A stretch of DNA of 64,000 bases. Origin: Entamoeba invadens IP1. Lineage: Eukaryota > Evosea > Mastigamoebida > Endamoebidae. Made by a program: the position numbers and the translations under genes. Positions 1-64,000 of this stretch are shown here, one piece after another; position 1 is the stretch's first letter; the number at the start of each line of letters is the position of its first letter. The notes beneath the pieces are model-generated. The model was not told the origin of the DNA. It was given only the letters and a program-made list of their open reading frames with translations, and ran no database searches. The DNA is taken from NCBI RefSeq assembly GCF_000330505.1, contig NW_004443692.1:109911-173910 (forward strand), read 5' to 3'.

Positions 1-62
1 CGACGCTTTCTTATCTCATCGTTCGAGACGCGCGCCTCAAAGTGATGTTGCTCGGATGACAT
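1..62 (-). CDS. partial protein, N-terminus only, unidentified
   Basis: The first bases are much GC-richer than the DNA beyond position about 125 and read open on the minus strand. An ATG at 62-60 begins MSSEQHHFEARVSNDEIRKR and runs off the window edge. The open frame also continues upstream of this ATG to about position 150, so the true start may lie further up or in an earlier exon. The fragment is too short to identify. That it is coding is inferred from base composition and the open frame. Confidence 0.4.
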   Translation of the reverse strand, partial: MSSEQHHFEARVSNDEIRKR

Positions 63-532
63 TGTCTGATCACTAAGTTTGACAGCTTTCAAGTTCCTCT
101 TTCTGGAATGACTCAAAACAACAGGGAGATTCTTTAGTATGATTTACTATTGTAAATGATTATTAACTATATGTATTTTTTTTGTTTCACTGTTATCATT
201 TTAAATTCTGATTTTCATTTTTTATATTTATTTATAGTAGTTATTTATTACTAGAATAATAATATTTAAAGTTTGTTTTTATGGAACTGATATAGAATTA
301 AATATTGAAAAATTAAAAATAAATCATCATATTAATTACCAAGTTAAAATTAATAATTAAAAATTAATAATTATTTTTATTATAAATTTTAATTAAAAAG
401 ACATAAAGATTGCAACAACCAATATCTCGTTAATAAATATTAATTTGTAAATCGTTTAACATAAAATATACACAACAATTGATAAAAAGTGAACAATTTT
501 TTGTATGTATCACATTATTCAACGAAACGTCT
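63..532. other. AT-rich intergenic region
   Basis: Apart from a possible 5' extension of the partial gene up to about 150, this is low-complexity AT-rich DNA. I see no gene or repeat structure in it. Confidence 0.6.
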
Positions 533-3316
533 TTATACCACGCAAATACCATTTTTGTCAACAACATCGCCATCCATTGTTAACAAGATTTTGAACTCAT
601 CTATTTTCGTTTGATCAACAAACTCATCACAACACTCTGCCCAATTCAAAATTTTATGTTTGTAATTTTGACTCACCCCAATTTGTGTAACGTCGGGATA
701 CCCCTCAACAATGTCGATAAAAACCGAACACAAGTCTTCGTAGTTTGGAGCTTTCTTCGTTTTACCGTCGTTACACGAAAGTGTTCTCTCGACCATCCCA
801 ATCCCAGAGTTCCCCATGGATACAAGTTTTTGACTCATTGCCTTCCACAGAGTACTTTCTCTCTCTGTCAAATTCATGAGTTTACAAAACTTCAAAAAGT
901 CCAGTGCTGTCTTTCTGATCCTCATCATTTTCTCGACCAACAGCTCTCCATATAAAGTGACCCGTTCTTTGTTTCCGATGTTGATTAACCTCGCAAAGAA
1001 CTTGATCACTTCGTCAGTCGTGCTTTCTACAAAGACTTCGGTGAGTGTCTTCATGAGAAGGTTTTTTTTCAGCTTTTGGTTAATTTCTTCTTCGATTATT
1101 TTCTCCACCAAAGAATCGTGTCGTTCCAACAATTCAATCAACTTGTCATCAAATTTTTTGTTATTTTCGTATTTAAACAAAACGGGTTTCTCAATAAACA
1201 CAAATGAGAGACACCGTTTCGCCACATCCTCAATCTCGCCACTCTCTTTTCCACTCATGTTTTGATATTCTTTGTTTGTTTTTAACGCCGTTTTTCCAAA
1301 TTCAATCCACTCGTTTTTATTGAGATGCTCCAAAAACGAAAGTAAATAATCTGCCATTTCAAAACTCATAAACACATTAAAACTATTCAAAATCTTCAAA
1401 TCGTTCACAACGACCGGTTGACAGTACACTTTTGGCCACGTGACACTTTTAATAACATAGTTTGGTTCTTTTTTCTGGTAAAATAGTATATACGCACAGT
1501 TTTTCTTTCCACAATCTCCAAACGTTGCTTTTTCTAGATTTTCGAGATTGAAATACTCCACAATGTCATCATTGAATTCTACCCAATCTGTTCCACTCTC
1601 TTGGTTCTTTATATACGAGTAATAGTGCCCACTATCCAAATTCCCTGTGTGTACAACCACACCGACCAATTCATAAACAAAACAATTTTCATTTGAATGA
1701 GGGAATTGTTTATCCAAAAAGAGTGACGAATAAGTGGTGAGATTGAGAAGTGTCGGAAAGGCGAACTTGTCATAAATCTTAAATTTCTTCATTGTCTCAT
1801 AATCAAACTCGAATCTCTTCAAATGCAGAACGAGAGTGTTTGGAAGAACTTTGAAACATGATCTCTTAATTGCATTGACAAAATCGCCACAACGCGTGCA
1901 ATGATATTTGTTCTCTCCAGAGAGCTCATCCCCGCACACCATTGCCTCAAAACTCTCTCTTAAACACGTTTTGTTACATTCCCCAAACGTTTTGATAGCT
2001 ATTTGAAGGCAATTTGTTCGTTCTTCTGTCTCACTAACATGTCCGCACTCTTCGCTTCTTATTTGGTTAGACAATACCAACGAAAAACAGTGTTCAATAA
2101 TATTCTCTTGGTGCGGCAAGAGCTTCAGTTCTTTCTCAATTGTCTCTAAAACATTACAGAGAAACTCTTGTGCGTCCATTTGGATGTGAGCGTTGAACTT
2201 CTTCCCGTTGGAGTCGCGGAGTTTCGAGAAGAAGTCTCCCGTCTTGACGTAACGCAAAGAAGACGTGTGGAGCTCAGAAAAGAGTTTTTGGAATGCGTTG
2301 ATGTAAATTGATTTCTCAGTTGGGTGAAGAGACATGATTGAGTTGCGGAAATGGACATTCATATACAACTGCTGGATAATGGAATTGACGTAACATGTAC
2401 ACCCCAAATTTTCTAATCCGACAAAACCATGACCTTTCAAGTCGTATTGTGTCATGCGGATTGGAATTATTGGGTTTGTGTGTTCGAAAAAGACGTTCAT
2501 CAATTCGGAACATGTTGTATTTCCTGGTATTGTCTTCTCGTTGTCGAATTTCTGAAAAAGAGAAATTAACAATTTCATCAGATATTTACGGGTGATCGGG
2601 TTGTGCACTCTTAAGGGAAGGGTAGGCGTTGCGGGTGTAAAGAGAGCACCCGAAAGTATTTTAGCGAATTGTGGGTCAGCAGTTGTGTAATTCGCTGTGT
2701 AAAAAAGAATCACTTTAAAGTTTAACTCTGTAAACATCTTTTCGAGAATCACTTGTTTGGAGTTATCAACCATTTCATCAAATTTTGAGAGGTACACTCT
2801 TGGTATTGTTTGAACAATTTCTATCACATTAGGATTGTCGATTTGATTGACAAAGACACTTTCGATTTCCTCAGTGGTTTCGTTTGATCCAAGTACAAAG
2901 AAATTTCTTAGAATGTCTGTAAAAAACAGAAGCAAATCATTCGAATCGACAGAAATCATTAATTGAACGATCTGAACGATTTGTGTGATGTTTTCTGTGT
3001 TTGCATTTTGAACAAAAAGGTCTGTGATGATCTTTATAAGATTCAAATATTCTTGTTCGTATAAAATGGTTTGTGGACTCTTATTGGAAATCAAAAGAAA
3101 AATAGTTTTGTGGAGAATTTTTAACGTGTTTACATTTTGGGGAAAACCCTGATTTGATAATAGGGTTGACAAAATTTGAGAGATTTGGCCGGGAAATTTT
3201 TTTGATTTGAACAATAAAACAAGAGTGGACAAAACTTCCGTTGTAGTTGCAGTACCGTTTTTAAGTTTAATGGCAATTTCGTTTTGGAATTGGTCTTGGT
3301 CGAACAATTCCATCAT
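533..3316 (-). CDS. ubiquitin carboxyl-terminal hydrolase (USP family, C19)
   Basis: A cysteine protease that removes ubiquitin from proteins. The Cys box GLENLGCTCYVNSIIQQLYM puts the nucleophile at about residue 308. The His box SGHYYSYI (His about 564) is followed by WVEFND. Between them are paired CxxC-type cysteines (EECGH, YHCTRCG), typical of the zinc ribbon in the USP fingers. About 300 residues of helical sequence precede the catalytic domain and about 300 follow it, as in the large USP9X/USP34-type enzymes. The open frame extends 11 codons further upstream, but only from a TTG. The first ATG pair (MMELFDQDQF) gives 927 aa, which I prefer. The protein is probably cytosolic. The family is certain; the exact orthologue is not. 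Confidence 0.93.
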   Translation of the reverse strand: MMELFDQDQFQNEIAIKLKNGTATTTEVLSTLVLLFKSKKFPGQISQILSTLLSNQGFPQNVNTLKILHKTIFLLISNKSPQTILYEQEYLNLIKIITDLFVQNANTENITQIVQIVQLMISVDSNDLLLFFTDILRNFFVLGSNETTEEIESVFVNQIDNPNVIEIVQTIPRVYLSKFDEMVDNSKQVILEKMFTELNFKVILFYTANYTTADPQFAKILSGALFTPATPTLPLRVHNPITRKYLMKLLISLFQKFDNEKTIPGNTTCSELMNVFFEHTNPIIPIRMTQYDLKGHGFVGLENLGCTCYVNSIIQQLYMNVHFRNSIMSLHPTEKSIYINAFQKLFSELHTSSLRYVKTGDFFSKLRDSNGKKFNAHIQMDAQEFLCNVLETIEKELKLLPHQENIIEHCFSLVLSNQIRSEECGHVSETEERTNCLQIAIKTFGECNKTCLRESFEAMVCGDELSGENKYHCTRCGDFVNAIKRSCFKVLPNTLVLHLKRFEFDYETMKKFKIYDKFAFPTLLNLTTYSSLFLDKQFPHSNENCFVYELVGVVVHTGNLDSGHYYSYIKNQESGTDWVEFNDDIVEYFNLENLEKATFGDCGKKNCAYILFYQKKEPNYVIKSVTWPKVYCQPVVVNDLKILNSFNVFMSFEMADYLLSFLEHLNKNEWIEFGKTALKTNKEYQNMSGKESGEIEDVAKRCLSFVFIEKPVLFKYENNKKFDDKLIELLERHDSLVEKIIEEEINQKLKKNLLMKTLTEVFVESTTDEVIKFFARLINIGNKERVTLYGELLVEKMMRIRKTALDFLKFCKLMNLTERESTLWKAMSQKLVSMGNSGIGMVERTLSCNDGKTKKAPNYEDLCSVFIDIVEGYPDVTQIGVSQNYKHKILNWAECCDEFVDQTKIDEFKILLTMDGDVVDKNGICVV

Positions 3317-3760
3317 TTTTGAGTTTGAATTTTTTTGAGAAATTTGCAAAATGAATAATTTCGAGTATAATAATTTGTGAAACCATACTTTTTATTTTAA
3401 ATATTATAATTTTTACTAATTATTGTTGGTGTTTTGATTTTGCATGGTTATTATATACGATTTATTATATTTATGATATCAATGTTATATAATTTTGTTT
3501 TTTAAAAGAAAAAGCATAAAACTCAAAAAGCAAAGTGATAAAAAAGGCTTGGAACAACTTTATTATGCGTTCAGTTATTTTGAAGAAACAAAAACAGTGT
3601 TAAGGATAATGGGTAAATTTTTATATTTATTCGTTGTAATGTATATTAACTTTGTTTTTGTCAATTTTATGAGATTGAAAAAAAGAGAAGACGAGATTGA
3701 AAAGTGCGGAACGACAGTACACTTAAGCGTGTGAAAACACTGGAAAAAACAGAAGTTAAG
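3317..3760. other. intergenic region
   Basis: AT-rich spacer between the divergently transcribed USP gene and the small coiled-coil gene. A 79-codon open stretch at 3495-3734 has intergenic composition and no recognisable motif, so I do not call it a gene. Both promoters must lie here. Confidence 0.5.
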
Positions 3761-4030
3761 ATGTCAACTACCAAGGAAGAGAAGAAGGAAATGAACCACC
3801 TCAAGGAGCTTGAGTTCTATTCAAAGAAGCTTGAGTACAAGAACGCCAAGAATGCTGTCAAATACCTTAAAAAGGAAGTCAACGCCATTGAGAAGGATAC
3901 CAACCTTGCCGACAGAAAGGGAGAACTCACTGAAGAGCTACATGGGAAGGAGACTGAGCTCACCCAGCTTAAGACTGAGTACAAACAGAAGAAGTCTGAG
4001 AGAGCAGGCTTTATCCACAGAATCATTTGA
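3761..4030 (+). CDS. small lysine/glutamate-rich coiled-coil protein
   Basis: An 89-aa protein made almost entirely of charged heptad-like helix (KELEFYSKKLEYKNAKNAVK..., ELTEELHGKETELTQLKTEY), with no signal peptide or membrane segment. I chose the ATG at 3761 because codon use changes sharply there. From that point the gene prefers AAG, GAG, CTC and AAC, unlike the AT-rich upstream 19 codons, and such bias is typical of highly expressed genes in this genome. I do not recognise the family. The sequence suggests only a soluble coiled coil, perhaps oligomeric or a binding partner. Confidence 0.75.
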   Translation: MSTTKEEKKEMNHLKELEFYSKKLEYKNAKNAVKYLKKEVNAIEKDTNLADRKGELTEELHGKETELTQLKTEYKQKKSERAGFIHRII

Positions 4031-4142
4031 ACTCATATAATTGATGTGGGTTTTATTTGTTTATTTTTGTAAATCATACAACATAAATTTACAACTCATT
4101 ATATTAAAATAATCAATTAAAAATAGAACTGAAAATATAGAT

Positions 4143-4625
4143 ATGTCTGTACCGTCTGGTGCTCCACAGAAGCGTGTTGGCTCAAAGTACCGAAACGTCG
4201 ACGGGAAAAAATGGGTTGACGAGTCTCTAGAGAGCTGGCCTGCGAATGATTATCGTATGTTTGTTGGTAATTTAAGCAAAGAAGTGACCGAAGAGATGTT
4301 GTGTTCTTTTTTTTCAGCGTATCCCTCTGTGCAAAAAGTGAAGTTTGTTGTTCGTTTCATTTATTTGTCATTATAATAACACAGTCTGACTAAAAGGGTG
4401 ATTAAGAATATACACACGGGACAAACGAAGGAATATGGGTTTGTTAGTTTTGCAAACCCAACAGAGTTTTTAAGTGCGTTAAGAGAGTTAAACGGGAAGT
4501 ATATAGGGACTCGGCCTTGTATGTTAAAGAAAGGTGAATGGGAGAAGCGGAGCGATAAAAAGAGGGTTGAGAAACGGGAAAAGAACCGAGATAGTAAAGC
4601 TCCACGCCCACCCAAGTTTAATTGA
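4143..4625 (+). CDS. RBM42-like RNA-binding protein (single RRM), one intron
   Basis: Two exons, 4143-4342 and 4397-4625, joined across a 54-nt intron with donor GTTTGT and acceptor AAAAG, give 142 aa. The join restores the RRM: RNP2-like MFVGNL at about residue 39 and RNP1-like EYGFVSF after the junction (VQKVKVIKNIHTG). The order RRM then a basic tail (KKGEWEKRSDKKRVEKREKN) and the motif ELNGKYIGTRPCML match the RBM42 family of nuclear RNA-binding proteins associated with splicing and mRNA regulation. The protein has only a short region before the RRM, so it is much shorter than animal RBM42. Confidence 0.85.
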
Positions 4626-4786
4626 TTAGTTGACTTTGTATTACTTGAATAGTAATAATGTTATTATAATACTAGAATAATAATAATATATTATTATGGT
4701 AATTTATACTAATACATATAATTTTAGAGCATACTATTATATTTAATATTTTAATTATAAATTATAGAATAGAAATGAAAGAAAAC

Positions 4787-5446
4787 TCAATTTTTAGATT
4801 GCGGTTTACCAACAGCTAGAGCACAAGTGATGTCATTTGACTCATCGGTGTAATCGACGAACTTCCAATGAATATTGTGTTGAGTCAAAATTAAAGATAA
4901 AGTAGAGAGGAATCTGAGATCATCGACATAATATAACTTGTCACTGACTACACAAACTAACTGTGGATACGTTTTGTCTGTGTTTAATACGATGATGTTG
5001 AATTTCCTGTTGTATTCAGTGGTGATACTGAATTTGGCTTTTTCTATTAAAGTGGCCAAAAAGCGAGGAGGTACCTTTTCATCATCAGAAGTCACTTGGT
5101 TGGCGGTGGTGTGAAGGTTCTCTTCGACATCACCGAAACTCTCGATGTCTATTTTAGAGGGAGAAACCCCATTGAAAATGATGGCACCAACAGGACAGAC
5201 AGATGAACAACAGCCACAAGCTATACAATTCTCGGGATATGTGACAGTACTCTTCATGTGAGTACTAGTGAGTACACCTTTTGGACATACACGAACACAT
5301 TGAAGACAACCTGTGGATGAGTGTATTGAGTAGTTTTATTCTAGTATTTTAACTATAATCATACTAGTTTTTGATATGTGTGACAACATAAAAGACAAAC
5401 CAATACACTTTTGGAAATTCACTTGGACAGGGCAACTTGTTTTCAT
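4787..5446 (-). CDS. 2[4Fe-4S] ferredoxin-like protein with unknown C-terminal domain, one intron
   Basis: Two exons, 5446-5401 and 5310-4787, flank a 90-nt intron (GTTTGT donor, CCACAG acceptor) and give 189 aa. Joining them rebuilds a first cluster motif CIGCLQCVRVCP that is split by the intron. The second motif, CIACGCCSSVCP, lies wholly in exon 2. Each is the CxxCxxCxxxCP pattern that binds a [4Fe-4S] cluster, so the N-terminal 65 residues form a bacterial-type two-cluster ferredoxin. These carry electrons for pyruvate:ferredoxin oxidoreductase in this amitochondriate lineage. The remaining about 120 residues match nothing I recognise. The start is the only ATG upstream of the first cluster. 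The electron-transfer role is family knowledge; the partner is unknown. Confidence 0.85.
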
Positions 5447-6480
5447 TAAATAATGCCTTTTAAGTTGGTGTTTTATAAGATACAAAAGAATCGCGACATT
5501 GTAGTCAACAATTTTTAAGTCACTTTTATCAAAGAAATTGTAAAAAAAAAGAATTGATTTGCTTTTTTAAGTAATTCATTTTGTTTTGTTCCATTCTATT
5601 TGTTTAATTTAATAATACTATTTATTAGTTTCAATACGACCAGAAGAAAACACAGTAAATTTGTGGTTGTAAGGTGTTTAATACTTTTTTCACTTTTCAA
5701 AGTATTTAAAAAATAAGTGAATGAATTGAATCTGAAAACGGAGATGTTCTTACTTTCTTGCTATAATTTCACATTCTTTCTATCAGTTTAAAATGTCACG
5801 AGAAGTTTAAAGGTGCAAAAAACATTTTATATAAATAATGATAATAAATACTAATTTGTTTAATATTGTTTTTTTTAATGATATTTTTAGTTTAATTACT
5901 TAACTAATTAATTTAATTATAATTAATAAATAATATAAATTATAACATTTTTACTATTCAAAATAAGTTGAGAAATAATTAATTTTTTTAAATATATTAT
6001 AATAAAATTAATTTATTATTAAACCATATATCAGTTTACTATAAAATAGTATAATTATAATTTAAAAACACCAAAATAAAAAACAAAAATCTTTTCAAAA
6101 AAAAACAAATTATGAACAAAATTTGTTCAAAATTTGGACAAAATAATTCTTCACCAAAGAAAAAGCAAATTGGGAACATAAAAATAAACAATTACTAATT
6201 TTGTAATAAATAACTAGTAAAAATCTGTCAACAAATGTTAAAGTTGTAGAATCGGTATAAGACTTTCGAAAATGCTCTTCTTGTTCTGTTATTTTTACCA
6301 AAAAACTAATTCAAAGCAAAAGAATATTTAGCTCACCAGAATCTGAGTTATTACTGAATGATTTGTATAGAAAAAGATTGAAAACTCTGACCAAAATGAC
6401 TCAAATAGCATAGAAACGATTAAGATTGCATTTTTCAGAAAAAGACGGAATAGAGATAGAAGATAAAGAAGTAAAGAGAA
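5447..6480. other. long AT-rich intergenic region
   Basis: About 1 kb between divergent genes, rich in poly-A/T runs, with no coding signal. A 63-codon open stretch at 6110-6301 on the minus strand is compositional and I reject it. Confidence 0.6.
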
Positions 6481-6490
6481 ATGAAGAGAC

Positions 6491-6526
6491 TATAAAAGGG
6501 TTGTCTGTGAACTTAGAAACTAGAAG
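6491..6526 (+). promoter_or_regulatory. candidate core promoter of the PPC surface-protein gene
   Basis: TATAAAAGGG sits at 6491-6500 and GAAC at 6509-6512, with the ATG at 6527. TATA-like and GAAC elements close to the start codon are the known Entamoeba core promoter elements (family knowledge). The assignment here rests on position and match alone. Confidence 0.4.
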
Positions 6527-9261
6527 ATGATGGCTTTGCTCTTGGCTTTCATTTCTTTTGCGTTCTCGACAAACTACAAATGTACTGATGCCTCGAGTTT
6601 TAATCCACCCAATTTCCAGAACTTAGTCACATTCTCTGAAAGTATAACGGACTCTCAAGTGGTCATAGGGACTGGTGCGCCCACAACAGTCAAAGGATTC
6701 TATTACAAATTCACTGCTACCGACGAGTTGGACAGTGTCATTTTTAACTCGAATTCATGCGACAAATTAACTCAAGTCACTCATGAGATTTACGTGTTTG
6801 GGTCATGTTCGACAACCGGAGTTGCTGAAAATTACATTGCACGCTCAGGCATTGAAGAGACATGTGACTATAATGTCACTGATATCCCAACAGTCAACTT
6901 TAAGGTCGAGACGGGGAAGACGTATTATATCCTTCTTAAACGATTGGTTGACGGAGATGCTCAGTTCCATGTATCAAAGTGTTTGTTTCAGCATATTACA
7001 TATTAAACGGTAATAACAAAATAGCAACTTTGGACACTTCTAATACCGATTGTGACAAAGCAAAACCTATTACCTCTCTTCCTTACATCGAAGAAAGTGT
7101 TTTAACAAATCAAAACGAAAAGGTTAAACCCCAGTGTTTCAAATCAGCGACAACTACTTATTGGTACTCACTCATTGGAGACGGAAAGGATATTGTTGTT
7201 TACACGTGTGGTGTGTATACCAATTTTGATACAAAAATCGTTTTGATTGATACCCCGTCAAATGGAGGAATTTGCACTGACGCCGAATGCCTTAAAATGG
7301 CCGACGACGGATGTAGTAAAACTTCAACCTCTTCCATTATGGCATTCACTTCGGAATTGGGAAAGACGTATTACATCGGTGTCTACGGCAATTTAGCAAA
7401 AGAGGGACAATTCAAATTGCAAGTCGAGCATTTGGAAGACGAAATTCCCGCAACATGTGGTAGAGCAATACCAATTAAAACACTTCCATTCACACGACAA
7501 GTCACAGTGACAAATGTTTGGCCACCAGTGGAAGGTTCTTGTTATGGAACTAGTGAACCTGTGAAAGGCATATACTTTACATTCACTGGTGAGAACAAAG
7601 ACTACGTCTTTTCCACTTGCAAGTCAATCACCGAAGACTTGGAAACTATTGGAGTTTCTATTGAAGCAATCAAAGACTGCACTTCTATGGAGTGTGCTAT
7701 TCAAGACGGAGAATATGGGGAGTGCGGCGATAACAACTTCTTAGTCAAACACATCAACAAAGGGGAGACGTTCACTTTCTTTGCTTACTGCAACGACGGC
7801 GAGTGTAAAATGAACATCGACGTGTATGAAAAGACAGCGGACCACTCTGTCTGTGAACACGCCATGGAACTGGTTAACACCGAGTACTTCGGAGAGAAAA
7901 TTTCGATTGCCAATCAACAACTCTCTGTCCATGGATGCAACTCAGAGGCGAAACAAGACCGAGGGACTTGGTACTCACTTACTAAAAATGTTATTAACCA
8001 AGTCGAGCATTTCACTATATTAGCCATGGACATGTTAAATTCACGAGTTAATTATATCGAGTTTCCGCGCAAATGTGGATTGATTCAATGCGACGGAGTT
8101 GCTCAGGGGAGTTTCACGGTGTCATTGACAACATCAAACCCTCGCTTGATATACATCTACCCATATTCTTCAACAAGTAAGTTCATGAACATTCAATTTA
8201 TTAAAGAGGACGTCCTCGCAATCGACGAGTGTCCTTCAGCAATGCCAATCACCTTGCCGTTCACTGCTTTACACACCTTTAACTCAAAGAAGACAACCAC
8301 ATTCTGTAGAGGACTTTCGTACGCGGCAAATTATTATAGATTCACATCAGAAAAGGGGTTGGACGTCGACATCTCGACTTGCTTCCCAAGAACTTTGGTG
8401 AACACGGGTCTTGAGATGACTTCCGGATGTGCTGGAGAGCCGACCACAATGTGTGTGAAAGAAGTTGCAGATAGTCCAGGCTGCACTTATAATGCCGCGC
8501 AAATGCAAGCGCACACCAGTATTGGATCCGATTATGTTGTTACTGTGTACAATGAGGGCATTGACACTTCTTCGCTCCGACAATACCGTCTTGCGGTATT
8601 CACAACCGAAGTCCCAGAAAATTCGATATGCACTCGAGCGACCCCAATTATAATTGATGAAGGGTTTGTGTCGTACACTGTACTGAATAAGTACTCGCGC
8701 ACTTCGGACTTTGGCGACTTTGGGACGACCAAAGGTAACTACTTCTCTGTGATGTACAAGAAGGATATAACGATCACCGTTAGAACGTGCTCAAGCTACA
8801 CAACCATGAAAACAAATATCGTGACAGCCACAAAATGTAGTTTATCAGGCACGGCCGAAGCGCCTATTTCGATGTTAGATGACTTCACTAGCATTGCCAC
8901 AAGTTCGATCATTGGATGTGATATCTATGGTACGATGTTGGACGTGAACGTCACCGCAAATGAAATGGTATACATCTTCATAGGTCCCGAGAATTTCGCT
9001 GATGAAGGGTTTATTGGTGTCGACTTCTTCATTCCTGAGCCAGAACCCGATCCAGAAACATCGTCTGGAACTGAGCCAAGTCACAGTTCTGAGAGTTCTA
9101 TCGATTCGAAAGACAACAATAACGACAGTGATACTCCAGTCGCATGGATTGTTGTTGGTGTTTTGACTTTCATATTGTTCTTGGTCATCATTGGAGGTGC
9201 GATGGGTGCTGTTTTGTTCATGTACTACAAGAAGAAGAGTGGCTACAGTAACTTGGCTTGA
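6527..9261 (+). CDS. type I surface membrane protein with PPC-like repeats, one 44-nt intron
   Basis: Exons 6527-6980 and 7025-9261 flank a 44-nt intron (GTTTGT...AATAG) and give 896 aa. The protein begins with a signal peptide (MMALLLAFISFAFS). About six repeats of 115-150 residues follow, each opening with a C..A.PI motif (CDKAKPITSLPY, CGRAIPIKTLPF, CPSAMPITLPF, CTRATPIII) and containing YWYSL or YYFT-like aromatics, a tCg..fDT-like stretch and GKTYYI. This is the pattern of PPC (bacterial pre-peptidase C-terminal) beta-sandwich domains. A Ser/Thr/Glu-rich stalk is followed by one membrane helix (VAWIVVGVLTFILFLVIIGG) and a short basic tail ending YSNLA. It is presumably cell-surface and glycosylated. 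Ligand-binding function is unknown. Confidence 0.85.
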
Positions 9262-9644
9262 TTAGAGTACGAAATTTCTGTTTCAATATAACTTGTCGAT
9301 TTCCATAGTCAAACTTTTTTACCATATTTTATAATTAAATAAACCAGTAAATATAGTTCATTTTTTCGAGAGCAAGATTCGTTTTTATGTGAATTATAGG
9401 ATTACAATTTTCATTACTTTTTTCCTCCAAACAGAAACACAGTTCATATTTCCTTACAAAATCGGGATTTTCTCCTAAAAAGTTATTTGGCTTTTTCTTT
9501 CTTGCAAATAACTTCATTCTGTTTAAGCAATGTACTATACATATGCTATAATCTATTATACGAGTATAGTTTTATTTTTACCAAAGATGAGTCAAAAAAT
9601 GCTTAAATGTATTTATATGAGTAAAACGAAGAACTCAAAGCCAT
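9262..9644. other. intergenic region
   Basis: Spacer of 383 bp. A 60-codon minus-strand open stretch here has no support. GAACTC at about 9631, close before the kinase ATG, may be a GAAC-type promoter element. Confidence 0.45.
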
Positions 9645-10922
9645 ATGAACCAACCACTTTGGAAGCAACAAAACCCAAACAACAACCCGTTACGATTTGA
9701 GGAGAAATACACCATTCAAGGACTACTGGACAAAGGATCGGAGGGTGTTGTGTACTCAATTTATCACAAAGAAACAAAACAAACGTCTGCATGTAAAAAG
9801 ATCGAGTTACTCACAACGGGGACGGTTGCCCTCCGCGCGCTTCAAGAAATTCGCGTGTTGAAAAGTCTTTCCCACGAAAATATAATAAAGCTTGAGGAGG
9901 TCTACTTAGAGCAGTCAGCAACAAGCTTTGCCGTGTTGTTGGTGTATGAGATGTATCCATCCAACTTATCGGACTGCATCAAAAATGGAAAGATCACTGC
10001 CGTCACGCAAATGAAATTTATCATCTCGCAGACCGCCAGCGCACTGTGCTATTTACACAACAGAGGTATTATTCATCGTGATATCGTTTGTCTCTCCATT
10101 ACCATTTCCTATCATGTGCCCAAACTATATACTAATAGCTTTTTTACTATAATTATACAATACTTTGTAATAAGTTGTAAACGTCAACTTTTCTATATAT
10201 ACTCGTCGTCTTACAAATAGAAGCCAAGTAACATTCTTGTTGGAGACCGGCTGTGTGTCAAGTTGTGTGACTTTGGCTCTTGTAAGTTACTCACACAGAC
10301 AGGAAACTACCCGACCCTCCAAAGTGTGTCAACTAAGATCTACATGCCACCGGAAGGGATGAATGAGGGTATTGAAGAAACAACAGCTATAGATATCTGG
10401 CAACTTGGATGTGTATTCTTACAGATGTTATTGCGGTCACCGCCGTTTAAGGGTCATTCCTGTTTGTCTCCTTATTACTATATATAATAGAACATATACT
10501 ATACTTACTAGTATATTATTTGTAATAAATTGAATAGTTAATTATTAGTATCTTCAATTAAAAAGAACATCTTGTCTTTACTGAAGCCAGAAGAAGACAA
10601 AAACGTGAAGGAGCGTGTCGAGAAGATAGAGAAAGTGTTTTCATTGGACATCCCCGAGCTACTTTCAAAAGAGAATAAAGGGATTCCGTATTTCATTCGG
10701 ACACTGAAAATCGATACCATGTCACAAGAACTCATCTTCTTAATGCTTCAAGTGTCACCGAAGAAGCGGATCACAGCACAACAAATCCTCCAACACCAAT
10801 CCATTCGAATGTTTAAGCAACGAATGGGGGAAGATGTGAATAGACATGTCAACGCTGTACAGGGGAATGAAAACTTCGAAAGTATTATAACGCTGATCCA
10901 TGAGGAGGAAGTCGTCGTGTGA
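9645..10922 (+). CDS. CMGC/CDK-like serine/threonine protein kinase, two introns
   Basis: Three exons, 9645-10085, 10221-10461 and 10549-10922, with two GTTTGT...TAG introns of 135 and 87 nt, give 351 aa in a continuous frame. The first junction falls exactly inside the catalytic loop and restores HRDIKPSN at residues 144-151. DFG follows at 164-166 (KLCDFGSCK), then a PPE version of the APE motif (YMPPEGM) and the DIWQLGCVFLQML helix. The ATP lysine lies in ACKKI at about 51, and the glycine loop is reduced to KGSEGVV. The insert after FKG and the C-terminal SPKKRITAQQILQH are CDK/MAPK-like. All catalytic residues are present, so it should be active. The cyclin partner cannot be told. Confidence 0.88.
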
Positions 10923-11051
10923 TTTGGCTGATTCATGTGTTTTGTATGTATTTTCTATTACTTGCGATAATTCAATGAGTTCATTGTAGTCTTAGTTATT
11001 AGTTCAATACGTCAACTTATTAATGTGTGAACGACGAAATAAGAAAAGTCT

Positions 11052-12176
11052 TCAATTTTCGAGGAAAGTGTGACTTTGCCAAAGAGACAAGTCACCAGAA
11101 ATGATCTTGTCGATGTTGCGAGTGTCTTTTAGTGTCTTACTATTTGTTAGGAACATCACAGAAGATATCTCTTTTTTTAGTTCTTCGATGTAAGTGATAC
11201 AATCAGTGGAGCCATTAAGAGCTAAGGATACAAAAGGACGTGCTATGGAACACGCGATACTCCCATAAGATAAACACTTGACTATCTCCATCCCATTTCG
11301 AATTCCACCCCCAGCTATTACATCGAGTCCTTCAATGGTACAACAATCTGATAAAGACATGGCAGTAGGTATACCATAATCCCATAATAAATGTCCAACA
11401 CTTTGAAAGTCTTTTTTTAAATCTTTTCCATTTGAATGCACTTCATTAAGTTGACTCAATTTGCGATTGACACGAAGAGCTTCGACAGCTGCAAAACTGG
11501 TCCCTCCTAAGCCTCCAACATCAACACATTTCATACCAAGACCACGACATATCATCCCATCATGCTTCGTCATCCCATGACCAACTTGCTTTCCTATGAC
11601 TATCCCACCCCAATTCTTGATGATCTCTTCAAGTCGAGAAAGACTATACATCTCTCGGTCACCTTCAGGTTGAGACAACTCTTGTTCCCAATTCAAGTGC
11701 ACAGCCATCGCATTGCCTCGAACCATATCTAATAATTCATCTAAAACATCTCCACTCTCGGTTAACTGCACGGCTCCAATGTTTCCTATTATAAACGCAC
11801 GTGGAGCACACTCCCGTATCACTCGGTAAGACTCTAATATCCCCTCGTCCTTCGTTTCAAGACCAGATCGTTGGGAACCAACTCCTATCGCAACCCCCGT
11901 GGCATTCGCAGCAGTTCCTAAAGCCTTATTGAACGAAATAACATCGGAAGAGCCCCCAGACATCGCGCCAATGATAATTGGGGCACTCAAATGAGTCCCA
12001 TAAAAGTCCGTGGAAATGTCAATAGAAGACAACGAGTGTTGAGGAAAACACGTTTTGATTAAAGTGATGTCTTCTAAATGTGTAGTGACGTGGCTGTTGA
12101 CTGAGTCGGTTGAACACAAAAGAATGTGGTCTTTCTTACGACTTGCAATTTGCTCATGTTTATCGAGGATAGACAT
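11052..12176 (-). CDS. fni: type 2 isopentenyl-diphosphate delta-isomerase (FMN-dependent)
   Basis: A 374-aa enzyme interconverting isopentenyl and dimethylallyl diphosphate, the activation step for prenyl chains. The sequence shows the Idi-2 signatures: RKKDHI near the N-terminus, APIIIGAMSGGS, HLNWEQELSQPEGDRE (HLN..QE..QPEGD motif), the FMN-barrel motifs GLGGTSF and IAGGGIRNG, and GSQRSGL. Length and motif order match the bacterial and archaeal enzyme, with no targeting extension, so it is probably cytosolic. Type 2 enzymes are rare in eukaryotes, where type 1 is usual, which suggests lateral transfer. The gene has no intron. No other isoprenoid gene is nearby. Confidence 0.93.
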   Translation of the reverse strand: MSILDKHEQIASRKKDHILLCSTDSVNSHVTTHLEDITLIKTCFPQHSLSSIDISTDFYGTHLSAPIIIGAMSGGSSDVISFNKALGTAANATGVAIGVGSQRSGLETKDEGILESYRVIRECAPRAFIIGNIGAVQLTESGDVLDELLDMVRGNAMAVHLNWEQELSQPEGDREMYSLSRLEEIIKNWGGIVIGKQVGHGMTKHDGMICRGLGMKCVDVGGLGGTSFAAVEALRVNRKLSQLNEVHSNGKDLKKDFQSVGHLLWDYGIPTAMSLSDCCTIEGLDVIAGGGIRNGMEIVKCLSYGSIACSIARPFVSLALNGSTDCITYIEELKKEISSVMFLTNSKTLKDTRNIDKIISGDLSLWQSHTFLEN

Positions 12177-12600
12177 ATTGTTACCAGTTAAGATGGGGTT
12201 CTATTTATTCTTCTTAGTTATTTATGTATAGTTTAAATATAGCTTATTTACTACTATTTATACAATTTGTTATTTTTATATAGAACATACTTTTAATAAG
12301 TTTTGAATAACTGTCACAATAAATCTTCAAGTTGTGTATTAACAATAGAAGAACAAACGTTGTTGAATTAAATGAAAAGACACGCTTTGTCTCAAGTGGG
12401 GTGTATTTGAAAATGTTTATGGTCAACAAACGATATGGAATTTTTAAATTAACTTTTAGAGTTAATAGAATAAAACATATTTTATTTAAAATTATTAAAT
12501 TATTAATATTACTAGTAAATATTACAACTATCTTTATACTATTTTTTTATAATAAATAAATAGAAATAGTGATAAGACTACATGTGCAAGAAATAACAAG
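12177..12600. other. intergenic region
   Basis: AT-rich spacer between the IPP isomerase start and the RapGAP 3' end. Open stretches on both strands have intergenic composition and I do not call them. Confidence 0.5.
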
Positions 12601-14433
12601 TTAATTGCTGAGCTTTTGTGCGATGACACTGATTTGTTGTCTCCTCGTGTTTTCCGCGTTATTTTTGAAAGGTGGATATTTGAGAGTAGTTCTGTCGCCG
12701 TTTATCACTACAGTGTTATTTCCGATAACTGAAGAAGTACAAAGAACAAACATTTTTGCATTAAGAAGTGACGCAACCTCTCTCCATATTTATAGACCCC
12801 TGTATCGATGAAAGGACAGAATGGTGGTATTGATGGTTTACACACGACTGACACTCTTAAGTACTTCAATTCTACATTAGAGAAATCTTCTTTGACATCC
12901 GCAGCAAAGCAACATTCATCGTCTGATGAGTTACTCGAGTCTCCTTCTCCCAAAATTGTCGTCTTCTTCGTCTTCGACTTTTTGATGACTTCGTCATACG
13001 TCTCTTCATTAATTGGTTGGACGATAACAAAGACGTGATTGAAATGAGACGTAAAGAGTCGTGGATCAAACGACTTAACGCCTTCTTCCAAAAAGACTAA
13101 GACTACAATGTCATTCCCAACATGTCTCTTTCGTTCTAATTGTTGTTCTCCTATAGTCGGTGGAAGAAGTGGTGCGACGTGGAACATGACTTGATTCACA
13201 AAATACGTCGAGCAGTAACTCTCCTTCCCCGTCTCATTATATCTGACGTCGAGTCCCCCACTATATCCCGTAAACCCTTTCAGTTCAATGCGATCTCCCA
13301 AAAGGTCCAAAAGTTCGTAAAACTTGATCGAAAGGTCTTTGTCATTCGAAAAGATTTGACTCTCGTCTTGATTCGGTTTGACATACACCACTCCAAATTT
13401 GTATTGGCGATTCAGACTCATCGTTTCTATCGTATAAAGTTCTTCGTCTATCGCTGGAATGTTATTGTACTTCACCACTTTAGAGTTCTTAGGAAAGATG
13501 TTACGGTACTTTCCAATATCCGTATCGGGCGGAATAATTAATTTGGTCATTTCCTTTGCAGACCGAAGTATCGCTTTCTTGTACTTCGTTGACTCGTCGA
13601 CAGAGAGGAGGATCATATTCTCCTTATCAATATAATGCTTGACACTTTCTATAATATTAGTAAATTTTACTATATAAATATGGTACACCTTTTCGTGTAG
13701 AAAAAGATGTATTATTTATATTAATAAATATATAGTACTTAGATCCATCTGTTATTCAGATGGAACAACTCAACAAACTTTTGTGGTAAAAATATGTTTC
13801 GTAAAAAGGGTATTCAGACTCTGCATCGACGATGGGGATTTTATATTGTTGCTTGTGGAAAGTGACTGAATGCCGATTAGTCTCCACATTGAATCTGTCA
13901 TTGAGCACAGAAGTGTCTACAATTGTGTCTTCGATGGGTTCATGAGTCCAATCCTCTGATTGAGTAAAGACGGAAGACCACGGATCGGTCGTGAGGACGT
14001 CGAAACTGGTTGAGTCGATAAGACCGAATAAATGGGACTTTGATTTGAGTGCTTTTCGATTGAAATAGACGACGTTTTTGACGGGGTGGACAGCGACGAT
14101 GTCGGACTTGAAATGACACAACTGAACTGTGAGCTGTTTTTTAATAGTTTTTTCTGGTGAAATTGGGGTTATAACATCATGAGAAGGAGTGGTGGGTGTT
14201 TCTGGAGATTGCACTTTTTCGACTTTTGTATTCTCTTCATCAGTTTTGGGTGTTGTTTGTGCATCCTTTTTACTTTGGTCATCTTTTTCTTTTTGCTTTG
14301 TCAACTCTTGCTCTTTCAATTCATCGTCTTTCTTTTGCTCTTCTTTTGCTTCCTTCAGTAAATCGTCAACAGTCACCATTTTTTGTTCAGTCATCAAGTC
14401 GTCTAAATTGATGGTAGGTGTTGTTCCAGTCAT
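12601..14433 (-). CDS. Rap/Ran GTPase-activating protein, two introns
   Basis: Three exons, 14433-13779, 13648-12752 and 12707-12601, with introns of 130 and 44 nt (GTTTGT donors, TAG acceptors), give 552 aa. The first 110 residues are acidic, Lys/Glu/Pro-rich and probably disordered. The RapGAP domain follows: GDRIELKGFTGYSGGLD and MFHVAPLLPPT, then the catalytic helix KRHVGNDIVVLVF, whose Asn (about 396) is the residue that replaces an arginine finger in Rap1GAP-type enzymes. The second join replaces a spurious tail with FLMQKLINGDRTTLKYPPF, the family's usual C-terminus. It should stimulate GTP hydrolysis by Rap-like small GTPases, in the cytosol or at membranes. Confidence 0.9.
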
Positions 14434-15703
14434 GAACTTCTTATTAAGTTGCCTTTAAAATTTGATTAATTAAGACGAGGAAATGGTGTCGCAAATGGTT
14501 TCATTTTGGTTATTTATAATTGATATTTTATACTATAATGTATGGTTAATCGTCAGTTTTGTATTAATTTATTTGTTTGCCTTTGACAAAGAATAGAAGG
14601 GGGTTTGTTAAAATATCAGTTACTTTGTACTTCAATTTTCGGGAATTAAAATATATATTTTAAAAATTCTGTAGTAAGAAATTATGAAAAGGAGGCTAAT
14701 TTTGGTGGTTAGTATTGATATATTTTAGATATGACAAATTTGATTTTTTATGTACTAGTCATAATAATATATTGTATTATTAAATATTATAAATTAATTG
14801 AATATATCTTTCTGGGAATTTTTATTAACAATTTGTTATTTGACTGTCGATTGAAAGTTTTATTATTTATATTATTAATTATAGATTTTGTGGTTAATAC
14901 AATCTTTTTCTGTAGGTTTTTTATATTTAATTATTTGATTAATCTTATTAATTATTGTAATATTACCATTAAATTTTCATCTTGAAATTTAATCAATCAA
15001 CATCGTTACTTAAACAACCAGCAAAATTGTAGGAAATATGTTAAAATATTAATATTGAATTTATAAATAAAACGTTTATTTATAAATTTTATATTTTTGT
15101 TTGTTTATTTTTAATAATTTGTTTTTTCAAACTATAGTCAGTCTGAATAAGTTGTCCGCTCTCCAACGTTGTCCAGGCATTTTTGGACCATCAAAACTGG
15201 AATGTTTCGGGAAACAATTCGAAACATTTTCAAAACATTGTTTCATAATTTTTACCGGGATTTGATCATTTTTTCCTAATTCCCATATTTTTCAACTTAT
15301 TTTGTGTAATTTTTTGTCAAATGGACAACGTTTTTTGACAGACTTTAGAAAAAAAGATTATTACAACTAATCTGCTTTTTATTTACCAGATTTAAAATTA
15401 AATTAAAAATAAAGACTTAAATAAAAAAATAATACAAAATAACGAATAATGCCTTCATTCGCCAAAAATGCTTAAAATCTTAAAAAGATTAAAATGTTTT
15501 ATAAAACACATTTGTTTTATTTTAAGTTTAAAACAAAACAGAAAAAAAATTATAATTAAATATTTTAAAAAATATAAAACTATAATCATACTACAAAAAT
15601 TATATATTTTTTTATTGAAATCATTTGTTGTAGTTTAGGAGGTTGTTATTATTTTTATAAATATTGAACATAATGTAATATAATTTGATTTTATGGTACA
15701 TTT
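14434..15703. other. AT-rich intergenic region
   Basis: No supportable gene. It holds a small inverted-repeat structure at 15140-15344 (separate entry). The 84-codon stretch at 14731-14985 is AT-driven and I reject it. Confidence 0.5.
15140..15344. repeat. possible short MITE-like inverted repeat
   Basis: AACGTTGTCCA at 15165-15175 is the exact reverse complement of TGGACAACGTT at 15322-15332. Outside these, AGTCTG at 15140 pairs with CAGACT at 15339-15344. The enclosed 205 bp is richer in G+C than its surroundings and has no ORF. A degraded non-autonomous DNA transposon would look like this. No target duplication was found. Confidence 0.35.
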
Positions 15704-16172
15704 AAGAGAAAGGACGGACATGGGGACGAAGGACGGGAATATAGGCCGAAGGACGTCCTTTGTGGTTTAGGGATGTCCTCCCGCTATAAAGGGCGTCCTT
15801 TATGTGTATATGGTGTCCTTTCTATTATTTTCGTGTCCGCGGCATTTTTTATTCATTATCGAAACTATATAACAAAGTATATTTTTATTATAAATATACA
15901 ATCAAAAAATATAATTATTTTCAAAAATAAATTAATTCAAAGACAAAAACTATTTAAAAAGTAATTTTGTTATATATTAATGGTTTATAATAATTATCAG
16001 GGNNNNNNNNNNNNNNNNNNNNNNNNNNNNNNNNNNNNNNNNNNNNNNNNNNNNNNNNNNNNNNNNNNNNNNNNNNNNNNNNNNNNNNNNNNNNNNNNNN
16101 NNTCCCTAAACCACAAAGGACGTCCTTCGGCCTATATTCCCGTCCTTCGTCCCCATGTCCGTCCTTTCTCTT
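15704..16172. mobile_element. foldback-like inverted-repeat element, interrupted by assembly gap
   Basis: A 70-bp arm at 15704-15773 is the perfect reverse complement of 16103-16172. The arm is built from short subunits. AAGGAC recurs at 15710, 15729 and 15749. It then flips to GTCC, which recurs at exactly 20-bp steps at 15755, 15775, 15795, 15815 and 15835. The flip point is the palindrome AAGGACGTCCTT. Inverted arms made of short subrepeats are characteristic of foldback transposons. TTA flanks both ends and may be a 3-bp target duplication. The centre is lost in a 100-N gap, so coding content and true length are unknown. Confidence 0.6.
16003..16102. other. assembly gap (100 N)
   Basis: Exactly 100 N, the usual placeholder for a gap of unknown size. 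It lies inside an inverted-repeat element whose hairpin structure probably defeated assembly. Confidence 0.99.
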
Positions 16173-16459
16173 TATAATATTATATTTGATTTTGCCATAA
16201 TTGAAAACTATAAAATAAATAGTAAAATAATAACTTTAAATATAACATTAATTAATAGTTATCATTATATAAATAATTAGTTATAACTTAATAAATATTT
16301 TTTTAATTAATTATTTTAGATTTTGTTATTTATTATACTCAATAATATCAACTTATAATATTTTAATAAACCTTATACTACTCAAATATAGTTTCATTAT
16401 AATACAACAATAAGAAAAACACGATCATTTCAAATCTGAATATCTAATAACCAACTCGA

Positions 16460-19400
16460 ATGGACGAAATGCAAAATCATTTTTTCTTGAGTACTCTTTG
16501 CCCACCGACTGCTGTCACGCATTCAGTTGTTTCACAAATGACACAAACCCACAAAATTTTAGTAGTGAGTAAATTTAACATCTTGGAGTTCTATCAAATC
16601 AACACTGAAGGTCTCCTCTTTTTGGTCTCCAAACGGTACCCTTCAAAAATTGAGGTATTACTCAAATACAAGCCAGTAAAAGATGAAGATGAGTATATAA
16701 TTGTCGTTACTGCCTCTGTGCAAATAGATGTTATCAAACTAACAACCAATCTCCATGTTGTGTCTTCTGGATTTTTATCCGACCCGTTTGGTCGTCTTTC
16801 GTTTTATGGGATGAAGGCGGTTGTCTCTCCGAACGGGCAGTACTTACTTCTACACATCTACGAACAACTTATAAAATTCGTGAAGTTGCCCCAACGCCCT
16901 TCGGACAAGATCTTTGCGACAAACTCGAAGATCTCAATCAATCGGATTATCGACTTCTCGTTCTGCACAATAGCTGACCAAGAGACTGTAGTCTTCTTAC
17001 ACGAAAATTCTCGCGACACAAGACACGTCAACACTTATATTATCGATGACCATCAGAACTTCGTGAAGAGTACTTTTAGTCAACCCAATGTAGGATCTTC
17101 AACACGTCTAGTCTTAGGGTTACCCAATGGAGTGAATGGAGTCTTAGTGATCAGTGATGAGACTGCCTGTTACTTTACAGGAACTGGGGACCATGTCTTA
17201 GTTAATGTAGGGAAGAATAGAATAACTACGACGACGTTTTTAAATAAAGACATGGTAATATTGACGGATTCAAATACCGGGTGCCATTTACTTAAACTGA
17301 AAGTGTGTGTGGAGAATTCTGTGAGTGAAATTTTATATTCCGTTCTTCCAAGTACGGAGAGTGTTGCCCAAACAGTCTCCGTAATTGGCGGAGATATCAT
17401 CTTCTTTGGGTCAAGTTCGGGGAAGAGTTACTTGATGAGAGTGTCGGGGGAAATCTTCGAGACGTGGGAGAACTGTGGGCCGATCACTGATTTGAAGAAG
17501 ATTGAAAACAAAGAGAATTACGTCATTAATTGTAATGGTGGAGGTCAAGAGTGTCTTGGTGTCATCTTTAAAGGGAGTGGAGTGAAAGAACTTGGGTCCA
17601 CTTCTCTTGAACATGTGAGGAAGATTCATGTGTCGACGAATGGAAGAAAAGAAGTTATTTATACCTCTGGAGAGACACAAAGAGTGTTTGAAGCAAGTTA
17701 CACAAAGAGTGGAGTACAAATTAAAGAACGTGAAACTTTTGATTTGGACGAAGTATATGGGAGTGGCCAAATTCTTGAGGACTTTTATGTTGTGACAAAG
17801 TGTGGCGTATTTGTAAGAAAAGAAGAGAAGTACACCCCAATTTATACATCGAGAACACACCAACTGACGCACTGTAAATTAACAAAGACGGCAATTTATT
17901 TCATTGAAGAATCCGTTGTGTATCGAATGGATAAAAATCGAGAGATCTTTAAATTGTGTGGATTAACAGAGCAAGCGACTTGTATTGACGTCGATCAAAA
18001 AATCGTCGTTGGGTTGTGGAGTTGTGATGTATTAATTTTGAGTTTAACGGGGTGTATAGAGAAAACACTGAAAATGCGTGACATCTCGCGGAGTGTGTTG
18101 CAACTTGCAAATAAATTATACGTCGCTTTTGATGAGAAACTCGAAGTGTATGAATTCAGTGGTCTTCCTGGTGTGATTCCCGAACAAGTCGAAAATACCG
18201 AAACCCTTTCTTTCCCATCGAGTCAATCAACTAAGTTGAAATTAGTCCATGACGTCATATTTGTGATTAGTGACCAGGGGTACACACTTCAATCAAGTGG
18301 TCTTGTCCCCCTTGCTGTAGAAGATATGACGGATATCTCAGAGACCCACATTGGTACCAATGGCGTTATAATAAGTACCACACGAGGGTTAGTCATCGGC
18401 GAGTTAGAACCGCTCACCCGACTTTCTGTCAAGAAGAAAAGTAGTGGCGAACAGAATGGGAGAATTGGAGTGAGTGGTCTTCATGGTATTCTTGTTGGAA
18501 AGAAAGTCCAGTTATTCAATTTAATAGATGGCGCGTCGTACCCCAGCGAATTTTTGTTGCTCTCGTGTGACGAAGAGATTTGTATGTGCGTGGAAACCAT
18601 TTCTGAACATCTATATGTCATCGGAACAGCTATTATAAAGGAAAATGAAGTTGAACCAACAGTCGGTCGTCTGTTGGTCGCCGAGGAAGTTGATGGCAAA
18701 CTTGTTTTGAAGTGTACGCATGAGTTTGAAGGAGCTGTGTATGCTATTAAGAAATTCAAACAACACGTTTTGGCGTTGATAAATCGACACTTACACGTCA
18801 TGGATATCACCAACGAGTCTGTTCTTCCACGGAATATCATCGAGTTGAATATGATTGGGGTGTGTATGGAGGTTCTTGGCGATTACATCATCGTCGGTGA
18901 CTTCATGAAATCCGTCACAGTCTTTGTGTGTAAAAGCGACGACCTGTCACAGACAGAAAAGGCTTGGACTGATATTGCCGTGTCCTGGGTGAATGCGGTG
19001 GGGTGTATTGAGAATGGAGACTCCAATAAGTTCGTTTCGTGTGACGTCGATGGAAATGTCAAAATATTTGTGAAAGGTGGAGAAGAGCGTTGGTATATCG
19101 AAGATCTTTTGAAGTGTGTCGGTAAAATTCATGTGTGTGAGTGCATCAACTTCGTTGAAAAATCGTTGTACAAGGGGGTTACACTTGGCGGGGTCAGTGG
19201 TGCGTTGTACAACATTTCTTGTCTGTCGGACAACGACTACCAAATACTGAAAAAGGCACAAGATATGCTTGTTAAGGACAACTGGAGGCAGTTTGTTGGG
19301 ACAAAGACAAAAGAGGTGATGACCAACTTTATTGACGGGGACAAGATTGAAACAATTTTGGATTGGCCACTGGAACGCCAGACGTCGTTTTGCAAGAAAA

Positions 19401-19465
19401 TCGGTGTAGACCGCTCAACTTTTGTTGGCTGCATAAAGAAGATATTTTCCGATATATTTCAATGA
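16460..19465 (+). CDS. DDB1-like protein (DDB1/CPSF160/SF3b130 family)
   Basis: A 1001-aa protein without introns, made of beta-propeller-like sequence throughout, with no membrane segment. The C-terminal 270 residues align by eye with DDB1: EGAVYAIKKFKQHVLALINRHL, GDYIIVGDFMKSV, WVNAVG and MTNFIDGDKIETILDW. They end in a short helical domain. DDB1 is the adaptor linking CUL4 ubiquitin ligase to DCAF receptors and acts in DNA repair. The protein is about 140 residues shorter than animal DDB1. CPSF160 and SF3b130 have the same fold, but the GDFMKSV and FIDGD motifs favour DDB1. Confidence 0.85.
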   Translation: MDEMQNHFFLSTLCPPTAVTHSVVSQMTQTHKILVVSKFNILEFYQINTEGLLFLVSKRYPSKIEVLLKYKPVKDEDEYIIVVTASVQIDVIKLTTNLHVVSSGFLSDPFGRLSFYGMKAVVSPNGQYLLLHIYEQLIKFVKLPQRPSDKIFATNSKISINRIIDFSFCTIADQETVVFLHENSRDTRHVNTYIIDDHQNFVKSTFSQPNVGSSTRLVLGLPNGVNGVLVISDETACYFTGTGDHVLVNVGKNRITTTTFLNKDMVILTDSNTGCHLLKLKVCVENSVSEILYSVLPSTESVAQTVSVIGGDIIFFGSSSGKSYLMRVSGEIFETWENCGPITDLKKIENKENYVINCNGGGQECLGVIFKGSGVKELGSTSLEHVRKIHVSTNGRKEVIYTSGETQRVFEASYTKSGVQIKERETFDLDEVYGSGQILEDFYVVTKCGVFVRKEEKYTPIYTSRTHQLTHCKLTKTAIYFIEESVVYRMDKNREIFKLCGLTEQATCIDVDQKIVVGLWSCDVLILSLTGCIEKTLKMRDISRSVLQLANKLYVAFDEKLEVYEFSGLPGVIPEQVENTETLSFPSSQSTKLKLVHDVIFVISDQGYTLQSSGLVPLAVEDMTDISETHIGTNGVIISTTRGLVIGELEPLTRLSVKKKSSGEQNGRIGVSGLHGILVGKKVQLFNLIDGASYPSEFLLLSCDEEICMCVETISEHLYVIGTAIIKENEVEPTVGRLLVAEEVDGKLVLKCTHEFEGAVYAIKKFKQHVLALINRHLHVMDITNESVLPRNIIELNMIGVCMEVLGDYIIVGDFMKSVTVFVCKSDDLSQTEKAWTDIAVSWVNAVGCIENGDSNKFVSCDVDGNVKIFVKGGEERWYIEDLLKCVGKIHVCECINFVEKSLYKGVTLGGVSGALYNISCLSDNDYQILKKAQDMLVKDNWRQFVGTKTKEVMTNFIDGDKIETILDWPLERQTSFCKKIGVDRSTFVGCIKKIFSDIFQ

Positions 19466-19547
19466 GTGATTTGATTTGTTGGTTTCGACAGGTCATAATA
19501 AGAAGCAAATTCAGTAAGTCAAACTAATAAGAATACAAAATACATTA

Positions 19548-20513
19548 TCAAGCCTTGTACTGTCTCACGTGGTCGTTATAAGCTGCTTGTTTCATCAATT
19601 TTAGGTACAAACGAATTGCAAGGGCAATAAACTTTGTGATGATGAAGTCTGGAAGGGCGATTGTGATGTCAGTTTGCGTCATCAAAGTGCACAAGCAATC
19701 GTTTCCCTGTTTTCTAAAGACAAACCCACTGAAATTGACCAATCCACGGATGAATTTCTTGTTGTCGATTGGTGCATTGTTGTGTTCGGCAGGCAGGTAT
19801 ACACCAACACAACAATTGTCTGTCTCGATGACTTCTCTGACGTGCACATAATCTCTTTGTTTAAACAATTTTGGTGTCCACGTCGCGGTTCTGGAAACCT
19901 TGTTTCCGTTTGGCAGGATCTCTATATCTTCAATAACTGTGTAAAAACTGTCCCACCTTCTTCGTATTGAATAGTCCCAGTACAACTCGCACATCCGTTT
20001 CGGCGTAATGTTCGGGATGACAGCTCGGGCAACCCCATTCCACGTGCTACCGTTAACCTTTCTTCTCCAAACATCAACACCACTTGAAATAGAGTGTGTG
20101 TATCGTGGGTCACTTGCGGTCTCCATAAGGAAAATGCCTTCAAAATCACGGTCGGTGATGACGGGCACGCTCATACCTTCAACTTGGCTCTCTCGTTGGT
20201 AATTACGGAGCTCGACCATAATTTCGTTCAATTCCTCGAAAGTCATGTTGCGCGACAAGTTCTCAAGTTGAGTGATTCGCTCTCTGTTAGCTTCCTCTTT
20301 AATGTCGCGGGATGGGTCTTGAGCTGTTTGTTCGGTTTTTTCTTCCACTACAACATCGTCTCGTTGGGGAGTCACTGCGAGGTCTGGAACGTCTGGAGCG
20401 TCGTCAAAATTGACGTACTCATTGAAGAGTGCGTTGTCTTCCTGAACGCATTTGGCAGACATCGTTTTTTTCTTTGACTCCTTCCCAAATTCCACCCCTA
20501 TAAACCGAATCAT
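19548..20513 (-). CDS. START lipid-binding domain protein
   Basis: A 321-aa protein. Residues 1-120 are acidic and partly coiled (RERITQLENLSRNMTFEELNEIMVELRN). The START domain follows from about 125 to 310: GVDVWRRKVNGSTWNGVARAVIPNITPKRMCELYWDYSIRRRWDS, then KLFKQRDYVHVREV and a C-terminal amphipathic helix (FIITKFIALAIRLYLKLMKQAA) that usually closes the lipid pocket. There is no signal peptide or membrane anchor. It presumably binds or moves a lipid between membranes; the ligand is unknown. An in-frame ATG at codon 17 (MSAKCVQED) is an alternative start. Confidence 0.85.
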   Translation of the reverse strand: MIRFIGVEFGKESKKKTMSAKCVQEDNALFNEYVNFDDAPDVPDLAVTPQRDDVVVEEKTEQTAQDPSRDIKEEANRERITQLENLSRNMTFEELNEIMVELRNYQRESQVEGMSVPVITDRDFEGIFLMETASDPRYTHSISSGVDVWRRKVNGSTWNGVARAVIPNITPKRMCELYWDYSIRRRWDSFYTVIEDIEILPNGNKVSRTATWTPKLFKQRDYVHVREVIETDNCCVGVYLPAEHNNAPIDNKKFIRGLVNFSGFVFRKQGNDCLCTLMTQTDITIALPDFIITKFIALAIRLYLKLMKQAAYNDHVRQYKA

Positions 20514-20662
20514 TCCGCAATTACAACCACGTTTCGAAAATGAAAAAATGACAATTATTACATTTTAATTATCTTTTCTAGTAATGAAATAGTATTATAA
20601 TTTAATACTAAAGATATAATAGATGAAAAGAATTAGGTTTGATAACTCAAAAATTGTTGCTT

Positions 20663-21547
20663 ATGTCTTCTCCACCAATTCCAAAACGGGTGTTTGCGGT
20701 GTCAGACACTCATCTCAATCTCCAGTTGATCTTTGACGTCAAAAACGGAAGGAATCACAAGAAACCTGCCACCGTTCCAGAGAAAAAGCAATTTCTGTTA
20801 AAAACTCGAGACATGGCGGTTTATGGTTGGGAAAACTATATTAAAAAATTAAAAAAGTCGTGGGACACCTCAATAACGCAAAACGACATCGTTTTGGTGT
20901 CGGGTGACGTGGCAATGTCAACCCGCAATCCGCTGTTAGATCTGAAATTTCTGTCGGAACGCCCCGGGTTTAAGATCATAGGGTGTGGTAACCACGACAT
21001 GTGGTGGCCTTACTCAACTTCACAAAAACGAAACTATCAGCTCAAATATAAAAACATGTTCTTTTTAGATTCGACGAATTATTACAAAGATGAGAATATA
21101 TTAGTTGTTGGAACGAAACTTGCTGATTATCGTTTTAATCTTTGGCCGGCATATTCCGACACGTTTGAAGAAGAGATGTATGATCCCAAAATTGAAGACC
21201 ACCGTTGTGAAAACGAAACCCACAATCTCGAGATTGTTCTCAATACGCTCTCAAAGCATCGGGGATCTCTTAAAACCATTCTTATGATCCATCACCCACC
21301 TTGCGACCAGAACATAACGCAAAATGAGATTTTAGAAATGATTGTTCAAGCTCAACCCGATTACTGTATATTTGGCCATGTTCATTCTTTCACTCAACTT
21401 TATAAAGATCCAAAGATACAAACAATAGAAGATGTCAAGACAAGAGCCCCAGCAGTAAACTTCATTAGAGGGCAGACTCAATTCAATTGTGTTGCACTCG
21501 ATTACTTGAAAAATCAGCCGATGCTGCTCTTTTCTATCCAACAATAG
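20663..21547 (+). CDS. calcineurin-like metallophosphoesterase
   Basis: A 294-aa protein with the full metallophosphoesterase metal-binding series in order: SDTHLN (DxH, residue 15), VLVSGDVAMS (GD), GCGNHDMWW (GNHD), MIHHPPCD (H) and FGHVHSFTQ (GHxH). The compact layout and NHDxWW recall the bacterial predicted phosphohydrolases of the COG1768 type rather than eukaryotic PP1/PP2A. The frame is open for eight more codons from a TTG; the ATG at 20663 (MSSPPIPKRVFAVSD) is the better start. It is probably a cytosolic phosphoesterase. The substrate is unknown, and the bacterial-like architecture suggests transfer. Confidence 0.85.
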   Translation: MSSPPIPKRVFAVSDTHLNLQLIFDVKNGRNHKKPATVPEKKQFLLKTRDMAVYGWENYIKKLKKSWDTSITQNDIVLVSGDVAMSTRNPLLDLKFLSERPGFKIIGCGNHDMWWPYSTSQKRNYQLKYKNMFFLDSTNYYKDENILVVGTKLADYRFNLWPAYSDTFEEEMYDPKIEDHRCENETHNLEIVLNTLSKHRGSLKTILMIHHPPCDQNITQNEILEMIVQAQPDYCIFGHVHSFTQLYKDPKIQTIEDVKTRAPAVNFIRGQTQFNCVALDYLKNQPMLLFSIQQ

Positions 21548-21660
21548 TTTATTATAGTTAACCAATAGTTTTCCCTTTCTCGGAATCACAAAGAATGGTT
21601 TTATATAGTTTAAACCGACTTGAATAGTTTTTTAATTAGAAGTTCTAGTATACACAGCAA

Positions 21661-22956
21661 TCAATACAATTTTTGGTAGTTTCCTTTGTAAGGAACAGCA
21701 CACCACGAGCAACAGAAGAGTGTTTTCAGTCCACCGAAAGAGTCTGGACAGAGATAAGGACAGCAGTATTTTTGGTAACAAGGGACGGTGACCAACCCAC
21801 ACAAATAAGACAAAGACATTCCGGCGAGGAGTGGAATGAACGCGGTGATGTAAGACATCTCCCTCTTCTTATCATTGATTTGAAGGGAGAGGATAGTAGT
21901 GATGAGACCCAGTACTACTGTGATCCCCCCGACAGTTGATAAGTATACTGCGCGATATGTGAATCGTAAATTGTCGACATTATAACAGTGTTCTGTGACA
22001 AGAGTCGAGTTCAGTCTATTTCTAATGAAGTGGATGAATATAGCCAACAAGCAATTTGAAAGAATGAATAGTGTAGTGAAGAGAGATACCACAATGATAT
22101 ATATATTCGAGTGAAAGATGTTACCAGTATATATATATACCATTGTAGAGATCACAAGACCACTGAGAAAGATGTTGTAAGGGACGTTCACAACTTTAAA
22201 ACATCTGAAGAGTATTCGAAACGACTTTTTGCATTCAAAGACATCGAAAATTCTTAACACACAGAAGATGCTATATGGAAGCAACACGAGACCGAAATTG
22301 AAGTGATAGATATACCACACCCACACGACTACATATGTCAAGTCGATGATAACGGGAAGGAAGAATGAGAGATCCACCGATTGCACCGATTGTGCGATGA
22401 AGACGGATGAACAGAGATTTCGCCAGCCGAGAAATAAGGAATAGATCTTGTCGCTCTCGTTGCGTGGAGTATACGTCTTTGCGTTGATGATAACAACGAG
22501 CGAGAAAATGCCATAGTGAAGGACTACGGGGAATAACACTAGAATCCCATAGAACATCGTACCCAATTTCCCATCAAGGTAATACCCAAGTATGATGAAA
22601 AAGCACAACACACAGAATAACGAGAAGGTGTCACAGAAGATGTTACTGAAGAGACTCTGCACACAGTAATACCGTTGCTTGGTAAAGTTATATTTCCACA
22701 ATTTGATTTTGTCAGTGTATTCCCGATTCGCCATGTCGCGTTGTTGTCGGGCGGTTATAAGACAATCAACTAAGTCGATTTGGGTGTGGACGTCTCGATG
22801 CGACAGCTGAGAAAGAATGTCGGGATCCATTAACAAGGACTTGGTCGTGGAAGACATTGCACTGAGTTTCTGGACCGTTTGGAAGTCACTCCGAAGACTA
22901 ATTTCCTTGAGAACAAAATACGGAACAGGGGATATCCCCCCATCGGTGGATGACAT
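21661..22956 (-). CDS. polytopic membrane protein, unknown
   Basis: A 431-aa protein. I chose the ATG at 22956 (MSSTDGGISPVP) because the longer open frame starts only at TTG. About 120 hydrophilic N-terminal residues precede about eight hydrophobic segments (FSLFCVLCFFIILGYYL, FYGILVLFPVVLHYGIFSLVVII and so on). It ends in a cysteine-rich tail (CYQKYCCPYLCPDSFGGLKTLFCCSWC) that could be palmitoylated or bind metal. I do not recognise the family and see no transporter signature. Confidence 0.75.
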   Translation of the reverse strand: MSSTDGGISPVPYFVLKEISLRSDFQTVQKLSAMSSTTKSLLMDPDILSQLSHRDVHTQIDLVDCLITARQQRDMANREYTDKIKLWKYNFTKQRYYCVQSLFSNIFCDTFSLFCVLCFFIILGYYLDGKLGTMFYGILVLFPVVLHYGIFSLVVIINAKTYTPRNESDKIYSLFLGWRNLCSSVFIAQSVQSVDLSFFLPVIIDLTYVVVWVWYIYHFNFGLVLLPYSIFCVLRIFDVFECKKSFRILFRCFKVVNVPYNIFLSGLVISTMVYIYTGNIFHSNIYIIVVSLFTTLFILSNCLLAIFIHFIRNRLNSTLVTEHCYNVDNLRFTYRAVYLSTVGGITVVLGLITTILSLQINDKKREMSYITAFIPLLAGMSLSYLCGLVTVPCYQKYCCPYLCPDSFGGLKTLFCCSWCAVPYKGNYQKLY

Positions 22957-23453
22957 GGTGGGGTGTAATGTGTGGTTTTGAGTTAAACTGGAAAGAAATA
23001 ATTCGAATGACAATTTCTATTATAATAATTAAATTTATTAATTTTTTATAAGTGATAATCTCACTCATCAGATGGTCATTAATGTGATTTCCTTAATAAT
23101 TGTTTTAAGTAAAAATGCAAATTTGGACACAGCGACTTTTCTTAATTGTGAAAATTCATACAGTTAGTTAAACCATCTTTAATTGTAAATAAACTATATA
23201 TATATAGTTGTTTTTTTGTAGTTGTTTTTATTTTTAAAATTATTCAAATGGTATTTATTATAATAAAATAAACTATATGTCTCATCACCAAAATGTTCTT
23301 TGTTTTTTTAACCACACAAAGAAATATAATAAGACATTAAATAGTATTTGTCCTATGAAAAAATGTACTTCAAAATAATAGTATCTTTTTAGTTTATTAC
23401 TAACAAGGACTAGTTCAAAATGACATAACATATGAATTTAAGAGGCTTCTGTA
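22957..23453. other. intergenic region
   Basis: AT-rich spacer with a short TATATA run near 23200. No gene seen. Confidence 0.5.
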
Positions 23454-23708
23454 CTACTTAGTCTTGACACACAGTACATTATTGCAGAGAGGGCACTTGT
23501 AGACCAAGTCTTTAGTTGAGTCGATGACTAGAGGTATCCAGAAAAAGCACAGACACCCCAGCACGAACAAGACCACTGCTAATACAATCGAGAATTTCCC
23601 ATTTTTATATTCGGTATTGGGATGGATTGTTTTATTGCAGGTCGAGCAGTACATCTCCTTATATACATTCTCATTAGGAAGTATTGGTTGATTCTCTGCA
23701 GCGCTCAT
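23454..23708 (-). CDS. LITAF-domain protein
   Basis: An 84-aa protein with the LITAF layout. A first knuckle YCSTCNKTIHP is followed by a membrane-embedded hydrophobic hairpin (FSIVLAVVLFVLGCLCFFWIPLV) and a second knuckle YKCPLCNNVL. The two CxxC pairs bind one zinc, and the hydrophobic part dips into the membrane from the cytosolic face. Family members sit on late endosomes and lysosomes, where they affect protein sorting. The second knuckle is YKCPLC rather than the usual HxCPxC. The gene is single-exon and closely followed by the next minus-strand gene. Confidence 0.85.
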   Translation of the reverse strand: MSAAENQPILPNENVYKEMYCSTCNKTIHPNTEYKNGKFSIVLAVVLFVLGCLCFFWIPLVIDSTKDLVYKCPLCNNVLCVKTK

Positions 23709-23789
23709 TCTTTCATTTTACAGTTTTCGAAGAGAGTTTTCCATTATCGCACAATAACATTTTATATAACAAAAATTGATACAAACAAC

Positions 23790-24182
23790 TTATTTTTGCA
23801 AGACATTCAATCGCGCGATCGGTGTCGGTTTTGACGATTGGTGGAGATGGGAGACCTCTTTCTCGCCCCACACAAACGATTCTGTGACGTTCAGAAATTC
23901 CGCTCTAATATCGAACGGTTCTTCTTTTGTTGATTTTTCAAAGATGAGTGACACAATGTGTTTCATCTGTGGGGTGAACACAAACGAAATCGTTTGGAAT
24001 TGCCTTGTCATGTCTTGTATGAGTTTTTTGACGCCCTCTTGATTCATTTTCCTTTGTTCCCACACTTGTTTGACTTGTGCCAGTTCGATCCCAAATATAA
24101 ACAGTGACGACAAAAGCACGGAGTCCGGTTTCACAAACGTCGTGTCAATCAACTTGAGTATATCTGTTGTATAATCCGCCAT
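23790..24182 (-). CDS. hypothetical protein, 130 aa
   Basis: A mostly helical, soluble 130-aa protein (LLSSLFIFGIELAQVKQVWEQRKMNQEGVKKLIQDM). The G+C content, codon choice and clean ATG all support coding. I recognise no domain. It lies 81 bp upstream of the LITAF gene on the same strand, with its own AT-rich spacer on the 5' side. Confidence 0.6.
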   Translation of the reverse strand: MADYTTDILKLIDTTFVKPDSVLLSSLFIFGIELAQVKQVWEQRKMNQEGVKKLIQDMTRQFQTISFVFTPQMKHIVSLIFEKSTKEEPFDIRAEFLNVTESFVWGEKEVSHLHQSSKPTPIARLNVLQK

Positions 24183-24266
24183 TTCTGCCTGAGGTATAGA
24201 TGTTGGAAACTAGTGGTGAGTATTATTAGTTTATTACTAGTTTATTATTAGTTTTAACCAATTGAC

Positions 24267-25010
24267 TCAACACAAAGAAGAGCAAACGTGTTTCAGTGGC
24301 GAAAATAAAGACTCCGCAAACAGTTTTACACACAGCAGTGATGGTTCCAGTGACTCCGATCCAATCGCAAACATCGCTTTTAACGTCTCCAGTTTAATAG
24401 TTTTCCCTGTCGTTGGGAGTGTTGGCGTGATTTTGACGTGTTCTATATTTACTTTATCACTTTTTTCACTCTTCACCGCTTTACCAAAACTCGTTGCGCT
24501 TGGAGTCGTCAGTGGAGCTCCCAATTCCTTTAATGAGGGTATCGGCTTCATTTGTTTCTCTCCTTTCACTTGGAAAGAAACTAACGAAGGAACTTCCTTT
24601 TGGGGTCTCTTCACTACGGGGCGCGTCACCTCAGACTCCATGCCCGGGTGCGTGACAAACAAAGTCTTATTAGTCAAGAGCGTCTGCACTGTCTTATCTC
24701 CTTCACTCCCTAATAACTTCTTGTGAACCCATACCTTCCCTGGCAACGTCGACGATTTTATGAGAAAAATGTCCGACAAGACTGTTTTGCCAGGTCGAGT
24801 CTCCAATGGAGAGTCACGTCGACATTGACCGTAAGCTATGATGTGGGACTTGTTGTATTTCTCTAATGTAAACGAGGGACATTGTGTCACTTTGGTATCA
24901 TCTTGTAATTCAGAACGTACTAGTACAGCTCGACGTACTACTGCGGTCCCAAAATTCACTTCTTGATACGCCAAAATCTTGTGCGGCTCCGTGTAGCCAA
25001 GCTCGGACAT
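24267..25010 (-). CDS. hypothetical protein, 247 aa
   Basis: A 247-aa basic protein starting at ATG 25010 (MSELGYTEPHKILAYQEVNFG). The 8-codon-longer frame begins with TTG. The first 110 residues look folded (beta-rich: KILAYQEVNFGTAVVRRAVLV, SHIIAYGQCRR). The rest is Lys/Thr/Pro-rich and probably disordered until a final hydrophobic helix (LLCVKLFAESLFSPLKHVC). No family is recognised. A 154-codon open frame on the opposite strand is a shadow of this gene. Confidence 0.65.
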   Translation of the reverse strand: MSELGYTEPHKILAYQEVNFGTAVVRRAVLVRSELQDDTKVTQCPSFTLEKYNKSHIIAYGQCRRDSPLETRPGKTVLSDIFLIKSSTLPGKVWVHKKLLGSEGDKTVQTLLTNKTLFVTHPGMESEVTRPVVKRPQKEVPSLVSFQVKGEKQMKPIPSLKELGAPLTTPSATSFGKAVKSEKSDKVNIEHVKITPTLPTTGKTIKLETLKAMFAIGSESLEPSLLCVKLFAESLFSPLKHVCSSLC

Positions 25011-25352
25011 GGGTGGATGGTTTGAGGTTTTCAAGTTCTGACAAACTTAGTATACTATGACGTCTTGTCTTTACTAGTTACTATAATTGTTTTTATTATT
25101 TTTTATAATTCAGGTAAGACACCTAGACCGTTTCTTTTTTGGGGGGTTTACTATATGTTTATAATATATTTATAATATTAATGGTATTAAATTATAACTT
25201 AATAATTAAGGTACTATTGATTAATTTGATTAATTAAAAATATATTTCAAATTAATTGATTTGGAAAAAATAAAAAGACAGACAACTATTATAGTTAATT
25301 ATAATAAACCCTACTATTATTGCCAAGTTGTAAACTCATTTTTACTGATTGA
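25011..25352. other. intergenic region
   Basis: AT-rich bidirectional promoter region between divergent genes, with a G/T-rich patch at about 25130-25148. No gene seen. Confidence 0.45.
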
Positions 25353-26234
25353 ATGGACGAAACGGGGGCCAATGTTGAACAACAAAACGATGAATATGAC
25401 ACGTTGAGAAACATTTATGATCACAACGATCAAATCAATTTCAATAAAATTGACACCAATAGGTACAGAATATGTATAACATTTTCAACACAATGTATGA
25501 TAATTTTGTTTTACACATTACCGTCGTGCTACCCAAGCGAAGGGTCTCCACTTTTTATGGCGAAAACAAAACGAAATTGGCTTTCTGATGGACAACTCAA
25601 TAGTATTGTTTACGAGGCAGAAAGGATTTCGGCGGAATATAAAGGAGAGTTGTGCATTTTCCCAGTGGTTGACAGGCTGATGGCGGCAGATTTTCTTTCT
25701 TCAATCAGCGCAAAAGTTTACCCCGACGAACCGCCCGTCAATCTCGAAAGTGACAAGAAAAGTGACATCCAAAATGCCGGAATGGCGCGAGAGAATGACG
25801 ACAATCTTGCGAAAACCCTGGAAATATCTGGTATAAAAGTCTTCGCAGGAGTGCCATTAGTCGACCGCAAAAGCAAGTTCATTGCTTTTGTAGCCCGGGT
25901 TCACTCCGAAAAAGAAACCCAACTTGTCTTTGATGAGTTGTGGAAGAACAAGAAGATCTCCATCGCAACTCACAACATACAAGCGTACCGTATTAATATC
26001 AACGGAACTATTTCTTGTGATTTTGACGATGACGGCGAACACGCGGCTGGAAAAGAGTTGCTAAGAATGCTCGAACAGATCAATGCAGAGAACGTTTGCG
26101 TTATGGTGTCGCGATGGTTCGGGGGTATTTTATTAGGGCCAGACAGGTTCAAGCACATCGTTAACACTGCCAGAGATGCACTTTTTGCAAACAACTTAGT
26201 CGATCGCAACGAAAAACCAAAGAAACACAAATAA
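25353..26234 (+). CDS. IMPACT/YIH1 family protein (RWD plus UPF0029)
   Basis: A 293-aa protein. The N-terminus has the RWD character (EYDTLRNIYDHND..., LPSCYPSEG, then LNSIVYEAERISAEYKGELCIFPVVDRL). The C-terminal half, about residues 165-280, is the UPF0029 domain: GVPLVDRKSKFIAFVARVHSEKE, HNIQAYRI, DDDGEHAAGKELLRMLE and VCVMVSRWFGGILLGPDRFKHI. In yeast and animals this protein binds GCN1 and restrains activation of the eIF2alpha kinase GCN2 in amino-acid starvation. The order and motifs fit well. Whether GCN2 is present cannot be seen here. Confidence 0.92.
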   Translation: MDETGANVEQQNDEYDTLRNIYDHNDQINFNKIDTNRYRICITFSTQCMIILFYTLPSCYPSEGSPLFMAKTKRNWLSDGQLNSIVYEAERISAEYKGELCIFPVVDRLMAADFLSSISAKVYPDEPPVNLESDKKSDIQNAGMARENDDNLAKTLEISGIKVFAGVPLVDRKSKFIAFVARVHSEKETQLVFDELWKNKKISIATHNIQAYRININGTISCDFDDDGEHAAGKELLRMLEQINAENVCVMVSRWFGGILLGPDRFKHIVNTARDALFANNLVDRNEKPKKHK

Positions 26235-26378
26235 CACTATTTACTATAATTATATAGTTAATTTATAATTAATTAATAATTTATTTGTTTAACGAAGTTA
26301 CATGATAGTTTATTAATAGTTAAATTATAGTTCATTGATTCTATTTTAAGAACAGTTTTGTCTCAGTTAAACTAAACA

Positions 26379-27350
26379 TTATTGTCGGTGAGACAAGTCA
26401 ACGAGGCACGGAATATCTGGAGCATCAGCTTCGAACCACCTGACAAACGCGTTTATCCAATTGTCTCTTGTGTTACAAAACAGTATGTAGTGGTGGTAGA
26501 ATTTAAAAAGTAACACCGCGATCAGAGCTGCGATGTAAATGTCAATAGTATAATGTCTTCTACACATCACGAACACGACAGAAGCTGCTGTTGTAAAGAC
26601 TAATATGATTGCTTTGATTAAAGTGAATCGTAATGGATATCCAATTTGATTGACCGCGGGAGATATATCGTCGCAGACTGCGATATGCCACAGTGGTGCT
26701 TTTTCGTCGTAGTGATACCAAAACATCGCGCACAAAAAGAGAGCTGCGGTGTGTGGACAAAACATAAGGTCGTGGCACGACCTTTCCCCGAAAAATATTT
26801 TGAATGAATAAGTAAAGAAGGAGTCAGTGTTGTTTGCCTTACAAGGCACAGGGGAAGGTAAATAGGTAGAGAAGATACTGAGTGATCGCAACATAAAGAT
26901 AACACCTTGCAACAAGAAAAATCGTTTGACTATGATGACTCGATAAGGAGTGAAGAAGAATCTGAGGAATGTAAATGTCAATACAAACAACATAATATAA
27001 GAAGGAATGTAAGGGATGTCGATAAATGGAAGATAGTCATTCCCCAAATCAAGTAAAGTGTAATTCTTTGGGACTTCGGGATGACCAGAAAGCCATCGAA
27101 TATAATACATATCAGTAAGGGCTTGAAACAACGCGTTCACAAAGAGCGATACTATCAGAAACAAAACACTCCAAAAAAATCCAGAAGTAAAGAAGTGAAC
27201 GAGCTGTTGACATGGACTATGAATAATCATACTAAACGTTTGTACTATATCAGAACCAGTGTCTACTATACTCATAAAACCTTTAGACTCTAACTCAACT
27301 GTTCGAAAGGAAATGATCGTGGTGTCCGGAACTGTGAATGACTCGTCCAT
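26379..27350 (-). CDS. sphingomyelin-synthase-like phosphotransferase (PAP2-like)
   Basis: A 323-aa membrane protein with about six hydrophobic segments. It carries the SMS-type active-site motifs: CHDLMFCPHTAAL (the D/C-H-T region) and RRHYTIDIYIAAL (the HYTxD motif). These form the catalytic His-His-Asp triad that moves a phospho head group onto ceramide. Entamoeba makes unusual ceramide phospholipids, so the head group could be ethanolamine or inositol rather than choline. I chose the ATG at 27350 (MDESFTVPD); a 21-codon AT-rich extension to 27413 looks like 5' UTR. Confidence 0.85.
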   Translation of the reverse strand: MDESFTVPDTTIISFRTVELESKGFMSIVDTGSDIVQTFSMIIHSPCQQLVHFFTSGFFWSVLFLIVSLFVNALFQALTDMYYIRWLSGHPEVPKNYTLLDLGNDYLPFIDIPYIPSYIMLFVLTFTFLRFFFTPYRVIIVKRFFLLQGVIFMLRSLSIFSTYLPSPVPCKANNTDSFFTYSFKIFFGERSCHDLMFCPHTAALFLCAMFWYHYDEKAPLWHIAVCDDISPAVNQIGYPLRFTLIKAIILVFTTAASVVFVMCRRHYTIDIYIAALIAVLLFKFYHHYILFCNTRDNWINAFVRWFEADAPDIPCLVDLSHRQ

Positions 27351-27965
27351 TTTGTTTTTTGTAGTTCTTTTTGTTTGCTTTATCATTGAATGGTATAACA
27401 TTTTATATAACATTTTTATAATTCAACAAATTTTTTTAAAATCTAAATTGTATTAATAATTCAATTATAAATTTTACTATAATAAAATAGTTATGCAATT
27501 GATTTAAAAATTAATTATCATTATTTAAATGAATAGTTCAAATAATAATTAATAATTAATTATTACAATAATTAATAATTGTAATTAAGTTAATATGAAT
27601 AAGACCAATAATATAAATAGAATAAAAATATAGTTACAAAAATAGCAATAAAGATATGACAAATATATTATAAATTACTATAATACCAATCTATTAACAA
27701 AAAAACAAAAACAACGATGTTATTAAATCTTATTTACAAATTATATATAAAAAAAGAAAAGGATGATAGGCTGATTTTAAAAGTGCGTTTTTCAATCTCG
27801 AAATAGTAATGAGCAAATAACTCGGTATAAATTACTAACAAAAAGGGAAAACCCCGTAAAAAAAAGTTTTGAATAATCCGTAAGAAATGGGACTTCTGAA
27901 TTTGAGTAAATCGGATTGGTTGTAAATTTACACCACATTTTTTAAACTCAAAATCAGAAGTGAGA
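27351..27965. other. intergenic region
   Basis: AT-rich promoter region for two divergent genes. A 95-codon minus-strand open stretch at 27734-28021 overlaps the next gene and has no coding character. Confidence 0.45.
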
Positions 27966-28832
27966 ATGGAGTCAACGAGAACAGAACACAACCCAAATGA
28001 ACAATTGTGCCACGACGACACGATACCCGAAAGTGATGTTGAGGTTCAATACAACAATTTAAAAAAGGCACTTACTTCCGAGCAGCAAAAGGTGATTGAG
28101 GATTACATAGCCTTCCGTGTCTCCCGAATGAATGCTGAGAAAAGTGAGAAAGAAGACAGTAAAACATTAAGTACGGATACTGCTTTAACTTCCCAAGACG
28201 ATAGTGAAGATGATAGTGATACAAATTCTAAAGAAGAAAAGGGTTGTACCGAACAGAAAGATGAGAAGAAGTCGACGAAGCGACACAAAGAGAAGAAGTC
28301 TAAAAAAGAGAAGAAAGGATGTGACGAATGGTGGATGAAAGAAATGAAGAAACACTCGAAAGGTTATGACTTCCAAAATCCACGTCCTTGGTGGATGAGA
28401 AGAATGCGAGGACATATGTTCGAACCATTCCCGGGACATCCCCCAGTTTTCTCGCCTTATGGCCCTCTTCCTATGTATCAACCATTTCCTATGTGTAACC
28501 CTTTCCAATATCAACCAATGATGTTCCCCCAACAATTCCCTCCTTTCCATCAACAATGTCAACAACAGCAACAACAACCCTTCTCTCAACAACAGTTCGG
28601 TGTCCAATTCCCTCAACAACAAAATCAATACGGGCAATTCCCACAACAACAGAATCCTTCTCCAATGCAGTTTGATAGAAGAAATGACAATAACAGTGAC
28701 GAGGAGAATGAGGAAGTCGACAAAAAACTGGCAAATGGAAAAGTTGGCGAACAAACTTTGGGACAACAACACACTCAAGAAAGAAAACACCACACTCGAT
28801 TCCAGAAGAAGAAACCAAAATTCCAGGATTGA
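27966..28832 (+). CDS. low-complexity Q/P-rich protein with acidic and basic tracts
   Basis: A 288-aa protein starting at ATG 27966 (MESTRTEHN). A short folded-looking helix (NNLKKALTSEQQKVIEDYIAFRVSRMN) is followed by an acidic Ser/Asp tract, a Lys tract (TKRHKEKKSKKEKK), and WWMKEM/WWMRRM repeats. A Pro/Phe/Gln-rich prion-like stretch comes next (residues about 160-235, with QQQQQQ), and then a basic tail. Such disordered composition is typical of RNA-granule or transcription-related proteins. I see no defined domain and make no functional claim beyond low complexity. Confidence 0.7.
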   Translation: MESTRTEHNPNEQLCHDDTIPESDVEVQYNNLKKALTSEQQKVIEDYIAFRVSRMNAEKSEKEDSKTLSTDTALTSQDDSEDDSDTNSKEEKGCTEQKDEKKSTKRHKEKKSKKEKKGCDEWWMKEMKKHSKGYDFQNPRPWWMRRMRGHMFEPFPGHPPVFSPYGPLPMYQPFPMCNPFQYQPMMFPQQFPPFHQQCQQQQQQPFSQQQFGVQFPQQQNQYGQFPQQQNPSPMQFDRRNDNNSDEENEEVDKKLANGKVGEQTLGQQHTQERKHHTRFQKKKPKFQD

Positions 28833-29437
28833 GGTATTTTTACTTAAGCTACTATAGTTTCAAATATAATTCAATTATATTATAAATAGTACCATTCTTA
28901 TTTTAGAATTGATTTACTATATTTTTAGTAAATGTTGTTTGTCATCGAGTATATTATAGTATTATAGTTTATTTACTATATATATTAACATTTGGCTCAT
29001 CGTTTTTTCATACAAATGTAATTGACAAATAAAGAGTTGTGGTATTTGATATGTCAAATAGTTTGAGTTCTAAGAAGCGTTGGTTGTTTCAAACACAACT
29101 TTGAGATACATAGATACTCTCATCAATTATTTTGTTATAGTACAATTAAAGTAAAATAAACTATATTTATTAATAATATAACCACGTGGATTTAGTAAAC
29201 AAATAATGAAAGAAGTGAGATTGAAAGAGGTATCTCGAAACATCATAATAAAGAATGCGTTGGAATTAAGGATATCAATTTACAATCTTTATCTGTAAAT
29301 AATCGGGATAGAAAATAAGCAAAGAAGACAAATGATTTACTAATACTAAAGTAATAGTTTTGAATAGTTCTTTTTTGTTGAGCAAAGATCCATTAAGTAG
29401 TATTAAAAAAGAACCAAATACAAACTATAAAAACAGT
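28833..29437. other. intergenic region
   Basis: AT-rich spacer. The downstream gene's frame opens at a TTG at 29360, but I place its start at the ATG at 29438. Confidence 0.5.
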
Positions 29438-31453
29438 ATGTCTCGAGAGTTATATATCGACCAATATACATCATTCTCTAAATTGGTGACGACGGAAGAA
29501 ATTGTCAAGCGCCTCAACGAGAACTTTTTGCTGAAGAGCTCAGAGCTTCTCGACGTTATCGTCCCCGCATTTGTTCAAGACAAATTTGACTTAAAGAAGT
29601 ACACGAAACTATGTCAGTACCTTGACGCGTTTACTTTTGCGTATGGGTCTATAACAACTGCACACGCAGTAGCATTGATATTCATCGGACTCGACATCAA
29701 CGGGAATATGATGCTGAAGATATCTGACGCGAAAAAGTACTTCCTTTCTGTCACTCCAAAAGAGAAAGCAAAACAAGTGAAAAAATTGGTTGATGCGGCG
29801 AACGCTACAAGCGACAACTATTATTCAATAGATGAATTCTTAGCAGTCTACCAAGTTGTAAAAGAGTCAGTGCTGGACAAGGAAGTCATCACTGCAATCG
29901 TTAACACTTGGTCATTTGCCATTCTCTTCTCTCAGTTTGCAAATGGACAGAACTACTTGACCGACGAGAACGCAGTCAAAGCTATTCAAAAGCAATTTTC
30001 AATCACAAACGCATCGGTGTTGAGTGTCGTCGTTAAGTTGGTCGATACGAGTAAAGTCCACAAATTCAACCAAAGCGAGTTCACGTACTTGTGCAGTCAG
30101 ATTCTGTTTGTCACGCAAAAGGTCGGGACAAGCAACTTCTCCTTGAACGTCGTCGCGTTCAGGATATTAGACATCAACTGCTCTGGATTTTTAAACCCAA
30201 AGGAATTCTCACGCTTTTTGAGGAAGTCTGGACTCGACACGAAAAAAGAGTCTGTCAAAGAAACAATTAAAAAGTTGGACACCAACGGAGACGGTGTTTT
30301 ACAAATCGACGAGTTCATAGTGCTGACGAACGGACTGTCAAAGTCGGATGTTCCAAAATACTTTTTGAATAATTTGGTTGCGAAGTCACAAAGCGACTTG
30401 AAATTTGATTCGGTGCAACCGCAGAACCAATTGAAGAATGTGAGGACGTTACAAAGCGAGAAAAAGGAGTGTTCAAAATTAATTCGCAAGACAGTCGAAA
30501 GGCCTGAATTTGTTGCGATGTTTAAAGAGTTGTGTCCAAGCGAGAAAATGGATTTACCAACACTCAAAATTGCGATTGAAAAGGTCATTGGGGAGAGTAA
30601 CACAAAAGCACTGAAGGGTGCAATGGAAGTCATTTTTAAAGTCGGGAACATCGACTGCGATGATAAACTTGATTGCGATGAATTTGTCATATTGATAAGT
30701 GCGATAGAGCAATGTATGAGAGGAAAGGTCATTGAAGAGCGCGACATGTATGAAGTCTTTTTCCATATTGCTGATGGGGATCATGACGGGCTGATTGATT
30801 GCAACGAATTAGCATTTTTAGTGCAACAGATAGATGGAACTACTTTGTCACACGAAGACGCCGAAGATTTAGTTCGATCATATGACGAGGGTGGGAAGAA
30901 CCAACTGTCTTTAGATGAATACATGTGTTACTTCATGCAATTGGACCAAGTCAAGTTGGATGATACAGAAGAAGAAAAGGACAGAAAAGCCAAAAAGCAG
31001 ATCAAAAAGACGTTCCGCTTGATAGACAAAGACTCTTCGAATTCGTTGGAGCTGTCTGAAGTAGTCAAGTACATCGTTTCCATCGTTGGAGAACTACCCG
31101 AAACGAATTACATGTGTTTGAAGGCGATGTTTTATGTGTGTGACGAGAATAAAGACGACAAACTCTCCGAATCGGAGTTCATTCAATTCTTCTGCTTGTT
31201 CGAGTATTACATCGACGACGATGGGCAATTTGATTTGGACTCAATATACATCGAGTTATTCTCAATGATGGACAAAGACAAGACAGACAAGCTTTCCAAA
31301 AAGGTGATCACCGAGTTTCTTGGGAAGATAGGCTGGAAAGAATCTGCGATCAACTTCATGGAAAAGTATGACAGCGACCACAGCGATTCTATCGGCCTTA
31401 ATGAGTTTGTCCTCGCTTTTTGTGGCAAGAACATAGACACTGACGATATTTGA
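29438..31453 (+). CDS. large multi-EF-hand calcium-binding protein
   Basis: A 671-aa soluble protein made of EF-hand pairs. Clear 12-residue loops occur at about 244 (DINCSGFLNPKEF), 281 (DTNGDGVLQIDEF), 445 (DGDHDGLIDCNEL), 529 (DKDSSNSLELSEV), 568 (DENKDDKLSESEF), 611 (DKDKTDKLSKKVI) and 644 (DSDHSDSIGLNEF). Weaker loops lie near 86 and 405. There is no catalytic domain, transmembrane helix or signal peptide, so it is a cytosolic calcium sensor or buffer. The 611 loop lacks the usual acidic residue at position 12 and may not bind. The number of hands, eight or nine, is unusually high for a stand-alone protein. Confidence 0.88.
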   Translation: MSRELYIDQYTSFSKLVTTEEIVKRLNENFLLKSSELLDVIVPAFVQDKFDLKKYTKLCQYLDAFTFAYGSITTAHAVALIFIGLDINGNMMLKISDAKKYFLSVTPKEKAKQVKKLVDAANATSDNYYSIDEFLAVYQVVKESVLDKEVITAIVNTWSFAILFSQFANGQNYLTDENAVKAIQKQFSITNASVLSVVVKLVDTSKVHKFNQSEFTYLCSQILFVTQKVGTSNFSLNVVAFRILDINCSGFLNPKEFSRFLRKSGLDTKKESVKETIKKLDTNGDGVLQIDEFIVLTNGLSKSDVPKYFLNNLVAKSQSDLKFDSVQPQNQLKNVRTLQSEKKECSKLIRKTVERPEFVAMFKELCPSEKMDLPTLKIAIEKVIGESNTKALKGAMEVIFKVGNIDCDDKLDCDEFVILISAIEQCMRGKVIEERDMYEVFFHIADGDHDGLIDCNELAFLVQQIDGTTLSHEDAEDLVRSYDEGGKNQLSLDEYMCYFMQLDQVKLDDTEEEKDRKAKKQIKKTFRLIDKDSSNSLELSEVVKYIVSIVGELPETNYMCLKAMFYVCDENKDDKLSESEFIQFFCLFEYYIDDDGQFDLDSIYIELFSMMDKDKTDKLSKKVITEFLGKIGWKESAINFMEKYDSDHSDSIGLNEFVLAFCGKNIDTDDI

Positions 31454-31538
31454 TTTCTTCTTATTTACTTGAGTCGAATCTTGAAAATTGGTATAGAAAA
31501 TACTAATTAATACCTATTAATAAAACATTCAAATTAGG

Positions 31539-32798
31539 TTATCCTCTATAGTCTCTTCTTTTTTGATCTCTCGAGTCTCTTTGTTGGTTTCGTGGGTCAT
31601 ACCCTTCTCTGAAGTCCTTTTTGTTGTCAACAACTTTCTCTCTATGTCTTTCCTCATCCGCAAGTTTGAGCAAATATGCCTGTGGACAGATTTTACCGTA
31701 AACAAGTTGAAGATCTTCGGCCATCACATACGAGTGATCAAAACAGACTATAATGTCGTCTGGAATGTTGTCTGCATTGAGTGTGCACCTCCCGTACTTT
31801 TCGTCAAACAATTGCCCCTTCATACAGTACTCCCTTCCCCACGAGACTTTGTAGTACACCCCCTTTGCTGTCTCGGTCGTTGCAAAAAATCTGAATGCTT
31901 CCATTGCGGTTGTTCGGGTGTAAAATGTTATGAAACAGTGGTGCTTGTCTGCAAACAGTTTAATTCGCTTCAGTGGGTACTTGGTGCCCAGTAATGTAGT
32001 TATACTCTGTTCGGTTGTGTTCTCCGGTAAATTCGCAACAAAGACAACGTTGGAAAACAATTCGATCATCCCATTTGGATTTTTCAATTCTTTGCGCACA
32101 TCTTTTCCTGGGCGTCGCTGCTCTAAGATTTGAAGGGGATGTGGAAGTTTGTGGAGCGGCTTTTCTTCACAATAAAATTTCTTTGCGTCTTCCTCGTTAT
32201 ACTCGTCATCGTCCTCTGACATCTTTTCGTTCGCGTCTTCTTGCTCCACAATGGTGTCCTTGTTTATTGGGACTTCCTCCATCATGGTTTGGACTTCCAC
32301 TTGTTTTTGTGGAGTTTGTTCAGTGATTTGTGTTGGTTGGGATTGTTCTTGTGGCACTGGTAAAATTTCTTCCATTGGCACAATTGGCTGTTGCTGTGTT
32401 ACTTGCTCTGATGGAGTAACTTGTTGTGGTACTGTTGGTTGGTGGACCTCCATTGGTGTTGGAACGATTGGGGCGTTTGGTGCACTTGGAATGTCCTGAA
32501 TAGTATTGTTTTGTGGTGTTTCATTTGGTTGTTGTACTTCTGGTTGTTGTATGACTGAAGGTTGTACACTCACTTGTTGCGCTGGTATAGCAGATTGAGT
32601 TGTTGGTTGCACAAATTGTTGAGGAAGTGAAGTTTGAGGGTATTGTGGCACCATCTGATTCATTGAATAGGGGTCCATATATGCGTCAGTCATACCATAC
32701 GCGCTTGCTGAAGATATATAAGGGTCTGTGTCTCCCATTCCCAAGTCTCGCAAAAAACTGTTTTCTTCTTTTTTATTGTCTTCCTCTCTGTTACTCAT
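31539..32798 (-). CDS. RRM RNA-binding protein with Q/P-rich N-terminus
   Basis: A 419-aa protein. Residues 1-175 are Gln/Pro/Thr-rich and disordered, followed by an acidic patch (EDDDEYNEEDAKKFY). An RRM follows at about 245-325: NVVFVANLPENTTEQSITTLLG (RNP2-like), HHCFITFYTRTTAMEAFRFF (RNP1-like) and YYKVSWGREY. The C-terminus is Arg/Asp/Gln-rich (RNQQRDSRDQKRRDYRG), as in many mRNA-binding proteins. It probably acts on mRNA in nucleus or cytoplasm; no closer orthologue is clear. Several long plus-strand open frames in this span are shadows. Confidence 0.8.
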   Translation of the reverse strand: MSNREEDNKKEENSFLRDLGMGDTDPYISSASAYGMTDAYMDPYSMNQMVPQYPQTSLPQQFVQPTTQSAIPAQQVSVQPSVIQQPEVQQPNETPQNNTIQDIPSAPNAPIVPTPMEVHQPTVPQQVTPSEQVTQQQPIVPMEEILPVPQEQSQPTQITEQTPQKQVEVQTMMEEVPINKDTIVEQEDANEKMSEDDDEYNEEDAKKFYCEEKPLHKLPHPLQILEQRRPGKDVRKELKNPNGMIELFSNVVFVANLPENTTEQSITTLLGTKYPLKRIKLFADKHHCFITFYTRTTAMEAFRFFATTETAKGVYYKVSWGREYCMKGQLFDEKYGRCTLNADNIPDDIIVCFDHSYVMAEDLQLVYGKICPQAYLLKLADEERHREKVVDNKKDFREGYDPRNQQRDSRDQKRRDYRG

Positions 32799-34434
32799 GT
32801 TATTACTTTACAAGTTTTTTGAAATATTTTTTTAAATAATCCAAGGAAATCATTAGTTATGTTATTAACTTATTTTTAAAAGAAATATATAAGACATTTT
32901 ATTATATATTTATTAAAAAGAAATAAATACTATACAGTTAATAAAATATACTTAAATATATAACAAACAAAAAAAATATATGTCAGTCTGTAAACATTAT
33001 TTTTTAATAAAAATAAATAAATTAGAAATTAAAATAAAACATATATAAATATAAAACATTATAAGACTAATTATTGTAATTTATTAATAAGTAATAAATT
33101 CATTTAATTTCATTTTATAAAAAATATAATTATTAAATATAATATAAAAAATAACATAATTTTGGTCAAAACATAACAAAAGTTTTATCTTACATATATG
33201 TATTATTATTATTTTCATGTAATTTTACAATATTGAATATATAAGACGGAGACTATCATGAAAAATAAACAACTTGAATTGAATATTAGTCTAAAAAATA
33301 AAAAATAAATAATAACAATCATTGAAAAATAAATCTTATAAAAACATTATAAAAAAAAATAAAACAGAAGTTAAGTACTTAAAAATATCATCAACCATAC
33401 AATACTGTTACTGTTTTAAATAAAACACAAATTTTATTTTTTTTGAACTTGGTATGATATACAAAAAAAAACTTACCTTATGGCGACTCTTTTGAAATGT
33501 AAACAGTAAACAAACCAATCGCGCAAACAATAATTTATTGGTTTTCCTTTTTTCTTCAATTTTTGGAAATGTTTTAATTAAAATACCAACGGTGTTGGAG
33601 TTTTCATCAACAAAACATTTTTTTTTCTAAAAAAATGTTTTATAAAAGAAAAAAAAATCGTAAGGTTAAATTTAGCTTATAAATCCAATTTTTTTACATT
33701 TAAACACAAAAAGTATAATAAAAAATAATTTTTTATTAATTTAATAATCACATTGTTTTTAAAAATAATTCAATGATTAACGATTGAATTTATTAAAATC
33801 TTTCATTTTATAACATAACAAAAAAAACGAAAGATCACTATTTTACAACAAATCTGAATAATAATAAAATAAGATTGACAATAAACTTTTTCAAAGATCA
33901 TGTTAATTAAACATGAAGAATAATATAACGAGCAGTCTTATAAATTATTAAATTTAAATTCATATGACATTTCAATAAAGAAACGAAGTAGTTTATTTAA
34001 CTTCTTTATCAAATGAGTTGTTTGAGAAGTAATTTACATTTTTTTGTGTAAAAAAAATAATAACAATCAAAAATAAACCAACTCAAATGACTCAACAATC
34101 TTTGTAATATAAAATTAATTTGATAATGTTTTGTGAAATTGGTTTGGATTTTCAATAAACAGTGGGCATAAAAAAAGACAATTTTAGTGTAGTTTTGTTC
34201 TATAAATAAATATATGATAATCCTATTAACTTTGATAAAATAAACAATGAAATACATAGAAACACTGGAATTGTTTTAATTCAAAAAAATAACGAAAAAG
34301 TAGCTAAAAACAGAGATAGCAACAAAGAGGTAACATTTTAATATGAAAGCGAATCAATAAATAAATGGATAAAACCGAATAGTAAAAATAAATGAATTGA
34401 TTTATGATGTGTATTTCATGAATTTGACTGATTT
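32799..34434. other. 1.6-kb AT-rich gene-free region
   Basis: Dominated by A/T homopolymers, with no coding signal on either strand. The single 82-codon open stretch at 34009-34257 has intergenic composition. Confidence 0.6.
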
Positions 34435-35214
34435 TTAATGAAAAGAATCGTGCGGGTTTTGGACATTATAAGACATTGAGAGGCTTGCAAAGTTAAATTG
34501 TTGTCTCTTTCTTTTATTAGCATTTGAAATAGTTTGACACTTCCTCATTTCGTTTTGATACTTTTGGTCGAGCATTGGCAGATAGCATCCAACGCAGAGG
34601 TGTTTCAGTTTATCAAACAAACTTAAGAACCCACCGTCCACCACATATATATCTGGAAATAGTAAATTGGGTCCATTAGTCTTTCTATCCATACTGTGTA
34701 ATTTTTTAGCCAGGGTTGGTGCTCTTTGTCCCGAGAATTCACAATAGAAAACAACGGTGTTATGAATTGTTTGATTTCTTTGGAAGAGGAAGTATTCCTT
34801 CAACAGTTTTTCGTTCCAGATATTAACTGAATTTATGACTTTACCTGCGTTGTATTCGTATGGATATCTACAGTCGATGAATGTAAGATTATTATTATTA
34901 GTTATCATTTCATTCACTTCATGTGGTTTAATGTACTGTAATAGGAATGGGGTTTCACAAGTAAAGTCCAATTCTGGTGACAAAGAAGGACTGGAATAAG
35001 TTGATGACAACATCCTTTCTTTATTAAGAAAAAAGATGGACTCTGGTGTCTTAGATATAAAAAGAGGTTCTGAATCCTCTGCAAAGTCGGGAGAAATCGG
35101 AGTCGTACAACTCATGGACGACCGGGGAGTTGCAAAAGGACTTGGGGAGCGGGACTCAGCGCTTGGCAGCCGAGTAAATGCCCGTGTACGTGTTGGTGTG
35201 AAAGTGACGCGCAT
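34435..35214 (-). CDS. Cdc25-like phosphatase (rhodanese fold)
   Basis: A 259-aa protein. The N-terminal 80 residues are Ser/Pro/Thr-rich with many SP/TP sites (RLPSAESRSPSPF), as in regulatory tails of Cdc25. The catalytic domain has FIDCRYPYEYNAGKVINSVN (the Cdc25 DCRYxYEYxGGHI region) and the CX5R loop in FYCEFSGQRAPTLAKKLH. It then has IYVVDGGFLSLFDKLKHLCVGCYLPM, matching the ILxGGYKxFF..CEPxxYxPM region. Cdc25 dephosphorylates CDKs to drive mitosis. The usual His before the catalytic Cys is Tyr here (YCEFS), which could lower activity. The Cys and Arg are intact. Confidence 0.85.
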   Translation of the reverse strand: MRVTFTPTRTRAFTRLPSAESRSPSPFATPRSSMSCTTPISPDFAEDSEPLFISKTPESIFFLNKERMLSSTYSSPSLSPELDFTCETPFLLQYIKPHEVNEMITNNNNLTFIDCRYPYEYNAGKVINSVNIWNEKLLKEYFLFQRNQTIHNTVVFYCEFSGQRAPTLAKKLHSMDRKTNGPNLLFPDIYVVDGGFLSLFDKLKHLCVGCYLPMLDQKYQNEMRKCQTISNANKRKRQQFNFASLSMSYNVQNPHDSFH

Positions 35215-37743
35215 GGCTGCCTGGGTTATTTAGTTGCCAAACATTTATTTAGAAAACTGTATTTTTGGAGCCTTGCCCATCACTATATTTTCGACCTTTC
35301 AGTGGATTCTGATTGGTCTAACACAGGCGGCATTCACTGTCCTATTAAACGTTTTAATTATTAGATATCTTCGTAATTCATGTATTACTTACAAAACGAT
35401 GATATAGACTATACTGAAGATTGTAATCAACATTACAACAAACAAAACACTTATGGTTCTTACTTATGAGTAAACACGGGATAGATGTTAATTTATGACA
35501 ATCAAACATAATTTTGAAAAAAAAATCAATACTAACTTTTCAACAAAAAAAAAGAAGAACGAGGAATATTTCCCCCTTTTAGCTCGTCGTTTTTTTAGAC
35601 TTAATTTTTTAAACTGGCAAAAATGAAGAAACAACCCTTTAAATAAATAACTCGGTTGTATCATGTTATTTCCCTTTTTTTACAATAGTTTTTCTTTGAA
35701 TAATTTAAAAATTCATTAATTAACAAGTCGTTTTCACAACAAAAGTGTTTTGCCTATTTTTTGAGCACATAAGATTTGTCCAATGAAAAGTATTTTATTC
35801 AAGTTTTTTAACCACATTATCCCGTTTTTTAATGGATATATTCGTTATCCACAAAACAAATAATTGTAATAAAAAAGGTCATTCAAATATTGTATAAATG
35901 TGGGAATTCTGTATGATTTTCCAAATTGTTTTTATTTCATTTTGAATTATAAAGTGGAAATGATCGGCACATTTGTCCTTTGTTTACAGAAAATGGGTGT
36001 TTTTTTGCTTTGTTGACTGTTTTTTAAGTCGTGTGTGATATTTATATAGTTTATTATTATTTTGTTTTGTTCAAATTACATTTCATTTTAGTTTTGTGTT
36101 TATTGTATTTATATTTTAGTTGTTAATATAATTCTTTCAAATGATTTTATTTAATTTGAGAATTTTAATTTTGTTTGATAACTTCTAATTTTTATATAAA
36201 AAACCTAGTAACAAAATGGTATTTAAATTTCAATTTAACTATATTTTTATTTAAAAAAAATTATATGAGGACTACAGTAACTACGAACAAAATTTACTGA
36301 TATTTTACTCAAATATCAGTGAATCTTTTACATAAAAAATGGGACAATGGTGTTTTGTTAAAAATAAATACAATTGTGTTGTTTCTCAATGTTTTTATAG
36401 TAACAATAATTGTAATTATTTATAAAAAAATGAGTTGGTTTTAAAGCAAAAACAAAAAATGTGATTAACATAAACCGGGGTTTAACGGAAAGAAAAATTA
36501 TTTTTTTAAAGTTAAAAGACTGATAACAAAAGTAAGTTTTATTATTAAAAAATCTATTGTCGTTATAATAAGAAAATGGTAATAAAAACAAAAAAAGTGT
36601 ATAACAAAAAACACTTGCGAGAATGATTGGAATAAAAAAAGCATTTTTTGTTAGAAAAGTTGAAAAAAACAAATTTTCAGAGTAATGTAAGTTGCAAGTT
36701 GTTGTTTTACTGCATCAAAACGTTAAAAATATTTTCTAAATGAAGGCCATTCAGTTTTTACAATTGTGTTCAAAACCAGTGCAATCAAAGCAAAAATGGG
36801 GCGACTGAGTAAAATAATTTTAAAAAAAGAAAAATAACATTATTTCCAAAATGTTTTAAAAAAGATTAAAAAAATAATCAATTTTTTATTAATTTTATTA
36901 TTTTTTAAATTATATTTTTATTAAATTAAATAAAAAAAAATTAAAAATTAAAAAAAAGAATAACACAATGATTTTTATAATATTTGACAATATAGTATCG
37001 ACCCTTATGTTGTAACCACAATATTATGAGATTTTCCAAAATATAAAAATAAGGAAAAATAATATAATTATTATTAATAAAGCAAAATACACAGTTTTAA
37101 ACAAAATACAAAAAACTAAACTTGGAGCCCAATGCAACAATAAAAATAAACAGATTGATTTGTAAGACATACAAAGACAACTAGAGTCAGTTTATCATCA
37201 TTATCCGGTCATGAATATTATATTTCATTCTTTCTTTTTTTCTACAGATTCTTTTTTTTCAAAACAATAAAATGTTAAAATGAAATATCGAAAACAGATA
37301 GATCAAGTGAAAACATTAAATATTTACAATTTAAATATTTTAATTATAATAAGACAGTTCATACACATTTCCAAAAATTTTAAACAATGACAAACAATTG
37401 ACAGTACTGTTCAACATGAAACTAACATTTTAGTTCAGCAACATTAACGTAAGAACCATACCAAACAATCCATTTGATCAAAGAAGAAAACATTATTAAG
37501 AAGAACAATGAGCGATATTATTGAAGAATATTTGAATTATTGAAAATACAATGTAATAGACGAAGATTGTTTTATTATAAATTTTAATTAAAAAGTTGTT
37601 ATTAAAGAAAAAAAATTGTTGTCATTAATGTTTTGATTGGATTCAAACATTATGTCCTTAATTGCAATATCCATTTTACCCAGTGCATATAGAGAAAAAC
37701 AAAATAAAAGTCTCTAATAGCAGTACCATCAAGAAACATTGAT
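35215..37743. other. 2.5-kb AT-rich gene-free region
   Basis: Poly-A/T-rich with no supportable ORF. A less AT-rich patch at about 35265-35345 adjoins the Cdc25 gene start and may be its promoter. A short perfect hairpin lies at 36296-36320 (listed separately). Confidence 0.55.
36296..36320. repeat. short perfect inverted repeat
   Basis: Ten-base arms ACTGATATTT and AAATATCAGT are separated by a 5-base loop (TACTC). It has no gene context, and in this composition it may be chance. Confidence 0.3.
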
Positions 37744-38556
37744 ATGGTCAATAATCAACATTTTGAAAACTTTGGATTTAAAAAAAGTGAATTACCGCAT
37801 AGATTTATTATTAAAAACAATGAAGCCGTCGGTTACAAATTTGATTTTAAAATGAAACAATTTGTAATGGAGTTGCTTTTATATTTCAAGTTTAGTTGGT
37901 TAGAAAGATGGCCAATCAAATTGTGGTGTCAATTCAATCAAAAATAAAGGATTGACAATTTGAGTGATTTTTATCATTCAACACTCGTGAAAGGCCGTGT
38001 TGTAAGAAACCATCTTTGAATAAATTGTTAATTATTTTTATTAAACATGAAGACTTGGAATGGTTACAAATCAATCAAATGGATAAGGAAAAGAATTATT
38101 TTAATAACAGACCAACAATAATACACAATCCTACTTTAAAATATGACAGTAAAATGGATCAATTGATTCATTTAAAAAGAATTTGATCGAAACTATTGAA
38201 ACGTTTAGATTGTCCAAATTGTATAAACAAACACAAGTAGAAGAACCAATAGATGTGAAAAGTGTTTGGAGTAAAAATTCAGAACGCAAACGAGGAATAA
38301 ATTAATAATATTTTAGATTATTCGAAATAAATCAGTACAACAGAACAATGTATTCAAAAACTCCGCATCCAATCCTAAAAATGAAGCAACGACAACTGAT
38401 GCCATAAAAGAATTAGCATATTAGGTTGAGTTGTGTAAAACGGGTTTTGATAAAAATAATTATTTGCCACCATCAAAAGAAGATTTGTTGGTGATGGCAA
38501 AAGAAAAAAGAAAGCTATTAAGAAAAATACAACTAAAAAATTCTTTAAATGATTAA
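37744..38556 (+). pseudogene. decayed ORF next to the Mutator-like element
   Basis: Plus-strand coding-like blocks are broken by stops and frameshifts. The blocks are 37744-37947, then from about 37986 a Cys-containing block (CCKKPSLNKLL...KHEDLEWLQINQMDKEKNYFNN), then QTQVEEPIDVKSVWSKNSERKRG. The last block ends SKEDLLVMAKEKRKLLRKIQLKNSLND at a TAA. Amino-acid composition and the basic C-terminal helix look like real protein, unlike the surrounding AT-rich DNA. I cannot name the family. It ends 55 bp before the left end of the Mutator-like element, so it is outside that element and could belong to an older one. Confidence 0.5.
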
Positions 38557-38611
38557 TTTTAGAGATTGATTATGATTAGAATGAAGTGTATAAACAATTA
38601 TAGAATAAACA

Positions 38612-38702
38612 GGGGCAGGCTTTTCCCACCCTCACCCCATCTTTTTTAGAACAATTAAAAATGTGATATATAACATTTTCAACAATTTATATTTTTTTAA
38701 AA
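38612..38702 (+). repeat. left terminal inverted repeat of MULE
   Basis: Matches the reverse complement of 41139-41230 except for one extra T there in a T run. It begins GGGGCAGGCTTTTCCCACCC. Confidence 0.95.
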
Positions 38703-38975
38703 TTGTGATTTATACTTATTGACAATTCAATTTATCAATACATTTTTACTTTGATTTTATACAATACTTTTTTATTTTTGTATAAACTGAAAAATAACAT
38801 ATACCTTATGAAACGCAACAAATGAAATCGATTATAATAAATTGAAATTCAATTCCATAACCAATTTTAGTTGAACTACTATATATCATAAGTTCAATCT
38901 TCTATAATTTTTTTGAAGGACAATTTTGTTTATTGTGACCCACCATTTTACAAACACTACATGTTCTCACGTGAG

Positions 38976-41051
38976 CTACTTTCGATTCTTTATCTTGGTG
39001 TCTTGGTTTTTTAAGCTGTTACATTTTTCCACACAATCTACCATTTTCCTTGGACAAATTCCTGTATATTGCTGTCTGCGTGGGTCTTTTAAATTAGTAC
39101 TAAAAGAACTTTGTCTTGAAACACTTGAAACTCTAGACGCAACAGTTGTTGTCATGGTTTCCAAAGTCGTATCATGTGTTTCATTTGTCGATTGTTGACT
39201 TATTTCTTTCGTCGTTGGTTGTTCTCGGCAATGTCCAATAAAAGAATAAAACCTGTTTCTCACAAATTCATTTCTTTTAATCAGTGGAACAACTTCATCC
39301 AAGTTATTATGAATATCATTGTGACTCGTTGGTTGTTGTTCTTTGTCGTCGATTTTGATAACCTTTTCATGAGTAGTGTTTTTATAAGAACTATCAATAA
39401 GAATATCTCTCGCAAAGGCAGTAGTTGGAATAGGATATATTGATCTTTCTGAACAGTATTTAATCATGTGAATGCACGGAATACGGTCAATATTAAAAAT
39501 GGTACAACAACATCTTGATTCGGAGCAATCTCCATTCAATGGTGGAGCTACTGTTGTGTTGATGTTTCTATATAATTTACACATTTTATTCACTACTATA
39601 GCGGGGAGTAAAGGAAGTATGTTTGGCGGAATTAACAATTCTGCAGTTTGTGTATCAAGTATCAAATCTTGTCTTCCATTCAAGTCGAACCTTCTGCTAT
39701 CAGTGACAATTGTCGTGGCTATTTCAACGAGTGAAGCAATCTTATTTCCTATTTTTTGTTTGAAATTTCCAAAATACCCTTCTATTCTGTTTGTAGTTTG
39801 TGTCTGTGTGTTCATCAAAACAACTGAAGGAAGCCAAGAATCTCTTTGCTCGATTAAATTTGTAATAACTTGGATTTTATCACTTTTTGTTATTTTAACT
39901 ATTTTTTCAGTCTTTCTCAGTTCTTTGATTTCTTCCAAAGTTTCCAGATAAAACACCGCTTCATCATTTGTAAGGTCACCTCCAAGTTCTTTTGACTCTT
40001 CAAACATTTGTTGTGCTTCTTCCTTCTGAGCATCGGTTAAATTGTATCCACTCATATAAATTAATCTATTTATAAAGTCGACTTCGGTTATTTTTCCATG
40101 AATCATTTCATCAAAATCAGAAACAATTGGAGACGTCTTTCCGAATGATATTTGGAGATCTCTGTGTATATGTCGAACACAGTGAAACAATTTAGAGAAT
40201 GGGAAAACAATCTTGATTGCTTTCATTTGTGAAATACAACGATCACAAAAAACAATTTTAAAAACAATTTTTTTGTTTTTCAAAAAATTAAAAAGGTCAA
40301 CAAATGAAGATGTAATTCTATTTCTCATTATAGCGAAAAATAAAATATGGGTGTTCCATTGATCCGAGAAATTTCCAACAACAAGTGGAAAATTAAAATG
40401 ATTGGTTGTAGCAGTATCATCGATATATATTATTTCTGGTGTATGATTAACATGTTTTGTGTTAAGTATAAAGCATGCTTCAAATTGTCCACTTGAATTT
40501 TTAATTATACGAGTGGAAAAATCATTCAAATCATCACAATAAATGGTCAATTTTTTGGCTTCTTCGGTGTTTCTAATATCGTAAACATCTCGAGTAATTT
40601 TTCTGATACGTTTAGTGTTAACTGAAAGTCCCATTTGTGAACAAATTTGGGCAGGCCTCATTCCACATTTGGCGTATGTATACACTTCATCAATTTGTTC
40701 TTTTGTAAAAGTATACTGAATATTACTTGGAAGGAATTCAAAATTATGGTTGTGTTTTCCAATAAAAATAATTTCACATGCAATTTTATTGTCTTTTTGG
40801 AATTTGATATTGACAGAACACTTACACTTTGTTGAATAACACCCAAAGTATTGAATATGTTTGTTGACATCAGTGTGTTTTGCTTTAAACAAAGAATATT
40901 GAACACCACCGGCGCTGATGAGAGATGACTCCTTCATTTGTTCAGTGACAGTGTTAATCACAAATTTTGTTTTGCAAATATTATCAATAATTTGTGGTGG
41001 TGTGTCAATACCTTCAACACCTCTTATTTCATGTTTGATTAAAGGAATCAT
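38976..41051 (-). CDS. MULE transposase
   Basis: A 691-aa intact ORF inside the element. The N-terminal part has a FLYWCH/WRKY-like zinc region (QYFGCYSTKCKCSVNIKFQ...GKHNHNF). The MULE catalytic core runs from about 205: IYIDDTATTNHFNFPLVVG supplies the first Asp and KIVFCDRCISQMKAIKIVFP (about 272) the second. FHCVRHIHRDL gives the family C..H motif, and the catalytic Glu lies further on. A SWIM zinc finger follows at about 517 (CCCTIFNIDRIPCIHMIKYC). It cuts and moves the element by binding the inverted repeats. No stops or frameshifts, so probably active or only recently silent. Confidence 0.93.
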   Translation of the reverse strand: MIPLIKHEIRGVEGIDTPPQIIDNICKTKFVINTVTEQMKESSLISAGGVQYSLFKAKHTDVNKHIQYFGCYSTKCKCSVNIKFQKDNKIACEIIFIGKHNHNFEFLPSNIQYTFTKEQIDEVYTYAKCGMRPAQICSQMGLSVNTKRIRKITRDVYDIRNTEEAKKLTIYCDDLNDFSTRIIKNSSGQFEACFILNTKHVNHTPEIIYIDDTATTNHFNFPLVVGNFSDQWNTHILFFAIMRNRITSSFVDLFNFLKNKKIVFKIVFCDRCISQMKAIKIVFPFSKLFHCVRHIHRDLQISFGKTSPIVSDFDEMIHGKITEVDFINRLIYMSGYNLTDAQKEEAQQMFEESKELGGDLTNDEAVFYLETLEEIKELRKTEKIVKITKSDKIQVITNLIEQRDSWLPSVVLMNTQTQTTNRIEGYFGNFKQKIGNKIASLVEIATTIVTDSRRFDLNGRQDLILDTQTAELLIPPNILPLLPAIVVNKMCKLYRNINTTVAPPLNGDCSESRCCCTIFNIDRIPCIHMIKYCSERSIYPIPTTAFARDILIDSSYKNTTHEKVIKIDDKEQQPTSHNDIHNNLDEVVPLIKRNEFVRNRFYSFIGHCREQPTTKEISQQSTNETHDTTLETMTTTVASRVSSVSRQSSFSTNLKDPRRQQYTGICPRKMVDCVEKCNSLKNQDTKIKNRK

Positions 41052-41138
41052 GTATTAATTTTTCAGTTTGAAATTTTAACCCTTAAAAATAATTTATATT
41101 ATATTATTATGTGAATTTGAATTCGTGATTTCTTTATT

Positions 41139-41230
41139 TTTTAAAAAAATATAAATTGTTGAAAATGTTATATATCACATTTTTAATTGTTCTAAAAAAA
41201 GATGGGGTGAGGGTGGGAAAAGCCTGCCCC
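41139..41230 (-). repeat. right terminal inverted repeat of MULE
   Basis: Reverse complement of the left repeat with one homopolymer difference. The transposase start codon lies 88 bp inside this end, so the repeat probably holds its promoter. Confidence 0.95.
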
Positions 41231-41472
41231 GAATAAACAAATATAAAAAATTTTAATGCCAAAATTACACATTTTTGTAATTTTATATTATCAGTTATTA
41301 ATGTTGTTTTAATAATTAAGATTATTTTAATTTTAATGTTTTTTCAATCATTTTAATAATTTGTTATTTTTGAATTATTAATGAACAATTGTATAACCAT
41401 TACACAATAAAATAAACACTTTCAAGTTATAAAAAATAAACACAGAAACAGATTTTATTTAAAAATATAAGT

Positions 41473-41550
41473 AGTAGTATATAAATCGTGCTGATTTCGT
41501 GCACCCTTTGGGAACACTCAATCTTCACGATTTCGTCGCTTCGCTCCGTT
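41473..41550 (+). repeat. left terminal inverted repeat of PolB element
   Basis: 78 bp matching the reverse complement of 45904-45980 with a single 1-bp indel. It contains an internal dyad, AAATCGTG near its outer edge and CACGATTT near its inner edge. Looser similarity continues inward through AGGGTTATTATTTT and AAAGTGAT. Confidence 0.92.
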
Positions 41551-41615
41551 TTTTATGTTTAATTATTATAGGGTTATTATTTTAAAGTGATTATATAATT
41601 TTTTGTAAATCTAAA

Positions 41616-41933
41616 ATGACAACTACCATGGGACGTATTATTAAAGCTATTAAAAAGAAATGTGTTCATATTACAGAATTAAATAATCTCGAAGTTGATT
41701 TATACTATAGAGTTGAATCTAAAGAGTTATTTCAAATTAAGGACGACACTGTCAAATTAATCAAACCTAGAGTTAGTAAATATAGTGACGATTGGGTTAG
41801 ATATAGTATCAAAGATAAAAATCATAAAGGAATGACATTTAGTAATAAACCACTAAGGAAATATCATGTTGATAAATTTAAATCAGAATCTGAATGTAAA
41901 GATATAGATGAATTTTTAGAACAATTCATATAA
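41616..41933 (+). CDS. 105-aa ORF of the PolB element, unknown
   Basis: A small intact protein starting 66 bp inside the core repeat (MTTTMGRIIKAIKKKCVHITE). It has mixed beta/helix composition (YSDDWVRYSIKDKNHKGMTF), is basic at the start and acidic at the end, and has no membrane segment. No family is recognised. In protein-primed systems a small neighbouring gene can encode a terminal protein or DNA-binding factor, but nothing in the sequence proves this. It is open although the partner polymerase is broken. Confidence 0.6.
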   Translation: MTTTMGRIIKAIKKKCVHITELNNLEVDLYYRVESKELFQIKDDTVKLIKPRVSKYSDDWVRYSIKDKNHKGMTFSNKPLRKYHVDKFKSESECKDIDEFLEQFI

Positions 41934-42138
41934 ATTCTCATAATATTTTATATATTTTTAGTATTTCTCAGAGGTTATCAGATGTTGTCATACTTTCTTA
42001 AATTATTTCAAATTGATTATTTTTATTTTATTTTTATAAAATAATCTCAAATGATTTCAAACCAAAAAATAAGACTAATATATGCTGGGAACATATAAAA
42101 GTCTATTAAATAATTGGTTACGAATAAGTTGTCTTCAT

Positions 42139-45100
42139 TTAGAATTGGATTTTTCTAGTAAAGTTCTCTCTTGTTTTAATATCAAATGACTTACTAAAAT
42201 CGAAACTAGGTTTTAATTCTTGTAAGTTAAACGTATAAGATTCTCCTGCGTAGAGTTTCTTATATAATTCAATTGGATTTTCGTTATTTTCCAATAAATT
42301 GTTTCGAATACCTTTCATTCTCATATGTAAAGCATGTTTTTGTTTATCGTTTGTTAATACATCTATATAAGCTTTCTTACCTAAGAATATACATTCCCAG
42401 ATAATTCATCAAAATCTGGATGGAATTGTTCTAATTCACCTCCTCTTAATGTTTTACCATATATTTCTTTATATTTTTGTTCTAATAGTTCCATCTTATT
42501 TTTGTTTATATGCACTGAATCAGTATCTTAATAATATATATCTATATTTAAATCTTCTGCTAAACACATTACTTCATTCATTATTCTCTTACTCATACTT
42601 AATATTTGTACACCAATGAGATTTGGAACATAGAAGTCATCAAATGGTTTATTTGTTTCAAAACATCTATTATTATCTGATATGTCATACATAGATTTAA
42701 CTAATGTAAAGTTCTTTTTAAGATATCTATCTGAATCGCATTTTCCTTTATTAATGATATATTTGTAAACCAAGTCATTTTTAATTGGTTTTTGAATCGT
42801 TTTTCCATATGAATTATTCATCAATAATTTATAATTGTTTTGTAACGGATTACCTTCTTTTTTAAGTTGAGATCTTAAATTGTATATCTTTTCAATCTCG
42901 TTACTAAACACACTTGATTTACAACCAGTCCAATAATATATTCTAATAATATTAAACTCTATTTGTTGAAATTTAATCATATCTTCAAGCATAATATTAT
43001 CTACTCTCATTGTACAACATTCATTAACATTATGATTACCTTTTTTATCTTTCTTAGTTATAATTGGGAAGTGTAAATGTTTGTTAACCTTGGTTATTTC
43101 TATATATACAATAAATGCTGATATATAACGTTCATTTGTTGGTTCTAATTGTTGTTCTAACATTAAGTGGTTTAATATAGTTTTATTACAGGTTTCTTGT
43201 GGTATTACTATAGGTTTTCCAGTTGCTAGTTTTAGTCTATGTATAGCGCTAGGATATAACGAACATGCGTCATAATCATATAAATCTTTAGTAACATATT
43301 GTTTAGTATTATCTCTACACATATTTCTACCTTTATATACTTCACCCTGTATAAATTCTCTAACTTTCCCAGAATATTGCATTAAGTTTGTAATTTGTGT
43401 GTAAACATGTAACTTGAAATAGTGATTAGCTAAAGCAGATATACTAATAAAGTTGTCAACATCTATATTTAAACTTTTCAAATTATTATTTCGGAATTTA
43501 ATATGACCTTCTTTTAATATTCTAACGTCTTGACAACAGTAGAATTTACAATATAATTACATATCGAACTTGTCGTTATCCACTAAACAATTATTGATTT
43601 TAGATATATTCTCTTTAAATAAATTATATTGTTCTTTATTCCATTTTTGAGATTCATATTCAACAGCTTCTGAAATTATTCCAAAGTTATTTTGAATTCG
43701 TTCTATGGTGTAATAATTATAAGGATATAACTCTTTTTGAATATTAGATAAATCAAATATTTTAGGAAAATCTGATAACTTATTTGAAATCATTGAATAA
43801 CTATCTTTCAAAAAAATTTTTTTTTCGTGATAATTTAGTTTCATTTTCATAGTTTTTCCATCTTTCTTAATACATATCTCAATTCCATATTTTGCCAAGA
43901 AACACGAATCATATTTCAAATTATGAAAGTAAACAACTGAATTGTTATCTAAATCAGATAAGAAGTCTTCCACACATTCATTTCCATATTTACACGAAAT
44001 TTGAGATGAATTTCGTTTATAATAAGCAACACAATATGCTTTATGAATTCCTTGTGTGCTAGCTTCGAAATCAGCATAATAATAAGTATAGTTTTTGGAT
44101 TTCGATTTTTTATTGATTTTTTCCATTGTTATTGGTTTAACTTCGAAATCTAGATAATCTAATAATTCGATTGATTGTTTGACATAATCAGATAAATCTG
44201 ATTTTAAATGAAGCACATCACTAAGTGAATATGGTTTAAAACCATTATTATCTCTAATATTTAAAATAAGTTCTGATAATTTTATAGTAGATTTAGCTCC
44301 TGGATTGGTTAAATATGAAATTCCTTTCTTTCTTTGTTTATTAAACATAGATTCAATTGGTTTGTTGTGATCTAATGCCCATTTATTCAATTCAATTCAA
44401 TTCTTAAGATAAAAGGGAGTAATAGGAATATCAATATCTAAGAAATAATGATCACCTTTCATACTAACATCTCTAAATAAATACATACTAATTTCAGTAG
44501 CTTTTTCATTATCTGATCCTATATATTTCATTATTGTATTTGCATTAGATTGACGTTTTAATTCTTCACGTTTTATTTGAATTCTAATATTACATGATTT
44601 TGAAACTTCATCTATCAATTTAATTTTCTGATATCTTGAATAACAATGAATACAATATAAATCAATAATTTTCTCATCTATTTTAGCTTGTTGTAAAACA
44701 TATATTAAACAATTATTATTTAATTCATGTCTAATTTTGTTTTCAACACTAAGAGAATCAAATATTTGTGCTATTTTTAAATATTTAGAGAAACATTTAT
44801 ATTCTTCTGTATAATGATAAGCAAAAAATGCAGCACCATTATTTCGATATTCATTGATTTCTTTTTTATAATCATATTCTTCAGTTATTAATTCTGTAAT
44901 AAATAAAGGTTCTGGAACTTCATGTTGAACATAAAATGCAGAATCTGAACCGTTTTCAATTTAAGATTGATTATATAAACCAAGAGTTTCGTTAGAAATT
45001 GACTTTAGAAATTCATCTATATTTTCTTTAGAATTTAACATATAAGTCTTCCAAGTGGTATCAGTAAATCTATATTTATAAACTAAATTTGCTGTTGAAT

Positions 45101-45842
45101 CTAGTTTTTCAATTAATTGATTAAAAATCTGTCTAATCATACCAATTCATCTTAATTTTTCTTCAAATCCACAATTAAGATCAGCATGAATTATATTATT
45201 ATCTACGTCATATCTTACACCTTCTATTTTATATTAATTATCATTTATTGATCGTTTGTATGGCTGATATTCATCATAAATTTGATCTCTGTTTTCATCT
45301 TCATCTATTTGTTCAATATTATTGTTTAAACTCCATTCTAAATTATTTTTGATATTATCATAATTATTAATCATGTATTCGTTTTCTCTTTTATTCTTAA
45401 GTTGTTCATTAAGATAATTATAACATTCTTGAGATATTGCTTCATCATCTATTTCGGTATTATGTTTTAAACTCCATTCTAAATTCTTTTTATTAAGTTT
45501 TTTTTCATAATCTAAATCTTTAATTAATGTTGCTTTTTTATTAATTAATCCAAAAGTTTGTTTATCAATTTTATTTAATTTATCAAACACAATTCTTAAA
45601 AATTGTTGCGCTAAAGGCGCCGCTACGTGTTGTTCTAATTTTTCTTTATAATCAAGATAAACATTTCTGGATTCAATATTCATTTTCAATAATTCTTTTC
45701 TACATTCTCTATTTAAAATTTTAGTAGATGCTGCTTTAATAATTCCATCTTTAATTCTAAAACAATCAAAAATTTCTTCTTCGGAATAAGTTTTAATAAA
45801 CTTGTGAAAATTCATTTTCAAGTATTCTTGTGTAGTGCTCAT
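42139..45842 (-). pseudogene. protein-primed family B DNA polymerase, interrupted
   Basis: One frame of about 1230 codons carries the pPolB motifs in order. These are Exo I DFEAS (about 44061-44075), Exo II HNLKYD (about 43910), Exo III YCCQD (about 43530), motif A DACSLYPS (about 43260), motif B NNSYGK (about 42810) and motif C DTDSVH (42516-42527). It is broken by in-frame stops at 45234 TAA, 45147 TGA, 44961 TAA, 44397 TGA, 43557 TAA and 42528 TAA, plus one frameshift near 42385. The downstream C-terminus (FLGKKAYID..., SFDFSKSFDIK) is still recognisable. About 550 residues precede the exonuclease domain, including NNCLIYVLQQ and HYFLDIDI blocks. Unless recoded, it cannot make a full enzyme. 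Confidence 0.9.
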
Positions 45843-45903
45843 TTAGGATAAAAAAATAAAATTATCACTTTGAAATAATAACTAAAAAATAATAACCCTG
45901 AAT

Positions 45904-45980
45904 AACGGAGCGAAGCGACGAATCGTGAAGATTGAGTGTTCCCAAAGGGTGCACGAAATCAGCACGATTTATATACTACT
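45904..45980 (-). repeat. right terminal inverted repeat of PolB element
   Basis: 77-bp partner of the left repeat. The polymerase ATG (45842) lies about 60 bp inside, so the repeat probably serves as its promoter. Confidence 0.92.
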
Positions 45981-46139
45981 AAGTATAACTTTATAATTAT
46001 AATTAAATTGAGATTGAAACAAATTCAATTCCAAATAATTCATTTCTGCATATTCAAATCCTTTTTATTTGTACCACAACTGGAATTGAAATTTTGTGTA
46101 TTTATACCAAATTATTATTTCCATAATAAACGTTAAGAA

Positions 46140-48760
46140 GCCATTCATTGAACTTGGTTTGCCCCACACTTCTCGTGTTAGATTTCAAATTAATTTCCTC
46201 AAATTGTTTTCAAATAACTGACATCTCCACATGCGTCTTTATGATCTCTACGTTGAAACCACAAGAGACTACAATAAGCGTCTGCCTGAAATCACCACCA
46301 ACTATAACAACCTTAAATCCTAATGTTTATTTCTCCCAACTTTTTTAAAAACATCAATACATTGGAAAAAACTTTTAAGTACCATGGATATTTCTTCAAT
46401 AAATACCAAACCAATATTATAAACTGTTTTTAGATTCGCTATCTTCGTCGATATTACATTTGCTTTTGTCGTCAAAGTTAAAAGGCAAACTAAAAGAGAT
46501 GTGTCGTGTTATACCTTATTTAAGGAGAGTTGTAATTATGTAAATTTAAGCAAATGTTTTGATGTATTTTTTTTCTCAATCACACAATCAATGATAGTAC
46601 TGTACAAAGTGTTTACATTGACTATCAAAAAGCAATGTTTCGTTGACTCTTCATACTTAACGGCAAAACAATTTTATCAAATGTTTCATTTATTTTGTAA
46701 AATTTAGATCCTTGATTTTAAGTTTAATTTTAAAAGAATTGGTCCGATTTTAGAATTAGGAAAAACAATTTAAATATTTATATAATTGAAAATAATACCA
46801 AAATTTTCAAGAGACGACACACTTTCTTTCAACGTGATTTCCTTGTTTTTAAGTGTCACATTTCAGATTGTGTAGTTGGAACTCCTCTTCCCGTTTTGTT
46901 AAAAATAAACATTTCTTATATTTATCCCACTGAGAATAAAATTTCTTATGTTCATTGCAAATATAAATAAACACAAAAATCTGCCAAGCTTTTCCATTTT
47001 CACTTTTCATTCGAGAAGTCATTGATTAATACCATTAATTTTCATCACAAATGAGTCCCAAAGCATCACCCGCTTCTTCAAACCTTTCAAAATCGTATCC
47101 TTTGACGGTTTCAAGCTATTGTAACTAGTTGTTTTTTAACACGAAAAAGAAAAAATCAAAGGCGGAATTTTTCAACGACTTTCATTGAAAAAACATTCAT
47201 ACTGGAGATATTTTTTAAAACTCTTTTTAATTTTTAACTTCTTATTCCTATTGTTCCATACATAAAAAGTTTGATTATTTTAATAGAATATACTTTTAGC
47301 AAACTTGTTTACTTTATTGAATTTGAACCATGCAATTAATATTGTGGCGTTTGGAGGTTTTTTTAAATCATTTTATTTATTTCCATTTGTGAAGTAGACA
47401 CTTTTCACCATCCAAGTCTACAGCCAAATTTCAATTGAATGTGATATACAACTCAAGTTTTATTCAAAGAGCCATCAATACACTTTACATAAACCAAGAT
47501 TCCTAATGTCAATGTGTTGGTTAATTTATTTTTAGAATATTTATTTACAAAACTAATAACTTCAGCATCACCTCTTTTTGTATATTTGTAAATGTATTTT
47601 TTAACATTTGAACAACATTAGACAATTATGTTTGCTTTTAAAGCTATGAGAGAGGTAAGGATTTATTAAAACAACCCAAAAATTGTCCAACACATATCGA
47701 CCTATTTTGACAGAAATATATATTTTTCTTGTGTAATTTGTATAGTCATCAATGAGATTTGTTTCATCATTTAATGACATAAAAAACCTTTTGTTGTATT
47801 TACAATTTTCCTTGCAAACAATTTTACTGTTAAAATCCCCAAATGGTTTATGCATCATAAACTTATTCACCAAACATTTTACATGATTATCTTCTGTAAA
47901 CTCTTTATGAATTATATTATCAACATTTTCTATTGTATTCAATTTGGAGTTTACACTTGACACAATAAGATTACAAGCACATGGTAATCCTTCATTAGAA
48001 ATTAAGTATGGTATACCCAAGCAATCAGTTTCCCAAAAAGATAATCATTGGTTATTTATTCAATTAATTAGGCAAGTTTCAATTTGAACATTGTTACGAC
48101 TGAGTTGAATCCGTCAATAACATCTTCTTTTACTTTCAGAATGTCTGATATTTCACTTCATTTTGCATTTGTTGATAAACAGAACTTAAAAACTATCCTT
48201 GGCAAAAACAGTTATAGTTTACACAATCTTCTATTTAGATTGTGTGAAGAATTAATGTATGTTAATAGGATGATAACCTTCACTCTTGTAGCTTTACCAT
48301 TTTTTTACATCATTTACAATTTGATCCGGAACAACTATGTAGTAGCACATAGTTCCTTCTGGTTATTACAATATGTATTCAAAGCCGTGTTTATACTCTT
48401 GTGTATGCATTCACGTTATATTGTTGTGTCATGTTATATATTTGGAGAATTGAGCTTTTATATTTTTTAACAGAAATAATTGATAAAAAGTATTGTATCA
48501 TATTAACTTTTCCCTTTTATAATGATATTTATTTAAAAATCCTTTCTCGCTTCTTATTGCTCATCAACTCGACCATTTGGAAATATCAACGCATAACGAA
48601 ACATTACAGCATTTTTCTCAAAAATATAAACATTGATATATTTGTCTTTTTGTTCTCCATGCACTTTCTTGTATACCACAATGTCATAGTCAAATGGAAA
48701 TGCATTTTCTTCATCATCACTTGTGAACACTTCACCAACATCAAGTACCATTGGGAAAAT
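46140..48760 (-). mobile_element. decayed Helitron (Rep/helicase) relic
   Basis: Fragments read in the order of a Helitron protein on the minus strand, spread over all three frames. A Helitron-like N-terminal block lies at 48554-48751 (MFRYALIFPNGRVDEQ) and a Rep block at 47601-48020. Pieces resembling the region upstream of the helicase lie at 47043-47160 (TTSYNSLK and YDFERFEEAGDALGLICDE). A Walker-B-like VFIEEISMV lies at about 46385-46415, and the helicase motif VVIVGGDFRQTLIVV at 46265-46310. Many stops and frameshifts make it inactive. I could not fix the 5' TC or 3' CTRR ends, so the limits are approximate. Confidence 0.8.
47601..48020 (-). pseudogene. Helitron Rep-domain fragment
   Basis: The longest open piece of the relic, 139 codons. 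It shows the Helitron signature region: FMMHKPFGDFNSKIVCKENC for the usual MIHGPCG...CM..G.C, then NDETNLIDDYTNYTRK and YVLDNFWVVLINPYLSHSFKSKHN for LDNRWVVPYNPYLL.KY..H.N. The HUH motif position reads GLPCACNLI where active elements have GLPHAHILI, so both metal-binding histidines are lost. Confidence 0.82.
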
Positions 48761-50166
48761 GAAAATTTGATGTCATCTTTAAAAAATCTAATACAATTTC
48801 ATCTTTGAATTTTTTCATTCTTCTGTGGATTTTTGCAATATTTTTTTCCTCTGATGTAATCGTCGTAAGTTTTTAATGTTTCATTCTCATATTTTGATGT
48901 GAAATTTTCCTCTACTTTTTTTGTACGACTTTATCAGCTTTAATAAAATATAGTTGCCCAAATCCTCTTTTGCATTTTTTGATGGTAGTTAAATTAACAT
49001 TCAATTGATAAAAAAACATTAAGATATTCAAAGTATTCTTATTTCGAACGCATCTTCAATTATTTCAAACTTATAGAAATTTGATTACACAAACATTCGT
49101 AATGAACTTTTTTTCACCACTCGAATTGACATTTTATCTACCCAACTCACATAAATTCAAAAGTGTTGTTAACAAAATAACATACAAACTCTTTCAATTG
49201 AATAGAATAGTTCGTCTATTATTATTTTTGTCTAACAATACCAATTTCGCAAACTCATAGCCAAAATTGAATATCTTCAACATAATATTCAACGTTGCAC
49301 AAATCACTAAATCCGATGCCAACTTAAAATTTACAAAAAAATAACACAAACAGTTTTTTGTTTTGACTTTAAGTTTTGTATGATCAACGGGTCTTCTCCA
49401 TCAAAGACTCGATCAGTGAATTCCATTTTGAATTTTAATAATCATTTAGTAAAATTGTTATTGTTTTTTTTGTTTTCACAGTTTGGCAAAATTATTTGTT
49501 GTTTTTTATTTGAAAAGGTTTTTGGAAAAAAAAATAAACTCCAACGTATTAATAAAAATAACCCCCATAAAAAATGAAGTTTGATAAATAAAGTATTTTT
49601 TTATAATAATGAATAATATAAATATAGTTAATATAATACAATTAAAATTTTTTTTGATGAAAATGGTAAAAGGAATTGTAAAATACCGAACTTTACATTT
49701 TTAATTAAATAATAATCAACACAAATAAAATGTTAAGTTTTAACCATGTTTTTCGTAGTTTTATTTTAATATTGATCGTTTTTGTCGCGATTATCGGGAT
49801 AATCTCCAAATCTGAGTATTGTTTCTCACTTTTCTTGTTTCTTTGCCATCAATCATTTATTGGGTTGATTTGCTTGATTTAGTTTTATCTTTATTTTAGT
49901 TTGTGTGATTTGAACAAAAAAACAATCATATAAACTTGTTTTATTTAAACGTAATAATTTGGGTAAATTCTTAATTAAAAAAGGCTTTTATTTGAATTGA
50001 TTTGTCTAAATTAAGTAAACTATTATTTTAATTCATTTTACATTAAACTGAATTAAAACCCAACACATACAATTTGCCTTTTACAAAAATTTACAATCAT
50101 TTATATACATTTTCATAATATATATTTAATATTATTATAATAAACAAATAATATAGTAATTACGAT
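48761..50166. other. AT-rich region flanking the Helitron relic
   Basis: Possible further 5' debris of the relic up to about 49250, otherwise AT-rich DNA without coding signal. The 65-codon stretch at 49380-49577 is not supported. Confidence 0.45.
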
Positions 50167-50368
50167 TAAATTAATTGAAAGTAATCTTTCCATAGTGAGC
50201 AATAAAATAACTAAGGAGTTTATTATAAACTTTCGAAACGAAAAAAAAGAGTATCAAAACGATTTGGATAATCGGGAACATTACACGTCTTATGTAAACT
50301 TGTGCAGGCCTCATAGAATGGTAAAAGACTTTATTAAAAATATTGAAGATACAAATCCAAAGGAGTGA
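50167..50368 (+). pseudogene. short coding-like fragment before the kinase gene
   Basis: An open stretch of about 65 codons without an ATG near its start, ending REHYTSYVNLCRPHRMVKDF...PKE at a TGA (50366-50368). Composition is less AT-biased than its surroundings and looks protein-like. It may be the 3' remnant of an older gene or an unrecognised exon. I cannot identify it. Confidence 0.3.
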
Positions 50369-50379
50369 TGGGCAAAATG

Positions 50380-50411
50380 AAAAGAAGAAGAAGAAAAAGA
50401 AAAAGAAAAAG
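50380..50411 (+). repeat. purine (GAA/GAAAAA) microsatellite
   Basis: An uninterrupted purine tract of A/G about 30 bp before the kinase ATG, within its likely promoter or 5' UTR. Confidence 0.7.
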
Positions 50412-50440
50412 TCTTGGGAACCAACTGCAAAAAACTAAAG

Positions 50441-53400
50441 ATGATTGCTCAATTCACTTTCGTTTTTCTTTTGATGTCGTGGGCGCGAAGTTCAAGTGAA
50501 TGTGTCATGAGTGATTTTAGTACTTATAAAGACTTTACAAATTACCCGGTTCACACACTCAGCTGCGACAAAATTATTTTTGAAAATGGGACCTTTACAC
50601 TCAACTCGACGTTTTTCAACATTTATTTATCTCCTCCGATTTTAGAATTTAGTGGTGATGTTACACTTCTTTTTAATGATTGGGGTATTGGGTGGGCGTC
50701 TGCTATTAACATAACAGCAAACACAAATTTGGTACTCAATTCATCGATTAAACTTTCAGATGTAATGGAGTATAATTTTGGTGACAATGTGACAATACTA
50801 ATCAATGGATCATTTGAACTAATGACCAACAAACATTTAGTGTTTTCTAACATGACTTTTGTCGTCGAGTTCTTTTCAATTGGATATAACACGACATTCA
50901 ATAACGTGTCTATCACTTCTAAACAAACATTCGTCTTGAAAGGTACTAACACTTTCTATAATACACAGATCACGACTCAATTATTAAATATGGACCCCGG
51001 AGCGTATACTATTATTGGTACAACTTTAAACTGCAACACTTTCGAAGGAATGCAAGCGGTTTTTGAGGCAACCGACTCGGCGGTCAATGCCGAAAAGTGT
51101 TATTTTTATGACTTTACAATGACTATAAAAACTACACACATTATATTTGACACGTCTTGTGAACTTGAATTTGTTTCTGTGCACTTAACTAAGGGTTCTG
51201 TATTCCAATCGAAATTTTTGTATATGAACGAAAGCTCGGGAATGTTCATTTATAACAATTCAACCGTTCGCACCGAGAACACAACATGTGAAAATTGTAG
51301 TATTGAAGCGGATGAAATGGCGACATTATTCTTCTTGTTTATTGGATTATTCAAAAGCAGTGTGTTGATTGAAAACGACTTTACTTCTGTTTCCATAGAA
51401 AGGGGACTTGTTATTCACGAAGAATCGGAAATGAGATTGTTAGATAGTGCAACATTCCATTCAAATACCCTTTCATTGTATAACACTTCACAACTTAAAA
51501 TGTATGGATCAGCAACTTTGGTATCACAGAAATTGATGATATGTGATGATTCAATTGTCACATTATCACAGGCAAGTCATTTTAAAATAGAAACGGGAAT
51601 GTTCACAAATAAAAGTACTTTGGTTGTCGACCAAGTGGTATCAAATACCATTTTGGGATATACAAATGCAAGTGGCGAGTACACAATATTTGGGATGTAC
51701 GACCATTCAACACTCACAATAAAAACACCGTCGTCTGATCGACCAATTTTCATCATCACAAATGGGTCAATTCTATTTGGTAACTATACGGTTATTGAAA
51801 CACCAAACGACACTTGCGCGTATTTGGCATATCTGAATTACTCGAGTCAATACTTGGAGGCTGCTACAAACTATAAAATCATCTATTTCAGTTACAATAC
51901 AAATTATTACTTATCAAACGGAGGACAATCACTGAAGTACTGTATTACAGCGTTATCTGGTGTCGTCTGTGTAATGAATGGGACGAAATGGAACGACGTA
52001 CAGGATTCAAATGAGTTATACCCATTCACCGAAACGACGTGTCCGTGTCATGGCCCACAGTGCTACATAGTATCAAACAACAGTGAGATTGAGATTGGCG
52101 ATTATACAGTGGAAGCGCTTTTCCTTCCAAAGTTTAGAGTTTTTAGAATTATTAAAAAGATAATCAAGAAAATACAAATACGCGGGTTCATCAACTCAAT
52201 CAAGTTCTTTGGAGTGATTCATATATCTCCATTGTGTCCAAACGGTACAAAGATATTCACCAAATTAAATGGAACACTTGGCTTGTTATACTTCGATTGT
52301 TTATTAACAGACGATATTCCAACAACTCCAGTTAAACTTTCCCATACACATTCTACAATTGAAAAAAGCAAAATCATCGATTTTATTACAAATAACGTAC
52401 CAAAAAAGACGACAAAAGAATTAATGAGTTCCATATTAACGTTCGATAATTTCACTATTCAAATACAATCAACAGTGGAAGTAATAATTACAATAAACAA
52501 TAATAAAACGGATAACGTAGAATATTCTGGAAATATTGGTGCTGTTATATATTCAACAGGAAGCATTACTGTGAATGCACAAAGTAGCATTACTGTGAAT
52601 GCACAAAGTAATACTCCTTGCAAATATGGCGTATTCAAAAATGAAACAAACTTTGTGTGTTCCGAGAGTGCCGAAAGAGTGTGTGAATACGGATACTACG
52701 CATCAACCAACCAAACTAATTGTTTGCAATGTGAAGAACATTGTCTTTCGTGTGACAGTAACACATGTAATAAATGTTCTGAGAACTATGTTCTGAATTG
52801 TTCTGGAAGATGTGAAGCTCCCCGAGACCCAGCACACTGTATTAGTTTTGTACGAAACAATTGCTTCTTATGTGAACCATATTATTTCTTAATGAATAAG
52901 ACGTGTACTAAATGTCCTGATTACTGTATTCAGTGCACATCACTTTCAAAGTGCTTGATTTGTCAGCCAAAGTACTTTTTGTTGAATGGAACATGTGAGT
53001 TATTAACGAGTGGGGTAGGCGTTTCAAATAGAAATGTTGTCAGTTGCCCGAGTGGATATATCTCAGTGAATAACAGTTGTTTGTCATGTGAATCCTTGTC
53101 GTACACCAATTGTTCAATGTGTGAAAAAGGGAAGTGCACCAAATGCTCACAAGACAAAATGTACATTGCAGACCAAACCCTGTGCAGCGGTAACTTTTGT
53201 TCTGAATTTGTTGATGCAGAAGCATGTAGTAAATGTTATGAATGCTTTTCGTTAAACATCCAACACAAGTGTGTCTTAAAAATTGCACATTGTGTGACAT
53301 ATAACATGACATATTGCATGGAATGCGAAGAAAACTATACATTATTCCAAAACAAGTGCTACACTGCGGACAACAAGTGTTTACAGAAAACAAGTGAAAG

Positions 53401-55342
53401 GTGTTTCCGTTGTATTATGGGATATTACCCCGACGTCACAAGTAAATTGTGCACAAGTTGTTCTGAAAACTGCTCTTCGTGTCTTAACAGTACGACATGT
53501 CTCATATGCAAAGACAATTACTATCTTTCTTCATACTCGTGCATCTTAGGGAAAGATGGCAGTTTGTGTTTAAAGTACACGAACACTGGGAAGTGTATAA
53601 TGTGTTCCGAAGGCTACTTTCTATCAGATGGTGGATGTAAACAGTGTCCCAAGAATTGTAGTCACTGTGATACCACAACGACATGTTCCGAGTGCAATAA
53701 GAATTCTTTTAAAAATTCTTCTGGAGAGTGTTTAACACGTGATGATATAGAAGGGTGTGATGGGAATGTTACTTTAAATAAAGGGTGTTCACATTGCGAA
53801 GATGGGTTTTATTTATCGAATGGGATCTGTTACATGTGTAACGACACATGTCTTACTTGTTGTAGTCGAATTCAGTGTCGTTCGTGTTTAGATAAGAACG
53901 TGTTAAATGATGGGAAGTGTCAATCGATGTCAGGGGTGCTTCGGTGTATAGAAACTAAAGACTCGAAATGTTCGAAATGCACAACTTTCTATAACCCTAA
54001 TTCTGATGGAACAAGGTGTGTTGGGAGTTGTCCTGGATATCTCCTTGTTTTATTTATATTCATTTTCATTGTATTTGCAGTCATAATAATTGTTGTCGCG
54101 TTTCTCATATGGAAATACTTCCCACGAAAAATTAAGAGCGAAAACATATTCACACCAAAAGGAAACGACGTCAAAAATTTCAAGCACAAAATATTTAAAA
54201 CAATCTCATGCGATTGTGAACATATCGATTTCTTTGGTGAGATTCCCGTCTTAAAAGAGAGTGCAAAAATGTTTAATATTTACAACGAAGGGTCTAACGC
54301 AGTGGTCTTAAATTTTTCATCGATAAACAACAAAGAGAAGTATGGACTTGTAGTAGAGCCCAAAATGACTATTTTGCCCAAGAAAAAGGCGTGTAGTGTT
54401 CTCGCCAAGATCACACCAAAGTGTACTTTTACTCTCGAAGAACCCACTCTTATAATGATATGTGACTATACTCATACAAAAGGAATATACGAAAGTTATG
54501 TCTTCCCTGTAGTTGCTGCGACTGAACTTTCGACACGTCTGAATATTGAAGAAATCAACTTTGAGACGCGCATTGGAGAAGGCAATTTTGGGACTGTTTT
54601 TAAGGGGAAGTACAAGAACAAAATTGTTGCTATAAAAACATTTAAGATCTTCCAACAAGACGATTTCATGAAGGAGTTTGAGATGCTCGACAAGTTCAGA
54701 TGCGACTATATTGTCATTTTTGTTGGAGTGTGTTTCGACCAGCGGATGCCATCCATCATCACTGAATTTGCGCCGTTTGGAAGTTTAATGAAATGTTACA
54801 AGAAGAAGGTCAGTGACATATCTCTGAAATTGAAAATCCTGTTGGACGTATCAAGAGGGATGGAGTATTTGCACATCAACGGCATTTTACATAGAGACAT
54901 CAAACCAGACAACATCTTAATATTCTCAAAGAACCACACCGACTTGGTCACCGCAAAACTCTCCGACTTCGGTTCGTCGAGAAACATCAACTTGATGATG
55001 ACCAACATGACATTCACAAAAGGAATAGGTACTCCGACCTTCATGGCACCCGAGATACTAAAAATGGAGAAGTACAATATAGCAGCAGACGTCTATTCTT
55101 TTGCAATGTTAATGCTATCTGTCGTCAAGTGGGGCAAAATATTCACCGACCCGGAGTTCAAATTCCCATGGAAAATCGCAAAGTTTATCAGCTCAGGAAA
55201 ACGCCCTGAGATTCCCAAAGACCTTCACACCAATTTGAAAAGTCTCATTGAAAGATGTTGGAATTCAGACCAGCGAATAAGACCGACATTCAACACGATA
55301 GTCTCCGAACTCAAGTGTATATATGATTTATATAATGTTTAA
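50441..55342 (+). CDS. transmembrane receptor-like protein kinase (TMK family)
   Basis: A 1633-aa type I protein. I chose the ATG at 50441 (MIAQFTFVFLLMSWARSS, signal peptide) over an upstream TTG. Residues about 20-700 are an extracellular beta-rich region with many N-glycosylation sites. Residues 720-1193 hold CxxC-type furin-like cysteine repeats (CLQCEEHCLSCDS..., CTKCPDYCIQC). A membrane helix lies at about 1200-1225 (YLLVLFIFIFIVFAVIIIVV). The kinase domain, about 1370-1630, has GEGNFGTVF, AIKTF, HRDIKPDNIL, SDFGSS, APE and RPTF, which is tyrosine-kinase-like (TKL). All catalytic residues are present. Entamoeba carries a large TMK family thought to sense the surroundings. The ligand is unknown. 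Confidence 0.93.
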   Translation: MIAQFTFVFLLMSWARSSSECVMSDFSTYKDFTNYPVHTLSCDKIIFENGTFTLNSTFFNIYLSPPILEFSGDVTLLFNDWGIGWASAINITANTNLVLNSSIKLSDVMEYNFGDNVTILINGSFELMTNKHLVFSNMTFVVEFFSIGYNTTFNNVSITSKQTFVLKGTNTFYNTQITTQLLNMDPGAYTIIGTTLNCNTFEGMQAVFEATDSAVNAEKCYFYDFTMTIKTTHIIFDTSCELEFVSVHLTKGSVFQSKFLYMNESSGMFIYNNSTVRTENTTCENCSIEADEMATLFFLFIGLFKSSVLIENDFTSVSIERGLVIHEESEMRLLDSATFHSNTLSLYNTSQLKMYGSATLVSQKLMICDDSIVTLSQASHFKIETGMFTNKSTLVVDQVVSNTILGYTNASGEYTIFGMYDHSTLTIKTPSSDRPIFIITNGSILFGNYTVIETPNDTCAYLAYLNYSSQYLEAATNYKIIYFSYNTNYYLSNGGQSLKYCITALSGVVCVMNGTKWNDVQDSNELYPFTETTCPCHGPQCYIVSNNSEIEIGDYTVEALFLPKFRVFRIIKKIIKKIQIRGFINSIKFFGVIHISPLCPNGTKIFTKLNGTLGLLYFDCLLTDDIPTTPVKLSHTHSTIEKSKIIDFITNNVPKKTTKELMSSILTFDNFTIQIQSTVEVIITINNNKTDNVEYSGNIGAVIYSTGSITVNAQSSITVNAQSNTPCKYGVFKNETNFVCSESAERVCEYGYYASTNQTNCLQCEEHCLSCDSNTCNKCSENYVLNCSGRCEAPRDPAHCISFVRNNCFLCEPYYFLMNKTCTKCPDYCIQCTSLSKCLICQPKYFLLNGTCELLTSGVGVSNRNVVSCPSGYISVNNSCLSCESLSYTNCSMCEKGKCTKCSQDKMYIADQTLCSGNFCSEFVDAEACSKCYECFSLNIQHKCVLKIAHCVTYNMTYCMECEENYTLFQNKCYTADNKCLQKTSERCFRCIMGYYPDVTSKLCTSCSENCSSCLNSTTCLICKDNYYLSSYSCILGKDGSLCLKYTNTGKCIMCSEGYFLSDGGCKQCPKNCSHCDTTTTCSECNKNSFKNSSGECLTRDDIEGCDGNVTLNKGCSHCEDGFYLSNGICYMCNDTCLTCCSRIQCRSCLDKNVLNDGKCQSMSGVLRCIETKDSKCSKCTTFYNPNSDGTRCVGSCPGYLLVLFIFIFIVFAVIIIVVAFLIWKYFPRKIKSENIFTPKGNDVKNFKHKIFKTISCDCEHIDFFGEIPVLKESAKMFNIYNEGSNAVVLNFSSINNKEKYGLVVEPKMTILPKKKACSVLAKITPKCTFTLEEPTLIMICDYTHTKGIYESYVFPVVAATELSTRLNIEEINFETRIGEGNFGTVFKGKYKNKIVAIKTFKIFQQDDFMKEFEMLDKFRCDYIVIFVGVCFDQRMPSIITEFAPFGSLMKCYKKKVSDISLKLKILLDVSRGMEYLHINGILHRDIKPDNILIFSKNHTDLVTAKLSDFGSSRNINLMMTNMTFTKGIGTPTFMAPEILKMEKYNIAADVYSFAMLMLSVVKWGKIFTDPEFKFPWKIAKFISSGKRPEIPKDLHTNLKSLIERCWNSDQRIRPTFNTIVSELKCIYDLYNV
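52562..52609 (+). repeat. exact 24-bp tandem duplication inside the kinase ectodomain
   Basis: The segment 52562-52585 is repeated perfectly at 52586-52609. It duplicates eight residues (SITVNAQS) in frame, just before the first cysteine repeat. Perfect identity suggests a recent or polymorphic slippage event. Confidence 0.95.
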
Positions 55343-55434
55343 TGGGTTGGTTCTTATAATCTATCGCTTAATAGTTTTATACTATTCTTTAACTAGTAAA
55401 ATGGGACGAAAGAAAACTCGACCAAAACACTGTG

Positions 55435-57648
55435 TTATGATTGTAAGATAGAGATCTCTTCCCAAGGGTCTGCTTCCTCGGTACAGTACGCCAACATTTG
55501 GTTAGTGAAATCGGTTGGGGTGTATTTCATCTCCTTGAAACTTTCGAGCATGAGTAACGCGTTTTGAATGGCAATGCACTTCTGTTGGAACTGTAACCCG
55601 ATGTCAGCCCACCCCATCTCGTCGATGTATTTGTCCATCCCACTTTCCTTTGCAATTGTTTTGAACTGGTCGAACCCAGTGACGACGGGTAGATGTAAGT
55701 GTTGAGTGAATGCCTCCCATATATCCAACGTTCTCAATATTTCTGGGGCTAAGCAAGTCGTTGCGATGATGTACAGCCGTTTATTTGGTGGGACGGGCTT
55801 TCTGATATACGACAGCAACAAGTGTAACATCGTATTATCAAATCGCGGCCCAAAGGCAGTGTATTCCAACACTCTTTCCAAGTCGTCGATGATGATAACA
55901 GACTGCGCACTTCTGTAAGCGTCGGTGAACACTCGCGCAATTTTAGAACACTTCATTTGGTCCGAATACCCAACTAACATTTCAGAGGAAAGCATTTTGA
56001 TGTACGGGAACCCACTCTGTTTAGCTGCTTCGACAGCTAAAGCAGTCTTTCCAGACCCATGTCTTCCTCCAATCATCACAGCTATTTTATTTGTCACATT
56101 GGAAGTACTCAACTGCTGTACAGACTCTTTCAACAAATCTCTCACGTGTTCCTGAGCTGAAGAATACACCAAGAAGGGGTCTGGAAGGACGGGAAACACG
56201 TCGTTATTATCCATCCCAAATGCTGGCTTCATCTCACTCAATGCCATATCAAAATGTTCCTTCTTAATGATGAATTTGTCGGTCTTTGGCTTATACTTCT
56301 CCATATCAAAGTTCTCTTTCAACGCAAATGAAGTCGCTGACAACACCAAACCCTCTATCTCAGCTCCACTGAAGTTCTTCGTCCGTTTCGCCAACTCTTC
56401 AATCGAGACATCATCCCCTACCATCTTATTGTCTCGCATTTTCTTCGTGTGGATATTCAGAATCTGTACTCTGCCATGCTCGTCTGGTAGTCCAATTTCA
56501 ATTTGCACTTCAAGTCTTCCTGGTCTCAGTAAAGCGTCATCTAACATATCCATTCGATTTGTCATACCAATGACTAAGATGTTGTTCAACGCATTCACGC
56601 CATCAATCTTAGCTAACAACTGATTCACAACAGTATCCATAATTCCAGTGGAATCTCCACGACTTCCTCTTTGCTTACAAATTGCATCCAACTCATCTAA
56701 CACTATAATATGAAGCTGACTGTCATCCCCTTTCGCCTTTTGTTCCTCTTCAGCTTCAGCAAACAAGTTTCTGATGTTCGCCTCAGACTCACCAACGTAT
56801 TTATTTAAGATGGAAGGCCCATCCACGATTTTCGGTTCAACACTCGACACCATTTTCCCTATCTGTCGCGCCATTAAAGTCTTGCCACACCCAGGGGGAC
56901 CATAGAGTAATATCCCTCTCACGTGCTTGATACCAAGTTTCTTAATAGTCTCCGGTGGAAACATTCTCGACATGAACGCTCGTCTTAATATGTCTGTAAA
57001 TTCCTTATCAAGTCCACCAACACCCATTCCCTCCGGATTGAAGTTCTTAGTAAACAACGTCCCTTGAGTCATGCCACCTTCTATAGTCAGAAGTCCACCG
57101 TCATTCCCAATTTTGCAGACGTCGATTGTCTGTATTTTCTCGTGGATAATACCTCTGTCCGCATTCTCGATGATTTCCCCTTTTGGTCCAATCAAATTGA
57201 TTTCGGCAAACCGAAGCAAGAAGTTGCAGTTCTTCAGTGAGAGTGTTAAGGATTGGTTCCTTGTGATTATTTGCTTGTTGAAGTCCTTCTTCAAGATGTC
57301 TCGAATGGTATTCGCTTCAATGGAAACTTGAGTCGGCCGCGCAAAGAACCCAATCTCTACTTTAATATAACTTGTGCAGCGCTGTGTTTGGTTCGGATCA
57401 AATTTCTGAATAACAACTTTCTCGTCGATGCCCAAATTCAAGTCCGTTCGTTGGACTTTACTCAAATTGATTTTGCCCTCCTCGACTACGTCGAGCGCGT
57501 GCGCAGTGTACACAAACTTGTCGATAAGGACGTATTCGGGAAGACCAAAAGATTGATAATCTTTTGTATTGAAGAAGACGTGGTTCGTCAAAGTGAATTT
57601 GATGTGTTTCACTTCAAATTGTCCAACTTGCAGCGATATGGATTTCAT
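55435..57648 (-). CDS. NSF: N-ethylmaleimide-sensitive factor (Sec18), AAA+ ATPase
   Basis: A 737-aa protein with the N-D1-D2 layout. The N domain (about 1-200) is followed by D1 with Walker A GPPGCGKT at about 246 and Walker B VLDELDAIC at about 314. MTNRMDMLDDALLRPGRLEVQIEIGLPDEHGR then follows, which is strongly NSF-like. D2 has a degenerate Walker A (GGRHGSGKT, about 526) and IIIDDLERVLEYTAFGPRF. NSF uses ATP with alpha-SNAP to take apart SNARE complexes after membrane fusion. Length matches the family (about 745). Cytosolic and membrane-associated; essential for vesicle traffic. Confidence 0.97.
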   Translation of the reverse strand: MKSISLQVGQFEVKHIKFTLTNHVFFNTKDYQSFGLPEYVLIDKFVYTAHALDVVEEGKINLSKVQRTDLNLGIDEKVVIQKFDPNQTQRCTSYIKVEIGFFARPTQVSIEANTIRDILKKDFNKQIITRNQSLTLSLKNCNFLLRFAEINLIGPKGEIIENADRGIIHEKIQTIDVCKIGNDGGLLTIEGGMTQGTLFTKNFNPEGMGVGGLDKEFTDILRRAFMSRMFPPETIKKLGIKHVRGILLYGPPGCGKTLMARQIGKMVSSVEPKIVDGPSILNKYVGESEANIRNLFAEAEEEQKAKGDDSQLHIIVLDELDAICKQRGSRGDSTGIMDTVVNQLLAKIDGVNALNNILVIGMTNRMDMLDDALLRPGRLEVQIEIGLPDEHGRVQILNIHTKKMRDNKMVGDDVSIEELAKRTKNFSGAEIEGLVLSATSFALKENFDMEKYKPKTDKFIIKKEHFDMALSEMKPAFGMDNNDVFPVLPDPFLVYSSAQEHVRDLLKESVQQLSTSNVTNKIAVMIGGRHGSGKTALAVEAAKQSGFPYIKMLSSEMLVGYSDQMKCSKIARVFTDAYRSAQSVIIIDDLERVLEYTAFGPRFDNTMLHLLLSYIRKPVPPNKRLYIIATTCLAPEILRTLDIWEAFTQHLHLPVVTGFDQFKTIAKESGMDKYIDEMGWADIGLQFQQKCIAIQNALLMLESFKEMKYTPTDFTNQMLAYCTEEADPWEEISILQS

Positions 57649-57863
57649 CTATATTTATAAGTTCTTTTAGTTTACATTTATACTATCAACATGTGATACT
57701 TTAAAGCGACATCAATAGAACATCAATAGAACTTGAGTTATACTTTTAAACTATAATTTTATAATATTTATAGTAATATTTATAGTAATTTATTATATTA
57801 TACTATTAATATATTTTATTATATATTATTAATATAAAAAAACAATAAATTGTTCAATTTGTG

Positions 57864-58991
57864 TTATTCGTCTATTTTGACCATCCAAACGCGAATTCCG
57901 ATTTCTGAGCATATGGTACGAGCAACAGAAATGGCAAAGACTATTTCTTGGGCAATAGAAATAATGAGCATAACAGTAGTCAACAAAGAGGCGTTTATCC
58001 AAGTCATTCCAACAGACGCCAGTAAAACAAGAGTAACAAACACACAGAAAATGATGTTTATATAATAAAACAAGTCGACTTCTTCTTTACAAATTCTATT
58101 TAAAATAATTCTTTGTGTGATATATGCATTTACTAAAATAGTAATAGCTGTGACCTTTTGGAAATTCTGTTGTAAATACGTTTCGTTTGCGAAAACAAAT
58201 AAAATAGCCATAGTAAAAAAGAAGAGCAAAAATGGAGTCAACCGGGTCACACTTTTACTAAATCGACACATTTTAGTTGTCGTGACGAGTTTATACACAT
58301 TGAATGAATAAAACAGAAACGCTAAAAATGCACCCAAAATGGTACAATACGCAATAGTGGTGTTGACTTGTAACCCAAAGATCACTAAGTCCATCACACC
58401 CGGGTATATAGCTTCAACGATTAACACTGCTATCATTATTAACTGTAATTCTGTTGGGTTCAAAAGTGCGTTTAATATCAAAACACCGGTGTGGTACTCT
58501 TCCCAATGACTTAAGAAGAAGACCAAATAGAGCATTAAAAGGACAATAAGTGTTAATGTAGTCGACACGTGTAAACATAACACAACAAATAGTGCAAAAA
58601 TCCCAATCATTATCGAGTCATTGCCGTGGTCAAATAACTCTCCTAAAGGTGTTGCGTTGTGTGTTCTTCTTGCTTGTCTTCCATCTATGTTGTCTGCTAT
58701 TTGATACAAAAAGATGAAGAGCGCCATTAAAACGTATAAGTATCTTGGCATTTCCTCTAGGCCTGTTGGAAGTACAAATGCGGTAATGACCCAACACAGC
58801 GCCATTGATACGAAGCCAAGAGTCGTCAAAATATTTGGTGCTATATAACGCGGGATATATTTTTGAAGCAGTGGTTCCCATAGATATGGGGCTAATATAT
58901 AATTCGCACAAAACGAGTGATCCTCTCCTCTGAACGAATAATTGTGGAGCTGTTTTTTCCCTTCAGCAGAAATAAACATCTTTCTTTCCAT
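57864..58991 (-). CDS. CDP-alcohol phosphotransferase (ethanolamine/choline phosphotransferase)
   Basis: A 375-aa protein with about ten hydrophobic segments. The CDP-alcohol motif DG..AR........G...D...D appears as NIDGRQARRTHNATPLGELFDHGNDS at about 100-126, with all the acidic residues present. It transfers phosphoethanolamine or phosphocholine from the CDP form to diacylglycerol, the last step of the Kennedy pathway, at the ER. The ATG at 58991 (MERKMFISAEGKKQL) is chosen over an upstream TTG. The sequence alone does not separate ethanolamine from choline preference. Confidence 0.92.
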   Translation of the reverse strand: MERKMFISAEGKKQLHNYSFRGEDHSFCANYILAPYLWEPLLQKYIPRYIAPNILTTLGFVSMALCWVITAFVLPTGLEEMPRYLYVLMALFIFLYQIADNIDGRQARRTHNATPLGELFDHGNDSIMIGIFALFVVLCLHVSTTLTLIVLLMLYLVFFLSHWEEYHTGVLILNALLNPTELQLIMIAVLIVEAIYPGVMDLVIFGLQVNTTIAYCTILGAFLAFLFYSFNVYKLVTTTKMCRFSKSVTRLTPFLLFFFTMAILFVFANETYLQQNFQKVTAITILVNAYITQRIILNRICKEEVDLFYYINIIFCVFVTLVLLASVGMTWINASLLTTVMLIISIAQEIVFAISVARTICSEIGIRVWMVKIDE

Positions 58992-59507
58992 TTTACAGTT
59001 GAGTGTAACAATTACAAGTTCCAAAAAGACCGAATGGGCTTCGTTGCCACTTCAGTCGAAAACGAATCTATTTTTAACTATAATAATAGTATTCCAATTA
59101 AAAGAAAATGAGATCTATTACATTATAGTTTCGATTCTTATAGGGTNNNNNNNNNNNNNNNNNNNNNNNNNNNNNNNNNNNNNNNNNNNNNNNNNNNNNN
59201 NNNNNNNNNNNNNNNNNNNNNNNNNNNNNNNNNNNNNNNNNNNNNNTTCGATTCTTATAGGGTTGAACTAGAATTTATTATATGTATGATATTTAATGAT
59301 GTTAACAATAAATGAAAGATTTTTTCTCTTTTTTTAATTAGCATTATAAAAATAACAATGAACATAATTTAACGAGTTAATAATAACTAATTTATTATAA
59401 AAATGAACTTGCTAAATAAATGATAATGATTAAAAAAGAGATCGTTATTTAAAATACTATTGAGTTTTGAAACTATTTATAACATTAACTTAGAAACATA
59501 AAAAGTG
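58992..59507. other. intergenic region with assembly gap
   Basis: AT-rich promoter region for divergent genes. It includes 100 N at 59147-59246. The 17 bp left of the gap (59130-59146) recur exactly to its right (59247-59263), so the contig ends may actually overlap. Confidence 0.7.
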
Positions 59508-61178
59508 ATGAGTCTAACGAGTGGTTGCATTCTTGACGTATTTAAAACATCACACAACAACGGCGATATCTTTGTTCAAGTGAATGAAATTCACAGTGCA
59601 GTAGAATATGTCATTAGTGATGGAGAATATAAGTGTACCTCCCGATTTCCTAAAGGAACACAACTTATTGTCCATCAGCGAGTTTGTATAATGGACTGTG
59701 TTATTCCTTTAGACAAGAAGTATATTGAAGTCCGCATGTTCAATGCGGAAGAAGTACTTCCGGAATTGCTTGGAAACAATTTGGTCGATGTCAATGCGTA
59801 TTTGGGAACACCAGGCCCAAGCCAAGCAATTGATGTGAAGTCGCAGACGGTTATCCCAACCGCACAAGGACAACTCCCAAAAACACAACTGAGCACAGAC
59901 GACATCGACGAGAGTCGGTGCATCCCTTTTAACCAATTGAAGACGGCTCATAGCTGCAATTGCTTGGTCAAAGGCGTTGTTCTTCATAAAGACATCGTAC
60001 ACATGAAAAACAGTGGAAAGGCGTTGAACATAGTCTTACAAGACAGTGAAGGGTATGAACTCGCGTTTGTTGCGTACGACGCTGTCGCAGACAAGTTTTG
60101 TAATGGCATAAACATCAATGACACCATAGTCGTGAAGAATTGTAGTATCAGAGTCCTCAAAGACAACGAGATAAATAAGGCATCGATCAGGAGTGTCAGA
60201 TTTAAAGCTTCCATCAGCAACAAAACAACAATCGCGAGTGCAAAAACACCAGTCATGTCATTGATCACACAGATTAACACGTTTGACGAGTTATTAATGA
60301 TAAACCCAACCTTCAGCGACTTCCATTTTGTGTGCTACTTGAAAGGAAAAGGCAGCAAACAGTTCGTCAATGGCGAAGTGAGTAAACCAACGGTGACAAT
60401 CGATGTCGTCGACGCAAGTAATTACTCCCTCAAAGTCGATATATTTACTGATCGATTAGTTGATACAATTGAAGACGTACACATTGGAGATATCGTACTT
60501 TTGAGTAAAGTGCAAATCATCAGAAAAGATGAAAACAATTTTGTTGGGAAGATGTCAGAGGCCTCTGAAATATACAAAGTCGACACTTTCGAGGCTATTG
60601 AGGACCTTATGGGGGAATTCAAGGGGGAGTACAAGAAAGAGGCGTACGACAAAGTTGTTGTTGTCCAAACAAACAAAGGAAATAATGTGGCAAAAGACCT
60701 TTCTTCCTCACGGAAGATCTTGTCTGCCGAGCCCATTTCTCTTCCAGTGTATTTAGAACGTGTGAAGAAATTGGCTCTTGGGTGTTCGACAACAGTTTTA
60801 ATACGTGGAACATTCAAAGAAGTTAAAACTGATAATATGAGTTACACGGGGTGCCCAGACTGCAAAAAGAAAAAGGGGTTAGGCGTTTCTTTGTGTGTGA
60901 ATTGTAAGAAGATGACGAGTTCCATTTACTTCTACGTAGTGATTGCGTCTCTGGAATATGAAGAGGGTGGCAAAGTGTTTGAGCACTGGGTGACGTTCTT
61001 CAGTAATGTTGGAGAACACCTCTTTAAGATGGCTGCATGTGAAATGGAGAAGAAAAATATATTAGAGAGAAAGGAAGTTGTCAACAGGACTGTAATAGGA
61101 AAGAATTTCAATTTGTGGGCGAAAGGAACACACAAAGAGAACAATGAAGTCAACACCATCATCACACAAGTGAACTGA
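59508..61178 (+). CDS. RPA1: replication protein A large subunit (RPA1)
   Basis: A 556-aa protein. An N-terminal OB region is followed by a linker, two central OB folds (about 140-370) and the C-terminal OB fold with its zinc ribbon, CPDCKKKKGLGVSLCVNC at about 450-468. The FYVVIASLEYEEGGKVFEHWVTFF stretch then follows, as in DBD-C. RPA1 coats single-stranded DNA in replication and repair. The frame opens one codon earlier at GTG; ATG at 59508 is the start. It is shorter than animal RPA70 (about 616), mainly through a compact N-terminus and linker. Confidence 0.9.
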   Translation: MSLTSGCILDVFKTSHNNGDIFVQVNEIHSAVEYVISDGEYKCTSRFPKGTQLIVHQRVCIMDCVIPLDKKYIEVRMFNAEEVLPELLGNNLVDVNAYLGTPGPSQAIDVKSQTVIPTAQGQLPKTQLSTDDIDESRCIPFNQLKTAHSCNCLVKGVVLHKDIVHMKNSGKALNIVLQDSEGYELAFVAYDAVADKFCNGININDTIVVKNCSIRVLKDNEINKASIRSVRFKASISNKTTIASAKTPVMSLITQINTFDELLMINPTFSDFHFVCYLKGKGSKQFVNGEVSKPTVTIDVVDASNYSLKVDIFTDRLVDTIEDVHIGDIVLLSKVQIIRKDENNFVGKMSEASEIYKVDTFEAIEDLMGEFKGEYKKEAYDKVVVVQTNKGNNVAKDLSSSRKILSAEPISLPVYLERVKKLALGCSTTVLIRGTFKEVKTDNMSYTGCPDCKKKKGLGVSLCVNCKKMTSSIYFYVVIASLEYEEGGKVFEHWVTFFSNVGEHLFKMAACEMEKKNILERKEVVNRTVIGKNFNLWAKGTHKENNEVNTIITQVN

Positions 61179-61229
61179 TAACTTGTTGTTTTTCACAAAG
61201 GTTGTCCAACAATAAAAACGTAAACCAAG

Positions 61230-62576
61230 TTACTCCGCATTCGCAGCCTGCTGCACTAAGTCCCAGTGATGAAGCATAATCTTCTGCACAGCATAAATGG
61301 CGTTTTTCTTTATCTCGGCGTTGTCTGAAGTCGTGAGTTGAAGCAAGTCCATCTTAACACCCAAATCGTTCATCACTTTTCTTCCCAAGGGGTGATATCG
61401 AGCAACCTCTCCCAAGTCAAAACAAGCAACTGAAACACACACCGGGTCTGCCGACTTGTCGTTAATCACGTTCTTCAATTTCCTCACCAACGCCCAGTTG
61501 TCTCCCTCAAACGCGGTGACATTCTCGACCCAAAATTGCTCCGATCGGTGCATTGGACTCCATCTCATAGTGTTTGACTTGAGTTCGTCCAAGTAGCACT
61601 GGATGCTGGTTGTTTCGGTCACTTTCTTCTCGATCACCTGTCCGATTTCTTCCAACAGATCTTTGATATCGGCGTCGGTGTATGTTCTTGTCTTCAAGAC
61701 GGGAATAATTCTGTTGAAGTCGTGTTGGACCAACAGTCTGATGTACCAGTCGACTTGTAAAATGTTGTGAATGATCATCAAGACGATTCTCATCAGTTTT
61801 TCGACCTTAAACTTCAAAAAGATGTTTGTGAAAATGGAGATGAAATTTTCGGGGAATCCGTGTTCGACCAATTTTTCGTCAAAGGTCATTAACCACACGA
61901 CGTGGAACATCCCGTAGACCAAATCATTGTCCGACGTTGCAACCAATTTATCGTATGAATCCGAAAGCACGCCGAGTGGAATTTCATTGGCAAACACTTC
62001 TCTATATGTCTGTTTGTTTAACAACACGAAGAGTGACCAATTGAATAAGTGGAGTAATTGGAATCCCTGTTTTGTCTGGTTGTTCTGGGTGTAAATGCCT
62101 CTGATGATTTGGAAGTAGTTCGACATGATTGGTGCGAAGTCTGCGAACGTTCCAGTAGTAGTCGCGAGTGTTGTGTAGACTGAAATCGCGCTTTCCAATA
62201 TCGTCAGGTTGTCTGTCTTCATCAGTCGAATAAGCCGCGAGCACACCTCGACCGTCTTTTTGATTTCCATCTCAGCAAAGAGTGGAACTCTATTATTATC
62301 CGCCGCGATGAATTGTTGGAGTAACAGAGTTGTGTTTTCGATGACGGCGGGATGTTCCGAGTCGATCAATAACGTGTAGAATATACTGATCAATGTCTTT
62401 AAGTCCATCTCGTTCTTAATTTTGGCGCGCTCAACCTCGGCTTGACCAAGGTAACGAGTCAAAGTACTCTTATTGTCGTTCGAGAGGCTCGCGTTGTTGT
62501 TAATCGCGTTGTCCAACTCTTTTTGCTGGAAAACACTTGAGATTGGAGGAACGTTCAGTGCTGGTGTATGGAACAT
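61230..62576 (-). CDS. V-type proton ATPase subunit H
   Basis: A 448-aa soluble protein of helical HEAT/armadillo repeats. The C-terminal part carries the family's hallmark block: MRWSPMHRSEQFWVENVTAFEG, then ACFDLGEVARYHPLGRKVMNDLGVKMDLLQL and NAIYAVQKIMLHHWD. Subunit H (Vma13) joins the V1 and V0 sectors and silences free V1. The enzyme acidifies endosomes and phagosomes. Length is normal. It is convergent with RPA1, only 51 bp apart. Confidence 0.95.
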   Translation of the reverse strand: MFHTPALNVPPISSVFQQKELDNAINNNASLSNDNKSTLTRYLGQAEVERAKIKNEMDLKTLISIFYTLLIDSEHPAVIENTTLLLQQFIAADNNRVPLFAEMEIKKTVEVCSRLIRLMKTDNLTILESAISVYTTLATTTGTFADFAPIMSNYFQIIRGIYTQNNQTKQGFQLLHLFNWSLFVLLNKQTYREVFANEIPLGVLSDSYDKLVATSDNDLVYGMFHVVWLMTFDEKLVEHGFPENFISIFTNIFLKFKVEKLMRIVLMIIHNILQVDWYIRLLVQHDFNRIIPVLKTRTYTDADIKDLLEEIGQVIEKKVTETTSIQCYLDELKSNTMRWSPMHRSEQFWVENVTAFEGDNWALVRKLKNVINDKSADPVCVSVACFDLGEVARYHPLGRKVMNDLGVKMDLLQLTTSDNAEIKKNAIYAVQKIMLHHWDLVQQAANAE

Positions 62577-62921
62577 CGTTCTGTTTTTCTCAGTTGAATA
62601 CTCCCATTTCTGTTTTTCTCTCTGTGATTTTTGTATCCTTTTTTATTATTGTTTTTTAATTGTTTTACTAGTAGTTATAGTTTCTCAAAAGTTACAATTC
62701 TACCAGAAATTTGAGATTCTGGTTGAAAACTATTGAGCCAATTCGTTTTAAAAATTCGAATTAGTTTTCACTATTAATAATTCCCCAAGAAGTAAATTAA
62801 TAAATTATGTTAATAAAGTATTATAATCATAGTATTTTATTATATAATTTGAATAACTAAGAAAAAGAACCAAAAATCAAAAATGGTGGAACAAAAGAAC
62901 ATATAAGGGAAAAAAAGGACA
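62577..62921. other. intergenic region
   Basis: AT-rich spacer with no gene seen. It holds the 5' side of V-ATPase H and the 3' side of the RNase III gene. Confidence 0.45.
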
Positions 62922-63706
62922 TTACACAAAGAAAGTTTGGACATCTTGGGTCTGCTCCTGCGGGATGCCGAAATCAAGAGGTTCGGTGCTGTTGAGTATG
63001 TAGTCGATGTCGTTCACGTCAAGGTCTCGTTCATCAAACAGGTCTACAGAGACGTGTTGCTCTTCCAAGTAGAAATTCTCTGGGTCGTTCTGATACTTCT
63101 CAAGAGAGCTCCTATAGAAGCTTAACTGATTTTTGAACCAGTCTTGAATATCACTGACGACATTTTCTTTCACGTGCTTCGGTGGGTTTGAAAGAAAGTA
63201 ATTGTAAGACGAGTGATAAAAAGTGTAATCAATGAGTGCGTGTGCGTACAACAAAAAGAGTGTTGCGTCTTCTCGTTGGGAGAGCAATACACACCCGCCG
63301 ATAATACTTTCAACTAAATCGCCTTTCTCTGAAATGTTATTATCTGTTGTTGACCACAAAAATGCAAACTCTTCTTTTCGAACGTCTTCGCATCGCCTAA
63401 ATGAAGCGAGTCAAATATTTCACCAAGGGTCTGATTTTTGACGGTGTGTATCCGAAGTCCGCTGTACATTTCAAATGGTATTTGTTCGTACTTTCTCAAA
63501 AATTTTAAGACAAGAGAGGAAACCCGTTCTTCCAAATACGAGTCTCCGTAAAATTCATTTTTCTCATACTCTTGGTCTTGGCTGGAATAAGCTTGGTTGA
63601 GTTGCAACAACTCGAAGAGAGAATCTGTTTTCATTACGTTAAGAATTTTTGACAGCACATCGAACGCGGTGTACTGTATGGAGTGGTGCACAATTTGAGA
63701 AGTCAT
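62922..63706 (-). CDS. single-domain RNase III (Dicer-like nuclease), one intron
   Basis: Exons 63706-63370 and 63328-62922 flank a 41-nt intron (GTTTGC donor, TTTCAG acceptor) and give 247 aa. The RNase III signature reads NEFYGDSYLEERV, with Glu51 and Asp55, and the second metal site is KKGDLVESIIGG, with Asp116 and Glu119. Spacing equals that of bacterial RNase III, so all four acidic catalytic residues are present. There is no PAZ, helicase or recognisable dsRNA-binding domain; the C-terminus is acidic. Entamoeba is known to have a lone RNase III-domain protein linked to small-RNA processing. It must dimerise to cut both strands. Confidence 0.85.
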
Positions 63707-64000
63707 GAACCTTGGCTATCTTTTCTTTGTTTGCTCTTTTGAGTTTGAAACTCTCAATTATGAGTCTTATGCAAATAAGTGTTATTAAATAAATTTTTGT
63801 TATTTATTTACCATCTGTAGTTACTATTACTTATTTTTATTATCGAAGGACCTTTTCCAAAAACTAAACTTTTTCTTGTTTTTTATATAATAAAAATGAT
63901 ATTATTATTAATATAATAAAATAAGTGAACAAAAAGTAAGAAACAAATCTTCTAAAATACAAAAGATACTAAAATAAACTATTATAGATACCACTTATAA

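What the first reader, a model, noticed from the sequence alone, without database searches (positions are those of the whole stretch)
41473..45980. Minimal protein-primed replicon-like element: inverted repeats, one PolB, one small ORF
Seen: 78-bp near-identical terminal inverted repeats, two convergent genes, and a full set of Exo and Pol motifs of protein-primed PolB. There is no integrase, packaging ATPase, protease or capsid gene in 4.5 kb. Known: Mavericks/Polintons have this polymerase but are 15-20 kb with integrase, and linear plasmids have similar minimal content. Inference: either an internally deleted Maverick mobilised in trans, or a separate linear-plasmid-like family captured in the nucleus.
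Basis: partly seen in the sequence, partly recalled or inferred. Interest (0 to 1): 0.9.

Follow-up and report, generated by a model that had tools for sequence, protein, structure and literature searches.

The report
Small Maverick relative keeping only polymerase
In the genome of the amoeba Entamoeba invadens this is one decayed copy of an old family of small mobile elements that descend from virus-like Maverick transposons, kept their own DNA polymerase and ends, and seem to borrow the integration enzyme of full-size Mavericks.

Summary
The element is real: 41473-45980, 4508 bp, ends AGTAGT...ACTACT, outer 78 bp of the inverted repeats identical but for one inserted base, 4-bp target duplication AAGT. 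It holds a 105-aa ORF and a convergent protein-primed PolB. The PolB here is dead (six in-frame stops, a frame loss). The host is Entamoeba invadens. The genome holds 17 loci with this repeat (PolB in 13, small ORF in 13); no integrase or ATPase match falls in them. A 12.2-kb Maverick in the same genome (intact PolB, integrase candidate, ATPase) ends in the same 14 bp and also has a 4-bp duplication. PolB places the small elements in one clade, sister to these Mavericks. A second small family (C213, 4567 bp) has diverged to dS about 1.2 with dN/dS 0.24. Variants shared among copies are less often amino-acid-changing than private ones (P 6e-7). So this looks like an old, integrase-less Maverick lineage whose PolB was selected while it spread, rather than a one-off deletion or a captured plasmid. 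Two copies at different sites share three PolB stops, so broken copies probably moved too, helped in trans. Integration by the Maverick integrase and a replicating free form are inferred.

The parts
41469..41472 (.). left 4-bp target site duplication, AAGT
   Evidence: of the lengths 2-8 only 4 matches exactly
41473..41604 (+). left terminal inverted repeat, begins AGTAGTATATAAATC
   Evidence: 25 matches in the genome
41616..41933 (+). 105-aa ORF, intact here; sequence present in 13 of 17 loci of the family; function unknown
42139..45842 (-). [quoted passage not shown] annotated in the published genome as EIN_176410
42528..43382 (-). open PolB piece with polymerase motifs A and B
43557..44348 (-). 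open PolB piece with motifs Exo I and Exo II
45234..45842 (-). open N-terminal PolB piece (expected terminal-protein region; inference, no Pfam hit)
   Evidence: domain order of polinton pPolB from passages of PMC11071308
45851..45980 (-). right terminal inverted repeat, ends ACTACT
45981..45984 (.). right 4-bp target site duplication, AAGT

Best explanation
It is a dead copy of an old, integrase-less lineage of Maverick-derived elements that kept only a replication module: two terminal repeats as origins, one large PolB that should carry its own priming protein in the N-terminal part, and a 105-aa accessory protein. The likely cycle is: PolB is expressed; linear DNA copies are made from the ends by protein priming; and the integrase of a co-resident Maverick recognises the shared AGTAGTATATAAAT end and inserts the copy with a 4-bp duplication. 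SHOWN by sequence: architecture, copy number, shared ends and duplication length, PolB ancestry, excess of silent change in PolB. SUGGESTED: movement of a progenitor whose PolB was already broken. INFERRED: protein priming, a free linear form, use of the Maverick integrase, the role of the 105-aa protein.
For: 17 loci with the repeat; none of the 26 integrase or 17 ATPase matches lies in them. The C134 Maverick (12,207 bp; intact 1265-aa PolB, integrase candidate, ATPase) shares the terminal 14 bp and a 4-bp duplication. Exact 4-bp duplications flank 10 of 16 elements with these ends (4 of 7 minis, 6 of 9 others); chance P about 8e-19 if independent. The mini clade, including C213 and C114, has local support 1.000 and is sister to Mavericks of this genome. 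dN/dS 0.24 (median of 12 pairs) between minis and C213 at dS 1.17. Shared versus private variants: N/S 0.27 versus 0.61 of neutral opportunity, P 5.7e-7; P 1.1e-5 without C23b. The 17 catalytic positions examined, including vOTU-like Cys and His, are kept in most of the ten fuller minis and C213.
Against: No intact mini PolB was seen: the ten fuller minis have 4-15 stops each, C213 one. PolB of five Mavericks is more constrained by the same measure (shared 0.08, private 0.33) than that of the minis (0.27, 0.61), so mini PolB may have been under weaker selection. The 105-aa ORF shows no shared/private difference among 10 copies (P 0.79); selection on it rests on the comparison with C213. Of 17 elements, C104, C204 and C213:70430 match in 2, 1 and 1 of 4 duplication bases, and C153, C63, C201 and C213:87700 in 3. 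Shared stops in C23a and C23b argue that PolB is not always needed in cis. dS near 1.2 is close to saturation and the estimator is crude. A Maverick of the same subfamily that was lost or withheld as N could have carried the selected PolB.
Confidence: 0.62

Rival explanations
1. Passive internal-deletion derivative: a Maverick lost its middle, the ends sufficed for mobilisation in trans, and PolB is left-over sequence without a role.
For: Eight shorter elements pair the same 14-bp ends; of those read whole, C186:454324-458141 has only a 5' PolB piece plus an ATPase, and C28 is 1.1 kb. C23a and C23b seem to come from a progenitor with PolB stops. Mini PolB is less constrained than Maverick PolB.
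Against: Excess of silent change among variants shared by copies; two subfamilies of the same size and layout; a gene not found in the related Maverick.
Confidence: 0.2
2. Hidden masters: full-length Mavericks of the same subfamily, now lost or unassembled, carried the selected PolB and threw off 4.5-kb derivatives.
For: Only one genome was available; some stretches read N; the mini PolBs examined are all decayed.
Against: None of 17 mini-type loci holds an integrase match. C213 and the main family would need matching deletions and the same added ORF.
Confidence: 0.14
3. Separate linear plasmid family captured in the nucleus, unrelated to Mavericks.
For: Minimal content (PolB, one ORF, inverted repeats) looks like linear plasmids.
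Against: PolB is sister to Mavericks of the same genome; ends match the commonest vertebrate Maverick end motif (AGT)2//(ACT)2 (PMC8097293, passages) and the resident Maverick.
Confidence: 0.03

Closest known systems
Maverick/Polinton of Entamoeba invadens (a 16,504-bp element is cited in PMC3511435 from its reference 6, Kapitonov and Jurka 2006; passages read)
   Same: Protein-primed PolB, terminal inverted repeats, AGTAGT end motif; PolB 67-71% identical in DNA to the 12.2-kb C134 Maverick
   Different: 4.5 kb, no integrase or ATPase match, a 105-aa ORF not found in C134, 4-bp duplication (C134 too) rather than the 6 bp of vertebrate Mavericks
Non-autonomous DNA transposons moved in trans (general kind; recalled)
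   Same: Keep the ends, lack the enzyme that integrates them
   Different: These keep a large polymerase gene that shows selection
Transpovirons (PMC11071308, passages)
   Same: Small linear element derived from a polinton-like virus by loss of the structural module
   Different: Transpoviron pPolB lacks the exonuclease and has a helicase; here Exo motifs are present and copies sit in the nuclear genome
Cytoplasmic and mitochondrial linear plasmids with pPolB (PMC11071308, passages)
   Same: PolB between inverted repeats, little else
   Different: PolB ancestry lies with resident Mavericks; chromosomal copies with target duplications
Family B2 polymerases of E. histolytica, EhDNApolB2 (PMC3511435, passages)
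   Same: Maverick-type PolB; that paper reports no integrase, protease or ATPase found in that genome
   Different: PolB 44% identical to the C134 PolB over the searched region (P0057); ends unknown

Membership tests
Maverick/Polinton | Protein-primed family B polymerase with Exo and Pol motifs | tested here: met
   the copy in the window is broken
Maverick/Polinton | Retrovirus-type integrase | tested here: not met
   none of 26 integrase matches in the genome lies in the 17 mini loci
Maverick/Polinton | Packaging ATPase | tested here: not met
   none of 17 ATPase matches lies in the 17 mini loci
Maverick/Polinton | Capsid proteins and protease | not tested
   no capsid or protease query was run; 205 bp lie between the two genes
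Maverick/Polinton | Terminal inverted repeats with AGTAGT end | tested here: met
   motif from PMC8097293 (passages)
Maverick/Polinton | 6-bp target duplication | tested here: not met
   4 bp exact in 4 of 7 minis and in C134; no exact match longer than 4 with the end at AGTAG
Non-autonomous Maverick derivative | Shares ends and duplication length with an integrase-bearing element | tested here: met
   C134
Non-autonomous Maverick derivative | Moved by that element's integrase | not testable with these tools
   needs an integration assay
Linear plasmid with pPolB | PolB ancestry among linear plasmids | tested here: inconclusive
   sister to resident Mavericks, which speaks against it, but named plasmid polymerases were not in the tree
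Linear plasmid with pPolB | Extrachromosomal linear DNA | not testable with these tools
   only assembled chromosomal copies seen
Transpoviron | pPolB without exonuclease, fused to a helicase | tested here: not met
   Exo residues present

The most novel reading that the evidence does not exclude
A long-lived replicon-only satellite of Mavericks: it replicates itself with its own self-priming polymerase but depends on the integrase (and perhaps capsid) of full-size Mavericks in the same nucleus, a nuclear counterpart of transpovirons and virus satellites. The orphan Maverick-type polymerases of E. histolytica could be the same kind of element.
Probability: 0.45. Interest if true: 0.72.

Novelty: new variant of a known kind. 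Interest (0 to 1): 0.6.

Why it matters
Mavericks are thought to link viruses, transposons and linear plasmids. A lineage that shed integrase and ATPase but kept a selected polymerase would show a Maverick turning into a replication-only element that lives off its relatives. It gives a concrete family in which to ask whether Maverick polymerase works in cis or in trans, whether the integrase acts on any DNA with the right end, and whether orphan PolB genes in other amoebae are such elements. The shared 4-bp duplication also marks an unusual Maverick integrase.

Tried and rejected
Searching the 105-aa ORF in 5.8 billion proteins gave 2 candidates and none with E <= 1. Pfam, PHROGs (best E 0.15) and a profile search of solved structures (best E 0.57) gave nothing useful, and a profile comparison with the 115-aa ORF of C186:454324 gave probability 0.4%. 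Viral contigs with a PolB alignment: 67 pattern matches, none confirmed. A 6-bp duplication reading was tested and dropped: the window copy alone fits TAAGTA, 1 of the 10 exact cases (by eye). C102 (a 105-aa relative beside a PolB tail that, of ten queries, fits E. histolytica P0057 best, 37%) is too fragmentary to use. C114 is a fragment with 12 stops in 393 codons, so its place in the tree is unreliable. The 543-aa integrase candidate has no Pfam hit itself. It rests on acidic residues D218, D300 and D336, picked by me among the invariant columns of ten sequences (E302 and D344 are invariant too), on weak rve hits in 4 of 7 relatives scanned, all below cut-off, and on the UniRef name of P0121. 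Structure prediction of the 105-aa protein could not be run.

Dropped before counts: and 75 codons differing at more than one base from the commonest codon, columns with too few copies, columns whose commonest codon is a stop, and shared variants lacking two copies on each side; the PolB test used ten minis and left out C189a, C189b, C7, C114 and C213. The shared/private P values treat variants as independent. In the tree 17 loci and 34 of the 120 listed homologues (of 2999 found) were used; P0020, the window's own gene model, was left out. The genome searches score only their best candidates, so counts are lower bounds.
Full report
WHAT IS THERE. The window is G000:C23:109911-173910 of a 35-Mb genome. 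The host is Entamoeba invadens: protein EIN_176410 of E. invadens IP1 aligns along its whole 801 aa to 45140-42384 of the window, 87.05% of 919 columns, that is 800 of 801 residues with the rest gaps, as expected for a gene model of this very copy with stretches skipped. The element runs from 41473 to 45980 (4508 bp). Its ends read AGTAGTATATAAATC...; the outer 60 bp of both repeats are identical, the outer 78 bp differ by one inserted base, and similarity extends to about 150 bp at 86%. The flanking AAGT is duplicated. The 105-aa ORF (41616-41933, +) and PolB (42139-45842, -) converge. The PolB carries six in-frame stops (4 TAA, 2 TGA) and loses frame near 42.38 kb, so this copy is dead.

A FAMILY. 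The repeat matches 25 places, which make 17 loci: eight with both ends (C23:151383, C23:289936, C104, C148 with a cut right repeat, C153, C212, C65, C63) and nine with one end (C119, C137, C189 twice, C7, C166, C62, C179, C100). Six of the eight are 4.44-4.61 kb; C212 (5.6 kb) and C63 (6.2 kb) hold extra sequence. PolB sequence is in 13 of 17, the 105-aa ORF in 13 of 17. None of the 26 integrase matches or 17 ATPase matches lies in any of the 17.

THE RESIDENT MAVERICKS. C134:236401-248607 (12,207 bp) has an intact 1265-aa PolB, an integrase candidate, an ATPase (weak Pox_A32 hit of its relative, below cut-off) and a 347-aa protein, with repeats 97.9% alike and the duplication CAAA. The integrase candidate has invariant acidic residues D218, D300 and D336, with 35 residues between the last two, the third being D rather than E; four of seven relatives scanned match rve weakly, all below cut-off. 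PolB and integrase relatives also lie together at C11, C8, C83 and C136. A second, more distant set (C93, C37, C15, C109, C6) has integrase (33-36% identical), ATPase and PolB within about 10 kb. Eight shorter elements pair the 14-bp end in inverted orientation: C186:454324-458141 carries an ATPase and the 5' part of PolB between 100% identical repeats, and C28 is 1.1 kb.

ONE INTEGRATION SYSTEM. With the end set at AGTAG, an exact 4-bp duplication flanks 10 of 16 elements tested: 4 of 7 minis, the C134 Maverick, and 5 of 8 short elements. C153, C63, C201 and C213:87700 match in 3 of 4 bases, C104 in 2, C204 in 1; C213:70430 in 1. Chance of 10 in 16 is about 8e-19 under independence. Vertebrate Mavericks most often use the ends (AGT)2//(ACT)2, but with 6-bp duplications (PMC8097293, passages). 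That minis and a Maverick share both end and 4-bp duplication points to the same integrase; this is inference.

AGE AND SELECTION. In a PolB tree the ten fuller minis with C213 and C114 form one clade (local support 1.000), sister to the clade of C134, C11, C136, C8, C83 and EIN_417710 (1.000); the two join at 0.982, with metagenomic PolBs outside when rooted on the most distant ones. C213:70430-74996 (4567 bp, same layout, repeats 91.7% alike) is a second subfamily. Median dN/dS is 0.24 between minis and C213 (12 pairs, dS 1.17), 0.46 among minis (66 pairs) and 0.38 against C134 (12 pairs). Among ten minis, variants shared by two or more copies are 105 synonymous to 127 others, private ones 162 to 443, i.e. 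0.27 and 0.61 of the neutral opportunity (P 5.7e-7). Without C23b the figures are 0.26 and 0.56 (P 1.1e-5); without C23b and counting only variants shared by three or more, 0.16 and 0.56 (P 1.3e-6); a six-copy subset gives 0.25 and 0.43 (P 0.022). PolB was thus selected while the lineage spread, and copies decayed after insertion. The same count on five Mavericks gives 0.08 and 0.33, so their PolB was held more tightly. For the 105-aa ORF the test among copies shows nothing (P 0.79), while comparison with C213 gives dN/dS 0.17-0.39 in 12 pairs.

CIS OR TRANS. C23a and C23b sit at different sites with different duplications (AAGT, CCAT) yet share three stop columns (202, 293, 774) out of 6 and 5. 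Their progenitor was therefore probably already broken and was helped in trans. This is not proof: eight stop columns are shared by some pair of minis, 774 also occurs in C153, and five of the eight join copies other than this pair, so repeated mutation at the same codon, or gene conversion, can happen.

HOW IT PROBABLY WORKS. Polinton PolBs carry a terminal-protein domain and a vOTU protease domain in front of the exonuclease and polymerase (PMC11071308, passages). The mini PolBs align over columns 6-1258 of the 1265-aa C134 PolB in the best copies and keep a Cys and a His at vOTU-like motifs (motif assignment mine), besides the Exo and Pol residues. One protein and two ends could then suffice for end-primed replication, with integration supplied by a resident Maverick. 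A 2015 paper already suggested that integrated polinton-like viruses without an enzyme may use integrases of resident Polintons in trans (PMC4642659, passages); the present family would be a much smaller, polymerase-only case.

IN PRINT. Searches of the held library for E. invadens with Maverick or Polinton (20 of 137 listed), non-autonomous Polinton terms (19 papers, exact phrases, 0 papers), E. invadens transposable elements (15 papers), satellite and plasmid terms (15 of 20 listed) and duplication terms (10 papers) showed, by title and abstract start, no paper about such elements. Passages were read in ten papers. The 2008 Entamoeba repeat survey and the E. invadens genome paper contain neither 'Maverick' nor 'Polinton' in the main text. 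Kapitonov and Jurka 2006, Pritham 2007 and Repbase were not read here, so an entry there is possible.

Noticed in passing
window 38976-41051 (-): 691-aa MULE transposase ORF (Pfam MULE, E 4.1e-8) directly beside the element.
   Followed up: no
L079, L075 (C134:236401-248607): Maverick with a 4-bp target duplication and an integrase candidate whose third acidic residue is D; the vertebrate Mavericks read about have 6 bp.
   Followed up: partly
L090 (C28:112088-113192), L091 (C186:70335-71847), L081 (C186:454324-458141): Short elements with Maverick ends and 99-100% identical repeats, so probably recent; one carries an ATPase and the 5' part of PolB.
   Followed up: partly
window 42384-45140 (EIN_176410): The published gene model of this pseudogene seems to skip the stops by invented introns.
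   Followed up: yes
C36:186786 (L073), C186:396456 (L072): Relatives of the 105-aa ORF (38-42%) beside AGTAGTAT-like ends of a different element type.
   Followed up: partly
C102:77347-78607 (L074): A 105-aa relative convergent with a PolB tail that, of ten queries, fits E. histolytica P0057 best (37%); perhaps a third, older lineage.
   Followed up: partly
L080 (C180:320049-325227), L077 (C119): Other long ORFs, transposase-like by eye, inserted into members of the family.
   Followed up: no
proteins P0009 and P0123: A metagenomic PolB (62%) and integrase (30%) whose longest contigs are both 14,564 bp, so possibly one full-length relative.
   Followed up: no
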